Shown here piece by piece: positions 1 to 64,000 of a stretch of 64,000 nucleotides of DNA (positions within the stretch are counted from its first letter, which is position 1; each line of letters begins with the position of its first letter). The notes under the pieces are model-generated. The model was not told where the DNA came from. It saw only the letters and a program-made list of their open reading frames with translations, and made no database searches. Source of the stretch: Nitrososphaeria archaeon. GTDB taxonomy: Archaea > Thermoproteota > Nitrososphaeria > JACIWG01. Both the position numbers and the translations under genes were made by a program. The stretch lies in contig JARVJP010000009.1 in the NCBI GenBank assembly GCA_029776065.1, positions 260,514-324,513 on the forward strand, in the 5' to 3' direction.

Positions 1-1422
1 CTTTCTATCGACCAGATACGAAGAGGTGTCGAATGGCTAAAAGAGAAAAGATTGATCGAAACAGGCGAGGAGTCGAAGGTTTTGGTCCAACTTGGTAGTG
101 CTGGAATGGAATGTGTTGTGAAAGGTTTACCCGAAAGGCGGCTTCAAAATCTATTAACAAAAAAGGGCGTATACTCATTAGAGAGGTTAAAGAAGGAATT
201 AGAAATGGATGAAAAGGAATTTTCTGCAGCTCTTGGATTAGCGATAAAAAAGGGTTTGGTGAGGGTGGTAAAAAATAAGGGGTCTGTGCAATTAGAAGCT
301 AATCCTTCAAAAGAATTAATAACGGAATCTCTTATTAAAAGACTTTTTTCACAAAAACAGGTCGAAGTAATAAACTTGACGCCTCCTGAAAAAGAGGCTT
401 TAAATGAACTTAAGACGAGACCGAACTATTTATTATTTAAGGAGGTCAAAAGGACTAAGATCAAAGCTTCCAGTAAGGCTCTAACGTTGTTAGAAGAATA
501 CTTAAAAAAATCTTATGTTGACAAACTAACTCCTGAACTAATTACAACAGAGAAATGGAAGACAGTCGTGTTTAGACCTTATGACATAGAAAGCCCGGTA
601 CCTTCGATATACCCTGGAAAGAAGCATCCTGTACAAGACTTCATTGATAGAGTAAGAGAAATTTTTCTTAGTTTTGGTTTTGAAGAAATCGAAGGGCCAA
701 TAATCCTGCCTTCATTTTGGAACTTTGATGCATTATTTATTCCACAGGATCATCCTGCTAGAGATATGCAAGACACCTTCTACTTAAAGGGCTTATTTGA
801 CAAAGAAATAAAGAACAAAGCCCCAATTAATCTTATTCAAAGTATCCATGAAAATGGAGGTAATACTAAGTCACTCGGATGGAATTACAAATGGTCATTA
901 GATGAAGCTGAAAAAATGGTTTTAAGAACCCATACAACACCGATTACGGTCCAGTATCTTTACAAGGCCAAGCCAACATCTGCAAAGGTCTTTTCTGTTG
1001 ATAAAGTTTTCAGAAATGAGAACCTCGATAATAGACATTTATTTGAATTCTACCAATATGAAGGGATCGTTACAGGTAGAAATGTAACCTTAAGACATTT
1101 GATCGGAGTTTTAAGCTCGTTTTACAAGGAACTAGGTTTTGAGAAGGTTAAGTTTTGGCCTACTTTCTTCCCATATACAGAGCCTTCACTAGAAGCTGTT
1201 GCATATGTGGAAAGGCTAGGTAAATGGATCGAACTTTGTGGTATGGGTGTGTTCAGACCAGAAGTCACTCTTCCTGCTGGTGTTAAAAACCCAGTTTTGG
1301 CATGGGGTGGAGGATTAGAAAGATTGATAATGCTCGCTTATAATGTAGAGGAAATTCGTTTTCTTTACAAGAATAGTTTAAGTTGGTTGAGAGGTGTAAG
1401 TTATGCCCGTCCTAAATATTAG
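1..1422 (+). CDS. pheS: Phenylalanyl-tRNA synthetase alpha subunit (5' end cut by window)
   Basis: Frame is open from base 1 (LSIDQIRRGVEWLKEKRLIETG...), so the tracked start at 52 is internal; class II aaRS motifs (HPARDMQDTFYL, GGGLERLIML). Confidence 0.95.
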   Translation, partial: LSIDQIRRGVEWLKEKRLIETGEESKVLVQLGSAGMECVVKGLPERRLQNLLTKKGVYSLERLKKELEMDEKEFSAALGLAIKKGLVRVVKNKGSVQLEANPSKELITESLIKRLFSQKQVEVINLTPPEKEALNELKTRPNYLLFKEVKRTKIKASSKALTLLEEYLKKSYVDKLTPELITTEKWKTVVFRPYDIESPVPSIYPGKKHPVQDFIDRVREIFLSFGFEEIEGPIILPSFWNFDALFIPQDHPARDMQDTFYLKGLFDKEIKNKAPINLIQSIHENGGNTKSLGWNYKWSLDEAEKMVLRTHTTPITVQYLYKAKPTSAKVFSVDKVFRNENLDNRHLFEFYQYEGIVTGRNVTLRHLIGVLSSFYKELGFEKVKFWPTFFPYTEPSLEAVAYVERLGKWIELCGMGVFRPEVTLPAGVKNPVLAWGGGLERLIMLAYNVEEIRFLYKNSLSWLRGVSYARPKY

Positions 1423-3040
1423 ATATGATAGATTAAACTGCTTCTTAAAAAAATGGTTTTCCAAAGATCAGATACTTGAATTTTTACCATTCATAGGATT
1501 AGATATAGAAGATTTCGACGATGAAGAAGTAAAAGTTGAATATAGCCCAAACCGCCCAGATTTTGGATCACCAGCTGGTATAGCGAAAGCAATAAACTAT
1601 CTTTATTTCGATATACCACCTCAAAGATTATTCGACTTCCCTATTTCTAATATAGAAGTTTTTGTTGATAAAAGTGTAGAAAAGGTTAGACCCTGTATAT
1701 TTGTAATGTATGCTGAATTACAGTTCTCAGAATATATTCTTAAAGAGCTTATCTCCTTTCAAGAAGATCTACATAATGGAATTGGACGAAAAAGGACTAA
1801 ATTCGCAATAGGTTTGCATGATGCGTCTAAAATAACCCCTCCAATATATTACACAACAGAAAACAGATATTTCAAATTTACTCCTTTAAATTGTGTAGAA
1901 CCTATGACAATCGAGGACGTTCTAAAGAAGACAGAACAAGGTATTCATTACTCGCATATACTCTGTTCAAAGGAACTTTTTCCAATAATAAAGGATTCAA
2001 AACAACAAGTACTATCCTTTCCTCCAATAATTAATGGTAATTTAACAACATTGACTGAAAAGACAAAATCTCTCTTTGTGGACGTCACGTCGACCGAACC
2101 AAAGGCCGCTCAAGACGCCCTTGCGCTACTAGCTACAACACTAATTGACTATGGTGCCTCTGTCTACAAGGTGAGAGTCATCTCATCTAATAAATCGTTT
2201 ATGTCCCCTATACTAACTCCTTTGAAGATGGAGTTAAACGTTGAAAATGTTAAGCGAATCTTAGGCATCAAAATAACCCAAGAACAAACAATTAATCTAC
2301 TAAAAAAAGTGAATATGCACTCAGTTAAAAAGGGGAAGAAGTTAGAAGTCGAAGTTCCAAGGTACAGGATAGATGTAATCCATCAAGTAGATCTGATTGA
2401 AGAAGTTGGCTATGGATACGGCTACAACAATATTCGTCCTTTATCTCTCAAACTCCCTCAACTTGGAAAACCGCTTAAAATAAAAAGATTCTACGACGAT
2501 GTCCGGCTTTGCTTGATTGGTTTGGGGTTCACAGAAGTAATGAACTTCTACCTATCAAATAAAGAGTTGCAGCAGCCATTCTCTTCTTCACTTGTCGAAG
2601 TCGAAGCGCCTAAAACACAAGGATATAATGTGCTAAGAGCTTCTATTATTCCACAACTTTTGGAAGTATCCTCTTCCAATATTCATGAGACATATCCGCA
2701 AAAATTCTTTGAATTAGGCCGTACCTTTGAACTTAACAGCCATCGAAGTATCACTGAAATCATTAAAGCTGCGTCCTTGATATCGAGTTCAGAAACAAAC
2801 TTTACTGAAATCAAATCCACAACCCTTTCGGTACTAAACTATTTGGGCATAAAAGACTGTAAAATAACTACCATGTCAAATGAATACTTTATAGACGGGC
2901 GTTGTGCATCAATAGAAGTTAAAGATGAAAATATAGGAATATTAGGGGAAATCTCGCCATTTTACATCACAAAATTCTCTTTGCGCAACCCAGTAACTGC
3001 ACTAGAAATTAATCTTACTAAGATCTTTAAACATGTTTAA
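1403..3040 (+). CDS. pheT: Phenylalanyl-tRNA synthetase beta subunit
   Basis: Overlaps pheS; archaeal PheT features (YSPNRPDFGSPAGIAKAI, YRIDVIHQVDLIEEVGYGYGYNNI). Confidence 0.95.
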   Translation: MPVLNIRYDRLNCFLKKWFSKDQILEFLPFIGLDIEDFDDEEVKVEYSPNRPDFGSPAGIAKAINYLYFDIPPQRLFDFPISNIEVFVDKSVEKVRPCIFVMYAELQFSEYILKELISFQEDLHNGIGRKRTKFAIGLHDASKITPPIYYTTENRYFKFTPLNCVEPMTIEDVLKKTEQGIHYSHILCSKELFPIIKDSKQQVLSFPPIINGNLTTLTEKTKSLFVDVTSTEPKAAQDALALLATTLIDYGASVYKVRVISSNKSFMSPILTPLKMELNVENVKRILGIKITQEQTINLLKKVNMHSVKKGKKLEVEVPRYRIDVIHQVDLIEEVGYGYGYNNIRPLSLKLPQLGKPLKIKRFYDDVRLCLIGLGFTEVMNFYLSNKELQQPFSSSLVEVEAPKTQGYNVLRASIIPQLLEVSSSNIHETYPQKFFELGRTFELNSHRSITEIIKAASLISSSETNFTEIKSTTLSVLNYLGIKDCKITTMSNEYFIDGRCASIEVKDENIGILGEISPFYITKFSLRNPVTALEINLTKIFKHV

Positions 3041-3188
3041 GAAAACCTTTTATCCTAAGTTTTTACCTAAAGAACACGGCATCCGTCAGACATGCGTAGC
3101 GACGGCCCTCGCTGATTTAATGAAGCAGAGGGTTAACCCAGCGACGCGACAGGCGGATGTCAAAGCCCCGCATAAAGAGGTTTGGTGA
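3033..3188 (+). CDS. Small protein of 51 aa between pheT and toprim gene (MFKKTFYPKFLPKEHGIRQTCVATALADLMKQRVNPATRQADVKAPHKEVW)
   Basis: ATG at 3033 overlaps the pheT stop by 8 nt and the ORF ends at TGA 3186-3188 immediately before the next ATG (3189). Below the size cutoff of the ORF track. Confidence 0.7.
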   Translation: MFKKTFYPKFLPKEHGIRQTCVATALADLMKQRVNPATRQADVKAPHKEVW

Positions 3189-3641
3189 ATGCCTAGAATA
3201 GGCTCAGATGTTCCAAGACCGTTCAGAGGCGGGGTACACTCTAAATCTAAGTTTAGTAGAAAAAAAGTTGCAATGATTGAAAAAATTCAAGAACTTGTAA
3301 AAGCCTTGAACAACGAAATAAAGGACAATGCAATGCTTGTTGTCGAAGGTCCAAATGATGCAAGCGCTTTAGAGGCGCTAGGTGTAATAGGCAAACCATT
3401 TCTATATAGTCATAACTCTGATCATGTAAAGCTTTTTAATTTAGCGAAATCTTCTTCGAAAGTGATCATACTTGTTGATAATGATAAAGAGGGATGGTCA
3501 ATATGCAAAAAGCTTATGATTTCGTTTGATGAGAAGAATATAAAATATGACATTTGGTACCGGAAAGAATTCTTTAAAGTAGGGAAGGGGCAAACTCTCC
3601 ATTTAGAGGATTTTCCATCCTTGATCAAACCTTATCTCTAA
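3189..3641 (+). CDS. Toprim domain protein
   Basis: VVEGPNDASALEALG and VIILVDNDKEGW toprim motifs. Confidence 0.85.
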   Translation: MPRIGSDVPRPFRGGVHSKSKFSRKKVAMIEKIQELVKALNNEIKDNAMLVVEGPNDASALEALGVIGKPFLYSHNSDHVKLFNLAKSSSKVIILVDNDKEGWSICKKLMISFDEKNIKYDIWYRKEFFKVGKGQTLHLEDFPSLIKPYL

Positions 3642-3688
3642 AATAGCTTAAATAATGGGCTTCTAAAACACACTTGGACTGATAATAA

Positions 3689-4816
3689 TTGTCAACTCCT
3701 ACTAAATATTTAATACGTTTAAAATTTGAAATAGAAGGTGTTGTTGAACGCGCCGATGTCGTAGGTGCCATTTTTGGTCAAACAGAAGGCCTTTTTGGGC
3801 CAGATTTCGATTTAAATGAGCTACAGAAAACTTGGAAGATCGGAAGAATTGAAATAAACCTTGAATCTAAGAATGATAGAACCTTTGGCGAAGTCCTTAT
3901 ACCAACTTCTACAGATTTTGAGACAACTAGTTTGATCGCTGCTACCGTAGAAAGTGTCGATCGGGTAGGCCCATGCAATGCCAGATTCAGACTTGTCTCA
4001 ATGGAGGATGTGCGAGTTGAAAAAGTCAAGCAAATAAAAGACAGAGCTAAAGAAATTGCAAGGGAATGGTCAAAAAAGGTAATGACAGAAAGCGACAAGA
4101 TATTAAAAGACATAAGCGAATCAATGGGTAAATCGAAAATCGTCTCATTTGGTAAAGAAAAGCTTCCTGCAGGTCCTGCTGTAGAAAAGTCTGATACGAT
4201 AATACTAGTTGAAGGAAGAGCAGATGTATTAAATCTTTTAAGAGCAGGAATAGAAAACGCCATAGGTATAGAAGGGACGGGGATTCCTCAATCTATAATA
4301 GAGTTGAGTAAAAACAAGAAGATAATTGCTTTCTTAGATGGAGATAGAGGCGGAGATTTAATACTAAAGGAACTATCGCAAGTAGCAAAGATTGATAGCG
4401 TAGTCAGAGCACCAACGGGAAAGGAAGTAGAAGAATTAACCCCTCTGGAAATTGAAGAATGCTTAAAAGCTATCACTCCACCGCCACCGCCAAAAAAGGT
4501 TGTTCCATTAGCATTGAAACCTGAAATAGTAGAGAAGATTAAACAGTTGAAACCTTCTTTAGTGAACACCTTGGAAGGTGTACTGTTAGATGAAGAATTT
4601 AAGGAAATACTCAGAGTTCCTGTGAGTGAACTAGCCAAACAACTAGAATCTGAAGAATCAAAAAATATCAAATATCTTGTTTTTGATGGGATAGTGTCAC
4701 AAAGAATAGTCGACCTTTCAGAAAAAAGAGGACTTATAGCAGTAATAGGCCATAGGATAGGCGAGGTTTCAAAGAAGAACCCATCTCTAATGATATCAGT
4801 GCTGGATGACTTCTAA
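3689..4816 (+). CDS. dnaG: Archaeal DnaG primase-like protein
   Basis: VEGRADVLNLLRAGIENAIGIEGT and AFLDGDRGGDLI toprim motifs with archaeal DnaG N-terminus; TTG start. Confidence 0.93.
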   Translation: MSTPTKYLIRLKFEIEGVVERADVVGAIFGQTEGLFGPDFDLNELQKTWKIGRIEINLESKNDRTFGEVLIPTSTDFETTSLIAATVESVDRVGPCNARFRLVSMEDVRVEKVKQIKDRAKEIAREWSKKVMTESDKILKDISESMGKSKIVSFGKEKLPAGPAVEKSDTIILVEGRADVLNLLRAGIENAIGIEGTGIPQSIIELSKNKKIIAFLDGDRGGDLILKELSQVAKIDSVVRAPTGKEVEELTPLEIEECLKAITPPPPPKKVVPLALKPEIVEKIKQLKPSLVNTLEGVLLDEEFKEILRVPVSELAKQLESEESKNIKYLVFDGIVSQRIVDLSEKRGLIAVIGHRIGEVSKKNPSLMISVLDDF

Positions 4817-4831
4817 TAGTTTCTGAACCAT

Positions 4832-5893
4832 GTGAGCTATGTGTGGTTCAAAAAGCTCACTAAAAATAGTGCAGAAATTGTTCCCGAAAATATGGAAGAT
4901 ATACTCTTCCTTAGAATATATTTAAGCGAGGGGGATTTAGTAGCATCAAAGACTTTCAGGACAATAAAATATGAAAAGATGTTTTCACTTCGTGTAGAAA
5001 AAGAGAGAAAAAGCGTAATTCTGACAGTAAAAGTTGAAAATGTTCGTTTTGCGGGCTCTTTTGAAATACTTAATATAGATGGAGAAATACAAGCATCCTC
5101 TGACCCAAATATACCTCAAGGTTCAAGACATGTACTAGAGATCCGGCCAGGAACTAGAATACTTCTAATTAAAGAAGATGAAATCAAATTTGACTTATTG
5201 AGCGGATATATTAAGCAAGATCAGTTTCTGATATTATCTTTAGACTCTATCGTAGCAGGCATAGGAGAGGTGAAAGGAAGTAGAATAGATTACGTGACAG
5301 AAATTCCATCATACTATCAAGGAAAGCGCTACGAAACTAGACAAGAGTTAAAACAGGAATTTTTTGAGAAAATATCAAAGGTACTTGGGCCTTTACTTAA
5401 GCAGAACAAGAAAATTGTAATTTCAGGTCCTGGTGCTCTAAAGCTGGAATTTAAGAATTACTTAGAAAATACAAATCAAGGGAAAGCGCTTCAAACATAC
5501 ATAGTTGAAGGTGTTGATACAGCTGGGTTCGATGGGATAAGGATGGCATTGAATTCGGAAGGGTTCTCTAAAGTAATGCAAGATAGCTTTTTTTCCAAGG
5601 CAAAAAATGTAATGGAAAAAATACTACAGTCTATGTATAAAGGTGATGGACTATCAAGTTCTTCTATTGATGAAATAAAGATTATGGCATCTAATGGCGC
5701 ATGCGATTCACTTTTGATATTGAAGGATTATCTATCAAAATATCCTGTTGACGAAGAAATCCTTGTAGAAATCTTTTCTAATCTAGTTCGATATAAAGGC
5801 TCACTTTTCTTTTTAGATAACAAAACAAACGTTGGCATACAATTAGATTCAATTGGTGGAGTCGCTGCACTTTACAGATATAGAGTTAGGTGA
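4832..5893 (+). CDS. pelA: mRNA surveillance protein Pelota (Dom34)
   Basis: Length and overall pattern, including VSGPG-type segment and VDTAGFDGIRMAL. Confidence 0.85.
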   Translation: MSYVWFKKLTKNSAEIVPENMEDILFLRIYLSEGDLVASKTFRTIKYEKMFSLRVEKERKSVILTVKVENVRFAGSFEILNIDGEIQASSDPNIPQGSRHVLEIRPGTRILLIKEDEIKFDLLSGYIKQDQFLILSLDSIVAGIGEVKGSRIDYVTEIPSYYQGKRYETRQELKQEFFEKISKVLGPLLKQNKKIVISGPGALKLEFKNYLENTNQGKALQTYIVEGVDTAGFDGIRMALNSEGFSKVMQDSFFSKAKNVMEKILQSMYKGDGLSSSSIDEIKIMASNGACDSLLILKDYLSKYPVDEEILVEIFSNLVRYKGSLFFLDNKTNVGIQLDSIGGVAALYRYRVR

Positions 5894-5900
5894 CATACTA

Positions 5901-6248
5901 TCAAATAAGAAATGGGAATATAACTTCTGCGATAACTGCAAGAATTATTGCCCCCTTTATTAGATCAATACCAATTTTTTTATTTAATCTACTATAGTAA
6001 AGTAGGGTACCCACCATTCCAACCGTTACGTATGAAATACGTGCTACTTGGGCAACAACAGATTTAATAATAGACACCACCCTTTCTACTATTTGCACAA
6101 ACTTATCTCCTAGATCTTCAAAGGCATCTTCAATAGTTTTATTCCCATTTGTTGTAGTCGCTTGTAAAGTTAGGGCATTGTTATTTAATATTAGTATGAT
6201 AGTTACTATGCAAACACTAATTCTCATTACTACCAAAATGTTATACAA
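5901..6248 (-). CDS. Small secreted/membrane protein with signal peptide and two TM segments
   Basis: Hydrophobic N-terminus (MRISVCIVTIILILNN) plus two C-terminal hydrophobic helices separated by a basic turn. Confidence 0.65.
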   Translation of the reverse strand: MYNILVVMRISVCIVTIILILNNNALTLQATTTNGNKTIEDAFEDLGDKFVQIVERVVSIIKSVVAQVARISYVTVGMVGTLLYYSRLNKKIGIDLIKGAIILAVIAEVIFPFLI

Positions 6249-6317
6249 AGGAAATATTTAACCACAAATAATTAATCCATTATAAAGCATATTATTTGCT
6301 AGATACACTCCTCCATA

Positions 6318-7256
6318 GTGACAAAAATGGGGAAGATATGCTCCAGATGTGATAGGCAAGCGATTTATCATAGAGCCTATTCTGGAGAATATCTTTGTGT
6401 CCAATGTTTTAAAAGATCTGTTGAAGAAAAAGTTGTTAGGACAATATCAAAGTTTGGGATGTTGCGTTATGGTGATAAGATTCTACTTATGGTTTCAGGG
6501 GGGAAAGATAGCATGTCGATGTTAAGGATACTAAGTAAAGTAGTGAAGTCCCATGCATCTGAAGTTTTAGTAGCAACAATTGATGAAGGGATAGAAGGAT
6601 ATCGTAGGGATGCAATAGAAATTTCCGCAGAAGCTTGTGCAAAATTGAATGTTTCGCACCATGTCTTTAGCTTTAAAGATCTTTTTGGATACCCAATGGA
6701 TCAAATAGAATTGCTCAAAGAAGGTATGTCATCTTGTAGTGTATGCGGAGTACTTAGGAGAAGAGCGATGGACATAGCTGCCCAAAAACTAAATGTCAAT
6801 GTGGTGGCAACAGCGCATAACCTTGATGACATAATCCAAACATTTCTGATCAATCTTCTTAATAATGATATTAAGCGCCTAATATGGAACCTACCTGTAC
6901 ATCATGAGACATACCTCTTTTCACAAAAAAGGATAAAACCGCTCGCAGAAATTTACGAGGAAGAATTGGCGTTATACGCCTTTCTAAATAAAGAACGATT
7001 TCAAGAAGTTTCATGTCCATATATGCATGAGGGTATAAGAACAAAAATTCGTTCAATTTTAAATGAGCTGGAAACGAACCATCCTGGTATAAAATATTCA
7101 TTCTTTAACTCAGCAATCAAAATACCTGAGATAATAACCACACCTACCAAAGAACGTAAAAACTGTGAGAAATGTGGGTACCCAACATTCGCAAATAAAT
7201 GCTCAGTCTGCTCAATCCTCGACCTACTCAATAGGAAGAACATAAGACAAAAATAG
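6318..7256 (+). CDS. tRNA 2-thiolation protein, NcsA/Ctu1 family
   Basis: Zn fingers CSRCDRQAIY and CEKCGYPTFANKCSVC; PP-loop MVSGGKDSMSML. Confidence 0.93.
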   Translation: MTKMGKICSRCDRQAIYHRAYSGEYLCVQCFKRSVEEKVVRTISKFGMLRYGDKILLMVSGGKDSMSMLRILSKVVKSHASEVLVATIDEGIEGYRRDAIEISAEACAKLNVSHHVFSFKDLFGYPMDQIELLKEGMSSCSVCGVLRRRAMDIAAQKLNVNVVATAHNLDDIIQTFLINLLNNDIKRLIWNLPVHHETYLFSQKRIKPLAEIYEEELALYAFLNKERFQEVSCPYMHEGIRTKIRSILNELETNHPGIKYSFFNSAIKIPEIITTPTKERKNCEKCGYPTFANKCSVCSILDLLNRKNIRQK

Positions 7257-7275
7257 AACCTGTGTTATGTTTCTT

Positions 7276-7593
7276 ATGGCGATGGGTAGGGTCGGGAGAA
7301 TAGCCGCCTCCCAATATTCCGCAGCCGGCTACAGCGGAGACCAGCAACTGCTAGGTAAAACGTCTAAACAAGGAAACCGTTAACCCGATTCCAAGACGAA
7401 CCTGCGCCGTGGTGGGTGGGTGTAAGAAGCAAACCCTTCGAAGGAAGGGTATTGACTTCGAGCTATCGAAATGGATTAGGTCCGGGAGGGAGCAATCCTA
7501 AGATAGGGCATCCACGCTGCCACGTCCACGTAGGGGATTGGGTAGGGTTAATAGGCCCTGTTCAAGCGTGAACACTAGCAGAACCATCGCCAT
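7276..7593 (+). ncRNA. ffs: Signal recognition particle 7S RNA
   Basis: GC-rich noncoding block; helix 8 core AGGTCCGGGAGGGAGCA; termini ATGGCGATGG / CCATCGCCAT pair. Confidence 0.9.
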
Positions 7594-7642
7594 TTCGAAA
7601 AAGGTTTTAAAGCAAATCTTTCGTTCAATACTGTCAGGCGTT

Positions 7643-7728
7643 GCCGGGATCGCCCAGCTAGGTAGGGCACAGGGTTGCTAACCCTGCGTCTCTCACGGGA
7701 CTCGTGGGTTCAAATCCCACTCCCGGCG
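7643..7728 (+). tRNA. tRNA-Ser(GCT)
   Basis: Acceptor GCCGGGA/TCCCGGC, anticodon GCT, long variable arm, TTCAAATC T-loop. Confidence 0.95.
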
Positions 7729-8023
7729 CTTTACTATTTTATAATCAGAGATGTAATGAATACAGTATTTTTATAAGAAGGATTCTGATTTAATTTTTAA
7801 TTTTTTGGTGCGCTTGTTCATCATTAAAATTACAATTAACGCAATTACCGATCGCAAGATCAATGAAGTTCATATTCCATATTTAGTATTCATTTTAGGT
7901 ATTTTATCAAAAAGCTATACATACAATAATTTCCAAAGGGGGATAGCAATAACCTAAACAAGTACATATCATTTGATTTAATAAATAGTTAAATACATAA
8001 CTAAAGTCATCCATAGCCTACAA

Positions 8024-9718
8024 ATGTGTAAAGCGAACGATGAAAGCCAATCACTACTATTGAGTTCTAAGCCAACAGAAGTTGAAATTCTTGATTCAAC
8101 TTTAAGAGAAGGATCCCAAGCTAGAGGAGTAAGTTTCACTTTGAATAGTAAGATCAAGGTAGCTTTGGAGCTTGACAAAATTGGTGTCCATATCATTGAA
8201 TTAGGATGGCCAGGTTCAAATCCGAAAGATATAGAACTCTTTAAGGCAATTAAAAAGTATAAATTAGAAAACTCAAAAACTGCAGCCTTCACTTCTACAA
8301 AGAGGAAAGGCATCGCTGCAGACAAAGACCCAAGTTTGAATGCGGTATTGGATTCGGATTCTGACTTAGTTGTAGTGTTTGGAAAAAGCTGGAAGCAACA
8401 ATGTAAAACAGTATTGAAGCTCTCTCCTGAAGAAAACTTGAATATGATCTCTGAAACAATTACTTTCTTCAGAAAGCATGGTTTGGACGTGATTTATGAT
8501 GCAGAACATTTTTTTGATGGTTATCTTGAAGACCCTGAATATGCTATTCAAACGATAAAGACTGCTGATAGGTGTGGTGCCTCTAGGGTTGTCCTAGCTG
8601 ATACTAACGGAGGTATGTTGCCCCATCAAATCGTGGTAGTTGTCAGAAAGATATTTAATATAGTAAAAAAACCTTTAGGGGCTCACATGCATAATGATTC
8701 AGGTAATGCTGTCGCAAACACTTTAATGGCCGTTCTTTCAGGAGTGATTCATGTTCAGGTTACTGTAAACGGCGTAGGTGAAAGAGTAGGGAACGCTGAC
8801 CTCTGTCAGGTTTTACCAAATTTAGAGCTTAAACTTGGGATAAGGGCTTTAAAAAGTAAACTCCCAATTGAACAAAGATTAAGAGGTCTATTTAATCTAT
8901 CAAATATTGTATACGAAGCATCTGGAATTTCTAGGAATCCATATCAACCATACGTCGGACTGTACGCTTTCACTCATAAAGCTGGTGTGCATGTCGACGC
9001 AATTACAAAAGATTGCAGAACATATGAACATGTAAGTCCAGAGCTGGTGGGAAATAAAAGAGAAATAACTGTCTCTGACCTCAGCGGACGTTCTACTATA
9101 GTCAAAAAAATAGCTGAAGAATTAGGTGTCCCACTTGGCAAGCAGCAAGAGCTTGTAGGGTCAATTCTAAATGACATAAAAGAAATGGGGCTAAAGGACT
9201 TAGAGCTTGATAACGCAGAAGCCACGGTCTATTTAATTCTTCTAAAAAATTTGAATCTCTACCGAGAGTTTTTTAAGGTAAGTGAGTGGATGTCGGTGGC
9301 TGAAGGCAGTGCAGACTCTTCCAGAGCTTATGGCTTAACCAGAGTTAACGTTAAAGGAAAAATTCAAGTTGAGGGAAGTGAAGGAGTAGGTCCGGTTAAC
9401 GCTATTGATATCGCACTTAGAAAAACTTTGCTCAAAAACTATCCTGAATTAAAAAATGTAAAGCTCATCGACTATAAAGTTGTATTACCTGAAATATCAA
9501 GAGACACTGCGTCGATCGTAAGAGTGCTCATAGAATTTACTGACGGCAATAGCATATGGCGTACTACCGCAACCTCAAAGAATGTAGTTGAAGCTAGTAT
9601 ATCTGCTCTAGTACAAGGACTAGATTATTATTTGCAAAAGTCAAGATCAAAGAACAATGATAAACTAAATCCTAGAGAAGATTTCTATTCAATAGCAAAA
9701 GACTTTAAATTCAGATAA
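8024..9718 (+). CDS. cimA: (R)-Citramalate synthase, CimA type (HMGL/LeuA superfamily)
   Basis: LDSTLREGSQARGVSFTLNSKIKVALELDKIGVHIIELGWPGSNPKD; LeuA_dimer-like C-terminus. Confidence 0.85.
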   Translation: MCKANDESQSLLLSSKPTEVEILDSTLREGSQARGVSFTLNSKIKVALELDKIGVHIIELGWPGSNPKDIELFKAIKKYKLENSKTAAFTSTKRKGIAADKDPSLNAVLDSDSDLVVVFGKSWKQQCKTVLKLSPEENLNMISETITFFRKHGLDVIYDAEHFFDGYLEDPEYAIQTIKTADRCGASRVVLADTNGGMLPHQIVVVVRKIFNIVKKPLGAHMHNDSGNAVANTLMAVLSGVIHVQVTVNGVGERVGNADLCQVLPNLELKLGIRALKSKLPIEQRLRGLFNLSNIVYEASGISRNPYQPYVGLYAFTHKAGVHVDAITKDCRTYEHVSPELVGNKREITVSDLSGRSTIVKKIAEELGVPLGKQQELVGSILNDIKEMGLKDLELDNAEATVYLILLKNLNLYREFFKVSEWMSVAEGSADSSRAYGLTRVNVKGKIQVEGSEGVGPVNAIDIALRKTLLKNYPELKNVKLIDYKVVLPEISRDTASIVRVLIEFTDGNSIWRTTATSKNVVEASISALVQGLDYYLQKSRSKNNDKLNPREDFYSIAKDFKFR

Positions 9719-9733
9719 ATCACCTTTAAATGC

Positions 9734-9809
9734 GGGCCAGTGGTCCAGCTCGGTTTAAGACGACGCCCTTACACGGCGTAAATCCCAGGTTCAAATCCTG
9801 GCTGGCCCA
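9734..9809 (+). tRNA. tRNA-Val(TAC)
   Basis: Acceptor GGGCCAG/CTGGCCC, anticodon TAC. Confidence 0.95.
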
Positions 9810-10026
9810 TATCTTTGGCAAGCGGTTAGTGGTTCTAATTCGAAAGTGGCGCTTCAAGATTTATATAATAAATTATAGTTCATCAAAAGATATTTTTATA
9901 TTAAAAAAGCAAATAAAATTAAATCACGCTCTAAGCATAAGTTAATAACGTCAAATTACCATTCAGATACAAAGGAAAAGATAACAAAAATTTTATATTA
10001 ATCAGATCTTTCCATACCTCTGTGGT

Positions 10027-10101
10027 GGGTCCATAGCTCAGCTTGGTTAGAGCGTTCGGCTGATAACCGAAAGATCGCCAGTTCAAATCCGGCTGGACCC
10101 A
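10027..10101 (+). tRNA. tRNA-Ile(GAT)
   Basis: Acceptor GGGTCCA/TGGACCC, anticodon GAT. Confidence 0.95.
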
Positions 10102-10211
10102 CTAAATTTATATCCCCCATTTCAAACTAAAAATTCTTTACAAATGTTATAGTCCTTCATTCTAACAGATACTTATAAAAGATTTAATTACTAAATAACC
10201 TGTTATTATGA

Positions 10212-11768
10212 ATGCGAATTCATATGAAGCTCAAAGTCAAACTTTTAGACATTCAAGCAGGGGGGAGAAGAATAGCGATATTGGACGATGAGACGGCAAG
10301 TGTTCTAGGTGTACATTCTTCAGATAGAGTAAAAATAAACTATAAAAATAAACAAGTAATCGCCATAGTCAATACTGCTAGTAACTTCCCACATAACTAT
10401 ATAGGTGTTTACAAAGAAATTTCAAAAATGTTAAGTATTCAATCTGATGAGATTGTCGAAGTTCAATATGCTCCAGTTCCTGAATCACTTAGTTATGTGC
10501 AAGAAAAATTGAATGGTGAGAGTTTACAAGAAAATAAGATAAAAGCTATAGTCAAAGATGTAGTCGAACATCATTTAAGCGATGTGGAGATTGCTGCCTT
10601 TATAACAACTCTTCACATTCGTGGTATAAGCCTAGATGAAATTAAAGCATTGTCAAAAGCTATGGTTGAAACTGGTCAAATTCTAAATCTAAATAAAAAA
10701 CCAATTTTAGATAAACACAGCATAGGTGGAATACCAGGGGATAAAACGACAATCTTAATAACGCCAATAATTGCAGCAGCAGGCTTTACTATACCTAAAA
10801 CTTCTTCGAGAGCTGTGACATCTCCTGCTGGAACAGCTGATCGCGTTGAAAACCTTTGTCCAGTAAACTTATCCGTTGAGGAAATAATTAAAGTAGTAAA
10901 TAAAACAAACGGTTGTATGGTTTGGGGTGGTGCATTAGAATTAGCACCAGCTGATGACATCTTTATTCAAGTAGAGTATTCCCTTGGTATAGACCCATTG
11001 CTTTTACCGTCAATTATAAGTAAAAAGAAAGCTATAGGTGCTACACATTTAGTTGTTGACATCCCAACTGGAAGGGGTGCAAAGATCAAGACGATCGGGG
11101 AAGCGCACGCATTAGCCCAAGACTTTCTCGAGTTGGGTAAAGGCTTAGCTATTGATATACAATGCGCAGTAACATTTGGTGAACAACCATTAGGGTATGC
11201 TGTGGGTCCTGCTCTGGAAGCAAAGGAGGCTTTAGAAACAATAATGGGGGATGGCCCTAAAGATCTGCAAGAAAAGGCTACCGATCTTGCGGGTATGCTC
11301 TTTGAGATGATGGGCATTAAAGATGGTAAAGAGAAAGCTAAAAAAATCCTATACTCTGGCAAAGCGGAAAGAAAACTTCGAGAAATAATAGAAGCTCAAG
11401 GTGGGAACCCGAGAATCAAACCTGATGATATAAAAATCGGGGATAAATGTGCAGAAATAAAAGCAGATAAGAATGGAAAGATTCTATGGATCAATAATCA
11501 GTATATAGCACAAATTGCTCGAAATGCTGGTGCACCAAAAGAGAAAGGCGCAGGTATAAAACTTAAGGCGAAACTCGGAGAACGGGTCAAAAGAGGTGAT
11601 ACACTCTTCGAGGTTTACACTGAAAGAAATACTAAATTGGAGTCAGCCTTAAAATTAGCAGAAAGACTTCAACCTTTTGGAATTGGTGAGAGATGGGATG
11701 AACAAATGTTGATAGATAAAATACCAACCGAAATAACACACCGCAAAGTTCTATCGATAGAACGTTAA
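10212..11768 (+). CDS. deoA: AMP phosphorylase (thymidine phosphorylase-like)
   Basis: KHSIGGIPGDKTTILITPIIAAAGFTIPKTSSRAVTSPAGTADRVE typical of archaeal AMP phosphorylase; true start may be Met at 10224. Confidence 0.9.
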   Translation: MRIHMKLKVKLLDIQAGGRRIAILDDETASVLGVHSSDRVKINYKNKQVIAIVNTASNFPHNYIGVYKEISKMLSIQSDEIVEVQYAPVPESLSYVQEKLNGESLQENKIKAIVKDVVEHHLSDVEIAAFITTLHIRGISLDEIKALSKAMVETGQILNLNKKPILDKHSIGGIPGDKTTILITPIIAAAGFTIPKTSSRAVTSPAGTADRVENLCPVNLSVEEIIKVVNKTNGCMVWGGALELAPADDIFIQVEYSLGIDPLLLPSIISKKKAIGATHLVVDIPTGRGAKIKTIGEAHALAQDFLELGKGLAIDIQCAVTFGEQPLGYAVGPALEAKEALETIMGDGPKDLQEKATDLAGMLFEMMGIKDGKEKAKKILYSGKAERKLREIIEAQGGNPRIKPDDIKIGDKCAEIKADKNGKILWINNQYIAQIARNAGAPKEKGAGIKLKAKLGERVKRGDTLFEVYTERNTKLESALKLAERLQPFGIGERWDEQMLIDKIPTEITHRKVLSIER

Positions 11769-11992
11769 CAAGTGAAATTGGCTGTCGTCTGTACCTTCTT
11801 TCTAGTAAATTTAGGTTGTTTACCGCTTAATAAATTAATTTGCTTTAACATTTTATTAAATTTTATCAATAATGTTAATACCATCTTGAAATCTGGTTTC
11901 CTTTAAAATTTTTAACTAATATTTTAATACAGTTTGACCACTTTGCTTTATATTTATATATGATAATTCCATAAGGAATAGATGATATAAAA

Positions 11993-12037
11993 ATGGCAAA
12001 AAAGAAGAAATCTGCTAAAAAGACCAAAGGAAAGTAG
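11993..12037 (+). CDS. Possible 14-aa lysine-rich micropeptide MAKKKKSAKKTKGK
   Basis: ATG...TAG ORF preceded by TATA-like TTTATATTTATATATG and followed by a perfect hairpin at 12055-12070. Confidence 0.4.
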   Translation: MAKKKKSAKKTKGK

Positions 12038-12054
12038 TATGTCCTAGGATCACT

Positions 12055-12070
12055 ATCCACTCAGGTGGAT
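12055..12070 (+). terminator. Hairpin ATCCAC-TCAG-GTGGAT
   Basis: Perfect 6-bp stem with 4-nt loop just after the micropeptide ORF and before the convergent cupin gene. Confidence 0.4.
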
Positions 12071-12079
12071 TTAGTTCCT

Positions 12080-12475
12080 TTACTTAATCGACCAATAATT
12101 TTTGGCAGCCTGTGTAGCCTGTTCTATAAACCCCTTTGGTTTTAGAGGGGGTGCATAGGCACAAATTAACTTTAGAGTTTCTACTCCCGTATTTCTTACT
12201 TCATGTTCTGTATTTGCCTTCCCAAAAAGTATTGAATCCATTTCAAAGTTTTGGCTCTGTCCTTCTTCAAAGAATGTTCCCCTTCCAGTTGCTACGTACA
12301 TGAATTCGTCAACATCATGTTTATGTGATCCTGTTGTATATCCAGGACTTATTATAGAAACAAGTAATGTAAGTTGTTTTGTGCCTGTTACTTCAGGAGA
12401 CATCACGATTTTAAGTATTCTCTCATTTGGTGGAGGAACTTTAATTCCTGGTATTTCCCATACTCTATAAATCAT
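12080..12475 (-). CDS. Cupin domain protein
   Basis: GSHKHDVDEFMYVATGRGTFFEEG and AEHEVRNTG cupin motifs (the latter in ANTEHEVRNTG). Confidence 0.85.
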   Translation of the reverse strand: MIYRVWEIPGIKVPPPNERILKIVMSPEVTGTKQLTLLVSIISPGYTTGSHKHDVDEFMYVATGRGTFFEEGQSQNFEMDSILFGKANTEHEVRNTGVETLKLICAYAPPLKPKGFIEQATQAAKNYWSIK

Positions 12476-12552
12476 TTGACCTCGCTTTAGAATAGTAATT
12501 TTATTTAATATAACCTTTCCTAAAGTTGCGATTCAAAATATCTTTCTATTAA

Positions 12553-13155
12553 TTAAGCTATAAGAGCTGATACCAAGATTGTCATTGAAAAATATGGAAC
12601 AGTGACACCCAAGAAGGCTCCTACAACTACTTGCGCCCAACTATGTGCCTTAGTCTTTACTCTAGCCCACATTAGAATAGGAGTTAACAAAAGGATTGGC
12701 GTAAACAATCCCTTTGAAACAATAGCTAAAATTGTTAATGGAGTACAAAATCCAATCATATGTATACTGACTTTCCACTTCAAAGTTATAGTTAATGCTA
12801 AAAAAGCCATGATTAACGAACTGAGTGAAAATATCGCGTAATAGATGAATCCCAAAACTATGAACACAAAGTAACTTAAAATATAAACACATATTCCAAA
12901 GAAAAAGCTTTTAGGTCTCTCCTCAATTTTCGAAAAGAAAATATCTTCATTACCACGTGCAATTCTTAAAAAAGTTGGCATAAAAGGTAAAATTCCATAG
13001 ATAACTATACCAACAACAATTAAAACAATTATTGTTCGAACATCTTGATATCCCAATAGGAATGGTGCAAGTATCCCAAAAATAGAACTTACAATAGGAG
13101 AAGACAATATATTGGAAATCCAATCGGCAAAGGTATAGTTTGCAACCAATATCAA
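12553..13155 (-). CDS. Multi-TM membrane protein, PAP2-like
   Basis: Several TM helices; KVSIHMIGF and KAHSWAQVVVGAFLG resemble PAP2-type motifs. Confidence 0.55.
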   Translation of the reverse strand: MILVANYTFADWISNILSSPIVSSIFGILAPFLLGYQDVRTIIVLIVVGIVIYGILPFMPTFLRIARGNEDIFFSKIEERPKSFFFGICVYILSYFVFIVLGFIYYAIFSLSSLIMAFLALTITLKWKVSIHMIGFCTPLTILAIVSKGLFTPILLLTPILMWARVKTKAHSWAQVVVGAFLGVTVPYFSMTILVSALIA

Positions 13156-13205
13156 AAGAGTAAAAAATTATATATAAATATGTTAACTGGAATATCTGAA
13201 TTTGT

Positions 13206-13277
13206 GGGCCGGTAGTTCAGTGGTAGAATACCCGACTTGCACTCGGGTGGTCGCGGGTTCAAATCCCGCCTGGTCCA
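13206..13277 (+). tRNA. tRNA-Ala(TGC)
   Basis: Acceptor GGGCCGG/CTGGTCC including G3:U70, anticodon TGC. Confidence 0.95.
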
Positions 13278-13575
13278 CTATGTTAATGCAACTGGAAACC
13301 ATTACTAGGCATATGTGAGAGGGTCCATCTAATAAGTTTGTTAACATGAAAAATTGACTATAAGAGAAATATCTTCATATATATCGTCTGCCATAACAAT
13401 TCTGGAAATAGTAACACTTAGTGTATGTTGCTTTGTGTGCTGTTAAGCCTTACTATACTCTATCTAATTAAGAGTGTAAATGTGAGTTATTAGAAATAAG
13501 GGTCTTAGTCAAAATAGTTTATTGGATGCGAAGGCCAGATAAAAAAGGGATTCCCTAGTAGATAAGACTTGAGTT

Positions 13576-14220
13576 ATGTATTTAAATACCACCTTGGAAG
13601 AGAGTTTAGAGACGCTAATGGTCATAGAACGTAAAGATCTATACTTTACTCAACCTGGTGAACAAAATACAGAACAGGTGATAAAAGCTGTCGTTGAACG
13701 CGTTGAACAGACAGGAATAAATTGTGTGGTTGTTGCAAGCCATTCTGGAAGGACAGCATTAAGATTTGCAAAAGCGCTAAAAGGAAAGGCTAAAGTCATT
13801 TGCGTTTCGTCAAATCCTGCAAGGAAGAGAAAGAAGAAAATATGGCCTATTATAGACTTGGAAGTTAGGAAAGAACTCGAATCTTTGGGTGTAACTATCA
13901 TAGAGAGAGCTCATAATATTTTTGATGATGTTTTCTTGGAGGATAGTAGAAAGCCAGTGTTCTCTGTAACTAATATCATAAGAGAAGTTTATTATACATT
14001 AGGTCAGGGTTTTAAAGTGGCGGTCGAAGTGGCTTTGATGGCTGTGGTAAGTGGTTATATTGAACCATACCAAGATATTATATCTGTAGGGGGCACAACT
14101 CAAGGGAGTGATACTGCTTTGATCATAAAGCCTGTGTATCCTCAAACGTTTTTCTCAAACTCTTTTGATCAAAGGCTTGAAATCCGTGAAATCATCGCTA
14201 TGCCCAGAGTCAAGAAATAA
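13576..14220 (+). CDS. Pyruvate kinase alpha/beta (C-terminal) domain-like protein
   Basis: VVVASHSGRTALRFAKAL and GGTTQGSDTALIIKP resemble the stand-alone archaeal PK C-terminal domain family. Confidence 0.75.
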   Translation: MYLNTTLEESLETLMVIERKDLYFTQPGEQNTEQVIKAVVERVEQTGINCVVVASHSGRTALRFAKALKGKAKVICVSSNPARKRKKKIWPIIDLEVRKELESLGVTIIERAHNIFDDVFLEDSRKPVFSVTNIIREVYYTLGQGFKVAVEVALMAVVSGYIEPYQDIISVGGTTQGSDTALIIKPVYPQTFFSNSFDQRLEIREIIAMPRVKK

Positions 14221-14236
14221 AAGTCAAATCGTTTCC

Positions 14237-17107
14237 TCAGAGTAATTCCTTGCCACCTTCTTCTATGTATATTGCGGGTCTAAACGGAATCGCATTTCTA
14301 GCTTTATGTTTAGGATCATACCTTTCTGTTTGATCTGAACTGAAGATTTTGATAACAGTTCCAGTTTCTTTTTCTATGTATTGTTTGCTGTTCTGGTAAA
14401 TTTCTAATTCATTAAAATCTTTGATGTCTATGACTTCTTTAACCATACCCTTATCAACTATATTCGAAAGCTTAATCAATAAAGGTATATTATTCAATAA
14501 TCTTTTATCCCTTAGCTCTCCACTAATTCTTTTCAAAGCTTCTCTTTGATCCAATCCTTCATCGATACATGTCAAGTAGTTAATTGCCATGGTTGTAAAA
14601 TCTTTTGGAGCTACGTAAATGTACACGTTATTAGATTTTGTTTTAGCAATCTTTTGTATTTCTTTAATGTCTGTTATTAGTCCCTCTACTAGTTTACTTT
14701 GAACCTGTAGTACTTTGTCTTCCTTAGTTATACTGATAAAAGGCCATGTCTCTTTTGAGATTAATGTTCGATGACCAAATTGTTTCCATAGCTCTTCGCA
14801 TGTGAATGGTATAAATGGTGCAAGTATTTTTATCCAAATTTCTATTACCTGCTCTGTTGTCGATCTCTCCGGTGTACCAACTTGTTTTAAATACCTTCTT
14901 ATTACATTTTGAAAGTCAAAGAACGCTAACTGGAAAGCACTTTTCGTCTTCATTTCCTCTAAGCATTTTTCTTCATTTAGAACTATTGATTTAATTTCAG
15001 ATAATAAAAGTTTCTCAAAGAATTCCTTATCCTTGTTAACTGCTTTTTCTTTTAATTCTAATACAAAATCTGATAACGATTTGATCTTTTGCTGCATTAG
15101 TTTTGTTACATCCTCGTTCCAGTCAGGGTCATCCATCCCTTCTGCTCCATATACTAACGTTGCCCTGACCACATCTGCACCATATTTATCAAGCTCTTTT
15201 GCTATTGTTGTGAAGACTCCCCTAGACTTAGACATCTTTTTTCCTTCTATTGTTATCATACCATTAACGCTCACCCCTTTTGGCCACATTTCTTTAGGAA
15301 ATATTGCTACATGTTGGAATAGAAAGAATGTTAGATGGTTTGGAATAAGCTCTTTTGCAGAGTTTCTTAAATCAACTGGATACCAGTATAGAAAATCTTC
15401 ACGTACTCTCTCAATCACCCTTGAATCTAGCTTTATTTTTTCCGAAAGTTCCTTTAAGTTACCTTCTCCTAAAAATACATAATCAAAAAACTCTGGGATC
15501 ATTTGATCTGGTTGTATCTGGTTACTGTTCACATATTTGCTGATTATATAATATGCCATGTAAATGGTTGAGTCACTTAATGTTTCTATTATCCAATCCT
15601 TATCCCAAGGCATAGGAGTTCCCATGCCTGTTTTCCGGGCGCAAGGCCAGTTATTCAACCAGTCTATTGTAGCTATATACCATGCTCTAGATTCCTCTGG
15701 AAATACTTTAATTGAATTTACAAGTTCCTTTGTCTGTCTTTTCCATTCCAGGTCACTATAGTTAAGAAACCACTGGTCTTTCAAAATCTTAACAATGCAT
15801 CTTGTGCCACATCTGCATTTAACCATTTGAGGTAGATCGTATGCTTTATCTCCTAATCCTTCTGCAATGAGTGCCTCTAAAGCCTTGTTCTTCGCATCTT
15901 TAACAGGCATTCCACTCAATGGCCCACAATTTTCTTTCATGAAGCCGGTATGGAACTCTTTACTGTACACCACTTCAGTTGCCTTTTCAGCTTGTTTATC
16001 ATTCTGATCTTTTACCTGGAGCTGATCTACTAATTCAATTGCTGGATATTCGCCAAAACCTTCTACTCTGATTATGGATATTGGTTTTATTTCATTTACA
16101 ATATCTTTTAATTCATCAGGGGGTGTTCTTTGTATGTCCCTTAATGCGAGCCAATCGTAAGGGGCATGAGCTGGAACACTATAAACGATCCCAGTTCCAT
16201 AATTGACATCAACAAAACTTGCTGGTAATATAGGAACAACTTGCCCAGATAAAGGTACAACACACTTCTTTCCAATAAGATCTTTTCCTGTTAGTTTCTC
16301 TTTAATTTTAACAACTCTCTCTTGTTCTATTATCTTTTGAGCAAACTCTTCACTTGCTATCAGCTGCTTTCCATCAATTTCTGCTTTAACATATTCACCA
16401 GAAGGTAAAATCCACACATTGGTCGCGCCGTATAATGTTTCAGGCCGGAACGTTGCAGCAGCTAAGAACTCCTCGTTCATTTTAAAGTAGACTAAAAATA
16501 GTTCTTCTGGTGAAACCCCTTCCCCTTCGAGTCTATCATGATCTCCTGTAGGGCTTTGATCGAATGGGCACCACACTACAGGATGGGACCCTCTAATAAC
16601 ATAATTCTTTGACCTTAGTTTAAGATACTGCCATTCAATAAACTTACTAAATCCTTTGTTATAACTTGTTGTGAAGAATTCCCTCCGCCAATCTATTGAA
16701 AGTCCTAGCCTCATTAGTGCCGTTCTACTCACTTGGGTGTAGTACTCTGCTAAATTATATGGTGAAGTGAACTTTGGAAGCTCTTCTTTTGGAATCCCAT
16801 CTATTTCTACAAACGCTCTGATGACTGTAGGGTCTCCTTTCAGGAGCCTTATAGATTGTCCTGCAACCGCTTCACCTGTCCAATGCCAAGCAAAAGGAAA
16901 AAGCACGTTATACCCTCTCATCCTTTTATATCTAGCAAACGTATCCAATCTTGTGTAAGTGAAAGCGTGTCCTATGTGAAGTGGGCCGTTCATATAAGGA
17001 AAAGGCGCGTTTACAAAAATCTTTGGTTGTTTTATGTTAATTTCAGCTTCAAACACGCCTTCTTTTTGCCAAATCTTTAACCATTTATCTTCGTCTTCTT
17101 TACTCAT
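14237..17107 (-). CDS. leuS: Leucyl-tRNA synthetase
   Basis: PFPYMNGPLHIGHAFTYTRLD and KMSKSRG motifs, 956 aa. Confidence 0.96.
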   Translation of the reverse strand: MSKEDEDKWLKIWQKEGVFEAEINIKQPKIFVNAPFPYMNGPLHIGHAFTYTRLDTFARYKRMRGYNVLFPFAWHWTGEAVAGQSIRLLKGDPTVIRAFVEIDGIPKEELPKFTSPYNLAEYYTQVSRTALMRLGLSIDWRREFFTTSYNKGFSKFIEWQYLKLRSKNYVIRGSHPVVWCPFDQSPTGDHDRLEGEGVSPEELFLVYFKMNEEFLAAATFRPETLYGATNVWILPSGEYVKAEIDGKQLIASEEFAQKIIEQERVVKIKEKLTGKDLIGKKCVVPLSGQVVPILPASFVDVNYGTGIVYSVPAHAPYDWLALRDIQRTPPDELKDIVNEIKPISIIRVEGFGEYPAIELVDQLQVKDQNDKQAEKATEVVYSKEFHTGFMKENCGPLSGMPVKDAKNKALEALIAEGLGDKAYDLPQMVKCRCGTRCIVKILKDQWFLNYSDLEWKRQTKELVNSIKVFPEESRAWYIATIDWLNNWPCARKTGMGTPMPWDKDWIIETLSDSTIYMAYYIISKYVNSNQIQPDQMIPEFFDYVFLGEGNLKELSEKIKLDSRVIERVREDFLYWYPVDLRNSAKELIPNHLTFFLFQHVAIFPKEMWPKGVSVNGMITIEGKKMSKSRGVFTTIAKELDKYGADVVRATLVYGAEGMDDPDWNEDVTKLMQQKIKSLSDFVLELKEKAVNKDKEFFEKLLLSEIKSIVLNEEKCLEEMKTKSAFQLAFFDFQNVIRRYLKQVGTPERSTTEQVIEIWIKILAPFIPFTCEELWKQFGHRTLISKETWPFISITKEDKVLQVQSKLVEGLITDIKEIQKIAKTKSNNVYIYVAPKDFTTMAINYLTCIDEGLDQREALKRISGELRDKRLLNNIPLLIKLSNIVDKGMVKEVIDIKDFNELEIYQNSKQYIEKETGTVIKIFSSDQTERYDPKHKARNAIPFRPAIYIEEGGKELL

Positions 17108-19861
17108 TCAAATCATCTCTTGTATGTATCTTCGCAAGGCCTCTTCAGCTTTCCATGTTTTATCAACTTCCTTTCCCCCTCCACGCGCAAACTTTCTATC
17201 CCCCCCTCCTGAACCACCTAACTCTTTTGTAACTCTTTTAACTGCCTCACTCGCAGTTATCCCTTTTTTCTGAGCTTGTTCTCCTGAAAACACTACAACT
17301 TGAATAAAATTCTTATTCGGAATCAATGCACAGTACAAAAGGTCTGGCATTAACTTTATGACCTGACTTCCAATTTCAATATGCGTATTTTCGTCCAGAT
17401 CAGGGTCTATTGTGAAATATATCTTAATATCTGATATCTTTATCGCCTTATCTGTAATATGATATATCATGTTCTTAGAAATTCTCTTCCCATATCTTTT
17501 GACCTTCTTACGTAGTTCCTCATTTTCTACAAGTACTCTATCCAAAGTCTGAGAGATTTTATCTTGTGGTACTAGAAGCTTATTAGAGACATCTTTTATT
17601 ATATCAAATGCTTTCTGAACCTTCCGTAATGCCGCATCACCGGAGGTGAAGATTATTCTCTCAACACCATCTTGGATGTGTTCCACCTTTGTTATCTTTA
17701 TTAGACCTATTTCTCCTGTTCTTTCTAAATGGGTTCCCCCGCAAGCCTCTACATCGTGATCTCCTATCTTTACGACCCTAAGCTCTTTTCCTGGAACAGC
17801 ACCACCTTGATATAAACGATATCCATACTTTCTTTCTGCTTCAAATCTAGGGAGTTCGTACACTTCAACTGGGATATCAGATCTAACTACTTCATTTGCC
17901 ACTCTTTCTATTTCTTTTACTTCTTCATCTGTAAGGTTCGTATAATGTGTAATATCTAGTCTTGACTCGTCAACACCCTTTTGAGCACCTGATTGCCAAA
18001 CATGTTCCCCAAGAACCTTTCTCGCCGCTCCATTAATTATATGTGTAGAAGTATGGTGAATCGATAAAGCCATCCTCCTCTTCTTATCAACATGCCCTAT
18101 AACCTTCGTACCTAAAGGTGGCGCATTATCTACCACGTGAACAATGACTCCCCCAAACTTTTTGACATTACTAACTATTGATTCACCATTTTGCCATTTT
18201 ATTCTTCCTTGGTCAGAAAGTTGTCCTCCACTTTCTGCGTAGAAAGCAGTTCGGTCCAAAACCACGTATTTTCCACGAACAAAAATGACATTTGCCTCGA
18301 AATCAAAAAGTTTTGTATTTTTATAGAATAATCTTTCAGAGGTAGGAACCTTCTCCTCAATTAGAATTTCTTCCAATTCTTCGGTTTCCTCTTTCTGTAT
18401 CTTAGGGACATGCATTTTTACCATAGACGAGAAGAAATCCGCTGGAACTTGTACTTCTAAACCAATTGTTTGAGCTTTCTCCTTCACTTGTAGGGGGTGA
18501 ATACCGTGTGATTCATAAAATTCTACTAACATGTTCATTGGTACTGCTTTTTTATTGGACTTTTTAATCGATATCAACTTTTTAGTGACATGTTCTATTT
18601 CCCTTTCTAGAGTTCTTTTGTATTTTTTCACTTCAACATCCGTGAGTTTTAATACTTCGTCCTTTGCCTCCTTTAACTGTTTGAAGTAAGGACCCCAATA
18701 ATCGATCTGATATTTCATTAAATCTAATACTTTATTTTCACTTGAAAATTCACTTAATATACGGTAAATCCTTCTAAGCAGCATCCTAGCCAAATACCCT
18801 GTCTTAACGTTTGAAGGTACAACTCCTTCTGAGAGTAGGAATGCCAAAGACTTGGTATGATCCAATATAGCGCATACTTTCTCAAATGGTTCTATCTCCC
18901 TTTGGTATTCTTCAAGGCTCATCCCAAGTCTCTGTGCAACAAGATTTCTATTTGCGATCATACTCTGAGGTGTCTCTACTTTAAATGCTCCTGAAAGTCT
19001 TCCTGTCTCACTAAGTATTTTTTGATCAATTCGTACACCTACTATATCCAAAAATTTTGGTAAAAGTGGGCCAAAGATTGAATGGAATGCAGTTGGTTCC
19101 CCACGGCTTAACCAAGACCATCGTTCCATTCCATATCCTGTGTCTACAGTTTTAACAGGGGTTGGGATCATCTTTTCATTCTCTGTCTTATAGCACATGA
19201 AAACTAAGGTTGAAATTTCCAAGCCATCTACTATTGCTTCGACAGCAGGTCCTGCGTTTCCTCCACCAGCCCAAACGTGTTCCTTATAAGATATTTTTTC
19301 ACTTTTAACGCCGAATCTCTCTGATAAAAGTTCATGATGATATGCAACTGTTTGATCCTTCCAATATATCTCATGATCAGGATAGTTAAAAGCATGAGCT
19401 CCGCCCATCTCAAAAATGGTTAGATGCCTACCTGAAGTTATTCCGACATTATCTATGTCTTCAAATCTTAAGCACGGTTGGCTTACCACAAGGGGATTAG
19501 CTGGAGGTGGTAGTTCTCCATTTGTGACATAAGGTTGAAAGTCTACAATGCTCGCTATTGTAACAAAGAGGTCATCACGCCATCTAGCGACTACTGGGTA
19601 GGGATCAATAATTTTATGCCCTTTTTCTTCAAAGAAGTTCAAAAAAGTTTGTCTTGTATTATTTAGATCTAGATGGATTTTAGTTGGCGAGTTACCTATA
19701 AAAGTGTTCTCTACACATGGGCTTTCTCTGCATGTGTCAGAGATTTGTTGAGCCCAAAAGTAAGCTCCACATTTTTTACAAATCTGTCTAACGAAACCGT
19801 TTTCTTTAAAGAACTTTAAGTCAAACTCTTTAGGATCAATTGACATTAAGTTGATACCCAC
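17108..19861 (-). CDS. alaS: Alanyl-tRNA synthetase
   Basis: Archaeal AlaRS pattern: HHTSTHIINGAARKVLG editing motif, VEACGGTHLERTGEIG. Confidence 0.96.
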   Translation of the reverse strand: MGINLMSIDPKEFDLKFFKENGFVRQICKKCGAYFWAQQISDTCRESPCVENTFIGNSPTKIHLDLNNTRQTFLNFFEEKGHKIIDPYPVVARWRDDLFVTIASIVDFQPYVTNGELPPPANPLVVSQPCLRFEDIDNVGITSGRHLTIFEMGGAHAFNYPDHEIYWKDQTVAYHHELLSERFGVKSEKISYKEHVWAGGGNAGPAVEAIVDGLEISTLVFMCYKTENEKMIPTPVKTVDTGYGMERWSWLSRGEPTAFHSIFGPLLPKFLDIVGVRIDQKILSETGRLSGAFKVETPQSMIANRNLVAQRLGMSLEEYQREIEPFEKVCAILDHTKSLAFLLSEGVVPSNVKTGYLARMLLRRIYRILSEFSSENKVLDLMKYQIDYWGPYFKQLKEAKDEVLKLTDVEVKKYKRTLEREIEHVTKKLISIKKSNKKAVPMNMLVEFYESHGIHPLQVKEKAQTIGLEVQVPADFFSSMVKMHVPKIQKEETEELEEILIEEKVPTSERLFYKNTKLFDFEANVIFVRGKYVVLDRTAFYAESGGQLSDQGRIKWQNGESIVSNVKKFGGVIVHVVDNAPPLGTKVIGHVDKKRRMALSIHHTSTHIINGAARKVLGEHVWQSGAQKGVDESRLDITHYTNLTDEEVKEIERVANEVVRSDIPVEVYELPRFEAERKYGYRLYQGGAVPGKELRVVKIGDHDVEACGGTHLERTGEIGLIKITKVEHIQDGVERIIFTSGDAALRKVQKAFDIIKDVSNKLLVPQDKISQTLDRVLVENEELRKKVKRYGKRISKNMIYHITDKAIKISDIKIYFTIDPDLDENTHIEIGSQVIKLMPDLLYCALIPNKNFIQVVVFSGEQAQKKGITASEAVKRVTKELGGSGGGDRKFARGGGKEVDKTWKAEEALRRYIQEMI

Positions 19862-19970
19862 CTAAGAAGTGGATATAGTCTTTTCTTTTTATGTTTTCCA
19901 AATTAAAGCATATCAAAAAGAAATATTTTAAATAGTGGATAAATTAGCAGTTATGCAGAGCTGGGTTAAG

Positions 19971-20270
19971 ATGGAATACGTTTATGCTGCATTAATATTG
20001 CACAAATTGGGCAAAGAAATAAATGAAGAAAATGTTTCTAAAGTAATTTCTGCGGCAGGTGTTGAGCCAAATCAATCAAAAATAAAAGCACTTATAGCAG
20101 CGCTAGAAGAAGTCAACATCGATGAAGCACTTAAAACGGTAACGATAGTTGCTCCTACAGTTGCAGAATCAACTAAATCCGTGGAAAAGAAAGAAGAAGC
20201 AAAGAAAGAAGAGAAGGAGGAAGCCAAACAAGAAGAAGCTGTTGAAGGGTTAGCCTCATTATTTGGATAA
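19971..20270 (+). CDS. Ribosomal protein P1 (L12 family)
   Basis: [32 protein letters not shown] and terminal EGLASLFG; the tracked start (19935) adds 12 residues. Confidence 0.93.
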
Positions 20271-20271
20271 A

Positions 20272-21135
20272 CTAATTATATCCTTTTTCTTTTAATATTT
20301 CATATAATGTTTTGGCTTTGAACTGGTACTTAATTAACAGCTTCTCTACATCATCTTTTGATATGTAGTCAGAGTTCATTGCTAGATTTTGTGCATCGAG
20401 ATATGCTTTGCACAGTAAGTCTATTATGACGTCTTTTGTGTAATAGCTCAAGTTAATTGCTAAGTTTCTTGCTTCAAAGTATGCTTTTTGTAGGTCTTCT
20501 GAAAGCTTTTCCAAGTCCAACAACAGTTCGTCTTCGCTTAAAAGTGTATTTTCCATTAAGGCAAAGGTTATCGTAAGCCCTGCCTTTATTGGCTTTATGT
20601 TAAGCCTATTTAATAATCCAGCTAGTTTGGGCGATATAACATCACCTTTTCTGGCTACAACAGTATCTTTAGCGATCCAGATACTTCCCCCATCAATCTT
20701 TGTTGGAACATTTACTTCTTTAAATTCGCTTAGAACAGGCCCTGGTGCTAATCCGGTGTTTCCTGCTGGGACCAATATATCTTCTGAGGCTATGTCCCCT
20801 GCTTTTGCAGGTAGTGATACTTTATTTCTAGAAAGGAGTATTGACAGTTTAAATGGATTTTGATTCGTAAATATAAGAAGGATCTGACCAGAGAACTTGT
20901 CTTCGATTTTTTCGATACCCTCTAACTTTGCCTCTTTTAATGCCTTTAAAGCAACTCTGTTTTTTATGACTGAAAGTTTAGTATCATCTCTTAGCATCTT
21001 CCTTAACATCATTAATTGTACTGACCTTATCTTCTCAAGCCTTGCTATACAAATGTATTTATATTCTTTAGAAAGACTTTGTATATTCTTAAACATTTGT
21101 TCTTTCTTTGTTGGATAAGAAGTTCTCTTACTCAT
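20272..21135 (-). CDS. Ribosomal protein L10 (P0)
   Basis: Archaeal P0 pattern: SVIKNRVALKAL, AGNTGLAPGPVLSEF. Confidence 0.93.
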   Translation of the reverse strand: MSKRTSYPTKKEQMFKNIQSLSKEYKYICIARLEKIRSVQLMMLRKMLRDDTKLSVIKNRVALKALKEAKLEGIEKIEDKFSGQILLIFTNQNPFKLSILLSRNKVSLPAKAGDIASEDILVPAGNTGLAPGPVLSEFKEVNVPTKIDGGSIWIAKDTVVARKGDVISPKLAGLLNRLNIKPIKAGLTITFALMENTLLSEDELLLDLEKLSEDLQKAYFEARNLAINLSYYTKDVIIDLLCKAYLDAQNLAMNSDYISKDDVEKLLIKYQFKAKTLYEILKEKGYN

Positions 21136-21800
21136 CCTTTAACACCAACCAGCATATCTAATGGTTTAGACATTGTAAGTTTAACATAAACCTTTTTAAT
21201 GTTCTTTTCACCTTGGGGAAGTTTTCTCTCAATAGTGTTGTAAACTGCTAAAATGTTTTCCGCAACTTGTTCATCCTCTAATTCTTCACTTCCTACCTTT
21301 GTTGCGACAGATAGTTGGCTACGCGTTCTAGCCCTAACCGAATTCCTGAACTTGGTTATCATGTTCTCTATGGGCATATTTGGTGGGACAGGTGTAGGCA
21401 TTTTGCCTGTTGGACCTAAAAATTGGCCAAAAACCTTACCAATCCTAGCCATCATTGTTGGTTCTGCGAAAAAGAAGTCATATTCCTTGGACAAGCGTTT
21501 TACTTCTTTTTTGTTGCCTTGAAGCTTATCTAATTGTTCTTGTTCTATGACCAAGTCCACTCCAGCTTTTTTAGCTCTTAAAGCTAAATCGCCTCCGCAT
21601 ATGAAGCAAATTTTAGGTTGTTGGCCAGAATAAAATGGCAGCTGTATTACTTCGTTTATAGATACGTTCTGTTTTTTAAAATCAATATCTTTAAGCGTAA
21701 TTATAAGTTCAAATGATTGCTTAAAATTACGCTTATAAGCATTACTTCTAGCTGCTTTAATCAATGGTATAATTTGATTTTTAGTAATCATTCCACTCAC
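21132..21800 (-). CDS. rpl1: Ribosomal protein L1
   Basis: FLGPTGKMPTPVPPN motif. Confidence 0.93.
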   Translation of the reverse strand: MSGMITKNQIIPLIKAARSNAYKRNFKQSFELIITLKDIDFKKQNVSINEVIQLPFYSGQQPKICFICGGDLALRAKKAGVDLVIEQEQLDKLQGNKKEVKRLSKEYDFFFAEPTMMARIGKVFGQFLGPTGKMPTPVPPNMPIENMITKFRNSVRARTRSQLSVATKVGSEELEDEQVAENILAVYNTIERKLPQGEKNIKKVYVKLTMSKPLDMLVGVKG

Positions 21801-21828
21801 AGTCGACTAATCCAAAAACAACGGCTTT

Positions 21829-22344
21829 TTAAGATTTTGCCTTCATATTTGCTTCATTAAGTTGTTTCTTGTAAAGCCCTTTATTAACTTCTTCAAGGAC
21901 TTGCTTTGGTGGTTTGTCGTCAACTTTAATTCCCATACTGACACAAGAGCCCAAGACCTCGCCAATAGCAGACTTTAATTTAGTAGAATATGATTTCTGC
22001 ATGCAGATGTTAGCAACCTTAAGGAGTTGTTCGAAGGTTATATTCCCTATGTAATCCTTCCCAGTCGTTCCTGACCCCTTTGGTACTCCTGCTTCTTTTA
22101 CTAATAACGCTGATATGGTTGGTATGCCCACCTTTATATTGAATGCTTTTGTTTCTATATCCACTTCTACTGATACAGGAACACGCATCCCTGCGTACTC
22201 TTTTGTTAATTCATTAATTTCCTTTACGATAGCAATTACATTGACGCCAAGAGGTCCAAGTGCTGGACCTAATGGTGGACCTGCGTTCGCTTCGCCACCC
22301 GTTACTAATACGTTAACGATTTTTTTCTCGCTCATATAATTCAC
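21829..22344 (-). CDS. rpl11: Ribosomal protein L11
   Basis: GGEANAGPPLGPALGPLGVNV. Confidence 0.95.
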   Translation of the reverse strand: MNYMSEKKIVNVLVTGGEANAGPPLGPALGPLGVNVIAIVKEINELTKEYAGMRVPVSVEVDIETKAFNIKVGIPTISALLVKEAGVPKGSGTTGKDYIGNITFEQLLKVANICMQKSYSTKLKSAIGEVLGSCVSMGIKVDDKPPKQVLEEVNKGLYKKQLNEANMKAKS

Positions 22345-22787
22345 CTGTTTTTAGGGGGTTTCAAGTAACTTGAATCTACCGTCAATGACAATGGATATGG
22401 GGCATCTAAAAGCATAACGGTTACCTCCATCTTTGAAAGGTCGATCTTTGTTATTTTTGCTTTCATACCCTTAAATGGTCCCATAACTATGTCTACTACC
22501 TCACCCACCGAATACTCTGTTATTGTAGGCTTTTTGATAAGTAGTTTGTCAAAGTCCTCTATCTTCAGAAGTCCGGGGACAAGCTCTTTAACGTGTCTAA
22601 TTCCAGCTATGGCTTCTCTAATATCTTGTCCACTTTTAGCTTCTACTATTAAGTATCCTTTCTGAGAGGTAAGATATGTAAGACTATAAACCTCATTCTC
22701 ATTTAGGATTGCATTTTTGTAAATGAAGTTTGCCACATTTTCCTCTTGCCCTCCTGTCACCCTTATTGCGAAAAACTGACTATCCAT
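22341..22787 (-). CDS. spt5: Transcription elongation factor Spt5 (NusG family)
   Basis: NGN domain plus KOW (GEVVDIVMGPFKGMKAKITKID); operon position. Confidence 0.92.
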   Translation of the reverse strand: MDSQFFAIRVTGGQEENVANFIYKNAILNENEVYSLTYLTSQKGYLIVEAKSGQDIREAIAGIRHVKELVPGLLKIEDFDKLLIKKPTITEYSVGEVVDIVMGPFKGMKAKITKIDLSKMEVTVMLLDAPYPLSLTVDSSYLKPPKNR

Positions 22788-22793
22788 AAACTG

Positions 22794-22970
22794 CTATCTC
22801 CCTCCTAATGCTAAGAAGCTTGCAATTATTTTTACTACAAATCCTATGCCACCCACTATACCCAATCCTATCATAACCAACTTGAGATATAGTTTAAACT
22901 CCTCAAATGTAGTTTTCTTCGTTAATCTTAATGTGCTCACCATCGAACTTAAAATGCCCTTAAAGCCCAT
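22794..22970 (-). CDS. secE: Protein translocase SecE/Sec61-gamma (58 aa)
   Basis: Translated by hand: MGFKGILSSMVSTLRLTKKTTFEEFKLYLKLVMIGLGIVGGIGFVVKIIASFLALGGR; canonical position before spt5. Absent from the ORF track. Confidence 0.9.
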   Translation of the reverse strand: MGFKGILSSMVSTLRLTKKTTFEEFKLYLKLVMIGLGIVGGIGFVVKIIASFLALGGR

Positions 22971-23008
22971 TTTTATCAGAGCTCATAAGACCCTTATTAT
23001 ACATATTA

Positions 23009-23827
23009 TTATATCTTTACGACTTCTATGGAATTTCGGTCGAATAAGGAGAGAAGCTCCTTATATTCTTTTGAGGCAACTCCTTTTTTATCAACTAACG
23101 CTCGTGGTTTATCTAACAGGCTTTTACTAAAGAGTGATAATAAAACTTCTTCATCAACACCTTCTATTAGAGCATATTTTGGAACCATGTGCCCTACTGC
23201 CACCCCTTCCTTTACTACATAATGTGAAAAAGCAGGTGCATAATGTCCTCCACCAAACCCAACAAACGCGTCAACCCTCCTAGGTTTGTTCATAATTGTT
23301 TTATATAATGCGTCAGCAATTTCATCGGCATAGAAGGGGTTCTTCCATTGCCTCTCATCACTTCCTATTTCTACGAAAAATATTGGTGTTGTTTTCTCTG
23401 TAGGACCGTGGTGTGTAACCTCCATCGAAAGTATGACCTGATTTTTCAAAGTACTTTGATAACTTTCCGTTAGTGTTCGGTAGTACTCTGACATGTACCA
23501 AGGATTTGTGTAACTGACATGTTTTGGCCTTCCCCCCTGTTTGGACTCATTAATCAAATTTCCAGTTGGATGAGTGGTAAGAGAGTTGATAGATCGGACG
23601 CTTTTATGTTTTGATAGTACGATTATTAACTCGCTATCAAATGGTAAATCAATCTGATCCAGCATTATACTTTCTACATTTATGAAAAGAAGTCTCAAAT
23701 CGTTCTTTTCATAAACAGGGTTATTAAATGCATAATTTTTTTCTTCTAATCCAAATTTCTCTATAACCTTTAATGCGATATTTTTACCTGCAGGATCTAA
23801 AGAGGACGCTATAAATTCGATCTTCAA
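23009..23827 (-). CDS. dtdA: D-aminoacyl-tRNA deacylase, DtdA type
   Basis: IEFIASSLDPAGKNIA, MEVTHHGPTEKTTPIFFVEIGSDERQW, GFGGGHYAP. Confidence 0.92.
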   Translation of the reverse strand: MKIEFIASSLDPAGKNIALKVIEKFGLEEKNYAFNNPVYEKNDLRLLFINVESIMLDQIDLPFDSELIIVLSKHKSVRSINSLTTHPTGNLINESKQGGRPKHVSYTNPWYMSEYYRTLTESYQSTLKNQVILSMEVTHHGPTEKTTPIFFVEIGSDERQWKNPFYADEIADALYKTIMNKPRRVDAFVGFGGGHYAPAFSHYVVKEGVAVGHMVPKYALIEGVDEEVLLSLFSKSLLDKPRALVDKKGVASKEYKELLSLFDRNSIEVVKI

Positions 23828-24771
23828 ACTTTTATTTCACTTTTCTTGAGTAATATTAGTGTTAAAAGAGCCTTCTGTGCGTGTAATCTGTTTTCTGCTT
23901 GATCCCATACCGCTGAATTTTTGCTATCTATTATGTCGTCTGTTACTTCATGATTCCTGTGAGCAGGTAGACAGTGCATGAATATGTAATCACTTTTAGC
24001 TTTTTCAATCAGTTTTTGATTAACTTGATATTTGGGAAGAAAAATCTTAAGTCGTTCTTCTCTTTCTTTTTCAACACCCATAGAAATAAAAGTATCTGTA
24101 TAAATAACATCTGCTCCTGAAACTGCTTCGTTTGGGTCTTCTGTTATTATGATCTTACTTTTTGTCTTCGAAGCTATCTTAAGAGCGAAGTCTATTGCGT
24201 CTTGGTTCGGTTTGTAATTCTTTGGGCAACCTACATATATATCTATTCCTACAAGAGATCCTCCAATTAAAAGTGTGTTACAAACATTGTTTCCATCACC
24301 AATGTAGGCTAATTTAACTCCTTTTAGCCCTTTTTTTTCTTTTATCGTTTGTAGATCTGCTAGTACTTGGCATGGATGGAAAGCGTCTGATAAACTGTTT
24401 ATCACAGGGATAGAAGCTGATTTTGAAAGTCTTACGACATCTTCATGAGCGAAGACTCTTGCTGCAATTACGTCTGCATAACGTGATAATACCCTTGCTG
24501 TGTCTTCAATCGTTTCCCCTCTTCCTAACTGGAGTTCGTTTGCAGTTAAGTCGATACAGTGTCCCCCAAGTTCGTTCATCGCTTCATTAAAACTGATTCG
24601 TGTCCTTGTACTTGGTTTCATGAATATAGAAATTAAGGTTTTGTTCTTTAGTAATAATGGATAAACTCCGTTTCTTCTTTTCCTCTTTAAACGCTCTGAC
24701 AGTTCTAGTACATCCAAAACTTCTTTGGAACTAAACTCCATCAAAGATAGTACATGTTTTCCCTTTAACAT
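23824..24771 (-). CDS. argF: Ornithine carbamoyltransferase
   Basis: [35 protein letters not shown]. Confidence 0.95.
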
Positions 24772-24810
24772 CCCATTCGCACATTCTTCCTTCTTAAAAT
24801 TTAAAAGGCT

Positions 24811-25722
24811 TTAATGAGGTGAAAAAAGCGATTGCACTAGCTTTTCAGGGGAAAACTCTTCTAGATCATCATATCCTTGTCCATTTCCTATGAATATAAT
24901 TGGTTTCTTAGTAACATATGTTATAGAAATTGCACTCCCTCCTTTGGTATCCGCATCGGTTTTGGTTAAGATAACGCCATCAAAATTGGTGTATCTAAGA
25001 AATTCCTTACTCTGGGATACAGCATCGTTGCCTGCTAAAGAATCTCCTACAAAGATCTTAAAGTCGGGATTAACTACCCTAACAACCTTTAGAATTTCTT
25101 CCATCAAGTTCTTATCCGTTTGAATTCTTCCAGCGGAGTCTATCAAGACCACATCAATTTTATGCGCTTTTGCATATGTTACGCCGTCCCTTGCCACTGC
25201 TGCTGGATCTGCCCCATATTTTTGCTCAATTACTTTTATTCCAAGTTTTGAAGCATGGTGTTTAAGTTGTTCTATAGCTCCTGCTCTATGCGTATCACCG
25301 CATACAGCAATAAGGGAAAACCCCATTTTTTTGAAAAGTTTCGCTACTTTCGCTAATGTAGTTGTCTTTCCTGTTCCATTAATCCCTAGAAAAAGTATTA
25401 CAAAAGGCTCTCCTTTTATTTTTTTACTTTCAGCTCTCTCAATAATATTCACTTTTTGGGCTTCATTAAATACCTCTAAGATAGATTGTTTTAGAGCTTC
25501 TTGAACAATTTTTTTTATATCGGATGAGGGAACTTTTTTTCCTATAACCTTGTCTTTTAGGTTTTTAACAATTGCTTCAGCAACTTCGTAGGCAACATCA
25601 CATTCTAAAAGAGATAGAATCATGTTGTTAAGAATAGATTCTAGTTCCCTTTCAGAAAGTTCCTTTGTTGAAAGTGTTGAAACTAGCGAAGTAAAGGTGT
25701 TTCTAAGTTTTTCAAACAACAT
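24811..25722 (-). CDS. ftsY: Signal recognition particle receptor FtsY
   Basis: LGINGTGKTTTLAKVA, DTHRAGAIEQL, DSAGR, TKTDADTKGGSAIS. Confidence 0.95.
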   Translation of the reverse strand: MLFEKLRNTFTSLVSTLSTKELSERELESILNNMILSLLECDVAYEVAEAIVKNLKDKVIGKKVPSSDIKKIVQEALKQSILEVFNEAQKVNIIERAESKKIKGEPFVILFLGINGTGKTTTLAKVAKLFKKMGFSLIAVCGDTHRAGAIEQLKHHASKLGIKVIEQKYGADPAAVARDGVTYAKAHKIDVVLIDSAGRIQTDKNLMEEILKVVRVVNPDFKIFVGDSLAGNDAVSQSKEFLRYTNFDGVILTKTDADTKGGSAISITYVTKKPIIFIGNGQGYDDLEEFSPEKLVQSLFSPH

Positions 25723-26151
25723 TTATTCACTTTGGCTTTCTTTTATTACAGCTTCAACGTTTTCTTTTAGTGTTTGCAAAGCATAAGCTACTTGTTGTTT
25801 TTGTTTCGTCAATTCGTTTAATGCATTTCTAATCTCTATCTTTCTTTCTTTTAAATACATTTGTGCATCATTTAAACTTTTTTCTATTACAACATTCGAT
25901 CCAATGTTTACTAAGACCTTATTCAAATTATCCATTTTACTAGGTGTGTACATGCCCCCTCCTATGTAAACTAATGTATCAAAGGACTTCCCCTTCGATA
26001 ATGTCTCAATTGTGGCTTCCGCATTCTCTAAATCATTTAGGCTCGCTACTATGAAATTCTCTTTATTAATCAGATCCGCTAAGTAATTTTCAAGATATCT
26101 TATTTGAAAGATTTTATTTTGAAGTTCCTGTTCACTATCTACTTTGCTCAT
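25723..26151 (-). CDS. pfdA: Prefoldin alpha subunit
   Basis: Two coiled coils flanking YIGGGMYTPSKMDN; between ftsY and eIF6. Confidence 0.88.
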   Translation of the reverse strand: MSKVDSEQELQNKIFQIRYLENYLADLINKENFIVASLNDLENAEATIETLSKGKSFDTLVYIGGGMYTPSKMDNLNKVLVNIGSNVVIEKSLNDAQMYLKERKIEIRNALNELTKQKQQVAYALQTLKENVEAVIKESQSE

Positions 26152-26203
26152 ACGCTCTACAAAGGTAGTTTAAAAATGATGGTTAAAAAGTGTTTTTAGT
26201 TGA

Positions 26204-26869
26204 TCATTTATTAAATGCTGTTGAAATATTCATAAGCTCTGTCCCGTTTGTGAGTGTACCTACTACTAACCCCTTCGAATTACCAAGTACTCCAGAAGAT
26301 ATAAAGGGTACTCCTCCATTCACTGTACAAGGTGTTACATCTGTCTTTAAAATAGATGCTATTTGCTTAACCTCCTTTTCTGACGCTAAAGGATGAACAA
26401 GAGCCCCGATATTTGTTGAGAAGATAACTGCGCCTATTGTGTTGTATCCGGCAATATTCATTCTTTCTACTGGCACATCAAGTAGGTCTCCAATTAGTTT
26501 AATTTGGGGCGTAGAGAGTAAAGTTGATGCTATTGCCCCATAATCATTGGCAACTACAAGATTTCCTATCGCATTAAAGTTAGAAGGAAACCGTTCTACA
26601 ATCACATTTGTATCTGTTCTCAATTTGTTTAGTTCCTCGTCTGAGATATATTTAGACACTAGAATGCCATTACTATTCATAGTTATAAGAGGCCCAAGAA
26701 TCCTCATCCCATCAACTGAAGTGCCAATATAAGGTACTTTGACAAAAGATGATATCTTCTCTGCTTTGGTACGTGCTAAGGTCGAAGGAATTAAAAGAAA
26801 TCTGTCATTACACTTCATAAATAATCCTATATTACATGATCTGTAAACATCAAACATATTAATTTCCAA
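26204..26869 (-). CDS. eif6: Translation initiation factor 6
   Basis: NIGLFMKCNDRFLLIP, repeated pentein-like units (IGAVIFSTNIGALVHPLASE). Confidence 0.92.
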   Translation of the reverse strand: MEINMFDVYRSCNIGLFMKCNDRFLLIPSTLARTKAEKISSFVKVPYIGTSVDGMRILGPLITMNSNGILVSKYISDEELNKLRTDTNVIVERFPSNFNAIGNLVVANDYGAIASTLLSTPQIKLIGDLLDVPVERMNIAGYNTIGAVIFSTNIGALVHPLASEKEVKQIASILKTDVTPCTVNGGVPFISSGVLGNSKGLVVGTLTNGTELMNISTAFNK

Positions 26870-26883
26870 AATAAGATCACTTT

Positions 26884-27205
26884 CTATTCCATCTTCATTC
26901 CTGCTATTTGCTTTATTATTGTCGCTATAGCCTCCTTTTGCTTGGTGTATGTTTCTTCTACCGATGAAGAAATGGTCATAACTAATGGGACATTTCTATC
27001 TGAAAGATGCTTTTTTATTAAATCTGAAATCCAACTTGAAAGTTTTGTCTCAACTATAATCAAAACAGCGTCCTCTTTTTGCAAATACTCTAAGAAACTT
27101 TTTCGCGCTTCGTCTTTATTCTTAGGGACAATTACTTCACGTGCACCCGCTACTTTAAAGAAATCGGCTAAAATTTCGTCACCAATTACATAGACTTTCC
27201 CTATG
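26884..27205 (-). CDS. atpF: A/V-type ATPase subunit F (non-canonical start)
   Basis: Continuous frame (V-D-I-)GKVYVIGDEILADFFKVAGAREVIVPKNKDEARKSFLEYLQKEDAVLIIV... upstream of tracked ATG/TTG start; overlaps subunit E stop. Confidence 0.75.
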
Positions 27206-27851
27206 TCAACTCACTCTCTTTGAACATCTTCTCATCTAACCAATTCCTTATCCAATCTTTATCTTTTTCTAATATCCCTCTAATTGTACAATCCACCTTA
27301 GCGTCTCCTCCATAAGCCTCTAATACTACCCCCTCGCTGATTTTCTCATCTTTTTTACTTGAAAGTTTTACCTTTAAGCCTAAATCTTTTAGTTTTTTTC
27401 CTAAAGCTTTGGTATCCATTATGGAAAGTGTTTTTTCATTAGCTACTATTGCACATTTATCGACATTAAGTGAAAGTACTCCCTTAACTATTAAATTATA
27501 TAAAAGCTCTTTTGTTTTGTCAAGGAAATCTGGTTTGTAAAACTCTACAAGAACTTTTTCTATAAATCCTTTGAAGATTTCCTCTTTTTTTTCTAGTATC
27601 ATCCAGTCCGACTTTAGTTGTGCTTCAGATACTTCCTTCTGAATAATTAGGATAGCTTTCTGCTTTGCTTTCTCAACAATTTCCTTAGCAATTTTTTCTC
27701 CCTCAGATTCCCCTTTCTTCCTGTACGTTTCAATAATACTCTCTTTATAATTGTTAGCATCTCGTATTATTTCCTGCTTTTCTTCATCATACATCTTTCT
27801 AATAGTTTCGATCAAGCTTTCGACATTTTTTGCTGTACTCATGCTTTCCAC
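27201..27851 (-). CDS. atpE: A/V-type ATPase subunit E
   Basis: Charged N-terminal helix and VVLEAYGGDAKVDCTIRGIL C-terminus. Confidence 0.85.
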   Translation of the reverse strand: MESMSTAKNVESLIETIRKMYDEEKQEIIRDANNYKESIIETYRKKGESEGEKIAKEIVEKAKQKAILIIQKEVSEAQLKSDWMILEKKEEIFKGFIEKVLVEFYKPDFLDKTKELLYNLIVKGVLSLNVDKCAIVANEKTLSIMDTKALGKKLKDLGLKVKLSSKKDEKISEGVVLEAYGGDAKVDCTIRGILEKDKDWIRNWLDEKMFKESELT

Positions 27852-28171
27852 CTTTGCAAAAATTCGTCAATAAAGTCTTTAACAATGTTATAATTGCTTT
27901 TAGTTTTCTCTATCATTTGTTTTATGATCCCTTCTGTTTCTTTAATTATTTTGTTGTATTCCGCTTTCCCATTCTCTTCCGCCTCTTTTAAGATTCTTTC
28001 TGATTGAGTCTTTGCGTTCTCTACTATTTTGTTCTTTGTCAACTGATATATGTTCTCCCCTTCTTTTTCTGCTTTCTTCATTATCTTCTGAGCTTCTACA
28101 GTTGCCTGTTCCAACTCTTTCTTTTTCTTTTCCTCCTCTTCAACTATAATATCAAAAACTTCGCTACTCAA
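27839..28171 (-). CDS. atpH: A/V-type ATPase subunit H
   Basis: 110-aa charged coiled coil directly upstream of subunit E. Confidence 0.75.
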   Translation of the reverse strand: MSSEVFDIIVEEEEKKKKELEQATVEAQKIMKKAEKEGENIYQLTKNKIVENAKTQSERILKEAEENGKAEYNKIIKETEGIIKQMIEKTKSNYNIVKDFIDEFLQRWKA

Positions 28172-28639
28172 TCACATCACTTCGTTAGGTGAATATATCC
28201 TTCCACAATATTTACATCTCAGCAATGGGGGATTTTTTGATGGTACATAGAACTTTGTTGCCATAGTTTCTTCAGAGTTTGTTATGCAATTCGGGTTGGG
28301 ACATTTAAAAATTCCAACAAACTCGTCTGGTATTTCAATAGCTCGTTTTTCAACGACCTTGTAATTCTTTATTATGTTAACAGTTGTATGTGGTGATATT
28401 AATGAAATCTTGTTCGTGATTTCAGGAGATAAATAAGCATTTTCAATTTTAATGATATCCTTTTTACCATACTTTTTACTTGGGACATTCATTGCTATAG
28501 TGATTACCTTTCCTTCTTCTCCACTAATTCCAAGAACAGAAAGCACATGAAGTGCTTTACCTGCCTCTATGTGGTCTATAACTGTTCCCTCCACTATCTT
28601 CTGAACAATAAGCTCTTTTTCGGACATTTTCCCCAGCAC
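28172..28639 (-). CDS. pyrI: Aspartate carbamoyltransferase regulatory chain
   Basis: GTVIDHIEAGKALHVLSVLGI; CPNPNCITN...CKYCGR Zn site. Confidence 0.95.
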   Translation of the reverse strand: MLGKMSEKELIVQKIVEGTVIDHIEAGKALHVLSVLGISGEEGKVITIAMNVPSKKYGKKDIIKIENAYLSPEITNKISLISPHTTVNIIKNYKVVEKRAIEIPDEFVGIFKCPNPNCITNSEETMATKFYVPSKNPPLLRCKYCGRIYSPNEVM

Positions 28640-28693
28640 TTACTCGTGACTATCCCATATATTTTTATTTTAATTTATTCTTACTTGTTGGAG

Positions 28694-29629
28694 ATGGCTA
28701 AGCTAAATCCATTTAAGAACAAAGATGTTATTTTGATTAAAGATTTTACAAGAGATGATTTATTTTATCTTTTCCAGAAGGCTGATAAAATAGAGAGAAT
28801 GCCAGAAAGAGATAGAATATGTCTTCTAAACGGAAAAATCTTAGGGTATCTTTTCTTTGAACCGAGTACAAGAACTAGGCTGAGTTTTGAAGCAGCCATG
28901 CTCTGGCTTGGAGGGCGTACTCTAGGATTCGCTGAACCGAAAGTTTCTTCGGTAGAGAAAGGCGAAAGTCTAGCTGACACCATTAGAACAGTTGAAAACT
29001 ATGTTGACGTCATTGTAATGCGCCATTCGAAAGATGGTGCTGCTAGTTTTGCTGCGGAGATAGCTAGTAAACCGCTGATAAATGGGGGTAGTGGGACGGA
29101 AGAACATCCGACCCAAGCAATGCTCGATCTTTATACGATAATTAAAGAGAAAGGTTCAATAGATAACTTGAAGATTGGGTTGTTAGGAGATCTAAAGTAC
29201 GGAAGAACTGTTTACTCGCTGCTTTATGGTCTTTCTAAGTTTAATGTTGAAGTGAAACTTATCTCGCATCCTATTTTAAGAGTTAGACGCGAAATATTCT
29301 TTGACCTAGAAAAGAAAGTAAAGATCTCTGAGCATGATAATCTTGAAGAAATTCTACCTGATCTAGACGTGTTATATGTAACAAGAATACAGAAAGAGCG
29401 TTTCCCTGATCTATCAGAGTATGAGCGAGTAAAAAGTTCTTACAACGTCAACTTAAAGATACTACAAAAAGCTAAAGATGATCTAATAATATTGCACCCC
29501 TTCCCACGGATAGATGAGATTTCTCCAGAAGTTGATAGCTCACCACACGCTAAATACTTTAAACAGATGCTTAATGGAAGAATACTACGCTCTGCTCTTC
29601 TAGCCTCAATCCTTGATGTACCATTTTAA
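28694..29629 (+). CDS. pyrB: Aspartate carbamoyltransferase catalytic chain
   Basis: FFEPSTRTRLSFEAAMLWLGG, EEHPTQAMLDLYTI, LHPFPR; start at 28694 (MAKLNPFKNKDVI). Confidence 0.95.
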   Translation: MAKLNPFKNKDVILIKDFTRDDLFYLFQKADKIERMPERDRICLLNGKILGYLFFEPSTRTRLSFEAAMLWLGGRTLGFAEPKVSSVEKGESLADTIRTVENYVDVIVMRHSKDGAASFAAEIASKPLINGGSGTEEHPTQAMLDLYTIIKEKGSIDNLKIGLLGDLKYGRTVYSLLYGLSKFNVEVKLISHPILRVRREIFFDLEKKVKISEHDNLEEILPDLDVLYVTRIQKERFPDLSEYERVKSSYNVNLKILQKAKDDLIILHPFPRIDEISPEVDSSPHAKYFKQMLNGRILRSALLASILDVPF

Positions 29630-29669
29630 ATTGGAAAAGGAAAAATAGTCGACTCATCTTATGGATAGT

Positions 29670-29731
29670 GTGATGATACTAATCTGCACTGAGGGTAGGA
29701 CACGCCCTATGAAGAAATGCATCTCACCTGA
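29670..29731 (+). ncRNA. Candidate C/D box sRNA
   Basis: GTGATGA (29670-29676), CTGA (29689-29692), TGAAGA (29710-29715), CTGA (29728-29731) in order in an intergenic region; terminal stem is weak. Confidence 0.3.
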
Positions 29732-29803
29732 AGAATATGGTGTAAGCTCATTATAGAGGAAAAAGAATAGATTTAAAAACATAAAATTTGAACTCAAAAG
29801 AAA

Positions 29804-29888
29804 GCAGGAGTCGCCTAGCCTGGTCAATGGCGCGAGGCTTAGAACCTCGTCCCGTAGGGGTTCGTGGGTTCAAATCCCATCTCCTGCA
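29804..29888 (+). tRNA. tRNA-Leu(TAG)
   Basis: Acceptor GCAGGAG/CTCCTGC, anticodon TAG, long variable arm. Confidence 0.95.
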
Positions 29889-30115
29889 TCTTAGGTAAAA
29901 ACTTTCACAGATGTTTTCTTTTCCACCTTCTTAATGGAGTTTTTCATAGGGTAAAATCATTGTTTATGGTTCAAAGCCAACCCAATCTCTAAGCATGTAT
30001 CGAAAACTAAATTATCGGGTTTTATTAAGATTTTAGTGAGCAGTACTTCGACCTGAATGAAGTTGATTGAAACCTTTTGATTTAATTTAAATAGATGAAA
30101 AATTAATGTTAAAAT

Positions 30116-31126
30116 ATGAAGGTACAGCTTATAGGATTAGGCAACGTAAGTAGAAGTCTAATAGAGCTCCTAATAAAGGAGAAAGAATGTTTGAGATCCT
30201 CAGGATGTTCGTTTGAGATAGTTTCGGTTTCTGACTCAAGGGGCACGGCTTTGGACGAAAACGGTCTCAACTTAAAGGAGATATTAAAATATAAAAAAGA
30301 AGACTGGGCTGGATTTATAAAATACAAAGAAGGATACAGCGCGCTAAAAGCCATAAAGGATATCAAAAGCGACTTAGTTGTTGAACTGACGCAGTCTACT
30401 TTAAGTGGGGAGCCAGGTCTCTCACATATTAAATCATCTCTCTCTTTAGGAAAACATGTCGTCACCTCGAACAAGGGCCCACTGGTAGTATCCTTCAAAG
30501 AACTTATGGAATTGGCAGAAAAAAATAAAGTTAGATTACTTTATGAAGCAACCGTTGCTGCTCATGTCCCAATATTTTGTCTTCTCGATTCCTGTTTTAT
30601 TGCAGATGAAATCCTCTCGGTAGAAGGAATTTTCAATGCTACAACTAACTTCATAATTGGTGAAATCGAAGCAGGTCGAAGCTTTAAGGAAGCCTTAAAC
30701 CAAGCAATAAAAGCTGGTTGGGCTGAGGCAAATTATAGCGACGATGTAGATGGTATAGATGCTGCAAGAAAGGTCGTCATTCTAGCTAACACCATCTACA
30801 AAACTGACTTCAAACTAGAGGACGTTAGAGTAGAAGGAATCAGAAACGTAGAACCATTAGTTAGGAACGCAAACAAGTTAAACAAAAAGATCAAACTCTT
30901 ATGCGAGATAAAGAAAATAGACGATAAAATCTCCCTTAACGTTTCTCCTAAAATGATTCCACACGACGACCCTCTTTCCACAGTAAACCAAGGAGATATG
31001 GGTGTAAAGTTTCATTTCAAAAATTCACAGAACATCTTCGTCTCAGCGCAATTTAAAAGCCCCATCCAAACAGCCTACGCAGTGTTAAATGATATGATTA
31101 AAGTAGCCTTATGCAATAACTGTTAA
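30116..31126 (+). CDS. hom: Homoserine dehydrogenase
   Basis: LIGLGNVSRSLIELL, KHVVTSNKGPL, GIFNATTNFI, DVDGIDAARKVVILA. Confidence 0.92.
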   Translation: MKVQLIGLGNVSRSLIELLIKEKECLRSSGCSFEIVSVSDSRGTALDENGLNLKEILKYKKEDWAGFIKYKEGYSALKAIKDIKSDLVVELTQSTLSGEPGLSHIKSSLSLGKHVVTSNKGPLVVSFKELMELAEKNKVRLLYEATVAAHVPIFCLLDSCFIADEILSVEGIFNATTNFIIGEIEAGRSFKEALNQAIKAGWAEANYSDDVDGIDAARKVVILANTIYKTDFKLEDVRVEGIRNVEPLVRNANKLNKKIKLLCEIKKIDDKISLNVSPKMIPHDDPLSTVNQGDMGVKFHFKNSQNIFVSAQFKSPIQTAYAVLNDMIKVALCNNC

Positions 31127-31139
31127 CAAGAATAAATAC

Positions 31140-31163
31140 TAAAGAAACGGGCCCGAGGGTATT
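31140..31163 (+). repeat. Left att-like repeat TAAAGAAACGGGCCCGAGGGTATT
   Basis: Matches 37775-37798 with two mismatches. Confidence 0.7.
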
Positions 31164-31783
31164 AATACCAGAAAGAGTATGGAACCAATGCTCAAAAACG
31201 GGAGATTTAGCCGGGCAAATGGCTACTAGAAGGGCTTTACCTTGATTCTTATCTTAGATCGTAGACCGAGAAGGATCTTTAGGGAGAAATGTAAAGTCCT
31301 CTAAAATGCTCTTCGTTGACCATTATGGCATTTGATAAGGCTTATTTGTGAATGATAAAAAATTTTTACCAGATCATTACCATAGTTTTCCCTTTATTAC
31401 ATTTCATGCCAAGATCTTGCATTATTGAGTTGGTGGGCATCTATCGGCCTCCTCGACCTTAGCCCTTTTGTTCTTTGATCTCTTGATTATGCCATTGACT
31501 AGAAAACAAATGCCATTATGTCAATGGTTTAGTCAAAGGGCCTTCTGATACCGATATTTGTTAATTGACTTATTGACATAAATGAGACAAGCTAAGAGCA
31601 GGCCAAAGTAAGTGCTGACTTGAAGCTTCATCAATTATATACCGACTTTTACCAAAGAAATTTTGTCGCCGATTAAGACCTGAAGTAAAAACACAAACTT
31701 TGAGCTTGATGCATAGTATAAAATAGATGTATCGTCACTAATTTTATATAGTATTTGTTAGATCATTATTTCGTAGAAGAGCA

Positions 31784-32167
31784 ATGAGTTGGAGAGCAAG
31801 AAAGGGATTCTATTCAGGCTTACTTATTTCTTTACTAATAGTGATCGCTGCACTTGCTTTCGTATACTTTGTTGAATATATAGCTCATTTCAATGATATC
31901 CCATGTTCGTTCGAAAAAGTTGAAATAACAAACGCAAAGGCCAACAGTCAACTTGAAATAATGCTAGTTATCAAGAATGCTGGCTGTGTCGATTCCCAGG
32001 TCGTAGTTGTATTCATTGATGGGAGGCCTTTGCCAACTGTGAACGGAGGGTCGACCGATCCAAGGATGCCAAACCTTCTAAAACCGGGAACCTACAAACT
32101 ATCAAACTACACTTTGGCACACCTTTACCGACGCTATCAGAACACAATATCCAAGTATACACTATAA
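31784..32167 (+). CDS. Hypothetical membrane-anchored/secreted protein
   Basis: N-terminal TM (YSGLLISLLIVIAALAFVYFVEY) then Ig-like/CARDB-like stretch. Confidence 0.5.
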   Translation: MSWRARKGFYSGLLISLLIVIAALAFVYFVEYIAHFNDIPCSFEKVEITNAKANSQLEIMLVIKNAGCVDSQVVVVFIDGRPLPTVNGGSTDPRMPNLLKPGTYKLSNYTLAHLYRRYQNTISKYTL

Positions 32168-32279
32168 GCGGGGCACTAAGCAGCACTGTACATCTTACAA
32201 TACCGTAATAGTTATTTGCCAAGCTTCAAGCTAATTCTAACGAAGTGTAGTGATCAAAAATATGGTAGGCAATTCCTTA

Positions 32280-32375
32280 TATATTGACACTTGTTATATA
32301 TTGATTATATGATTGATTATATTGAATATATATTGATTAATCTATGATCATACCGTTGCGTCAAAGGTATATTGA
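32280..32375 (+). repeat. Five copies of TATATTGA upstream of the 32416 gene
   Basis: Copies begin at 32280, 32297, 32318, 32329 and 32368. Confidence 0.6.
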
Positions 32376-32415
32376 CAACAAAATTTTAAATAATACCATA
32401 ACATTAAACGAGTAA

Positions 32416-32838
32416 ATGAATTTGCAATTGAACACCAATAAACTAATTATGGCGTTAATAGTAGTAATTGCAATGTTCACAATAACCTTTGAAGTGTATG
32501 CTTTAGTCATATATCCTTCTACTCATGTTCATACCCCGATGTTTGAAGCATTCTCAATTAAAAGTGCTTATGCAGAATCTCCTACCAAGGTAATTCTCAA
32601 TGTTGGTAATTCGGGAACCTATGATACTAACATTACAAGGATCACCATTAACGGGCAATCGTTAAATACCTTTAATTGTAGCTCGATAGCCCCAAATCTG
32701 CCAATAGGCATAAAGAAGGGACAAACAATTTCCGTAACTTTAAGTTTCACCACCCCGCTTAAATCAGGAGAGACCTACAGCGTTTGGATATATGGAAAAT
32801 GGGGGGGAGATGCTGGCGGAAACTTCAAAGTGCCGTGA
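32416..32838 (+). CDS. Hypothetical secreted protein with N-terminal TM and Ig-like domain
   Basis: Hydrophobic N-terminus, beta-rich C-terminal region (ILNVGNSGTYDTNITRITINGQ). Confidence 0.55.
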   Translation: MNLQLNTNKLIMALIVVIAMFTITFEVYALVIYPSTHVHTPMFEAFSIKSAYAESPTKVILNVGNSGTYDTNITRITINGQSLNTFNCSSIAPNLPIGIKKGQTISVTLSFTTPLKSGETYSVWIYGKWGGDAGGNFKVP

Positions 32839-33047
32839 AAATATTTTCTATCAAATTAAAGTGCTTATTTTTGACTTGTTTTGAACAAAAGGGATTTTAT
32901 TGAAATTAAAGGAGAAAATGCAACCTCAAAGATCTAATTTCAAAGACAAATCAATCTGAAAAGAATAAAATAACAACGGAATTTTATGATGGAAAATCAT
33001 GGAAAGAATAATTTTCTTAAAAAAATATAGGGGGACGCTCTCGCGCC

Positions 33048-33776
33048 CTACGCATAGTAATATGAGTAATACTCTTTGTCGGATATTTTGTAGAATCTTA
33101 CATTAGTAAATGGTTGTGGATAACCTATCGTGGAGCTGCTCCATGTATACCAAGATCCAGCTTGATCCCTCCATACAAGATTTCTCCATCTATAGACTTC
33201 TGTACCTGTTGACATTGAGGGAAAAGTAGCGAAGTTGGCTTCAAGTTGGCTGTAGCATTTTCTTGGTCTCATATGTGTGTATTGGAACGTTATTGTATCT
33301 TGCAAAGCACTGTTCTTATAGACTTTCCATTGATCATTGCCAGCATATTCGATCCTAAACGTATAGTATGTATCGTATGAGACAAAATCACCCCACTTAT
33401 CTACGCCGTTACCAGTCCTATCATCTATATATGACCAGTAAACCCTAGCCATCGTAACACCAGCATTTCTGAAGACAATAATACCAACTTCAACGAATCT
33501 TGGCGTCGGCGAAATCCAGTCATCTAAGAGAACTATATGTGTCCAATATTGTTTTCCATCTGTATCTAAGCCGATGTTCTTCATTCTTAATTCTCCTTCA
33601 ACACCATAGAAACGTCCATCGCCACCAGGTACCGCACCATTTCGAAAGTCCTCCCAATTAGTAGCACTGTCATTTAATGCCATTACAGCCCCGATCATTG
33701 GTAACACTAGTAGTAAGATTATCACTGTACTCAATATTTTTCTTCGAGATATTTGATTTTTGTTTTGTTCGACCAT
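33048..33776 (-). CDS. Hypothetical secreted protein, possibly jelly-roll/LamG-like
   Basis: Signal-like N-terminus (ILSTVIILLLVLPMIGAVMA); aromatic-rich beta-type sequence. Confidence 0.5.
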   Translation of the reverse strand: MVEQNKNQISRRKILSTVIILLLVLPMIGAVMALNDSATNWEDFRNGAVPGGDGRFYGVEGELRMKNIGLDTDGKQYWTHIVLLDDWISPTPRFVEVGIIVFRNAGVTMARVYWSYIDDRTGNGVDKWGDFVSYDTYYTFRIEYAGNDQWKVYKNSALQDTITFQYTHMRPRKCYSQLEANFATFPSMSTGTEVYRWRNLVWRDQAGSWYTWSSSTIGYPQPFTNVRFYKISDKEYYSYYYA

Positions 33777-33854
33777 TTTGGTCGAATTATGGTATTATAT
33801 ACACGCAACGTTGGATAAGCTTTTGTAGCATAGTACATGCAACATTTTCCCTTC

Positions 33855-34178
33855 CTACTCTCTGATCACATATAGGGTTCTCCTAGTCATTGAATGCAGC
33901 ACCGGACAGACTTTAGCGTTCAACTTATATAATCTTCCATCCTTCTCAATGAACCCAAATTCGATTAGCCTCTTAAAGATCCTGTATGCTGTGGTCCTAT
34001 CACATCTCAGAGCTTCCGTCACATCCTTGATCACAAGATCCCTTTTCATAGCCATAACTCCAACTACAAACATAGACTTCCAGGCTCTCTTCTTTCCATA
34101 AGATGCAGTATTTATCAGAATTTGAATTCCGTCTGTGAACTTCTTCATTTCATAGAGGGGAGGAAGACGAGAGCTCAA
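33855..34178 (-). CDS. Winged-helix transcriptional regulator
   Basis: VIKDVTEALRCDRTTAYRIFKRLIEFGFIEKDGRLYKL. Confidence 0.7.
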   Translation of the reverse strand: MSSRLPPLYEMKKFTDGIQILINTASYGKKRAWKSMFVVGVMAMKRDLVIKDVTEALRCDRTTAYRIFKRLIEFGFIEKDGRLYKLNAKVCPVLHSMTRRTLYVIRE

Positions 34179-34970
34179 CTCTTCTCTTATAAGTTTAGAG
34201 AGCCTACTGCCAACTCTCTCACATAAATATTTAATTAAACGATCAGCATCTATTTTTCCAACCTACTCCACGCCTTCCATTATTTATGATAATAAAAGGG
34301 ATAAAAGCACCGCCCGTTAATATCATAAACAGGACAAATGGGTATTCAAAGTGTAAAGGCTACAACCAAGCAGATAGTGAAGATGATATAGGTAGGGGAA
34401 AGGGTAAAGGACAGAAAATTTAGGAAATTACGGAAAGGAAGAAAATCCTACAAAAGATAAAACGGGTAAATTCTGTTAAAGGAAGAGATAAAGGAGCTAC
34501 CCACACCTCCACAACTGTCTCAGGAAATTTACTTTCTGCCAAATAAAGCCTTAGCTAAAATTTACCAAAAGACAAGAGTCCAGTAAATACTTAGACAAAA
34601 AATAGGGCATTAAGGAAAGAAAGGAAAAAGAAGACAGAAGGTTTAAGGATATTTAGGAAAGAAAGACAAGGCTTATAGAACCCACGGAAGCATAACGGAA
34701 AGTGAAATTGGAAAGCCGGCACCGTCCTAGCTTTAGAGCAATGAAAAGAAATTACTGAAATAGTTTCTCACAGGACTAGAATGTTGGAAAGGCTGTCTAA
34801 TAAAGTGAGATTGGGAAAGACTGTCTGTGAAGCCTTCTGCCTGAATTAAATCATCAACCAATTTACCTAAACTTTCTAATTGGCGATAAAGATCTTCTTG
34901 TGTCGAAGCCCTTAGCATATGATAACATAATCAAAGAACAAATTTATACAACTCACCCACCGCCATCTTA

Positions 34971-35882
34971 TTGATGGGAGGATATCTAGGGCCAGACCCA
35001 AAGAGCTATCTTGACTATGCTAAAGAGGATCTTCAAGCAGCGAAATATCTCTACCATAAGGACATGTATAGATGGTCGGTCTTCTGTTTACAGCAGGCTC
35101 AAGAAAAAACTGCAAAGGCCTTGCTAATGTTGTGGCGGAACAGTGGCTTGAGAGAAGTGAAGAAGCTTGAAGAAAAGGAACTTCGAGACCAATATGGTCA
35201 TGGGTGGCATAAACAATTTATAAAAGATAGTAGAAGATTTTTTGAGTCTTTTCCGGACATCGAGTATTGGTCTGCAATTTTATCAGAGGAGGAATTATCG
35301 GACAAAGACAAGGATCATGCATATGATACTCTCCTATTCGATCTAGCATTGATAGAAATGCATTTGTCAAGTGTGAGAGCTGTATCAAGGAGTTTCAGGA
35401 TGACGAAAAAGATATTAAAAGAACGATTACTCAAAGCGTATCCACTTACCCCAGAACAAATGGCAAAAATATTCTTGGAGGCTAATATTTCCCATAGGTT
35501 TACATTGCTACTGCCTTTAACTGAATTGTCTAAGATATTACACTCACATGCATCAATGTCTAGGTATCCCAAAAATATTATTCATTATACTAAAGACAGT
35601 GAAATAGTTCTTAGAATTCCTCGCCTCTTAATGATAATAGGTTCTTGTATTGACTATGCTTCTCATCTTCAGCAGGTCGTTGGATATTATATCTCACTAG
35701 AGTCTACAGGTTATGTTAGGTTAAAAGAAAAAGAATTTGGGTTGACTATAGGATTAGGAGATAAAATTAGATTGTTTGTTGAAGACTTCTTTGAATATCT
35801 TAGACATCATCTTAATTTTAGTAATTTACGTACAAATTGGTTACAAGAAAAAAAGAAAAGAGTATTAAGATTTTTTGGCTAA
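34971..35882 (+). CDS. HEPN domain protein
   Basis: YLDYAKEDLQAAKYLYHKDMYRWSVFCLQQAQEKTAKALLM is a HEPN N-terminus. Confidence 0.7.
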   Translation: MMGGYLGPDPKSYLDYAKEDLQAAKYLYHKDMYRWSVFCLQQAQEKTAKALLMLWRNSGLREVKKLEEKELRDQYGHGWHKQFIKDSRRFFESFPDIEYWSAILSEEELSDKDKDHAYDTLLFDLALIEMHLSSVRAVSRSFRMTKKILKERLLKAYPLTPEQMAKIFLEANISHRFTLLLPLTELSKILHSHASMSRYPKNIIHYTKDSEIVLRIPRLLMIIGSCIDYASHLQQVVGYYISLESTGYVRLKEKEFGLTIGLGDKIRLFVEDFFEYLRHHLNFSNLRTNWLQEKKKRVLRFFG

Positions 35883-36068
35883 GTCATAAGCAATAGCAGT
35901 TATGGCAACACAAATAAGTATTAATTGAATTTCAATGGTTTGAAAGTTGAGAATATAGTCTTGGTAATTGTAGTCTGTTGGGATTCTAATGGTGCGTGTG
36001 GATATAATAATAGGGCCGAACAAAAGCAGGATGAGTGCTATCATTTGAAGCATCTTCCTAATTTTCAT
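35865..36068 (-). CDS. Small two-TM membrane protein
   Basis: Two hydrophobic segments in 67 aa; convergent overlap with HEPN gene. Confidence 0.4.
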   Translation of the reverse strand: MKIRKMLQMIALILLLFGPIIISTRTIRIPTDYNYQDYILNFQTIEIQLILICVAITAIAYDLAKKS

Positions 36069-36239
36069 TTAGACCTATTTGTCATTCCTTGATTATTTAA
36101 GGATTAAGAAACTAGTTGATCTCTAACCTTTTTCTATTTTTGGGTTCGGCATTTGGGAGATTGCAGTAAGCTTTTATATAAATTCTTATAAATCAAAGAA
36201 TCAAGTTCAAATTGGCAGGTTCAGTAGGTGATCAATAAT

Positions 36240-36474
36240 GGAAGTCATAGCTGAATACTCTTTTAACAGAGGAAAAGAGTTTTTGGAGAAAAATCACAGG
36301 GGAAGTCACAACCAAGGTTGCAGTGTTCTCGGGGACATCTTTCATAAACTCTAATGTATCATTAAATCCAAGAACAACATCGAAGCCTTCGCTAAATCGC
36401 CTATCATAGAGTATTCTCTTGCCTTCTAAGATTGCTTGAATTGGGAACTCGCTTATTGACCGTGCACTTTTATG
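36240..36474 (-). pseudogene. DNA methyltransferase fragment
   Basis: Minus frame reads HKSARSISEFPIQAILEGKRILYDRRFSEGFDVVLGFNDTLEFMKDVPENTATLVVTSP then diverges inside the TSPPY motif. Confidence 0.6.
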
Positions 36475-36801
36475 GCTTTAATGAATTAATATATTTAAGC
36501 ATATATCGTGGATGTCTAATCAAACAACATCAGATTACTTAAGGCCTTGACGATCTTTTCTCTTTCTAAATGAGCTTGATCTTGGAAAAAATCAATACAA
36601 ATATTGATCAAATCTCGGTATGGTTTATTTGATCGATCAACCAAATATTCTATGAATTCGTGTTTTAAAGCTTCTTTGGCCTCTTCAAACTTCACATCAT
36701 AGACAATAGTCTTCAAAACATTTGCCTATGACATAAACAAAAATGCTTATGATGAAGGTAAAAGAATAAAACTCAAACACTTTCTAGAAAAAGTTTCAGA
36801 A

Positions 36802-37152
36802 TTGCAAAGAATATTAAATTTACCAAACGAATTTGTGAATGCATTATTTTTTGACAAAAACTTTGACCCAACCTATAAGCCAAAAATATCATCAGACCCA
36901 ATTCAAATAGAAAAAATAAAATTATTAATTGACGAAATAAAACAATGCGAGAATGTATATTATGAATTTTATGAACATGCCAAATCAACAATATTAGAAA
37001 AACCCACTATTTTCATTTCAGGATGGAGATATATCCCACAATACAATTTAAATGAAAGAGAACGATATAAGGATAAAATACTAATAAAGGAATTAATTAA
37101 AAGATTAACCCAAGAAATATACAATAAGGAGGAAGAGAAAAATGTTCAGTAA
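36802..37152 (+). CDS. Hypothetical protein (frame open upstream to about 36728 without ATG)
   Basis: 116-aa ORF with an upstream in-frame extension INKNAYDEGKRIKLKHFLEKVSEL. Confidence 0.45.
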   Translation: MQRILNLPNEFVNALFFDKNFDPTYKPKISSDPIQIEKIKLLIDEIKQCENVYYEFYEHAKSTILEKPTIFISGWRYIPQYNLNERERYKDKILIKELIKRLTQEIYNKEEEKNVQ

Positions 37153-37230
37153 ATTTGAATTAGACCTTTTAAAGGGTAAAAGAAACTTTTTATATTTGTC
37201 TCTAAAAACAAAAAGAGAAAAGAATGAGTA

Positions 37231-37605
37231 ATGAAGCATCGGATGTATTTCCATACGAAATCCAACACGAAGTGGTTGTCGACTTTATACGCAAATACAC
37301 GAATAGGACTATTAAACTTGATTTTGATAAAATTGCGGAAAACCAACAAAGACGCAATTGTTCGATTCATAGACACTCTTACCAATAATATTTCAGATTA
37401 CTGTGATGGACAACATCCAAAAGATTTAAAAGTAATAGAGAAAGCTATGTTTATTGGCATTGTCACATTAAGAGCCATTGATTGTATAATAGATACTGAA
37501 GTCAATATACCTGAAATTGAACAAAAGATAAACCAACTACAGAAAAGCGTTGATTTAACGAACGAACTAACTGTTCTTAAAAATCTTAAATGCTTTGCAG
37601 AGTAG
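37231..37605 (+). CDS. Hypothetical protein
   Basis: 124-aa ORF in accessory segment; no recognised motif. Confidence 0.4.
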   Translation: MKHRMYFHTKSNTKWLSTLYANTRIGLLNLILIKLRKTNKDAIVRFIDTLTNNISDYCDGQHPKDLKVIEKAMFIGIVTLRAIDCIIDTEVNIPEIEQKINQLQKSVDLTNELTVLKNLKCFAE

Positions 37606-37774
37606 AGGCGAGTAAGTGGTGACAAAGGAGTTACACGCATATAATAATTCCAAAACATCTACACGAAACCCTAAAAACCCTTTCAAAAAAACACAACATA
37701 AGCATCTCAAAAATAATCGCATTAAGTATTAATACCGATATTAATACCGCCCACTTCCCAATAAAAGACGATTA

Positions 37775-37798
37775 TAAAGAAACGGGCTCGAGGGGATT
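37775..37798 (+). repeat. Right att-like repeat TAAAGAAACGGGCTCGAGGGGATT
   Basis: Overlaps the tRNA-Arg 3' end; matches 31140-31163. Confidence 0.7.
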
Positions 37799-37857
37799 CG
37801 AACCCCCGACCCCAGGCTTAGAGGGCCTGTGCTCTGTCCATGCTGAGCTACGAGCCC
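37784..37857 (-). tRNA. tRNA-Arg(TCT)
   Basis: Reverse complement GGGCTCGTAGCTCAGC...CCTCTAAG...GTTCGAATCCCCTCGAGCCC; anticodon TCT. Confidence 0.95.
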
Positions 37858-37980
37858 TATCATTAAGCTTTACTGACAACCTTTAAATCGTTTTTCATAA
37901 AGCCAAGTTCTTTGTGCTAAGCCTTTTTCAAACTAGTTGATGGTGTTAAAAATAAAAAGTGAGGTGTGGCGCCCTGTCAC

Positions 37981-38163
37981 TTAATTTAAGCCAAGATCTG
38001 GGAATTTAGCTTTTTCTACGCCGAGTTCCTCTTGTAGTGTTCTTATCCTGTTGGCGTATTCAGTCATTTTGGCTCTATCATTTTGTACTTTAGCAATTTT
38101 GTAAGCTTTCCAAGCCTTTTTTAGGGCACCCCAAGTCTGTCCAGTTGTGAATTTCTTAGACAT
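37981..38163 (-). CDS. Small conserved-looking basic protein (60 aa)
   Basis: MSKKFTTGQTWGALKKAWKAYKIAKVQNDRAKMTEYANRIRTLQEELG, helical and charged. Confidence 0.5.
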   Translation of the reverse strand: MSKKFTTGQTWGALKKAWKAYKIAKVQNDRAKMTEYANRIRTLQEELGVEKAKFPDLGLN

Positions 38164-38232
38164 ACTGTCTCGTTATACGCTTTCAAATCAATGAGATAAA
38201 AACCTTTCCATTTCATCTGTCTCATAAGGTAG

Positions 38233-39195
38233 TTATTTGAGGTGGACCCACCCTTTTTGTGGGAGAATTTCATTATTAAAGTAGACTCTACCGTTTCCCT
38301 CCATCGTTCTACCTACCTTTTTTATTGAAGTTCCTGTTTCCTCTGCTAATTTAATTATTTTTGGTACGTCTTTCAGCCTGGAAGTAAATACTATCTCATA
38401 CTCTTCTCCGCCATAAAAAGTATATGCAATCTTCTCATTTTCAACAATCTCATTGCTATTTTTTAGTGCTTCATTTATCGGTATCTCGTCTAGGAAAATA
38501 TCTACTCTACTTTTGCTAGCAATTTCATAAAGTGATATAATAAGACCATCACTGGAATCTATCGCAGCAGTCACTAACTTTCTATTGGTTAGACCAAGTC
38601 CGAAAGCTAATCTGGCCTTTGGGTAGAGCACGGCTCCGATTGCTCTTTCTGTGAGTCGAGGACTTTTTATCTGTCTAACACCATTGATAATATCTAATCC
38701 AAGTGGAGGTAGGCCAAAGTCTCCAGTGACAAAAACTACTTCGTCACTGTAGGCCCCATCTCGAGTTGTAACTTCCTTTCCCCAACCAAACATGATACAA
38801 TCCATAATTAGATCTGTAGTTTCGTTTGTGTCTCCACCAACTATTTCTATTCCATACTCGTTTTTCGCATCTTTAAGTCCATTAGCTATCTCAAAGACAT
38901 TATCTTCTGTAAAACCTCTAGGTATACCAAGAGAAATCAAAGCCCCCCACGGTTTAATACCCTTAGAAGCAAAATCACTAACGCAAGCAACTACACTTTT
39001 TCTAGCAGCTTGTCTAAGCGTCATTTTCTTAGGGATATCCGTTTTTCCAACTAACATGTCACACTTGATCGCGAATTTCTCCTTTTTCATTGCTTTCTTT
39101 GTCCAAGCGACATCATCCCCTATTTGAGAGAAAAGTTTTTTAGGCTGTCCAACAGTTTCAACAATTATCTCTATTACTTTTAGCTCATCAAGCAT
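38233..39195 (-). CDS. thiL: Thiamine-monophosphate kinase
   Basis: IGDDVAW, VVACVSDFASKGIKPWGALISLGIP, AAIDSSDGL, YGGEEYEIVF. Confidence 0.93.
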   Translation of the reverse strand: MLDELKVIEIIVETVGQPKKLFSQIGDDVAWTKKAMKKEKFAIKCDMLVGKTDIPKKMTLRQAARKSVVACVSDFASKGIKPWGALISLGIPRGFTEDNVFEIANGLKDAKNEYGIEIVGGDTNETTDLIMDCIMFGWGKEVTTRDGAYSDEVVFVTGDFGLPPLGLDIINGVRQIKSPRLTERAIGAVLYPKARLAFGLGLTNRKLVTAAIDSSDGLIISLYEIASKSRVDIFLDEIPINEALKNSNEIVENEKIAYTFYGGEEYEIVFTSRLKDVPKIIKLAEETGTSIKKVGRTMEGNGRVYFNNEILPQKGWVHLK

Positions 39196-39357
39196 AAAAG
39201 ACCACTTCGTAAAAAACTTTCGAAATAGAATTACTGACTAGCTTCAACAATTCGTTCAACTGACACTATACTGATTCTTATAAATAAGAATTTTCTATAA
39301 AGTTGATACAAGTCTTACACTAAACTTAAATAACTTAAATCGTAAGAGGAAAAACGT

Positions 39358-39429
39358 GCCCCGGTAGCTCAGTGGTGGAGCGATTGCCTCGTAAGCAATA
39401 GGTCGCGGGTTCAATCCCCGCTCGGGGCT
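39358..39429 (+). tRNA. tRNA-Thr(CGT)
   Basis: Acceptor GCCCCGG/TCGGGGC, anticodon CGT, U discriminator. Confidence 0.95.
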
Positions 39430-39500
39430 TTTATCTAAAAGAATCATACCCAGTTTCAAAATCTTTTTAAGATAAAGCCTCTTTTAAAGAATAGAAGGAT

Positions 39501-40328
39501 ATGATAGAGGAAAAGAAAGATCTTAGAAGGGAGTACCCAAGTGTTGTTGACTTAGCGTACACTCAATATAAGAAATTCCGTAAAGTTGATGAAATAATGA
39601 GTCGTGACGTTGTGACAGTTGGTTCAGAGGTTACGATGGAGGGTGCTGCAAAGGTAATGGGTGAAAAGCATATTGGAAGCTTGATTGTTATCAAATATAG
39701 TACCCCCATAGCAATTGTGACAGAGAGAGACCTTCTCAGCAGAGTTTTAGCTGAAGGGCGAAATCCAGCTGATGTAATAGTTGAAGAAGTTATGTCCTAC
39801 CCTCTTATCACAATATGCCCAAAAATATCCATAAAGGAAGCTGCTCAAACCATGATTAAGAATAAGGGCAGATTAGCAGTTTTTGAATGTGGAAAGCTTG
39901 TTGGGATCGTGACTGCCTCAGACCTTATAAGAAGTTTGCCTGATGTACCTGAAGCTATGATTAAGGTAGACGACTTCATGACCAAGAAGGTCATATCTTA
40001 TGATAGATCCACATTTATTTCTGATCTAGTTAAAGTAATGGGTAAAAAAAGGATAGGAAGTATCATAATAAACAAAGAAGAGAAGCCAATAGGAATTTTC
40101 ACAGAGAGAGACCTGCTTACTGCATTTCTGTCAAAGGGAAAAACGTTAGATATGCCTGTAGATAATCATTACTCAACTCCTTTAATCACAATTCCCCTTG
40201 GAACAAGTATAAACAAAGCAGCAACAATAATGGCAACAAAACATGTTAGAAGGTTACCTATTACCCAAGACGAAAAAATAATAGGGATCATCACCGCAAG
40301 AGACCTAGTTGAAGCGTACGCTAAATAA
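39501..40328 (+). CDS. CBS domain protein (four CBS units)
   Basis: Four CBS motifs (e.g. MGEKHIGSLIVI...TERDLLSRVLAEG). Confidence 0.92.
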   Translation: MIEEKKDLRREYPSVVDLAYTQYKKFRKVDEIMSRDVVTVGSEVTMEGAAKVMGEKHIGSLIVIKYSTPIAIVTERDLLSRVLAEGRNPADVIVEEVMSYPLITICPKISIKEAAQTMIKNKGRLAVFECGKLVGIVTASDLIRSLPDVPEAMIKVDDFMTKKVISYDRSTFISDLVKVMGKKRIGSIIINKEEKPIGIFTERDLLTAFLSKGKTLDMPVDNHYSTPLITIPLGTSINKAATIMATKHVRRLPITQDEKIIGIITARDLVEAYAK

Positions 40329-40453
40329 TAGACATCCCATATTTTTTCTCTAGCTTATAAGGAGCCCTTATATCGAGCTATGGACTACCAACTAAAAACA
40401 CAAAATAAATAAAACCAACCAAACACAGTCCAAGGTAAACAACGCATATAATT

Positions 40454-40538
40454 GCGGGGGTTGCCAAGCCAGGTCAAAGGCGCAGGACTGAGGCTCCTGT
40501 CCCGTAGGGGTTCGTGGGTTCAAATCCCACCCCCCGCA
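40454..40538 (+). tRNA. tRNA-Leu(GAG)
   Basis: Acceptor GCGGGGG/CCCCCGC, anticodon GAG, long variable arm. Confidence 0.95.
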
Positions 40539-40633
40539 CTAAAACTCGAATTATCATCTAAATTCTAGGTTGTGAGCACAAAATATATAGCTATAAACTT
40601 AGATAAGATTGATCCAAAAAGGTGCATTGGAAA

Positions 40634-41464
40634 ATGAAACATGACGAATCCGAGAGCCTTGATTTATGGTCATATTTCTTGGTTGCCTTTGTCTTTTCGT
40701 GGTTGTTTTGGATTCCTCAAGCCTTGGTTTCGACAGGTTTATTATCGATTCCTTCAATTTTTGCTGACTTCCTATTCAGCCCCTTTAATCCAGCTGCTTT
40801 TGGTCCGCTTGTCTCAGCCTTTGTTCTCACGTATCTAAGTGAGGGAAGAAGAGGAGTAAAGAATCTGCTGAGAAGAGGGGTAGATTATAAGTTCGATAAA
40901 AAGTGGTACTTTCCAATTTTCCTCCTCTTTCCCATCATAACTGGCAGTGCCCTTTTGTTGACAATACTTAGCGGAGAAGCTTTACCTGAACTATCTGTGT
41001 TATCTAACCCTTTATTGATTGCGATTGGCTTCGTTTACATATTCTTTCTTGGTGGACCCTTTCAGGAAGAGTGGGGTTGGAGAGGATACGCCTTGGATAG
41101 ATTGCAAGCGAAACGGAATGCGCTTGTTTCAAGTTTGGTGCTCGGGGTTCTGTGGGGAGCTTGGCATCTGCCATTATTCTTCATAGAAGGAACAATCCAG
41201 TCTCAGACACCAATCTGGGGTTTCATGATTCTTATAATCTGTGGAACAATCCTGTTCACTTGGGTATACAACAACACAGGCGGCAGCATCCTAGCCGTAA
41301 TGCTCTTCCACACGATGAACAACCTATCATTCTTTATATATCCAACGCTTGAGACCGCATTAGGTGGTCTTTACCTGTTGATCCTTAATTTGGTCTTAGT
41401 CGTAACGGTGCTGACAATATGGGGGCCTAAAACATTGACCCGTCAAACAAAACCGAAGATCTAA
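40634..41464 (+). CDS. CPBP family intramembrane metalloprotease
   Basis: EEWGWRGYALDRLQ, WHLPLFF, HTMNNLSFF motifs. Confidence 0.88.
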   Translation: MKHDESESLDLWSYFLVAFVFSWLFWIPQALVSTGLLSIPSIFADFLFSPFNPAAFGPLVSAFVLTYLSEGRRGVKNLLRRGVDYKFDKKWYFPIFLLFPIITGSALLLTILSGEALPELSVLSNPLLIAIGFVYIFFLGGPFQEEWGWRGYALDRLQAKRNALVSSLVLGVLWGAWHLPLFFIEGTIQSQTPIWGFMILIICGTILFTWVYNNTGGSILAVMLFHTMNNLSFFIYPTLETALGGLYLLILNLVLVVTVLTIWGPKTLTRQTKPKI

Positions 41465-41491
41465 ATAGCAGCTTAAATCCTATATCTAAGT

Positions 41492-41869
41492 CTATGGGAC
41501 GCCTAATGTATGTGCAGTCTTTGATTTGGTGTACTCTTGGAAGATTTCCCCAAAAGCGGTGCAAAAATATCTGCAGGCTTTTTCCAACCCTTCTTTACCG
41601 TTCTCCGATAAAGTGTATTTAGTTGTTCTGCCAACTCTTTCCATTCTCACTAACCCCTTCTTTCGCAGTTCCTTTAATGCAGGGTATATTGTCCCTGCTG
41701 TTAGTCTGGTTCCCCTTCTCATCCTGAGCTCTTCGCATATTTCCTTTCCATTCATCGATCTTTTCGATAGGAGCCAAAGTATATAAAAGGACAGCATTCC
41801 CCGCATGTCACAACAGTCCGGAACCTCCGGGCAGCAGATCTCATCCCTCATGGTTGTAACATTGGGCAT
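41492..41869 (-). CDS. PadR-family regulator with Cys-rich termini
   Basis: LSFYILWLLSKRSMNGKEICEELRMRRGTRLTAGTIYPALKELRKKGLV; CCPEVPDCC near N-terminus. Confidence 0.88.
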   Translation of the reverse strand: MPNVTTMRDEICCPEVPDCCDMRGMLSFYILWLLSKRSMNGKEICEELRMRRGTRLTAGTIYPALKELRKKGLVRMERVGRTTKYTLSENGKEGLEKACRYFCTAFGEIFQEYTKSKTAHTLGVP

Positions 41870-41896
41870 TAGATGTATTTATATATTGACGACAAT

Positions 41897-41912
41897 TATT
41901 GGGCACCCAATA
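41897..41912. promoter_or_regulatory. Inverted repeat TATTGGG-CA-CCCAATA between padR and arsM
   Basis: Perfect 7-bp arms; downstream of TATA-like TATTTATATATTG, ~15 nt before the arsM start. Confidence 0.6.
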
Positions 41913-41927
41913 GGAAAGGGGTGTAGT

Positions 41928-42731
41928 ATGCGAGGAAAAGACGTTAAAAAGTATGTGGCAACAAGATACAGGGAAATTGCGAAAAACGGGGGATCTTGTT
42001 GTTCATCATGTGGTTGTGGACTTTCAACTGGAGACATACCTTTGACGATGGGGTACTCCATTGAGGACTTGAGAAGTGTGCCTGATGCTTCAATCATGGG
42101 TTTGGGCTGTGGGAATCCTATTGCCTTAGCAAATTTGAAAGAGGGTGAAATCGTTTTAGATTTGGGCTCTGGGGGTGGAATTGATGTCTTTTTAGCAGCT
42201 AAGAAGGTCGGACTTACTGGAAGGGCTATTGGCATTGACATGACGGAAGAGATGATTGGTAGGGCGCAAGCTGTCGCCAGAAAATATGGTTATGGAAATG
42301 TCGAGTTTCGATTAGGTGAAATAGAAAACCTGCCAATTGAAGACGGGTCTGTTGATGTTGTCATCAGCAATTGTGTAATCAATTTGTCCCCTGAAAAGGA
42401 AAGAGTGTTTCAAGAAGCATATAGAGTATTGAAGCCAAGTGGTAGAATTGTTATCTCTGACTTGGTGGCTGATGGAAAATTGCCTGAAGAAGTTAAGGAA
42501 AGTCTTGACGCTTGGGCTGGCTGCATCGCAGGTGCGCTTGAGAAAGTTGAATATCTGAACATAATGAGAAGAGTAGGATTTCAAGATGTTAGAGTCGTTT
42601 CCGAAACTGTTTTCACTTTGGGTGTTACTAGAGAATTAAAAGGAAAAATAAAGAGTATTCAAATCGAAGCCCAAAAACCCTACCAAAGAAGTGTTTCTGA
42701 ATATTCTACAAAACAGATAGTTTACTATTAA
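41928..42731 (+). CDS. arsM: Arsenite S-adenosylmethionine methyltransferase
   Basis: [73 protein letters not shown]. Start at 41928 rather than 41805. Confidence 0.92.
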
Positions 42732-42741
42732 ATCTAATTTT

Positions 42742-44667
42742 TTAGACGTCTACCCTTGATAATCTAAGAGTATTTAGGAGGGTCAATAAAGTTAAACCAT
42801 CATCTCCTACTACGAAGGCGAACCATAGAGGAGTTAACCCAAAAAGTCCTAATGCTCCTAAAGTTAACTTAATTCCTAAAGAAACTGCTATGTTTTGTTT
42901 AGTGATGCTCATTGTCTTTCTACTTAACTTGACAAGATAGGGTATTTGCGCTAACTCGTCCTTTACCAATACTATGTCTGCTGACTCGAGGGCAACATCG
43001 ACACCACTACCGCCCATAGCTATACCGACATCTGATACAGCGAGAGCAGGTGCATCGTTGATGCCATCCCCCACCATTACCACAAAGCTGTATTTGTCTT
43101 TGATTTTCGACAAGACCTCAAGTTTATCTTCTGGAAGTAGCTCCGAATAAACGTTATCTACACCAAGCTCATGTGAAACTTGTTCTGCGATCTCTTTTTT
43201 ATCTCCACTAAGAATCATAGTGTGAATCCCTAAACTTTTTAATCTATTAATTGTTTTAGTTGCGTCCTTACGTATCGTGTCAATCAAACAAATAGAGGCT
43301 TCAGCAACTTTATTAATTGATACACAAATGGGAGTATGTCTATCGCTAACATAAAGGTCAACAATTTTATCACAATTACAACCATATTGTTGCATTAATT
43401 CTAGGTTTCCAACAGCTACCTGTACCTTATCAACAAGGCCAACTATGCCTTTCCCTGGGACTTCGGTGACGTCTTCAACAACTAGTTCATCAAGGGGTAA
43501 TTTCTGATCTGTTGCTCTTTGAACTATTGCTTGAGCTGAAGGGTGATTTGAATGCTTTTCTAAAGCTGCAGCATATTTGAGAACATTTGGATCAAGTTCA
43601 TCTTTAAAGCTGACTTCGTTTACTATAGGTTTACCCAGAGTTAATGTACCTGTTTTATCAAATAAAATAGCTTCCGCCTTTCCAATTTTTTCTATATATG
43701 CTCCTCCCTTGATAATTATCCCATTTTTGGCTGCGAGAGTTATCGCTGTAAACATAGTTGCCGGAATGGAGATTATAAAAGCACTTGGGCATGAGATGAC
43801 CAACAATATTAGTGATCTATATAACCATATTTCATATGTTCCTCCCATAATTAACGGTCCAAAACCACCTGTAAGAATCGCGAGTAAGACTACTATTGGA
43901 ACGTAGATGTGAGCAAACTTATCAACCAATCTTTCTATTGAAGCTTTTCTTTTTCGAGATTCAATAACCACCTTTGCAATCTTTGAGACGAGCGTTTCTT
44001 CGGAATCCTTAACAACCTCAACTTTAAGGCTTCCATTTAGATTTAATGTTCCGGCAAATACATAGTCACCAACATTTTTTAAAACTGGAGTTGACTCGCC
44101 ACTGACAACAGATTGGTCAACAGAGGAGGATCCATTTATTATCCTCCCATCAAGTGGTATTCGTTCACCTGGTTTTATGAGTAGTGTCATCCCAATTTTA
44201 GCTTCCTTGACACTTATCTCTCTTTCTAGCCCATTTTCAACTAATCTTGCAGTATCTGGCATGAGTTTAGAAAGACTTTCAATTGTCTTTTTTGCTCTTT
44301 CTTCAATATAATTTTCAAAATGTTCTGAGAGAGAGTATAAAAAAAGGACAGTAACTCCTTCAAATAGAAAATTTAAATACATTGCTCCAAAGGCTGCAAC
44401 TGCCATAAGAAATTCAACAGAGAACTTCTTCCCAAAAAGGAGCTTCTTTAAACCAACAGATCCAATGTAAGACCCTACAAGGGTAATAGTGATGTAATAT
44501 AGTGCGTTGGAAATAGTTACATTTCTGCGAAGAATAGGTATTTCAAAGCTAAGCAATATTTCTTGCATTAGTAACTCTATTAAAGTTGAAATCACTACCA
44601 CAACACCAAGTAAGGTTGCTATTTTGATCCAAACTTTTCTCGCATGGCGTTTATTTGATTCATTCAT
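42742..44667 (-). CDS. Heavy-metal P1B-type ATPase with CPS motif
   Basis: DKTGTLTLGKP, SGESTPV, MVGDGINDAPAL; TM metal motif reads SCPSAFIISIP. Confidence 0.92.
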   Translation of the reverse strand: MNESNKRHARKVWIKIATLLGVVVVISTLIELLMQEILLSFEIPILRRNVTISNALYYITITLVGSYIGSVGLKKLLFGKKFSVEFLMAVAAFGAMYLNFLFEGVTVLFLYSLSEHFENYIEERAKKTIESLSKLMPDTARLVENGLEREISVKEAKIGMTLLIKPGERIPLDGRIINGSSSVDQSVVSGESTPVLKNVGDYVFAGTLNLNGSLKVEVVKDSEETLVSKIAKVVIESRKRKASIERLVDKFAHIYVPIVVLLAILTGGFGPLIMGGTYEIWLYRSLILLVISCPSAFIISIPATMFTAITLAAKNGIIIKGGAYIEKIGKAEAILFDKTGTLTLGKPIVNEVSFKDELDPNVLKYAAALEKHSNHPSAQAIVQRATDQKLPLDELVVEDVTEVPGKGIVGLVDKVQVAVGNLELMQQYGCNCDKIVDLYVSDRHTPICVSINKVAEASICLIDTIRKDATKTINRLKSLGIHTMILSGDKKEIAEQVSHELGVDNVYSELLPEDKLEVLSKIKDKYSFVVMVGDGINDAPALAVSDVGIAMGGSGVDVALESADIVLVKDELAQIPYLVKLSRKTMSITKQNIAVSLGIKLTLGALGLFGLTPLWFAFVVGDDGLTLLTLLNTLRLSRVDV

Positions 44668-44787
44668 AGTTTACCACTTAAACAGGGTTTACACGCTGTA
44701 ATTTTGATCAGATACTATATTAGAATAGTGCTAAAAATCGGGATGGAAATATTAATATAATAATAATCTAGTTATAGAATAATAATA

Positions 44788-45195
44788 GTGGTCTCTGTGA
44801 CTGTAGTTAGTATTACTCTACCAAACGACTTACTTAAGAAGTTCGATGAATTTATGGCGAATAGAGGTTACTATAGCCGCTCTGAAGCGTTCCGCGATGC
44901 TTTGAGAAGCTTGATGGAAGAAGCTGAATTTGCTAAAGTTGAATCTAGCCTCATATTTACTACTGTTATTATAACCTATGATTACGAGAGAAGAGATGTT
45001 GACTTAAAGATGACAGAAATAAAGCATGAATTTGATGACGTGATAGTGGAGAATGTTCATAGGCATGTGAATGGTATGTGTTGCTTAGAAATTTTTATCG
45101 CTCAAGGAAATAGCGAACGTATTAGAGATTTGATAGGCAGGATAAGAGGTATGCGAGGAATACAACAAGTTAAATCTGTGTTTGTCTCGTTATAA
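44788..45195 (+). CDS. NikR-like ribbon-helix-helix regulator
   Basis: SITLPNDLLKKFDEFMANRGYYSRSEAFRDALRSLM plus ACT-like C-terminal domain with HEF/HRHVN/CLE pattern. Confidence 0.88.
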   Translation: MVSVTVVSITLPNDLLKKFDEFMANRGYYSRSEAFRDALRSLMEEAEFAKVESSLIFTTVIITYDYERRDVDLKMTEIKHEFDDVIVENVHRHVNGMCCLEIFIAQGNSERIRDLIGRIRGMRGIQQVKSVFVSL

Positions 45196-45487
45196 AAACC
45201 CAACTCTATACAAGCCCCACCGTCATTTTTAGTACATTCACACCCATTCTGATATTTTACTATTTTGTTATTAAGGGGCATAAATTGTTCATTAAATCGA
45301 TATACTTTTCTAATTCTAATCGTTATCTGTTGTTCATAGCTAGTAAAGGTGATAGTATACGGATAATTTCTCAGTAGAAAAGAGGTTTGATATCGGTCCT
45401 TTAGTTACCTTTATACCTAATAAAAGATATCCTATTTACAATTGGTTCCATTTCAAAGAAGGATTCTCAAGAGACTTTGTAATTTTA

Positions 45488-46492
45488 ATGCTAGATTCAT
45501 TTAAAGTGGTAAAAGGTGGTTGGGTTCTTGACCCGTTTTGCGGCTCTGGAACGACATTACTCGCATCAAAGGAAAAAGGTATTAACTCTGTTGGTGTTGA
45601 TGTTATGCCTCTTTGTATATTCATTTCTCAAGTCAAAACAATGGATTATAATATTGAGAAGTTAAAAGAAGTCTCAAGGAGTATCTTTGCCAAAAAATTT
45701 GTTGCACCTGATACTCGAATACTGAGCCCCCTTATAAAACGTGCTTTCACAAAGTACGCACAAGAAGATATTCTATTTTACAGAAATGTTGTAAGAGAGA
45801 TCGACGATCCGATCATAAGAAACTTTTTCACACTAGCTTTAATTATCACCTCAGAAAAGGTTTCATTTGCTTACAAAGATGGAGCTGTCATAAAAATACG
45901 TAAAGTTAAGAACATCCTACCATTCAAGCCTATGCTGAAAAGAACTATAAAGAAGATGATAAATGATCTTAAAAGGTTTGGTCCTAAAGCAGCACAAGTA
46001 AAGGTCTACCAAGGAGACGCGAGAAACCTAAGTTTTCTTGAAGACTCCACCTTTGACGCGGTAATAACATCACCTCCGTACCTAAACATTATCGACTACA
46101 TGAAAGTGTACAAGATTGAAAACGAACTCTTCTTTAACGGTTCAACAGGGCAAAGCATTCATTCATATATTGGGTTGTCTGTGAAAGAAAAATCTGATTT
46201 CTTTACCAACTTAAAGGCCCCTCCTATAGCGAAGGTGTACTTTAAGGACATGGAAAGTGCTCTCCAAGAGCAATATAGGGTTTTAAAAAAAGGGGGTTGG
46301 ATAGCTATGGTTGTTGGGGAGGGTGTATTTCCAGATCGAATTGTTCCTGTTCACAACATCCTTGCGAAATCTGCTCAAGACGTTGGTTTCCAGGTGAAGA
46401 AGATCATGTATGTTAATAAAAGAACTGTGACCGATCAAAATAGAAATAAGATTGGTACAGCTCTTGAGAGCGTGTTAATATTTAGAAAGTAA
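45488..46492 (+). CDS. DNA methylase (DPFCGSGTT / TSPPYLN) with upstream coding-like extension
   Basis: VLDPFCGSGTTLLASKEKG and DAVITSPPYLNIIDYMK. Frame continues upstream of 45488 as SVEKRFDIGPLVTFIPNKRYPIYNWFHFKEGFSRDFVIL. Confidence 0.85.
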   Translation: MLDSFKVVKGGWVLDPFCGSGTTLLASKEKGINSVGVDVMPLCIFISQVKTMDYNIEKLKEVSRSIFAKKFVAPDTRILSPLIKRAFTKYAQEDILFYRNVVREIDDPIIRNFFTLALIITSEKVSFAYKDGAVIKIRKVKNILPFKPMLKRTIKKMINDLKRFGPKAAQVKVYQGDARNLSFLEDSTFDAVITSPPYLNIIDYMKVYKIENELFFNGSTGQSIHSYIGLSVKEKSDFFTNLKAPPIAKVYFKDMESALQEQYRVLKKGGWIAMVVGEGVFPDRIVPVHNILAKSAQDVGFQVKKIMYVNKRTVTDQNRNKIGTALESVLIFRK

Positions 46493-46619
46493 CTAAACGT
46501 CAAAACCGATCCACTTTCTAAATGATCGTTCCTCACCTGGAAAATAAATCAACAACTAATTCAGGGTCTATGCACAATAAAGTTAATTAACATCTCCATA
46601 CTTAATAAATTTGTTAATC

Positions 46620-47396
46620 ATGAGCTTCGATAGATTCCTTGAAAATGGAAGGGCAATGATACTTGCATATGATCAGGGAATAGAACACGGACCAACAGAT
46701 TTTACCCCAAAAAACGTTGACCCAAATGTCATAATGGAAATCGCAGAAAAAGGAAGATTTAACGGCATAGTCTTTCAAAAAGGACTAGCAGAAAGGTATT
46801 ACAACGGAAAAGTGCCGCTAATCCTAAAAGTTAATGGAAAGACAAACATAGTCAAAGGTGACCCGATTTCGCGACAGAACTGTTCTGTAGAATATGCTGT
46901 GAGCTTAGGAGCTAAAGCAGTTGGTTACACAATTTACCCAGGAAGCATCCACGAGAGTATCATGTTCCAAGAGTTTGGTAGAATTCAAGAAGAAGCTAGG
47001 AAGTTCGATTTAGCAGTCATTATATGGGTATATCCAAGAGGAGAAGCTGTAAAAGACGACACATCGAAGGATATAGTTGCCTACGCCGCAAGAATAGGGT
47101 TAGAACTTGGTGCAGACGCTGTTAAGATAAAATACACAGGTGACCCGGTCTCTTTTAATTGGGCTGTTAAGGCCGCAGGTAAAGCCAGGGTCCTTATGTC
47201 AGGAGGACCAAAAGCACCAACAGACGAAATATTTCTAAATCAAGTTAATGGTGTTTTAGAAGCTGGTGGAATAGGGCTTGCCGTAGGAAGGAATGTTTGG
47301 CAACATATAGACCCTTTAAAAATGAGTCGAGCACTGAGAGCGTTGGTGATAGAAAGAAAGAGTCTTGATGAAGCAATTAAGATTGTGAAAGAATAG
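46620..47396 (+). CDS. Archaeal class I fructose-bisphosphate aldolase family
   Basis: MILAYDQGIEHGPTDF, VKIKYTGDP, MSGGPKAPTDE. Confidence 0.92.
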   Translation: MSFDRFLENGRAMILAYDQGIEHGPTDFTPKNVDPNVIMEIAEKGRFNGIVFQKGLAERYYNGKVPLILKVNGKTNIVKGDPISRQNCSVEYAVSLGAKAVGYTIYPGSIHESIMFQEFGRIQEEARKFDLAVIIWVYPRGEAVKDDTSKDIVAYAARIGLELGADAVKIKYTGDPVSFNWAVKAAGKARVLMSGGPKAPTDEIFLNQVNGVLEAGGIGLAVGRNVWQHIDPLKMSRALRALVIERKSLDEAIKIVKE

Positions 47397-47410
47397 GGTG
47401 TTGTTTTAGA

Positions 47411-48439
47411 TTGAAGATCGGGGTACTCACTGGTGGTGGTGATTGCGCAGGGTTAAACGCTGTTATCCGTGCTGTAGTTAAACGTGCTGAAGAATATGGT
47501 TGGGGAGTAGTTGGTATAAGATATGGTTGGGCAGGTCTCATCAAATTAGACACCATGCCACTTAAATTCAAGGATGTGGCTGGTATCCAAAGGACTGGTG
47601 GCACAATTTTAAAGACCTCAAGAACAAATCCGTTTAAGTACCCTGATGGGCCTGAAACCATAATTAAGAATGCTAGGGAGCTAGGGTTGGATGCGATTGT
47701 TGCAATTGGTGGTGATGACACACTTGGTGTGGCTGCAAAACTTTGTAGAATGGGGTTAAAGATCGTTGGCGTTCCAAAAACGATGGATAACGACCTATCT
47801 GGAACAGATTTCACATTTGGTTTCGATTCGGCGGTGAATGAAGCAATGCATGCATTAGATAATATAGTGACCACAGGTGAATCGCATGATCGTGTCATGG
47901 TCGTCGAAGTGATGGGTCGCCATGCAGGTTGGGTGGCAGCATACGCAGGGATCGCAGCAGGAGCTAATCTGATATTAGTACCTGAAGAACCTATTTGCTT
48001 AGATGACATTGTCTTATTTCTAAAGGGGAGATTTGACAAAGGGGAAAAGGCTACTCTTATCGTTGTAGCAGAAGGCGCTGTTTTAAAGAATGAAACTGGT
48101 GCGTTAGCTTATGATAACAAAGTAGATGAATTTGGTCATGTTAGGCTTGGTGGAATTGGGCAGTTTCTAACTGATGAGATAAAGAAGCATTTAAAATGTG
48201 AGATAAGATGTGTTTCTCTAGGGCATACTATAAGAGGCGGACCACCTACAACATTTGATCGCGTGCTCTCAAGTCGATTTGGTCTAGCTGCTGTAGACTT
48301 GATCAAAGAGGGAAAGTTCGGGATGATGGTTGCTCTTAAAGGCACACAAGTTGTGTCAGTGAGTATAGACGATGCTACTTCTAAAATGAAGGCCCTTGAC
48401 CCAGAAATACATAAAGTTTCAAAGGCATTGATTTATTAA
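47411..48439 (+). CDS. pfkA: 6-phosphofructokinase, PPi-type signature
   Basis: GVLTGGGDCAGLNAVIRAVV, AIGGDDTLG, PKTMDNDL, MGRHAGWVA. Confidence 0.92.
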   Translation: MKIGVLTGGGDCAGLNAVIRAVVKRAEEYGWGVVGIRYGWAGLIKLDTMPLKFKDVAGIQRTGGTILKTSRTNPFKYPDGPETIIKNARELGLDAIVAIGGDDTLGVAAKLCRMGLKIVGVPKTMDNDLSGTDFTFGFDSAVNEAMHALDNIVTTGESHDRVMVVEVMGRHAGWVAAYAGIAAGANLILVPEEPICLDDIVLFLKGRFDKGEKATLIVVAEGAVLKNETGALAYDNKVDEFGHVRLGGIGQFLTDEIKKHLKCEIRCVSLGHTIRGGPPTTFDRVLSSRFGLAAVDLIKEGKFGMMVALKGTQVVSVSIDDATSKMKALDPEIHKVSKALIY

Positions 48440-48470
48440 CTTTCCAAACTATTAAACAAAGCTGAAATAA

Positions 48471-48782
48471 CTAGTATAAGTAGGCCTCTTTTATAGTCTT
48501 CACCATTTTCTTGAGAGCGTCATAAACCTCTTGTCCACTGCTATAAAGAAAGGTCTCATCCATCGAATCACTGCTGACTATTGTAATAACGTATTCTTGG
48601 CCTGTCTTATTTATGAAGATTTTTACCATTTTTTCATTTTTCATTAAAGCATTTAACTTAATCCCTTCATCTAGTTCTATTGATGAAACCTTCTCTTCTA
48701 ACTCGTCTAAATTTAATCTTCTAACCCAGGGCACATAATCTTCATAACATTTCCTTTTTCTTTTACTCATAAAGTCACGCAT
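48471..48782 (-). CDS. Hypothetical protein
   Basis: 103-aa ORF in a gap between CDSs, no recognised motif. Confidence 0.5.
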   Translation of the reverse strand: MRDFMSKRKRKCYEDYVPWVRRLNLDELEEKVSSIELDEGIKLNALMKNEKMVKIFINKTGQEYVITIVSSDSMDETFLYSSGQEVYDALKKMVKTIKEAYLY

Positions 48783-48810
48783 AACTTAAATATCATCAAG
48801 AATTTAAGTT

Positions 48811-49989
48811 TTGATGTCTATGAATATATTTACAACAAATAAGAGGTCAGTAGTCGAACTTAAGCCTAGGTTACATAATCATTTCTTGATCCAAGTATGT
48901 GGTCCAACTCTATACGATGGACTTCACTTAGGCCACGTAAGAACCTTTTTGTTTTTTGACGTGCTAGCTCGTTTTCTAAAGCATTCTGGATACAAAGTTA
49001 GCTTTAGCATAAATTTCACCGATATCGATGAAGAAGTTTTCTACAAGGCTAGAAAGGAAGGAACTTCATTCGAGGCTGTTTCAAACAAGTTTTGCACACT
49101 AACTCTTAACACCTTTAAGGTTTTGAATATAAAGACACCTACAAATTACCCACGTTCTTCTGAGAGCGTTGAGAAAAGTATCGAAATAATTAAATCTCTG
49201 ATATTAAATGGTTTTGCTTACGAACTCAACGGAAACGTTTTCTTCGAATTTGATAAGTTATATGACAAAGGCCCTGTTTCAAGCTTAAGCAAGGAAATTT
49301 TACTCGACTTGAGGCTCGACTCATATAAGGGGAAAAGAGGGCCATTAGACTTCCTTCTATGGTACAAAACCGATCGGCACCCGAACTGGCCTTCTCCTTG
49401 GAGCTCGGGAAGACCAGGATGGCATCTACAAGATGTAGTTATGGCTAACGCCGTGTTTAATGGTCCTCACGACCTTCACGGCGGTGCAGTTGAGTTGATA
49501 TATCCTCATCACGACTTTATTGAATGTTTAGGCAGAGCTGTAGAAAGTGTTAACCCGTACGTCCCGTATTGGGTTCATACGTGCATATTATTGATTGGAG
49601 GAAAGAAGATGTCAAAGTCAGAAGGTAATGTAATCTATGTTGATGATCTTCTTAAAAAATTCAGTTCCGAATCTATTAGAACATATTTTCTTTCAACAAA
49701 TAGAGAGATGGTGATTGACTTCGAAGAAGACAACCTAATTAAATACGACGAAATGATAAAATCTTTAAGGATGGAATTGGATAAGTGTAAAGGTGGTTAT
49801 TCTCCACCTTCTAAAGACGTACTTGTGCTTAAAAGGTCAATCATTGAATCTTTATCAGAAAATATGAATACTAATAAAGCACTTGAGTTATGTATTCAAA
49901 TGGTTCAGTTAGTAAAAGAAGGAGGAATTAATGTTGAAGTCGTCAAAGAAATCTTTCAAATACTTGGTTTGGATTACCTTCTACTCTAA
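48811..49989 (+). CDS. Cysteinyl-tRNA synthetase-like protein
   Basis: VCGPTLYDGLHLGHVRTFLFFDVLARFL, FTDIDEEV, PSPWSSGRPGWHLQD, GGKKMSKSEGN. Confidence 0.85.
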   Translation: MMSMNIFTTNKRSVVELKPRLHNHFLIQVCGPTLYDGLHLGHVRTFLFFDVLARFLKHSGYKVSFSINFTDIDEEVFYKARKEGTSFEAVSNKFCTLTLNTFKVLNIKTPTNYPRSSESVEKSIEIIKSLILNGFAYELNGNVFFEFDKLYDKGPVSSLSKEILLDLRLDSYKGKRGPLDFLLWYKTDRHPNWPSPWSSGRPGWHLQDVVMANAVFNGPHDLHGGAVELIYPHHDFIECLGRAVESVNPYVPYWVHTCILLIGGKKMSKSEGNVIYVDDLLKKFSSESIRTYFLSTNREMVIDFEEDNLIKYDEMIKSLRMELDKCKGGYSPPSKDVLVLKRSIIESLSENMNTNKALELCIQMVQLVKEGGINVEVVKEIFQILGLDYLLL

Positions 49990-50023
49990 CCTAAAAGCTT
50001 GAGCTAACAAGTCGAACTTCACT

Positions 50024-50428
50024 TTAAATTCTATAGACATCTTTTATCTTTTTTCTGAATATGTCCTTAGGAATTACTCCAACCGTTTTATCAACAAGTC
50101 TTCCATCTTTAAAGTAAAGTATTGTAGGAACACTCATGATGTAATATTTCTCTGATGTTGCAGGATTTTCATCCACATTTATTTTTGCAAAGGTTATCGA
50201 AGTCACCTCCTTTGCAAGCGCTTCAAATGTTGGCGTCATTATCTTGCAAGGGCCACACCAATCAGCAAAGAAGTCTACAATAACGTTCTTTTTCTCTTGT
50301 AAGAAGGAATCGAAGTTTCCATCGTTTAAATGATGTAACTTTTGTTTCTCAACCTCTTGGTACTGACTCTGACTAACGATTCCGTTAAACTTTTTCTTCA
50401 ATATTCTAGAAAGTTCTTCGTCGCTCAT
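50024..50428 (-). CDS. trxA: Thioredoxin
   Basis: VDFFADWCGPCKIMTPTFEALAKE. Confidence 0.93.
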   Translation of the reverse strand: MSDEELSRILKKKFNGIVSQSQYQEVEKQKLHHLNDGNFDSFLQEKKNVIVDFFADWCGPCKIMTPTFEALAKEVTSITFAKINVDENPATSEKYYIMSVPTILYFKDGRLVDKTVGVIPKDIFRKKIKDVYRI

Positions 50429-50617
50429 GGTTTCCGCACACTTTATAGTTGAATATAAAAATTTCGAGTTGTTTAAAATATTTTGTATATTTGACAGTAA
50501 GTCGTTTGAATAGGTTAGATCATTTTAATGCGAAATTCTAACTCTTACTACTAAAGGAGAATGGTTTGATTAGAAAATGTTTATATCTGGTATCAATGTT
50601 TATTTACATTTGATAAA

Positions 50618-50992
50618 ATGCACCCAATTTGCGAAATTTCTTCCAAGTACCTATTACCTGTTTTTAGGTCTAGAATTGTAAATATTTTAATAAACGAACG
50701 CGGTTTAACACAGGTCGAAGTCGCAGAGCTTTTAGATATTTCACAAGCGACAGTCAGCTTATACATTGGACAGAAAAGAGGATTTAGCAGAAAGTTTACC
50801 TCTTTATTTGACTTCGATATTATAGACCAGTATGCACACTCCTTTGTCGAAGAAGTCACGGACTCGTCTTCAGCAAAGGCAATGGAATACTTCTGCGCAT
50901 TATGTAATGATATGAAGCGAAAAGGTATGTTATGCACAATCCATAAAAGCATAGGTGGTGCACCCCCTAACTGTAAGATTTGTATAAAATAG
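50618..50992 (+). CDS. HTH transcriptional regulator with C-terminal Cys cluster
   Basis: GLTQVEVAELLDISQATVSLYI HTH; Cys in FCALCNDMKRKGMLC and CKIC. Confidence 0.8.
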   Translation: MHPICEISSKYLLPVFRSRIVNILINERGLTQVEVAELLDISQATVSLYIGQKRGFSRKFTSLFDFDIIDQYAHSFVEEVTDSSSAKAMEYFCALCNDMKRKGMLCTIHKSIGGAPPNCKICIK

Positions 50993-51038
50993 AGGGACAT
51001 ACTTTTATAACGAAGGTCCTATAACATTAATTTAAGGT

Positions 51039-51926
51039 TTGGATCGCCATTTCGAGATGCATTCAATTATAAGGAGAAGGGAAAGAGGTCCTGACTTGAT
51101 TCTATATTCGATTCCAATGCTATCTAAAGACCAATTTTATGGGGCAATTCAAGATTTTGCTAAGGCTGGGTTTAAGGTTTTCCTTTTAAATGTTCACTTA
51201 GGAACCAAATTCACTGGTAGAAGGGTGGAAGAATGGTTTCTAAATGATCACTATGGCCAACCACCTCATAATGTAGTTATTCGTTGTAGGAATCAAGCAA
51301 GTTACGTGAAAATTTATGCTAATGGCAAGATAATATCAACATTCGAAATAGAGCCAGTCATTATCAATTTCATCAAAAACTTTCACTTATATAAAAGAGT
51401 TTTAAGGAGTTTTCCAAACACTTTGCCCGAAAGATTTGAAAATGATTATTTCAGATACTTTTACCAGCCTGGTCGTTTAGATGTTTTCCTTAAAACAAGG
51501 TTCGAATACCCAAAGTCTATTTGGCTAGCTAACAGGAAAGAGAATAAACTCTACTTATTAGATGACGAATTACTAACTTTAAAGACTTTGGCTAAAATAA
51601 CAATACCAAGCTATATCGAAGCTAATTTCAATTTTCTGTTCACTAAAGACATCTTTAATTCGATCACTAAACCGGGTATGAGACCAATATTCAGAGGAAA
51701 AATTTTGGTTAAAACCTTTATCGAACAGATAGATGCTTTATTAGGAAGACCATTCCCAAGGAACCTTAAAGGGTTGAAGAGTTTCATCATACCAGAGGAT
51801 TCCAAGTTCATCTTCCACAAACCAAGAGTTAAAATTGAAGGGAAACACTTGAGGTATCTTTTTAAAATATTGAAGAACTATTGCTATGATTCTTATCATA
51901 TCACGAATGCGTCTGATTTAATCTAA
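51039..51926 (+). CDS. Hypothetical protein
   Basis: 295-aa ORF, no confidently recognised domain. Confidence 0.6.
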   Translation: MDRHFEMHSIIRRRERGPDLILYSIPMLSKDQFYGAIQDFAKAGFKVFLLNVHLGTKFTGRRVEEWFLNDHYGQPPHNVVIRCRNQASYVKIYANGKIISTFEIEPVIINFIKNFHLYKRVLRSFPNTLPERFENDYFRYFYQPGRLDVFLKTRFEYPKSIWLANRKENKLYLLDDELLTLKTLAKITIPSYIEANFNFLFTKDIFNSITKPGMRPIFRGKILVKTFIEQIDALLGRPFPRNLKGLKSFIIPEDSKFIFHKPRVKIEGKHLRYLFKILKNYCYDSYHITNASDLI

Positions 51927-52015
51927 TTAAAGAAAATGAAACCTTCTGAGCCCTTCCTTTTAAACATTAAAAACAAAAACATTATAAATATAACAAAAAC
52001 TCCACAAATAAACGT

Positions 52016-52091
52016 GCTCCGATGGTGTAGTCCGGTCAAGCATGTCGGCCTTTCGAGCCGTAGATCCCGGGTTCAAATCCCGGTCGGAGCA
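52016..52091 (+). tRNA. tRNA-Glu(TTC)
   Basis: Acceptor GCTCCGA/TCGGAGC, anticodon TTC. Confidence 0.95.
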
Positions 52092-52273
52092 CTTAAACCC
52101 TCCGTTTAGAATCGCCACCAGATTTTGTTACAACATCACCAAAACTACTTATAGATGTCTCTTAAATATGACTAATTTTAGGTGCTTTAACTTTGATGGC
52201 GGGAAGTCCTCCTGCGAAAGCTGGGGGATGAAAGCCGAAAAATATTTATAGTTTATAAAGAAAATTAGTAACT

Positions 52274-52681
52274 ATGAAATATAAGCTTGATAGAGGCGCG
52301 CATTCAGTTTATGCTCTTCAATATCATCTTGTTCAGGTAGTAAAATATCGCAGACAGGTGTTCGAAAATGAGAAGATTGTGGATTTTCTGAAGCAAAAAA
52401 TAAGAGAAATAAGCGAAAGTTTTGATGTAGATGTTCTAAACATTGAATGCAATAAAGACCATTTCCACATGCTTTTCAAGGCGAAGCCAACATTAGATAT
52501 GCCAAGATACATCAATGCGATAAAAACTATAACGTCGAGGGAAATCCAGAGAAACTTCCCTGAAGTAAAGGAAAAGCTTTGGAAGGGGGTTTTCTGGTCT
52601 CCATCATATTTCCTCGCCACAACTGGGCAAGTGACTTTGGATGTTTTGAAAAAGTATGTTGAGGAGCAAGGGAATGCCTAG
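52274..52681 (+). CDS. tnpA: IS200/IS605 TnpA, Y1 HUH transposase
   Basis: NKDHFHMLFKAKP (HUH) and VLKKYVEEQGNA catalytic Tyr region. Confidence 0.93.
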   Translation: MKYKLDRGAHSVYALQYHLVQVVKYRRQVFENEKIVDFLKQKIREISESFDVDVLNIECNKDHFHMLFKAKPTLDMPRYINAIKTITSREIQRNFPEVKEKLWKGVFWSPSYFLATTGQVTLDVLKKYVEEQGNA

Positions 52682-53783
52682 CTACAAGTTCAGGATTTAT
52701 CCAAGCAAGGAACAAGAGGGAAGATTGTTTGAAACTTTAGAGTTGTGTAGGCAAACTTACAACTATTTCTTGGCTGAATGGAATGGAAGGGGCAAGATAC
52801 CAAGCAGAATTAAGCTTCAGTCTCAGCTACCTAAACTGAAGAAGGAAAAGCCTGAGTTGAACAGGGTCTACTCAAAAGTTTTGCAGATGGTTCTCCACCA
52901 GCTTTACTCAAACCTAAAAGCCTTATCACAGTTGAAGAAAAATGGAAAGAAAGTTGGACGGTTAAGGTTCAAGGGTAAAGGTTGGTTCAAAACATTCGTC
53001 TACAACCAAAGTGGTTTCAAATTGATAAAAACAGGGAAGAGGCTTGACTTGCTCCACCTATCTAAAATAGGCGACATACCTATAAGGGTTCACAGACCCG
53101 TTGAAGGAAGAATTAAACAAGTCATAGTGAAGAGGCATAACTCGGGCAAATGGTTTGCCTGTGTTTGCGTTGAGAAAGAAGTGAACGTTGTTCAAAGAGA
53201 GCCTAAAAATGTTGTAGGCTTAGATGTTGGAATAAAACACTTTCTCACGGACAGTGACGGAAGACAAATAGAGAATCCGAGATTCTATGAGAAAACACTT
53301 AGAAGGATAAGAGTTCTCCAACATTGGCTTTCAAGGAAGCGTAAAGGCTCAAAAAATAGAGAGAAACAGAGAATCAAGCTTGCCAAAGCTTATGAAAGGC
53401 TTATAAACCAAAGAAACGACTTTCTGCATAAACTTTCAAGATTCTATGTAAACAATTACGACGTAATATGTGTTGAAAACCTAAACATAAAAAATATGGT
53501 TAGAAACCACAACTTAGCCCAGAAGATACTTGATGCCTCTTGGGGAAAATTCCTTCAGATGTTGTCCTACAAAGCTGAGAACGCTGGTAGGACGGTCGTG
53601 AAGGTGAACCCAAGAGGCACATCAGAAGGGCTAAGTTATGAAAATCCCTATAAGGATTGGATTTCAGCTATGCGAATAAAGATGCGGGGATGGAACAACC
53701 CTAAGACGCCTGCTAAGATGAAGCCCCTACTGGCTTACGTGCCAGCAAGCCTCATCGTTGAAGCAGGAAGCCCCTTGCGATAG
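52656..53783 (+). CDS. tnpB: TnpB, RuvC-like RNA-guided nuclease family
   Basis: VVGLDVGIKHFLTDSDG, VICVENLNIKNM, KDWISAMRIKMRGW; Cys zinc ribbon not apparent. Confidence 0.9.
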   Translation: MLRSKGMPSYKFRIYPSKEQEGRLFETLELCRQTYNYFLAEWNGRGKIPSRIKLQSQLPKLKKEKPELNRVYSKVLQMVLHQLYSNLKALSQLKKNGKKVGRLRFKGKGWFKTFVYNQSGFKLIKTGKRLDLLHLSKIGDIPIRVHRPVEGRIKQVIVKRHNSGKWFACVCVEKEVNVVQREPKNVVGLDVGIKHFLTDSDGRQIENPRFYEKTLRRIRVLQHWLSRKRKGSKNREKQRIKLAKAYERLINQRNDFLHKLSRFYVNNYDVICVENLNIKNMVRNHNLAQKILDASWGKFLQMLSYKAENAGRTVVKVNPRGTSEGLSYENPYKDWISAMRIKMRGWNNPKTPAKMKPLLAYVPASLIVEAGSPLR

Positions 53784-53790
53784 CAAGGGG
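53771..53790 (+). other. Right-end hairpin CCCCTTGC-GATA-GCAAGGGG overlapping the tnpB stop
   Basis: Perfect 8-bp stem, GATA loop; expected place for the IS right end / omegaRNA scaffold. Confidence 0.65.
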
Positions 53791-53927
53791 TAGTTCACGG
53801 TTATCATGGGATATTTTTGTCTATAGATATATTACAACCGAGGATGTGAAACTAAGTGACGGCTCGGAAGGCTCCAATTTTTTCTCTCATAATCTTTTGC
53901 GAGCATTCTGGCGCTTCTATATGTTAG

Positions 53928-54146
53928 GTGGGTATGGAGATAGAGCTTGAGGGCGTTGTTAGGGCTACTGGCCCGGGTAGGATGGTTATCGCTAAGGAGA
54001 GGGTGAGGTACTGGTTTGTCAAGAACGCTAAGCTCGTCGAAGTCGAGAACTGTGAAGCCCTTAAGGCGATGGGGAAGGGGGAGCGTAGGAAGCTGCATGG
54101 GAAGCATGTGAAGATAGTGATTGAAATAGAGGGGGTGGAAGCATGA
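53928..54146 (+). CDS. Hypothetical 72-aa protein
   Basis: Start of a run of overlapping + strand ORFs (54143 start overlaps its stop). Confidence 0.6.
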   Translation: MGMEIELEGVVRATGPGRMVIAKERVRYWFVKNAKLVEVENCEALKAMGKGERRKLHGKHVKIVIEIEGVEA

Positions 54147-55132
54147 GGGTTCATGTTTTCGCTGCATCTTCTTTAACAATCCTCCTACTACTCTCCTTCC
54201 TGCAGACGAGCGTGTATGCTGCTAGCTCGGTGCCTATCACGGTGCGATGCGTCTTCGAGGACGGTAGACCTGCGGCAAACGTCCTAGTTGAGGTGTACCA
54301 TGAGAGCGGCCTATTCGGGAAGATGGTGACGGATTTAAATGGTAAGGCTGTTCTCAACCTCCCAGCCAACGAGACATTCACCTTCAAAACCTCATGGTTC
54401 GGGTGGAACGACCAGAGACAGATCACCGTTAAAGTGCCTGTTACGTTAGAGTTCTCGGTGAACGTGGTTGTATACCCTGTTGAGAAAGCCTTCATCCCAC
54501 TCCGCCTTGTAACACTCACGCCCGGAGGGTTCTCGATGTACTTTGAGAAAGCGGATAAGGTTAACGCAACGGTCCAAGCTCTCCAAGGCACGAAGTATTC
54601 TCTTACGATACAGGGCCAGACCGTGACGTTTAGGTCGAACGAGACAGACACCTACTTCATCTTCGTAAACGTGCAGTACAGGGATGTTTCATGGCGCTCT
54701 ATCACGTTAAGCACCTTCTCTGACACCACCTCGCAGAGGGTTTCCCAGAGCATGCTCGTCTATTCCCCTGAAATTGAAGTACAAGCCGTTGTGGACGGTG
54801 TTCCCGCACCACATTACCCTACCTCAGATGAAGTCGCAGAAGCTATGATGAAGCAATGGCAGGCGATGAAGAACGACATTATAAAATCAGTGGTCCAATC
54901 CCTGAGAGACGAGATGCAGCCCGTGCAGGTTGGCGTGAAAAACCTGCAGAACAAGACAGGAGAGCTTTCACAGCAGATCGACATCCTGAGCTCGCTTTCA
55001 AAGGACATGAGCGGTTTCATGAGGAACACGTTGAACAGTTTCCAGGCAAACGCTTGGACGAGCATCGTAGTGTTTGCGGCAATAGTTCTCATCCTACTCA
55101 TCGCCATATACATGAAGAGGGAGATGCGTTGA
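54143..55132 (+). CDS. Secreted protein: signal peptide, carboxypeptidase-regulatory-like domain, coiled coil, C-terminal TM
   Basis: VHVFAASSLTILLLLSFLQTSVYA; CVFEDGRPAANVLVEVYHESGLFGKMVTDLNGKAVLNLP; SIVVFAAIVLILLIAIYMKREMR. Confidence 0.75.
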   Translation: MRVHVFAASSLTILLLLSFLQTSVYAASSVPITVRCVFEDGRPAANVLVEVYHESGLFGKMVTDLNGKAVLNLPANETFTFKTSWFGWNDQRQITVKVPVTLEFSVNVVVYPVEKAFIPLRLVTLTPGGFSMYFEKADKVNATVQALQGTKYSLTIQGQTVTFRSNETDTYFIFVNVQYRDVSWRSITLSTFSDTTSQRVSQSMLVYSPEIEVQAVVDGVPAPHYPTSDEVAEAMMKQWQAMKNDIIKSVVQSLRDEMQPVQVGVKNLQNKTGELSQQIDILSSLSKDMSGFMRNTLNSFQANAWTSIVVFAAIVLILLIAIYMKREMR

Positions 55133-56208
55133 AGGACCAGAAGGCCTACCCGATCACATTATACATTTCAATCCTAGCGTTAGCGTTCATACTAATTTCT
55201 GGAGCGTGGAGCCAAATCTACGAAACATACACAGTGCCAGCCCTGACAGTGTTGGCTTTCCTACTCCTCTTCATAGCTTGGCTGCTAGGCAACACGAGGC
55301 CCGGCTTCCCTGGGAGGATGCTGGGCATCACATTGTTCTACGGCCTACAGGGCTCAACCTTCAGACGCTTCGAAGCATTGCTCGTAGACATAACCGACAG
55401 CTTAAGCGATGATGCGTTGAACGAGTTCCGCCAAGCAGCGAAAGAAGACCTAGGGGAACAGTATAAGAAGGAAGGCGACGAGAAAAAGAGATCCGACATA
55501 CAGAAGGCGATGGAGGCGCTTGATAAGGTCAACGCCACTGAGGTAAAAAGGTTCATGCAGGTCTACGGCTGCAGGAGGGACTTCACCAGACACGTGTGGG
55601 TCGTGCTAGCTGAGAAACCTATCGAGGAATACATGTTCGCAAGCACGATAACCTCGTTCACCCTACCGTTCGGCTACATTAGGAGACAGGCAGTGTTCGG
55701 GTTAAGACACGATTTCGGCCGGATGAAAGTTGCTAGAGAAACGCTGAGAGTTCACCTGTTCATGCCCCTCCTAGATGTAGAAAAAGTCTCCGAAAATAAG
55801 ATGGTTCCAGGAGAGTTTGCTTCAGCCTTAGCTGAAATCGGTGCAGCCATACGCAGTGCACTGTTACTGCGTATAGAGAACAGGATGCTGAGGAAGGAGT
55901 TGAAGGCGAGGGAGAAGAGGATGCGTGAAACCGAGAGGCAGCTCAGCAGGCTCGCGAAGGAAACGGACATAGCGAGGGAGGCTGCTAAATCAAAGGTGCT
56001 CGAGCCACCTACAGAGGATGAAGCGAAGATTGCGAAGTCGAAGCCTGTTCAATCCCTATACTATGAACTGCTTTTCGCTACAGTAGCAGGCCAAATAATC
56101 GGTGCTGCACTGATTCCACAACTGGTTCAAATAGACGCCTTCATGGCAAGCGTTCTAGGGTCTATAGGAGGAGCAGCGGTCTTCTTCGTGTTCGTTGCGG
56201 AAAGGTGA
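55129..56208 (+). CDS. Polytopic membrane protein with large cytoplasmic/coiled-coil domain
   Basis: TTG start overlapping the previous TGA (MKDQKAYPITLYISILALAFILISGAW...); TM pairs at both ends. The tracked start 54856 lies in the wrong frame over the previous gene. Confidence 0.75.
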   Translation: MKDQKAYPITLYISILALAFILISGAWSQIYETYTVPALTVLAFLLLFIAWLLGNTRPGFPGRMLGITLFYGLQGSTFRRFEALLVDITDSLSDDALNEFRQAAKEDLGEQYKKEGDEKKRSDIQKAMEALDKVNATEVKRFMQVYGCRRDFTRHVWVVLAEKPIEEYMFASTITSFTLPFGYIRRQAVFGLRHDFGRMKVARETLRVHLFMPLLDVEKVSENKMVPGEFASALAEIGAAIRSALLLRIENRMLRKELKAREKRMRETERQLSRLAKETDIAREAAKSKVLEPPTEDEAKIAKSKPVQSLYYELLFATVAGQIIGAALIPQLVQIDAFMASVLGSIGGAAVFFVFVAER

Positions 56209-56878
56209 TCCCGTGAGCAGTGTTGAAGACTACCTTTCATCAATTAGGGATGAGATAGAGAATACGAAGGAGGAGATGAGGGATGCGGAGGCGACCGTGA
56301 AATCGTTCGTAGACTTTGTTACTTCAGATAGGCTTTTCAAAGACTACAGCAGGTTCTACCAGCTAGCCTACGACACCCAGAAGGTTGCGAAGGTCTTGGT
56401 TGAGAAGCTTCTATCGTTCGAGATGCAGATCAAGAAGGCTGAGGTGCAGCAGCCTCAGGTAAAGCCTGTGGAAGAGGTGAAGGAAGGAGGTAGGCCGGAG
56501 GAGAAGAAGGGAATCCTCTCACGTATAAGAGAGCGTTTATCAGTAAAGCGGGTTAAGAGGAAGCCTCACAGGGAACCTGCTGTAAACAGCTTGATAGAAT
56601 ACGGGCGTAGCACGATCAGCAGGCTCGACGTGATCTGGAAAGAGTACCGAAACCGCTACCTCCTAATAGCACATCAAGACGTGGAACCTGATATGGAGAG
56701 AGAGCTGCAGAGCAACCTCGAATTCATTTCATATATTACCAACGTGTGCGCAGACATCGTAACGTTCGTGGACGCAGCATACAGCATGAAGATAGCGGAG
56801 CTGGAGGAGAAGTACTCACAACTTATGAAGGCTCTCACGGTTTCTGAAACAGCGCAGCAACCTCTTCCAAAGGAATAA
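56195..56878 (+). CDS. Coiled-coil protein
   Basis: Overlaps previous ORF; SVEDYLSSIRDEIENTKEEMRDAEATVKSF. Confidence 0.65.
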   Translation: MRKGDPVSSVEDYLSSIRDEIENTKEEMRDAEATVKSFVDFVTSDRLFKDYSRFYQLAYDTQKVAKVLVEKLLSFEMQIKKAEVQQPQVKPVEEVKEGGRPEEKKGILSRIRERLSVKRVKRKPHREPAVNSLIEYGRSTISRLDVIWKEYRNRYLLIAHQDVEPDMERELQSNLEFISYITNVCADIVTFVDAAYSMKIAELEEKYSQLMKALTVSETAQQPLPKE

Positions 56879-56944
56879 GATGTTCACTGGTTTGGCACTT
56901 CTCATGATTCAAGCCTAGAAATTTTTGCCTCTATACTTTAGGAA

Positions 56945-57952
56945 ATGCCAGAACCCGAAGCTTATAAGAATAAAATTATCTGCGGAAACAGCCTAGAAGT
57001 TTTAAAGAACTTTCCTTCAGAAAGCATAGACATGTGTATGTTCAGCCCACCATATTATGGGTTGCGTGATTACGGTAGAAATGCGGAAACTGTTTGGAGC
57101 GATGGATGGCTTGGGCAATTGGGTTTAGAGCCGAATACGAAAATGTACGTTCAACATATGGTTGAAATTAATCATGAGATAAAACGCATCTTGAAACAGA
57201 CTGGAAGCATGTATATTGTTTTAGGAGACACTTATGCTGGTTCCAATTGTGGAAGAGGCGATAAAACTCTTTTTCAAAATTATCGTAGGATGAAGGTTGC
57301 TGAAAACCTGTACGATAAGCCCAGCCCCCAAGCAAAGACCAAGGAATACAAACCCAAATGTCTCATCGGTGTTCCTTGGAGGGTTGCCTTCGCCCTCATA
57401 GATGATGGGTGGATATTAAGAAACTGTTTAGTGTGGTTTAAGCCAAATCACATGCCAAGCTCAGTCAAGGATAGATACTCTAACACCTACGAGTTCATCT
57501 TTTTCTTTGTTAAAAATAGGAAATACTATTTCAATTTAGATGCTATAAGGGAGCCTCATACGAGCATCAAAGATCTGGGAAGAAAAAGAACTGATCAAAT
57601 CCATAGCAAATACTATGGGATAAGACCAAGTGGGTACCTTGTCCAACATCCCAAGGGCAAGAATCCAGGAGATTGTTGGAGTATCCCTACTAAACCTTTC
57701 AAGGAAACACATTTTGCGGTAATGCCTGAAGACATTTGCGTGAAACCAATACTATCAAGCTGTCCTGAAAATGGGATCGTCCTTGACCCGTTTTGCGGTT
57801 CTGGGACAACATGTGTAGTAGCGAAGAAACTTAGTAGAAACTATATCGGAATAGACATAAATCAAAGATACTGTGAGATAGCAAGGCAGAGGCTTGCCCA
57901 AGTACCTGAAAAACTAACCAACTTTATGGAAGCCAAAATAGTTAACGGGTAA
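56945..57952 (+). CDS. Site-specific DNA methyltransferase (SPPYYG type)
   Basis: MCMFSPPYYGLRDYG and VLDPFCGSGTTCVVAKKL. Confidence 0.93.
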   Translation: MPEPEAYKNKIICGNSLEVLKNFPSESIDMCMFSPPYYGLRDYGRNAETVWSDGWLGQLGLEPNTKMYVQHMVEINHEIKRILKQTGSMYIVLGDTYAGSNCGRGDKTLFQNYRRMKVAENLYDKPSPQAKTKEYKPKCLIGVPWRVAFALIDDGWILRNCLVWFKPNHMPSSVKDRYSNTYEFIFFFVKNRKYYFNLDAIREPHTSIKDLGRKRTDQIHSKYYGIRPSGYLVQHPKGKNPGDCWSIPTKPFKETHFAVMPEDICVKPILSSCPENGIVLDPFCGSGTTCVVAKKLSRNYIGIDINQRYCEIARQRLAQVPEKLTNFMEAKIVNG

Positions 57953-57966
57953 ACTTTGGCAAACGG

Positions 57967-58591
57967 TTAAGGGCTTCCCCTTCGTTTCCCACCCTCCTTG
58001 GAAGGAATCATCTCAAAAGCATTAATTACGTGTTCTTCTCTCTTGATTCCAGTTAATTTTTCAGCTTCTTCATTCGCATACTCCTCAGCTGTGTGAGATG
58101 GGCCCCAGTACCAATGCTTTAAATGCCCAACCTCATGTGCTACAGTGAAGCGTAGGAGCCGATCTGCTTTTTCAGGGTCTTCCTTGAAGAGTTGGTCGAA
58201 GCGTTCAGTTATATAGATCTTCGGATTAACTCTCACCTTGTCTTTAACCGATCCGTCTGGGTTATATGTCACCACCCACCCTTTGAGCCTCTGGCATGAG
58301 CCAAGGTGCCTACCCTTTGTTTTGACGAACTCGATTTCTGGAGCATCGACATTAAGCTCTCTGCAATAATGTTTCATGAGCAGCCTCGCCCTCAGCCTCC
58401 AATCCACGTTAGGAGCCGACTTCGTAGCCTCTATGGCGCTGGTGAGCTCCTCCCTTCGCTCTTTCAGGAGTGATTGCTTGTCCGTAGCCCTAGAAGCTAT
58501 TGGGTGAACTACCTTCTTCTCATCGGTGTAGAAGCTTAGAACCTTTCTCTTGTATCCTTCTGGAAGCGTTATCCTCCTCGTAAGGCGTCAC
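57967..58591 (-). CDS. Zinc metalloprotease (HEVGH) with N-terminal module shared with the upstream gene
   Basis: FTVAHEVGHLKHWYWG. Frame is open from the TGA at 58588-58590 (RLTRRITLPEGYKRKVLSFYTDEKKVVHPIASRATDKQSLLKERREELTSAIEATKSAPN) to the tracked GTG at 58405-58407. Confidence 0.75.
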
Positions 58592-59643
58592 TGCTCCATT
58601 TTAGCGATGCAGACCTGGGTTATCGCAGTCTCCTTGGATGCAGGTTCGATAGCCATGAACGTGTCGGTCAACTTAATGTTGTATGCACTGGAGTTTAGTG
58701 AAGTGACGGCGTCCTTCATAAGCTTGGCGTTGAATGCGATTTCTGGGCCGTAGTAAGGTCCATCCAGTATTTTAGTCGCTTTAGTTACATATCTTCCTTC
58801 AACCCATTTATCGTTCTCCCACCTCCCTTCTTCATACGCTCTAGCTTCTAATATTGGTTGGCCTGCCTTGTCCGCTTTCAAGACTAAGAGGGGGTCTCTG
58901 CCTTTTGCGGCTTCGATCGCCTCCTTCAGATCTCTATGGGTTACTACAAGCTCAGCCTTCTTTTCTCCCTCTAGGCGTTTTTTCACCACGTTAAGCACTA
59001 TGCCATCTTCTCGTACAAAGTCGTTTTCTTCATCTACTGGATGCAGTGGGAAACGAAATTCTTTCTTGATGCCTTTGTTTCTGAGCTCCATCCTAAGTAG
59101 GTAGTCTCCCGGGTTATCCGTGTCCCTGATTAAATCGAACTCCCAGTTTACACCTGGTTCGTTTTTGTTCCTGCGTATGATCTCTTTTATTGGCCTAACA
59201 GAATCTATTTCAAAGTCACTTTTTGCGCCTTCGCCTACTTCATTGGATATAGGTATTTCCGTGAAAGAGAAGCTTACTGAGCTAGGGTCTCTGTTGAATA
59301 AAACCAGTTTATCCTTGTAAAGTTTCAGTCTAGCATGCCCCGTGTTTTTGTCGGCATAGGATAAGACACTGTACAGGGAATTAAGGCGTTGTGCATCCAG
59401 TTTGAACTTGTGGTCTCTTGGTGTATGTTTAAAACCTACATCCTCCTCGATAACCTTATTCCTCTGCTCCAGGTTTTCTGTAGGCTCCTCAACCTTTGAG
59501 AGGATCTCCTTCCTCCGCTCCTTTAACTCCTGCAGGCCCGTGGCCTTCGTTATCGGGCGAACCCTTTTTTCCTCATCTGTGAAGAATCCAGTAACCTTCT
59601 TCTTGTACCTTTCTGGGAGCTCAATTTTCACAACCCGGGGCAT
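58588..59643 (-). CDS. Putative sliding-clamp (PCNA/DnaN)-like protein with N-terminal extension
   Basis: LKLYKDKLVLFNRDPSSVSFSF; C-terminal GPEIAFNAKLMKDAVTSLNSSAYNIKLTDTFMAIEPASKETAITQVCIAKMEQ resembles a clamp third domain. Confidence 0.55.
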   Translation of the reverse strand: MPRVVKIELPERYKKKVTGFFTDEEKRVRPITKATGLQELKERRKEILSKVEEPTENLEQRNKVIEEDVGFKHTPRDHKFKLDAQRLNSLYSVLSYADKNTGHARLKLYKDKLVLFNRDPSSVSFSFTEIPISNEVGEGAKSDFEIDSVRPIKEIIRRNKNEPGVNWEFDLIRDTDNPGDYLLRMELRNKGIKKEFRFPLHPVDEENDFVREDGIVLNVVKKRLEGEKKAELVVTHRDLKEAIEAAKGRDPLLVLKADKAGQPILEARAYEEGRWENDKWVEGRYVTKATKILDGPYYGPEIAFNAKLMKDAVTSLNSSAYNIKLTDTFMAIEPASKETAITQVCIAKMEQ

Positions 59644-59647
59644 AACT

Positions 59648-59676
59648 CTCTAAATGATAGAGTGCACAGAATTCTG
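59648..59676. promoter_or_regulatory. Two small inverted repeats in a divergent promoter (CTCTA-AATGA-TAGAG; CAGAATTCTG)
   Basis: Located between divergent starts at 59643 (-) and 59701 (+). Confidence 0.4.
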
Positions 59677-59700
59677 CATCTTCTATGGTGTTGACGGAAA

Positions 59701-59994
59701 ATGGCTAAAAGAAGGCTTCCACCTATAAGTACAGGCCATAGCCCGATACTAGGCGCCATCGAGCTAACGAAGGAGGAGATCAAGGAGCTGAACGAGAAAG
59801 GCAGCGTGGAAGTAGAGCTTGAAGTAGAGGGCAAGACCATAAAGAAGACCATTCACCCATCGAATGTGAGAGGAGGTAGGGTTCAGTACTACGTGCGCAG
59901 CACTGGAGAGGTTGCTTTCAGAAACTATCCAAGCGACTACGGGCGCTCTGCCACACATCGAGCCTCTAAGGGAAAGCCTTTCGCTGGAGATTAG
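59701..59994 (+). CDS. Hypothetical 97-aa basic protein
   Basis: Directly upstream of the ATPase gene; MAKRRLPPISTGHSPILGAIELTKEEIKELNEKG. Confidence 0.6.
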   Translation: MAKRRLPPISTGHSPILGAIELTKEEIKELNEKGSVEVELEVEGKTIKKTIHPSNVRGGRVQYYVRSTGEVAFRNYPSDYGRSATHRASKGKPFAGD

Positions 59995-60001
59995 TTAAAC
60001 G

Positions 60002-62092
60002 ATGCCTGAGGAGGAGCAGGGGGCATATGCTAGGGTAGAGGGCGTCTTCGGGTTCGAGCGCATGCTATCGAACATCGTGAACGGAAGGATAGAGGACGCT
60101 TACAAGATTGCTGCAATGCTTGCGAACGAGTTGAACATTCCAAGCCCGTATCCATCGCTTGAAAAATACCAGATCGCCTCTCATGTTCTAAATGCGAGGA
60201 CACCCTACTTCCTGAAAGCTGATGTGCTGAAGAGCCTAGGCCTCGATCCTACTCTAACGTTCGAGGAGAACGTGAAGCTACTGTACAGAATGAAATATGA
60301 AGCACTTAGAAGCTTATTCGTCTTCATGAACCGTGCTAGGATCCTGTTCGAGGACAGCTTCGGGATACCCTTGCACAAGCTTCTCAACCCTCAAACGGTG
60401 GACACGCTCATTTACACTTCAACAGGTGCCATAGCTGAAGTTGGAAGCATGCAGCCTGACTTCGTCAACTCAGTCATATTAACAATTTACAGCATAATCT
60501 GCGGAACCGGCATAAAACAATGTTTGAAGCTGCTGAAGTACAGCCTCCTCCACGAATGCTTTATCTGGCTGAGCAAGCACGGGCCTCTGCTGAGGAGGAG
60601 TAGGTACGCTGCTGTCGGCATAAAATATGAGATGCTCTTCTCTCGCATGCGGTCTGAAGTGCACGCTCAGCTTGACCCGCATGTTCGAACCCTAGGTGGG
60701 GAAGAATCTTTGAGGCACATAGAATACGTTCTCCCTGAGGAATGGTTGACCAGTGTGAGCAAGCGTTTCCCAGCACCCTTCCTAGTGGTTGAGAGGAGAG
60801 CTTGGGCAACAGGCATCCCTGTAGCGAACGGCACTGTGAACCTACAGCACCAGCACTTCCCATGGAGGGCTGAAGCGAACCGGCCCCTGCTTGCGACGAT
60901 ACTTGCTACCACAGGGTCTGGGAAGACCACGCTCCTCAACTCCCTAGCGTTCTACATGCTTGAAAGAGGCTCCTTCGGTTTGAGGCTTGAAATCGACGTC
61001 GATGACAGGATGCAGGGTCAACTGATGGCCCTACCATTGGATGAAAAGCACCCGGCATTCGAATCATTGAAGTCCCAGGGATGCAGCCCGAGAGGGTTCG
61101 TGGTTAGAACGCCTACTTCAACGGAGCCGGAGATAACGAAACACGCCATGAATCCTTCAATCGTCTCCCTCATGGTTGTTAAAAACAGGAGGGAGCTGCA
61201 GGAGTTGATGACCAAGCCTACAAAGCTGGACAGGTTACTCTTTGTGAGAAACCATGCGGCCTTCCACATACCATGGGACCGCATGCACAAGGAGGGGAGG
61301 CTCATCTGCCTGAGGTTCCACAGCGAGAGAAACACCGGCACAGTATTCAGCACCCTTTTGAAGAGCTTCGCATTGTGGAGGATGACTCGTAAGGACATGC
61401 CTGTGTTCGTGCAAATCGACGAAGCATACCTCGGTGCAGCATCACGTGTGAGCGCAAGATACGGTAGAACGTATCTGAGAAGCGCAGAGCAGACAGAGGT
61501 CTTCATGAGGGGTGCGAGAGGACTAGGTATCCCGACGTTTCTCTCAACGCAGAGGCCGTATTTTGTCACAGCAGGGGCGAGAAGCCAGGTCAGCCACATC
61601 TTCTCCTCGTACCTTGGAGAGGGAAGGGACATAGATGCAGTCCTCGAGAAGCTACCGCCGAAGAGCGTTGACGTCAACGTCGTAGACACGTTCCTGAAAA
61701 GAAGCGAAATACGTAGTAAACCGTACTTCTGGTTCCTATGGCTCAACCTCCTAGACAGCGAAGTCAAAGTTGTTAGGCCCATGATGCCGCCGTGTGGTGC
61801 TGAGATGCCGAACATGACTGCATGGGACCAGTTCGCAAAACACGGCCTAGCGTTTGAAAGCTGGGACGAGGTTCCAACGCTCTTCCAAGACGTTGGCACT
61901 GAGGATAATCCGCTACCGTTATACGAGCCGTTCCTCCCTGAGAAGGAGGTGGAGAAGCTCTTAGATAGGAGGAGGAAGGGCACACTGTACATGGCAGAAA
62001 AACAGGAAGAAATAGACATACAAAATGAGGACGTGGAAAGTGAACCTAAAGAATCTGAGCATGAATCAGAAGTTGAAGGCTTTAGCTTCTAA
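60002..62092 (+). CDS. VirB4/HerA-like (FtsK-HerA superfamily) ATPase
   Basis: Walker A LATTGSGKTTLLNSLAF, Walker B PVFVQIDEAYL, downstream FLSTQRP. Confidence 0.85.
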   Translation: MPEEEQGAYARVEGVFGFERMLSNIVNGRIEDAYKIAAMLANELNIPSPYPSLEKYQIASHVLNARTPYFLKADVLKSLGLDPTLTFEENVKLLYRMKYEALRSLFVFMNRARILFEDSFGIPLHKLLNPQTVDTLIYTSTGAIAEVGSMQPDFVNSVILTIYSIICGTGIKQCLKLLKYSLLHECFIWLSKHGPLLRRSRYAAVGIKYEMLFSRMRSEVHAQLDPHVRTLGGEESLRHIEYVLPEEWLTSVSKRFPAPFLVVERRAWATGIPVANGTVNLQHQHFPWRAEANRPLLATILATTGSGKTTLLNSLAFYMLERGSFGLRLEIDVDDRMQGQLMALPLDEKHPAFESLKSQGCSPRGFVVRTPTSTEPEITKHAMNPSIVSLMVVKNRRELQELMTKPTKLDRLLFVRNHAAFHIPWDRMHKEGRLICLRFHSERNTGTVFSTLLKSFALWRMTRKDMPVFVQIDEAYLGAASRVSARYGRTYLRSAEQTEVFMRGARGLGIPTFLSTQRPYFVTAGARSQVSHIFSSYLGEGRDIDAVLEKLPPKSVDVNVVDTFLKRSEIRSKPYFWFLWLNLLDSEVKVVRPMMPPCGAEMPNMTAWDQFAKHGLAFESWDEVPTLFQDVGTEDNPLPLYEPFLPEKEVEKLLDRRRKGTLYMAEKQEEIDIQNEDVESEPKESEHESEVEGFSF

Positions 62093-62250
62093 CTACAGCA
62101 TTTTTCTTAGGTGCTAGTTGGGTAATCATTAAATATTTTAGAGCTACTTAAACAAGTTGATTGCTAAGAAATACGCCATCTCAGTAAAATTGATAGCAAG
62201 TGAACGAAAACCAAAAGGTTATAAGAGATATTGCACTTATGGAGATATAC

Positions 62251-63339
62251 CTAGCTTTTTGAAATATCAACACCTTCCTTAAGAAGACTATTTAAATCTA
62301 GCACATCCCCATTTATCCAATAAATATGTTTTTCTTTAATCTCATTACCTATTCGGCCAATGTCTTTTTGATCGGGAGGTTTCACAATCATCTTTGATTT
62401 AAAATCTGGCATAATACATGATTGAATCTTGTCTAATATTTCTGTGTATTTCTCTGCAGTTGTAAATACTCTTCGAGGGACGCAATCCTTCTCTTCATTT
62501 ACTATGTAAAGTATAGCTCCTTCAATCATGGCCAACATGACTCGATAAACGCAACTAGCTATTTCAGTGAAATATTCCACTTCCTCTGGAGAAACGGGGA
62601 TTAAAGCTGTTTTAACACCATCATTTTCTTTATGCCTTACGAATATATGGCTACGTATAATACTTACATTAATATCTATCCCAAATATTCCTGTAATCTC
62701 TGAAAGACTATGCTTATATTTATTGTAGACATTTCTGAAATTCCTTTGGAAAAGATAAATCTTCTTAAAACATTCAAGGATTTTCTTTGCCGACTCGTCT
62801 AATATGTTTTGAAGGGTTTCTCGTTGTTCTTGGCATAGTTCTTTAAAGTTTCTAACATTAGGATAGTGAAAGTTAGCCCAAACGTCATTAACACTTTGTC
62901 TATTAAAGTATTCAAACTCCTTGTATAGTTCCTTTGGAGGAAAATCTTTCCTACCAATACATGTTGGTAATTTTCTAACGTCAATTCTAATTGTATGATA
63001 ATAGATGGCCAACAATTCTGTCAATATGTTAATTTTTTGAATTATCTCTAATTCTGTGTAATGTAAAGCTTTGAACATGGTATTTGCTGCCGGGTTATCT
63101 GGGGTAAGGTTCTGAGGGTCACTTAAAGATTCTTTAGAAATTTTATCCATTTGTTCTTTAAGTCCAGTTATATTTTTATCTAAAAGGGTCATACGTTCCC
63201 TTAAATTATCAAGGGAAATGATTAAGAAAATCAAGACTTCAAGGTAATTGTTACTTATTAGATATTGTTTAACCCTCTGCGGGTTGGATTTAGAGACCAT
63301 CAAACATAAATATGTGTGCAGGCTTAAAATGATTTTCAC
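62251..63339 (-). CDS. Hypothetical protein, possibly HEPN/Cthe_2314-like
   Basis: 362-aa helical ORF with RNFRNVYNKYKHSLSEITGIF segment. Confidence 0.5.
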   Translation of the reverse strand: MKIILSLHTYLCLMVSKSNPQRVKQYLISNNYLEVLIFLIISLDNLRERMTLLDKNITGLKEQMDKISKESLSDPQNLTPDNPAANTMFKALHYTELEIIQKINILTELLAIYYHTIRIDVRKLPTCIGRKDFPPKELYKEFEYFNRQSVNDVWANFHYPNVRNFKELCQEQRETLQNILDESAKKILECFKKIYLFQRNFRNVYNKYKHSLSEITGIFGIDINVSIIRSHIFVRHKENDGVKTALIPVSPEEVEYFTEIASCVYRVMLAMIEGAILYIVNEEKDCVPRRVFTTAEKYTEILDKIQSCIMPDFKSKMIVKPPDQKDIGRIGNEIKEKHIYWINGDVLDLNSLLKEGVDISKS

Positions 63340-63497
63340 TCCTTAAGTAAAATTATTGTCTTAATAATGAAGCTTTGCTGATTAAGATTGATATAGGGTT
63401 ACATTTTTGGAGGTTCATTTGTATGTTTAGTGTTAAATAATTTATACTATCCCGACTACTCTTTTATGGAAGAGTATTTTATATCATTTTTCCAATA

Positions 63498-64000
63498 TTA
63501 TTGATAAAATTGGACGCAATCCTCAAGCTCTTTCAAAACACTTTCTATTTCGTCAACTATTCCAAGTCCTCGTCTATAGTCTTTTGGCTTGATTTCTCCA
63601 TCAGGGTAACGTGCAAATATGGCATGAGGATAAGTTACGACAGAAAGTATAAACATTCGAGTGAACTTTGAAGCCCAATCCAAAAATTCAGGTTTAATCT
63701 TATCAAATTCATTTCTGATGATCTTGTCTAAATCTTTCGACTTGATGGAGAGCCCCGCCTCGTCTAATTGGGTTCCAATTATTTTTGACATTTCACTGGA
63801 TAAAGATTTTAGTGGGGTAATTGATGAGGCCAAATCCCTTTTTATCTTCTGGTGAAATTCGTCAATAGTTTTGCATAATTGTAGATTTCCTTGGATTTGC
63901 TCTTTTGTTAACTTTGCTACTTTAACTTTTGTTTCTGTCTTCTTTATCTTTTTTATTATTTCTCGTATTTCTAGATTTTTACTTTTGTCGATTTCCGCTG
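63498..64000 (-). CDS. Hypothetical protein (5' end beyond window)
   Basis: Minus frame stays open past the tracked start: ...TKVKVAKLTKEQIQGNLQLCKTIDEFHQKIKRDLASSITPLKSL... to the window end. Confidence 0.6.
   Translation of the reverse strand, partial: AEIDKSKNLEIREIIKKIKKTETKVKVAKLTKEQIQGNLQLCKTIDEFHQKIKRDLASSITPLKSLSSEMSKIIGTQLDEAGLSIKSKDLDKIIRNEFDKIKPEFLDWASKFTRMFILSVVTYPHAIFARYPDGEIKPKDYRRGLGIVDEIESVLKELEDCVQFYQ

Follow-up and report, generated by a model that had tools for sequence, protein, structure and literature searches.

A GC-rich block in archaeal DNA forms the left part of a 35.6-kb integrated element, which extends from about 52,081 to 87,703. The host is a member of the Nitrososphaeria that lacks ammonia-oxidation genes; searches for McrA, S25e and AmoA served only to place it. 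The whole stretch of DNA analysed (the window) comprises 64,000 nucleotides, and positions beyond its end are given in continued window coordinates. Related elements occur in seven further genomes, eight with the home genome. As far as the searched collections show, they apparently make up a rare and new family of such elements. The element is almost certainly mobile. The best reading of its genes, which we hold with slight preference, is that a module of this family exports the element's own DNA, most likely in enveloped particles; conjugation is possible.

Attachment sites and recombinases

The features at or near the ends of the element are as follows.

52,016-52,092, + strand: tRNA-Glu(TTC), the 3' end of which is the left attachment site
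52,081-52,091: left attachment core of 11 bp, CGGTCGGAGCA, in the tRNA-Glu 3' end
52,274-53,783, + strand: IS200/IS605-type pair, TnpA-like (52,274-52,681) and TnpB (52,656-53,783; TnpB domains matched)
87,693-87,703: right copy of the 11-bp core, CGGTCGGAGCA, beside the integrase, outside the window

Across 101 kb, a repeat search found the 11-bp core in just two places, one in the tRNA-Glu 3' end and the other next to the integrase. Two tyrosine recombinases (integrases) are encoded outside the window, at 86,480-87,646 and 68,642-69,694; the earlier note had recognised no integrase and had proposed extension past 64 kb, which located both an integrase and the right attachment site near 87.7 kb. 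Recombinase R and HxxR motifs can be seen, as can a candidate Tyr, and both recombinases appear intact. The arrangement of a tRNA-targeted element, a direct repeat at the tRNA 3' end and at the far end with an adjoining integrase, was found in the home element (11 bp) and in the G020 element (25 bp). The latter, at 1,337,944-1,369,198, lies between the two copies of a perfect 25-bp repeat; the repeat takes in a tRNA 3' end, and the integrase ORF begins inside this tRNA. In the family as a whole, the element ends that could be read are at tRNA genes. A search of close relatives for an empty site found none; the right-flank genes are kept in two genomes (G001 and G013), where the loci have neither the left-flank gene nor tRNA-Glu. 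The home attachment repeat is short (11 bp only). The mobility suggested in the earlier note is supported by the tRNA attachment repeats, the two tyrosine recombinases, the patchy distribution, and the presence of relatives at other tRNA genes.

Composition and assembly

The GC content is 0.367 at 1-52,015, rises to 0.485 at 53,900-62,092, and falls to 0.350 at 62,093-64,800, a range that reaches past the window end. The abrupt composition change reported earlier is therefore real. The limits of 53.9 and 62.1 kb proposed for the island, on the other hand, have to be replaced by element ends at 52.08 and 87.70 kb. GC-rich DNA continues beyond the window (0.42 at 64.8-71.5 kb, 0.50 at 71.5-77.5 kb, and 0.49 at 82.0-87.7 kb), and since it resumes there, the regions at 62.1-64.8 kb and 77.6-82.0 kb are AT-rich inserts within a single element. 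Misassembly at the GC shifts, which the earlier note had raised against itself, is ruled out because the home element is embedded in a 775-kb contig and a homologous element of another genome in a 1.68-Mb contig.

Gene content of the left part

The IS200/IS605-type pair near the left end is probably a later insertion. It is followed by the genes listed below.

54,143-55,132, + strand: core spike-like secreted protein with a signal peptide, a carboxypeptidase-regulatory/Ig-like domain, a coiled coil and a C-terminal TM helix
55,129-56,208, + strand: core membrane protein whose coiled-coil middle is flanked by two TM helices on the N-terminal side and two on the C-terminal side
56,195-56,878, + strand: core soluble coiled-coil protein, with homologues in G046, G020, G034, G054 and G482
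56,945-57,952, + strand: DNA methyltransferase (N6_N4_Mtase), common to the home element and G020
57,967-58,407, - strand: zincin-like protein, HEXXH (HEVGH) read from the sequence
58,588-59,643, - strand: 351-aa "clamp-like" protein bearing the element-specific N-terminal tag GFFTDEEKRVRPITK
59,701-59,994, + strand: small basic protein, also in G020 (27%)
60,002-62,092, + strand: core FtsK/HerA-superfamily ATPase of 696 aa, a helical N-terminal region (1-230) followed by a P-loop domain
62,251-63,339, - strand: AT-rich cargo ORF of 362 aa, no family matched
63,498-64,000, - strand: AT-rich cargo, HEPN-domain protein that runs off the window, to 64,385

The compact, overlapping arrangement described earlier was seen in the ORFs: the 55,129 gene, which has a TTG start, begins within the stop of the preceding gene (54,143), and its own end is overlapped by the 56,195 gene. 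The secreted protein with a signal peptide and a C-terminal TM helix, the polytopic protein, the coiled-coil protein, and the P-loop ATPase are each present as claimed. The carboxypeptidase-regulatory/Ig-like domain of the 54143 protein scores stronger in its G020 homologue, and the 57967 protein shows weak homology to a tagged zincin in G020. The cargo of the home element includes R-M, HEPN, and rSAM/TcmP genes. A 773-aa replication-like protein gave at most weak phage primase-type matches (E 0.05), and a zinc-ribbon protein is present, with no TFIIB recognisable.

The ATPase

Walker A, Walker B, and TQR motifs are intact in the home ATPase, and the motifs are retained in all seven aligned members. 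The protein matches HerA/mad8. All seven ATPases matched the packaging family phrog_2666, annotated as terminase large subunit, over a match that spans only 57 residues. In an AlphaFold model (pLDDT 55), residues 1-230 are predicted to be all-helical with fair local confidence, and the remaining model is poor. No VirB4 match was obtained in Pfam. Thus, of the VirB4/HerA assignment in the earlier note, membership in the FtsK/HerA superfamily stands; the more specific VirB4 call is unsupported, given the helical N-terminal region and the failure to find VirD4, VirB6, or a relaxase. The ATPase was found in 5 of 300 genomes of the class, the home genome and four more, and the other four members of the home genome's family gave no match; a profile search detected it in 7 of 400 genomes, two of them marginally.

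Related elements

The genes common to the elements encode the ATPase, the 2+2-TM protein, the coiled-coil protein, the Ig-like spike, a tyrosine recombinase, an intramembrane protease (CPBP), and some eight small proteins that are secreted or membrane-bound. Several of the compared elements are contig fragments, and in the eight genomes the module keeps its overlapping gene order where the assembly permits. The order membrane protein-coiled coil-ATPase-64846-recombinase recurs, including in G482, which lies outside the class. The search for syntenic copies suggested in the earlier note thus showed that the module and part of its gene order recur in independent genomes. G034 contains two copies that adjoin tRNA-Cys and tRNA-Thr and are 91% identical across the secreted module, and their recombinases are 31% identical. 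The adhesin is only 33% identical between these copies, compared with 93-100% for the neighbouring secreted genes.

No relatives were found among viral contigs (IMG/VR) searched with the ATPase, 74937, 55129, and 69935. In tblastn searches, the ATPase, 74937, and 69935 had no matches in phages, and the ATPase had nothing credible in plasmids. The term "undescribed" is supported as far as the collections searched go. The AlphaFold model of 74937 was poor (pLDDT 53), and fold searches with the 74937 and ATPase models gave nothing usable.

An N-terminal tag on otherwise unrelated proteins

Otherwise unrelated proteins inside the elements have a common N-terminal tag, FYTDxxGRxRPI. In a pattern search of about 35 Mb, nine of the ten matches fell inside elements. 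The sole match in IMG/VR, within a long protein of another type, was left uncounted. A G034 protein whose tag fits the pattern loosely gave weak matches to MPTase-PolyVal and ArdcN. The tagged 58588 protein was seen only in the home element among the loci compared. Its earlier description as clamp-like finds no support in homology, with one sub-threshold Pfam match to a clamp domain (E 0.0065, 39 residues) and no match in PDB or phages. The tag is possibly a co-delivery signal. ArdC-N/zincin-type polyvalent proteins of phages and conjugative elements are thought to enter the recipient with DNA (PMC5512222); those are fused in one long polypeptide, whereas the proteins here are separate and small.

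Comparison with known systems

The closest known plan is that of the pT26-2 plasmid family (pT26-2, pGE2, and pMEFER01 of Thermococcales and Methanococcales), which are integrative elements of 17-38 kb (PMC6972569). In a qualitative comparison of topology, both groups have a single HerA/VirB4-like ATPase together with a conserved gene block that encodes mainly membrane proteins. The counterparts are a 2+2-TM protein (t26-6p, in two of the three plasmids; 55129), a multi-TM protein of ~110 aa (t26-8p; 69935), proteins with a signal peptide and a C-terminal TM helix (t26-5p and t26-13p; 72357 and 76295), an N-anchored protein of ~160 aa (t26-11p; 75778), a soluble protein of ~230 aa (t26-15p; 56195), and a protein with a carboxypeptidase-regulatory domain. 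However, hhalign detected no homologues of t26-5p, 6p, 7p, 11p, 13p, 14p, and 15p: similarity was weak and confined to the ATPase (prob 48, E 1.9e-4), and all others gave prob ≤7. The ATPases here are also longer, at 660-696 aa with the extra helical N-terminal region against 433-447 aa, and the hosts, Nitrososphaeria and another class of Thermoproteota, differ.

The pR1SE-like plasmids, which spread in plasmid vesicles (PMC10818511) and are compared here by description, similarly combine many membrane or secreted proteins with one VirB4/packaging-like ATPase, and their core genes include a protease, which is subtilisin-like and not of the CPBP intramembrane type found here. Pleolipoviridae/AvPV1-like viruses (PMC10919331) likewise integrate at tRNA genes and hold a C-anchored spike, a membrane protein, and an NTPase in one block, but their NTPase is much smaller; VP3, VP4, ORF6, ORF7, and the NTPase gave no profile match, the best being hhalign prob 8.3 for the spike and AvPV1 VP4. 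Profile comparison led us to reject membership in the HRPV, AvPV1, pKEF9/pNOB8, and pMEFER01 groups. No capsid or portal protein of tailed or double-jelly-roll viruses was matched (PHROGs for window proteins, Pfam for element proteins). Thaumarchaeal integrative-conjugative and cryptic integrated elements (PMC6563490) resemble the present ones in overlapping archaeal lineages, tyrosine recombinases, R-M cargo, and mostly unknown proteins, but the VirB4 and VirD4 pair, VirB6, TadC, FlaI, and a recognisable TFIIB were not found here.

Proposed function and alternatives

The module is probably a DNA-transfer module. The 3' end of a tRNA gene would be the site where the tyrosine recombinase integrates the element. 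Once the element is excised, the ATPase, anchored by the 2+2-TM and coiled-coil proteins, would pump element DNA across or into a membrane studded with secreted spike and adhesin proteins, which the CPBP protease may process. Most likely, the DNA would leave in non-lytic enveloped particles of the virus or plasmid-vesicle type, which would attach to new cells via the hypervariable adhesin; alternatively, transfer would depend on contact. With less weight, tagged proteins (ArdC/zincin-type and others) may accompany the DNA and either protect it in the recipient or establish it there. Given transfer, an enveloped particle, predicted here from the genes, is marginally preferred to conjugation. 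No coat or fusion protein was recognisable among the element proteins, so the particle is suggested by architecture. Since VirB4/HerA genes are also found in fusexin elements (PMC9259645), the 600-aa adhesin was considered as a fusexin; it had no Pfam match, and the idea was dropped.

The conjugative or DNA-transfer role proposed in the earlier note is thus retained as regards transfer, with conjugation one of two readings. In an integrative-conjugative element, the ATPase would be the counterpart of VirB4/CedB, and DNA would pass from cell to cell through a reduced envelope channel formed by the membrane proteins. We regard this as possible but unlikely. The earlier note recognised no relaxase or capsid; the scan of element proteins, including those outside the window, found neither, and it also revealed no VirD4 or VirB6; relaxases, however, are also missing from thaumarchaeal integrative-conjugative elements and Sulfolobus conjugative plasmids (PMC6563490). 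The ATPase is weakly similar to pKEF9 DUF87 and TraG-like ATPases (hhalign prob 21, E 0.001), and the ArdC/zincin-like tagged proteins recall proteins co-transferred in conjugation (PMC5512222). Nevertheless, thaumarchaeal integrative-conjugative elements typically have VirB4 and VirD4 with VirB6, TadC/FlaI, and pilins, whereas a single FtsK/HerA-type ATPase was found here, with no VirD4/TraG match among the element proteins scanned. Its N-terminal region is modelled as all-helical, and no structural protein matched pKEF9/pNOB8 proteins in hhalign. With respect to a VirB6/CedA-like channel, the 55129 protein has 2+2 TM helices and no Pfam match; with respect to a VirB2-like pilin, small hydrophobic proteins are present (74175 and 71547 families).

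It is improbable that the element is defective or domesticated, with its module repurposed for surface display, competition, or gene-transfer-agent-like export of host DNA. The heavy cargo, the IS200/IS605 pair, and the short home repeat would fit such a history, but the ATPase motifs and both recombinases are seemingly intact, and the G034 copies are closely related yet located at different tRNAs. A composite of unrelated insertions, or a misassembly, lacking a functional unit is very improbable: the GC mosaic with AT-rich inserts would fit it, but the module, along with part of its gene order, is found again in independent genomes and inside long contigs.

On a bolder and rather doubtful reading, the elements are archaeal agents of a new kind, either virus-like or of the plasmid-vesicle type. 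The tag would act as a header on swappable unrelated proteins (zincin, ArdC-like antirestriction, "clamp-like"), and the FtsK/HerA-type motor would load and deliver these together with the DNA. Should the tag prove to be a delivery signal, it would offer a testable route to the proteins that archaeal elements carry into new hosts. For the Nitrososphaeria, whose lineages concerned are poorly sampled, the present elements add an integrative family that has a conserved module and shares essentially no sequence with the phages, plasmids, and IMG/VR contigs that were searched. Taken with the pT26-2 and pR1SE-like elements, they suggest a recurring archaeal design, one HerA-type motor with small membrane and secreted proteins, that is distinct from classic conjugation.

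Boundaries and composition of the element

The window corresponds to G000:C3:260,514-324,513 in the home genome (1.74 Mb, 16 contigs, 95.5% complete). Coordinates above 64,000 carry the window numbering on into the same contig; L010, L011 and L031 begin at 51,487, 71,487 and 91,487, respectively. The features of the 35.6-kb element are listed below, genes named by a single coordinate where one number is given.

52,016-52,092: tRNA-Glu, left end
54,143: spike, block 1
55,129: 2+2-TM protein, block 1
56,195: coiled coil, block 1
60,002: ATPase, block 1
64,846: no assigned function, block 1
68,642: tyrosine recombinase, block 1
69,935: about 117 aa, 3-4 TM, block 2
71,547 and 71,796: block 2
72,357: adhesin with signal peptide and C-terminal TM (complete copies 398-657 aa), block 2
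74,175: 2 TM, block 2
74,381: CPBP protease, Rce1-like (E 1.1e-7), block 2
74,937, 75,778 and 76,295: block 2
62.1-64.8 kb: AT-rich, HEPN protein and a protein without family
77.6-82.0 kb: AT-rich, includes a radical-SAM/TcmP pair
86,480-87,646, minus: tyrosine recombinase, intact
Cargo includes: DNA methyltransferase, HEXXH protein, 351-aa 'clamp-like' protein, type IIG-like R-M protein, HtrA-like protease, 773-aa P-loop protein

Within 101 kb, an 11-bp piece of the tRNA-Glu 3' end (CGGTCGGAGCA) has a single second copy, which occupies 87,693-87,703 and flanks the intact recombinase gene just beyond its start. The extension past 64 kb advised in the earlier note supplied a right-end repeat beside a recombinase, and the note's remark that it recognised no integrase holds inside the window only. 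Two genomes from the host's family keep the genes of the right flank (87,670-90,048). For the home element, an empty site was not found. The boundaries are clearer for the element of another archaeal genome, G020: the repeat there is perfect over 25 bp (1,337,944 and 1,369,174) and includes a tRNA 3' end (anticodon GTT, read by eye), and the integrase ORF begins within this tRNA. A tRNA-Asn at 94950-95025, with the same anticodon, adjoins gene 95304, a homologue of which borders the G020 element on its right; this neighbourhood is possibly an integration hot spot common to both.

GC content, 0.367 in the host, climbed to 0.485 over 53.9-62.1 kb and dropped to 0.350 beyond, confirming the abrupt shifts reported for a GC-rich island; however, it returned to 0.42-0.50 over 64.8-77.5 kb and 0.49 over 82.0-87.7 kb. 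Therefore, the 53.9-62.1 kb block belongs to a longer island that is interrupted. The two AT-rich stretches look like cargo; in the second, a radical-SAM gene is followed by the three-Cys-motif partner TcmP (E 4e-26) at 79042-81032 (L011:7556-9546). The HtrA-like protease (70352-71524; trypsin and PDZ domains, N-terminal TM) was seen between block genes in the home element only. R-M genes, unlike in size and weakly similar, follow the ATPase in both the home element (65457-68534) and G020 (C6:1353732-1355967), a possible cargo hot spot. The 773-aa P-loop protein may be the replication protein; its gene has short tandem AAGGACACT repeats at 85558-85595 and inverted copies near 85247.

A shared module and its distribution

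Blocks 1 and 2 make up the module that the related elements share. The TGSGK, DE and TQR motifs were retained in all seven aligned ATPases. Profile matches to mad8 (E 1.3e-10) and HerA (E 1e-3) place the predicted ATPase in the FtsK/HerA superfamily, as the earlier note had proposed; the PDB match was a DUF87 protein (E 0.007). All seven also matched phrog_2666 'terminase large subunit' (best E 9e-7; 57 residues covered in the home protein). The model shows residues 1-230 as helical, at fair local confidence; because the rest of the model was poor, no fold-level claim is made.

In a search of 300 genomes of the class, the ATPase turned up in five: the home genome plus four, each from another genus. 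It was not found in any of the home family's four remaining genomes. When 400 genomes of the class were searched with a profile, seven were positive, two of them marginally. The phylum-wide search added an ATPase in G482 and a fragment in G507, and the 74937 family additionally picked up G032. Contig CALBHZ010000290 (L002) and G046:C290 are apparently one contig. In total, the search for related copies yielded nine loci in seven genomes besides home.

The order membrane protein-coiled coil-ATPase-64846-recombinase was kept in G034, G054 and G482, the last lying outside the class, and G020 was rearranged. The small two-TM protein has its own gene in the home element (counterpart region 74175-74914) and G034, and in G020 it lies within the CPBP protease ORF (L012:10496-11215; C6:1342495-1343214), directly ahead of the third conserved motif, which suggests that the two proteins act together.

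G034 carries two element copies, one next to tRNA-Cys and one next to tRNA-Thr, with 91% nucleotide identity across 5.4 kb. Between them, most block-2 proteins were 93-100% identical, the membrane protein 92%, the ATPase 71%, the coiled coil 62%, the adhesin 33% and the recombinase 31%. Judged from these identities, the recombinase divergence would fit different targets, and that of the adhesin a surface protein under diversifying selection.

An N-terminal tag on element proteins

Reading of the sequences revealed an N-terminal segment, F-Y/F-T-D-x-x-G-R-x-R-P-I, common to otherwise unrelated element proteins: G020 zincin-like proteins, G034 small proteins and the home 351-aa protein, which matches a looser form only. 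Looser forms (e.g. MTEFFTRGKGENRKVIPI) also occur on ArdC/zincin-like proteins of G034 and G054. Orthologues and one paralogous pair aside, the tagged proteins showed no similarity beyond the tag. Scanning about 340 kb with a regular expression gave eight matches, all within elements and near the reading-frame start. A degenerate DNA pattern gave ten matches in 22 whole genomes (about 35 Mb), nine of them in elements, and a reversed control gave none. The pattern was built from the sequences scanned, so that the scans show specificity rather than independent discovery; the two G034 elements also contribute orthologous matches, which do not count as independent. In the light of work on polyvalent proteins (PMC5512222), we suggest that the tag may be a delivery or packaging signal.

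Host and nature of the elements

Of 16 genomes searched for S25e, 15 have it, the home genome among them, and archaeal AmoA is carried by genomes of the same class and was not found in the home genome. The host therefore appears to be a Nitrososphaeria lineage without ammonia-oxidation genes.

It is very likely that this is an integrated mobile element. Home-type elements have a design in common with pT26-2 plasmids but not sequences, and share the one-motor-many-membrane-proteins plan of pR1SE-like plasmids. Thaumarchaeal ICEs mostly carry VirB4 and VirD4 with further conjugation genes, whereas such genes were not found here. Pleolipovirus and AvPV1 proteins gave no match to element proteins. 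On these comparisons, we class the elements as a new integrative family, resembling the pT26-2/pR1SE type in how it works but belonging to neither. The module likely serves DNA transfer. Between conjugation and enveloped particles, we modestly prefer the latter, because no conjugation-specific partner was found, the module consists mostly of surface proteins, and the most consistent viral match of the ATPase is a packaging family.

Follow-up and report, generated by a model that had tools for sequence, protein, structure and literature searches.

Shared N-terminal labels on the proteins of mobile elements are already known; for archaeal elements, we did not meet them in the open literature searched. 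To our knowledge, how archaeal mobile elements select the proteins that travel with their DNA is an open question. In phage T4, the first ten N-terminal residues suffice to send an internal protein into the head, and the internal proteins are ejected into the host (PMC9026906). The archaeal element described here lies in a 64,000-nucleotide stretch of DNA from a Nitrososphaeria archaeon, the whole of which is called the window. Like the capsid targeting sequence (CTS) of the T4 proteins IPI, IPII and IPIII, the archaeal tag is a short N-terminal sequence on otherwise unrelated proteins of one element, and in both cases an antirestriction protein is among the cargoes (PMC9026906). The T4 CTS has another sequence, goes with a known capsid and is cut by the prohead protease, whereas no capsid or cleavage is known here. 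Unlike the CTS, the archaeal tag is also found on a sliding clamp-like protein.

A second precedent comes from conjugation, in which ArdC and TraC1 are transferred and for which ArdC-N has been proposed as an N-terminal header (Iyer et al. 2017, PMC5512222). The tagged proteins of two related elements resemble the polyvalent proteins treated in that work in that they include probable ArdC-N and MPTase-PolyVal-type domains. Polyvalent proteins have 2-15 domains per chain, whereas the tagged proteins are mostly single-domain proteins, each with a short header (PMC5512222). The archaeal tag precedes ArdC-N and is distinct from it.

Two further systems resemble the element around the tag. Thaumarchaeal integrative-conjugative and cryptic integrated elements come from the same archaeal class and likewise have an ATPase and tyrosine integrases, the latter seen here in relatives of the window element (PMC6563490). 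The integrative-conjugative elements carry VirB4, VirD4 and TFIIB, whereas the window element has a HerA/VirB4-like ATPase, and neither VirD4 nor TFIIB was recognised among its proteins with Pfam or NCBIfam; PCNA, ArdC and metalloproteases are not mentioned in the text on those elements (PMC6563490). The Ced/Ted DNA-import systems, like the window element, combine a HerA/VirB4-like ATPase with multi-pass membrane partners (PMC9905601). However, CedA has 6-7 TM segments as opposed to four TM-like segments in g3, the multi-pass protein listed below, no pilin was recognised here, and Ced is chromosomal and domesticated, whereas the window cassette belongs to mobile elements (PMC9905601).

The window element and its two tagged genes

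The element covers ~53.9 to 62.1 kb of the window, with a GC content of 0.49 vs 0.37 for the first 52 kb of the window. Its borders were set by GC content and gene content only, because no tRNA-Glu repeat was found within 35 kb. The genes outside the tagged pair are given here, with loci of related elements in other genomes as L numbers:

53928-54146, plus strand: g1, a small conserved ORF heading the cassette; L017 has a similar small ORF in the corresponding position, as judged by reading, with no statistical score
54143-55132, plus strand: g2, with an N-terminal signal or TM segment and a C-terminal TM segment by hydropathy; tblastn to L017, E 2e-14
55114-56208, plus strand: g3, a four-TM membrane protein (start approximate); homologues in L008, L017, L018 and L019, E 7e-35 to 6e-73
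56195-56878, plus strand: g4, a soluble cassette protein; L008 homologue E 4e-62, L017 weak, E 0.002
56945-57952, plus strand: DNA methyltransferase (N6/N4), untagged; Pfam PF01555 E 2e-52, homologue in L021 (JdFR-13) E 8e-80
59701-59994, plus strand: small protein, divergent from the clamp gene; L021:6148-6492 (JdFR-13 element), score 116 vs shuffle maximum 57
60002-62092, plus strand: HerA/VirB4-like ATPase, 696 aa; PADLOC HerA/mads_8 matches, homologues 33-63% identical in other genomes

The matches of the ATPase to the HerA/VirB4 families are weak. By hydropathy, g4 and the ATPase are soluble, g3 has four hydrophobic segments and g2 has one N-terminal and one C-terminal segment; the tagged proteins examined in this way showed no TM segment. 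As judged from sequence, g2, g3 and g4 may form a membrane machine with the ATPase. Among the genes of the window element, we recognised none for a relaxase, VirD4, a pilin or a capsid; Pfam and PHROGs gave no capsid protein among its proteins, most of which are without any match. Weak Pfam matches of window proteins below the cut-off, such as Tex_N (E 0.11), were disregarded.

At the left border of the element, an IS200/IS605-like TnpA (135 aa) and a TnpB-like ORF (375 aa) were identified by reading at 52274-53783. A tRNA-Glu (ttc) lies near the left side at 52016-52092; integration into it with a duplicated end was considered and rejected, since no repeat was present within 35 kb.

The two tagged ORFs are on the minus strand:

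58588-59643, minus strand: clamp-like protein, 351 aa, with a PCNA-like fold after the tag
59476-59643, minus strand: first 56 residues of the clamp-like protein, its tag region, 27/49 identical to the zincin copy
59551-59586, minus strand: tag core of the clamp-like protein, FFTDEEKRVRPI, class I, 37 bits vs at most 16.3 in shuffles
57967-58587, minus strand: open frame of 206 codons for a zincin metalloprotease, with its HEVGH motif at 58123-58137
58414-58587, minus strand: part of the zincin ORF that holds the tag (open-frame residues 1-58), with no standard start codon ahead
58498-58533, minus strand: tag core of the zincin ORF, FYTDEKKVVHPI

The original prediction was that these two proteins begin with a homologous segment in front of two unrelated domains, and both parts of it proved correct. 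BLASTP, run as a single comparison, found 27/49 identical residues (73% positive, E = 8e-13), and the Smith-Waterman score of the tags was 118, whereas 20,000 shuffles reached 60 at most (z = 18). Outside the tag, the two proteins scored 40, with no similarity. Synonymous sites between the two tag copies are near saturation while the protein is conserved (dN 0.34, dS 1.6 and dN/dS ~0.2, rough values given the few codons, 46 aligned), indicating that both copies have been maintained at the protein level. No third clear copy appeared in the window's own genome with a two-segment profile (next match E 0.07).

The clamp-like protein has no match above cut-off to the PCNA families of Pfam or NCBIfam, with DNA_pol3_beta_3 (E 0.0065) falling below it. 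Its single-sequence AF2 model is of low confidence (pLDDT 53). In a Foldseek search of the PDB with this pLDDT 53 model, all 50 matches listed were sliding clamps or clamp complexes (9-1-1, PCNA, DnaN), with E 4e-7 to 9e-6, probability 1.00 and TM-scores of 0.26-0.38. By its modelled fold, though not by Pfam, the protein is PCNA-like; the host PCNA is a distinct gene elsewhere in the genome. The zincin has HEVGH where its L021 (JdFR-13) ortholog has HEVAH (cargo score 92, z 12), and AF2 places a helix at 138-161. Its fold matches, to SprT/IrrE-like phage proteins, are weak (best E 6e-3), with no significant structural match in the PDB, and neither ArdC-N nor MPTase-PolyVal was found in it with Pfam. 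In AF2 without an alignment, most of each window tag is below pLDDT 50, so that no tag structure can be claimed from the models. The tag core probably folds as a beta-hairpin.

The zincin open frame is in the same frame as the clamp ORF and begins directly after the clamp TGA (58588-58590). Between this TGA and a GTG at 58407, which is in the zincin frame and downstream of the tag, there is no ATG, GTG or TTG from which the tag could start. One GTG does overlap the clamp stop codon (region 58570-58595), but it is displaced by one base from the frame of the zincin tag. The frames would permit programmed stop-codon readthrough into a single clamp-zincin protein; the tagged genes of L021 have their own ATG starts, which makes a separate zincin protein likelier than a readthrough fusion, and we rejected it. 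Because the GTG at the clamp stop is just one base out of frame, a one-base difference or unusual initiation is likelier. Thus, the zincin gene of the window has either unusual initiation, a frame mutation or a one-base assembly error, and this copy, whose tag lacks a regular start codon, may be decaying there.

Tag core and cargoes in related elements

Direct searches of viral contigs gave no relatives of the clamp, the zincin or the ATPase and no match to the two-sequence tag profile. This profile also found nothing in genome contigs, the clamp and the zincin had no detectable relative in 300-400 related genomes, and no relatives turned up for the ATPase in plasmids and phages or for the clamp in phages. 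Relatives emerged only when the ATPase was used as a lead in whole-genome searches, with homologues in 4 other genomes of 400 of the class and in 2 of 398 of the phylum. The expectation that the tag would occur elsewhere, which searches with single proteins or with two sequences had left without a match, was borne out by this route, as the same core was found in three other genomes. These include Candidatus Scotarchaeum otlingeri JdFR-13 (G020, element locus L021) and the Thaumarchaeota MAG FK_Sedi_A_Bin.149 (G034); for the fifth ATPase-bearing genome (G046), just a 3-kb contig of its element is available. In L008, L017, L018 and L019, homologues of g3 and the ATPase stand together with one gene between them at the g4 position, which is clearly g4-like only in L008; g2 was seen in L017. 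Two of these loci, L018 and L019, are contigs C8 and C11 of G034, that is, two close copies of the element in one MAG with tagged genes in both.

A shared module of ~55 aa had been proposed. At that length it is real in the window pair; beyond the window element, the common part is ~12 residues, F[FY]TDxxxRxRPI, and the flanks, KIxLPExYKxKV and an LKERRxEL helix, were seen in the window element only. The core occurs in two forms, class I (F[FY]TDxxGRxRPI) and a class II variant (FxTKGxGxxRKVxPI). Both proteins of the window pair carry the tag, and it is not confined to them: the element family contains at least 16 tagged ORFs, 12 of class I (including two near-identical copies) and 4 of class II, i.e. 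14 beyond the window pair. The core begins within ~30 residues of the start in all 16. Leave-one-out PSSM scores were 25-37 bits for class I and 33-36 bits for class II, compared with maxima of 16.3 and 15.4, respectively, in 6,350 shuffled ORFs and 10.5 for the next real ORF.

Tagged cargoes are the clamp, zincins, ArdC antirestriction proteins, a DUF6876 protein and unknowns. Class I accounts for three proteins in JdFR-13, two zincin-like and one unknown, and for several in the G034 elements, including the DUF6876 protein. Class II precedes ArdC in both G034 and G054 and is present on another two proteins. Unknowns are among the tagged proteins of G034 as well. The G034 ArdC matches phrog_7245 anti-restriction (E 2e-8), along with MPTase-PolyVal (E 8e-4) and ArdcN (E 0.05), both below the curated cut-off. 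Tagged proteins are 100-351 aa long with one recognisable cargo each, the exception being ArdC with two domains. The conserved ATPase, g1-g4, methyltransferase and integrases of the elements are untagged. The two zincin-like proteins of L021 resemble paralogues, and the second (L021:9187-9795) has VHEMTRLK where its neighbour has AHEVAHLK; from this sequence, it is probably no longer catalytic.

Zincins, or ArdC with a zincin domain, occur alongside tagged proteins in the window, L021, L056 and L017 elements, as would be expected if the tag were a processing site, with an element zincin cleaving it off itself and off the other tagged proteins and so activating or releasing them. There are parallels in the prohead protease, which removes T4 targeting sequences (PMC9026906), and in MPTase domains, which have been proposed to process polyvalent proteins (PMC5512222). 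Yet we saw no conserved cleavage-like site behind the core, and the zincin bears the tag too. Moreover, transfer leaves ArdC and TraC1 uncut (PMC5512222). We consider processing very unlikely.

We also considered whether the FF/FY pair of the tag could be a PIP-box, which would bind PCNA. Many tags begin 2-3 residues after Met and do not have the required upstream positions, and the clamp itself is tagged; this reading was rejected.

Within the class, the core is restricted to the element. Exact class I matches numbered eight, in 3 of 400 genomes, and 8/8 were in ATPase-bearing genomes and inside the element (Fisher p 9e-7); when the pattern was reversed as a control, a single match turned up across the 400 genomes. 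The class II pattern had four matches in 81 genomes, 4/4 in element contigs of the ATPase-bearing G034 and G054.

Sorting of the tag by element and its possible reader

Tag similarity tracks the element rather than the cargo. The mean pairwise tag score in class I was 67 within elements vs 46 between them, and this sorting was matched by 3 of 2,520 relabelings (6 of 756 without the paralogous zincin). The orthologous zincins of the window and JdFR-13 have tags that score just 38, whereas the tags of the unrelated window clamp and zincin score 118 and those of the JdFR-13 zincin and its unknown neighbour score 96. Such sorting is a prediction of co-evolution with an element-specific reader. Tag copying between adjacent genes would equally yield it.

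Copying is part of an explanation in which the tag has no dedicated role and is an N-terminal beta-hairpin for folding or expression, spread between neighbours by duplication or gene conversion. This would suit the adjacent clamp and zincin genes in one frame, the window zincin that may be decaying with no regular start codon for its tag, and the paralogous look of the two L021 proteins. It fits poorly with synonymous sites near saturation and a retained protein sequence, and with a tag that is on several unrelated cargoes and absent from the ATPase, g2-g4, the methyltransferase and the integrases. On balance, we find it distinctly unlikely.

A reader could also act within the same cell. The tag would then be a docking module through which the clamp, zincin, ArdC and other tagged proteins gather on a single scaffold encoded by the element, in a replication, maintenance or DNA-protection complex, with no delivery. 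That the sliding clamp itself bears the tag argues for this, as does sorting by element, which is expected of a co-evolving docking pair. So does a small conserved gene that immediately precedes a tagged gene in each of four loci and could encode a scaffold or adaptor. Its product, a protein of ~80-95 aa with an ISYKKAMDRL motif (L018:1280-1552, L019:6442-6705, L017:405-650 and L021:5852-6142), is a candidate adaptor for the tag. However, the window element has no clear copy of this ~90-aa upstream gene, and ArdC, zincins, DUF6876 and unknowns make no obvious single complex. Docking alone seems to us somewhat unlikely.

We tentatively favour reading the tag as a recognition header for a partner that the element itself encodes; its likeliest use would be to send establishment proteins along with the DNA. 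Archaeal integrated elements would put the short header, with its core F[FY]TDxxGRxRPI, on several soluble proteins, and one element-encoded partner would recognise it. In this way, the clamp, the zincin and the ArdC antirestriction protein would be singled out as establishment proteins to be delivered. Their exit could be through the membrane cassette g2-g3-g4 and the HerA/VirB4-like ATPase, or in a particle, and they would enter the new cell together with the element DNA. We infer the single reader, its membership of the cassette and delivery itself; delivery is favoured because of the cargo (ArdC, zincin, clamp), the membrane ATPase cassette and the two precedents, T4 and ArdC/TraC1. A cargo of ArdC, zincins and a PCNA-like clamp fits establishment. 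Several findings speak against this reading: the weak family matches of the ATPase, a window element with no recognised relaxase, VirD4, pilin or capsid gene, bacterial proteins that bear the core and are probably not delivered, and a window zincin that may be decaying. Tag copying, too, would account for the sorting.

Slightly less firmly, we suggest a delivery code for these archaeal elements, in which the ATPase/membrane machine reads the header on the clamp, the zincins and ArdC, with the header tuned separately in every element. The DNA would then reach a new cell with a processivity clamp and antirestriction proteins. A header recognisable from sequence would be a direct handle on which proteins travel with archaeal element DNA and a signature for element-family proteins missed by database searches; its reader could be found as the element protein that co-evolves with it.

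The core outside this archaeal class

The tag had been proposed to be element-specific. This is upheld by the variety of unrelated cargoes, by the confinement of the tag to these elements within the class and by tag similarity that follows the element, but the core also stands at bacterial N-termini. In ~85,000 public genomes, the strict pattern also matched the N-terminal end of one Pontibacter protein and of a protein family in Pseudonocardiales. In this archaeal class, then, the core is confined to the elements, but it is not unique to these archaea. Its presence at the N-terminus of unrelated bacterial proteins adds to the case for a tag with no dedicated role; outside the class, it may reflect convergence or equally wider use.

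The bacterial proteins with a near-identical starting core (L024-L041 in Pseudonocardiales and L036 in Pontibacter; MPDFFTDGQGRVRPITKKK; MSIVKFFTDRFGRVRPITPKS) are of unknown function, and in Pseudonocardiales the core is followed by a hydrophobic stretch. These proteins are probably not delivered. In viral contigs, which were scanned for class I, the strict pattern matched an internal site of one large phage protein. This protein, of more than 1,460 aa and with no family match, is encoded near a terminase gene (phage contig L022:6011-10594) and has the core at about residue 100 (AFFTDASGRVRPITAPS).
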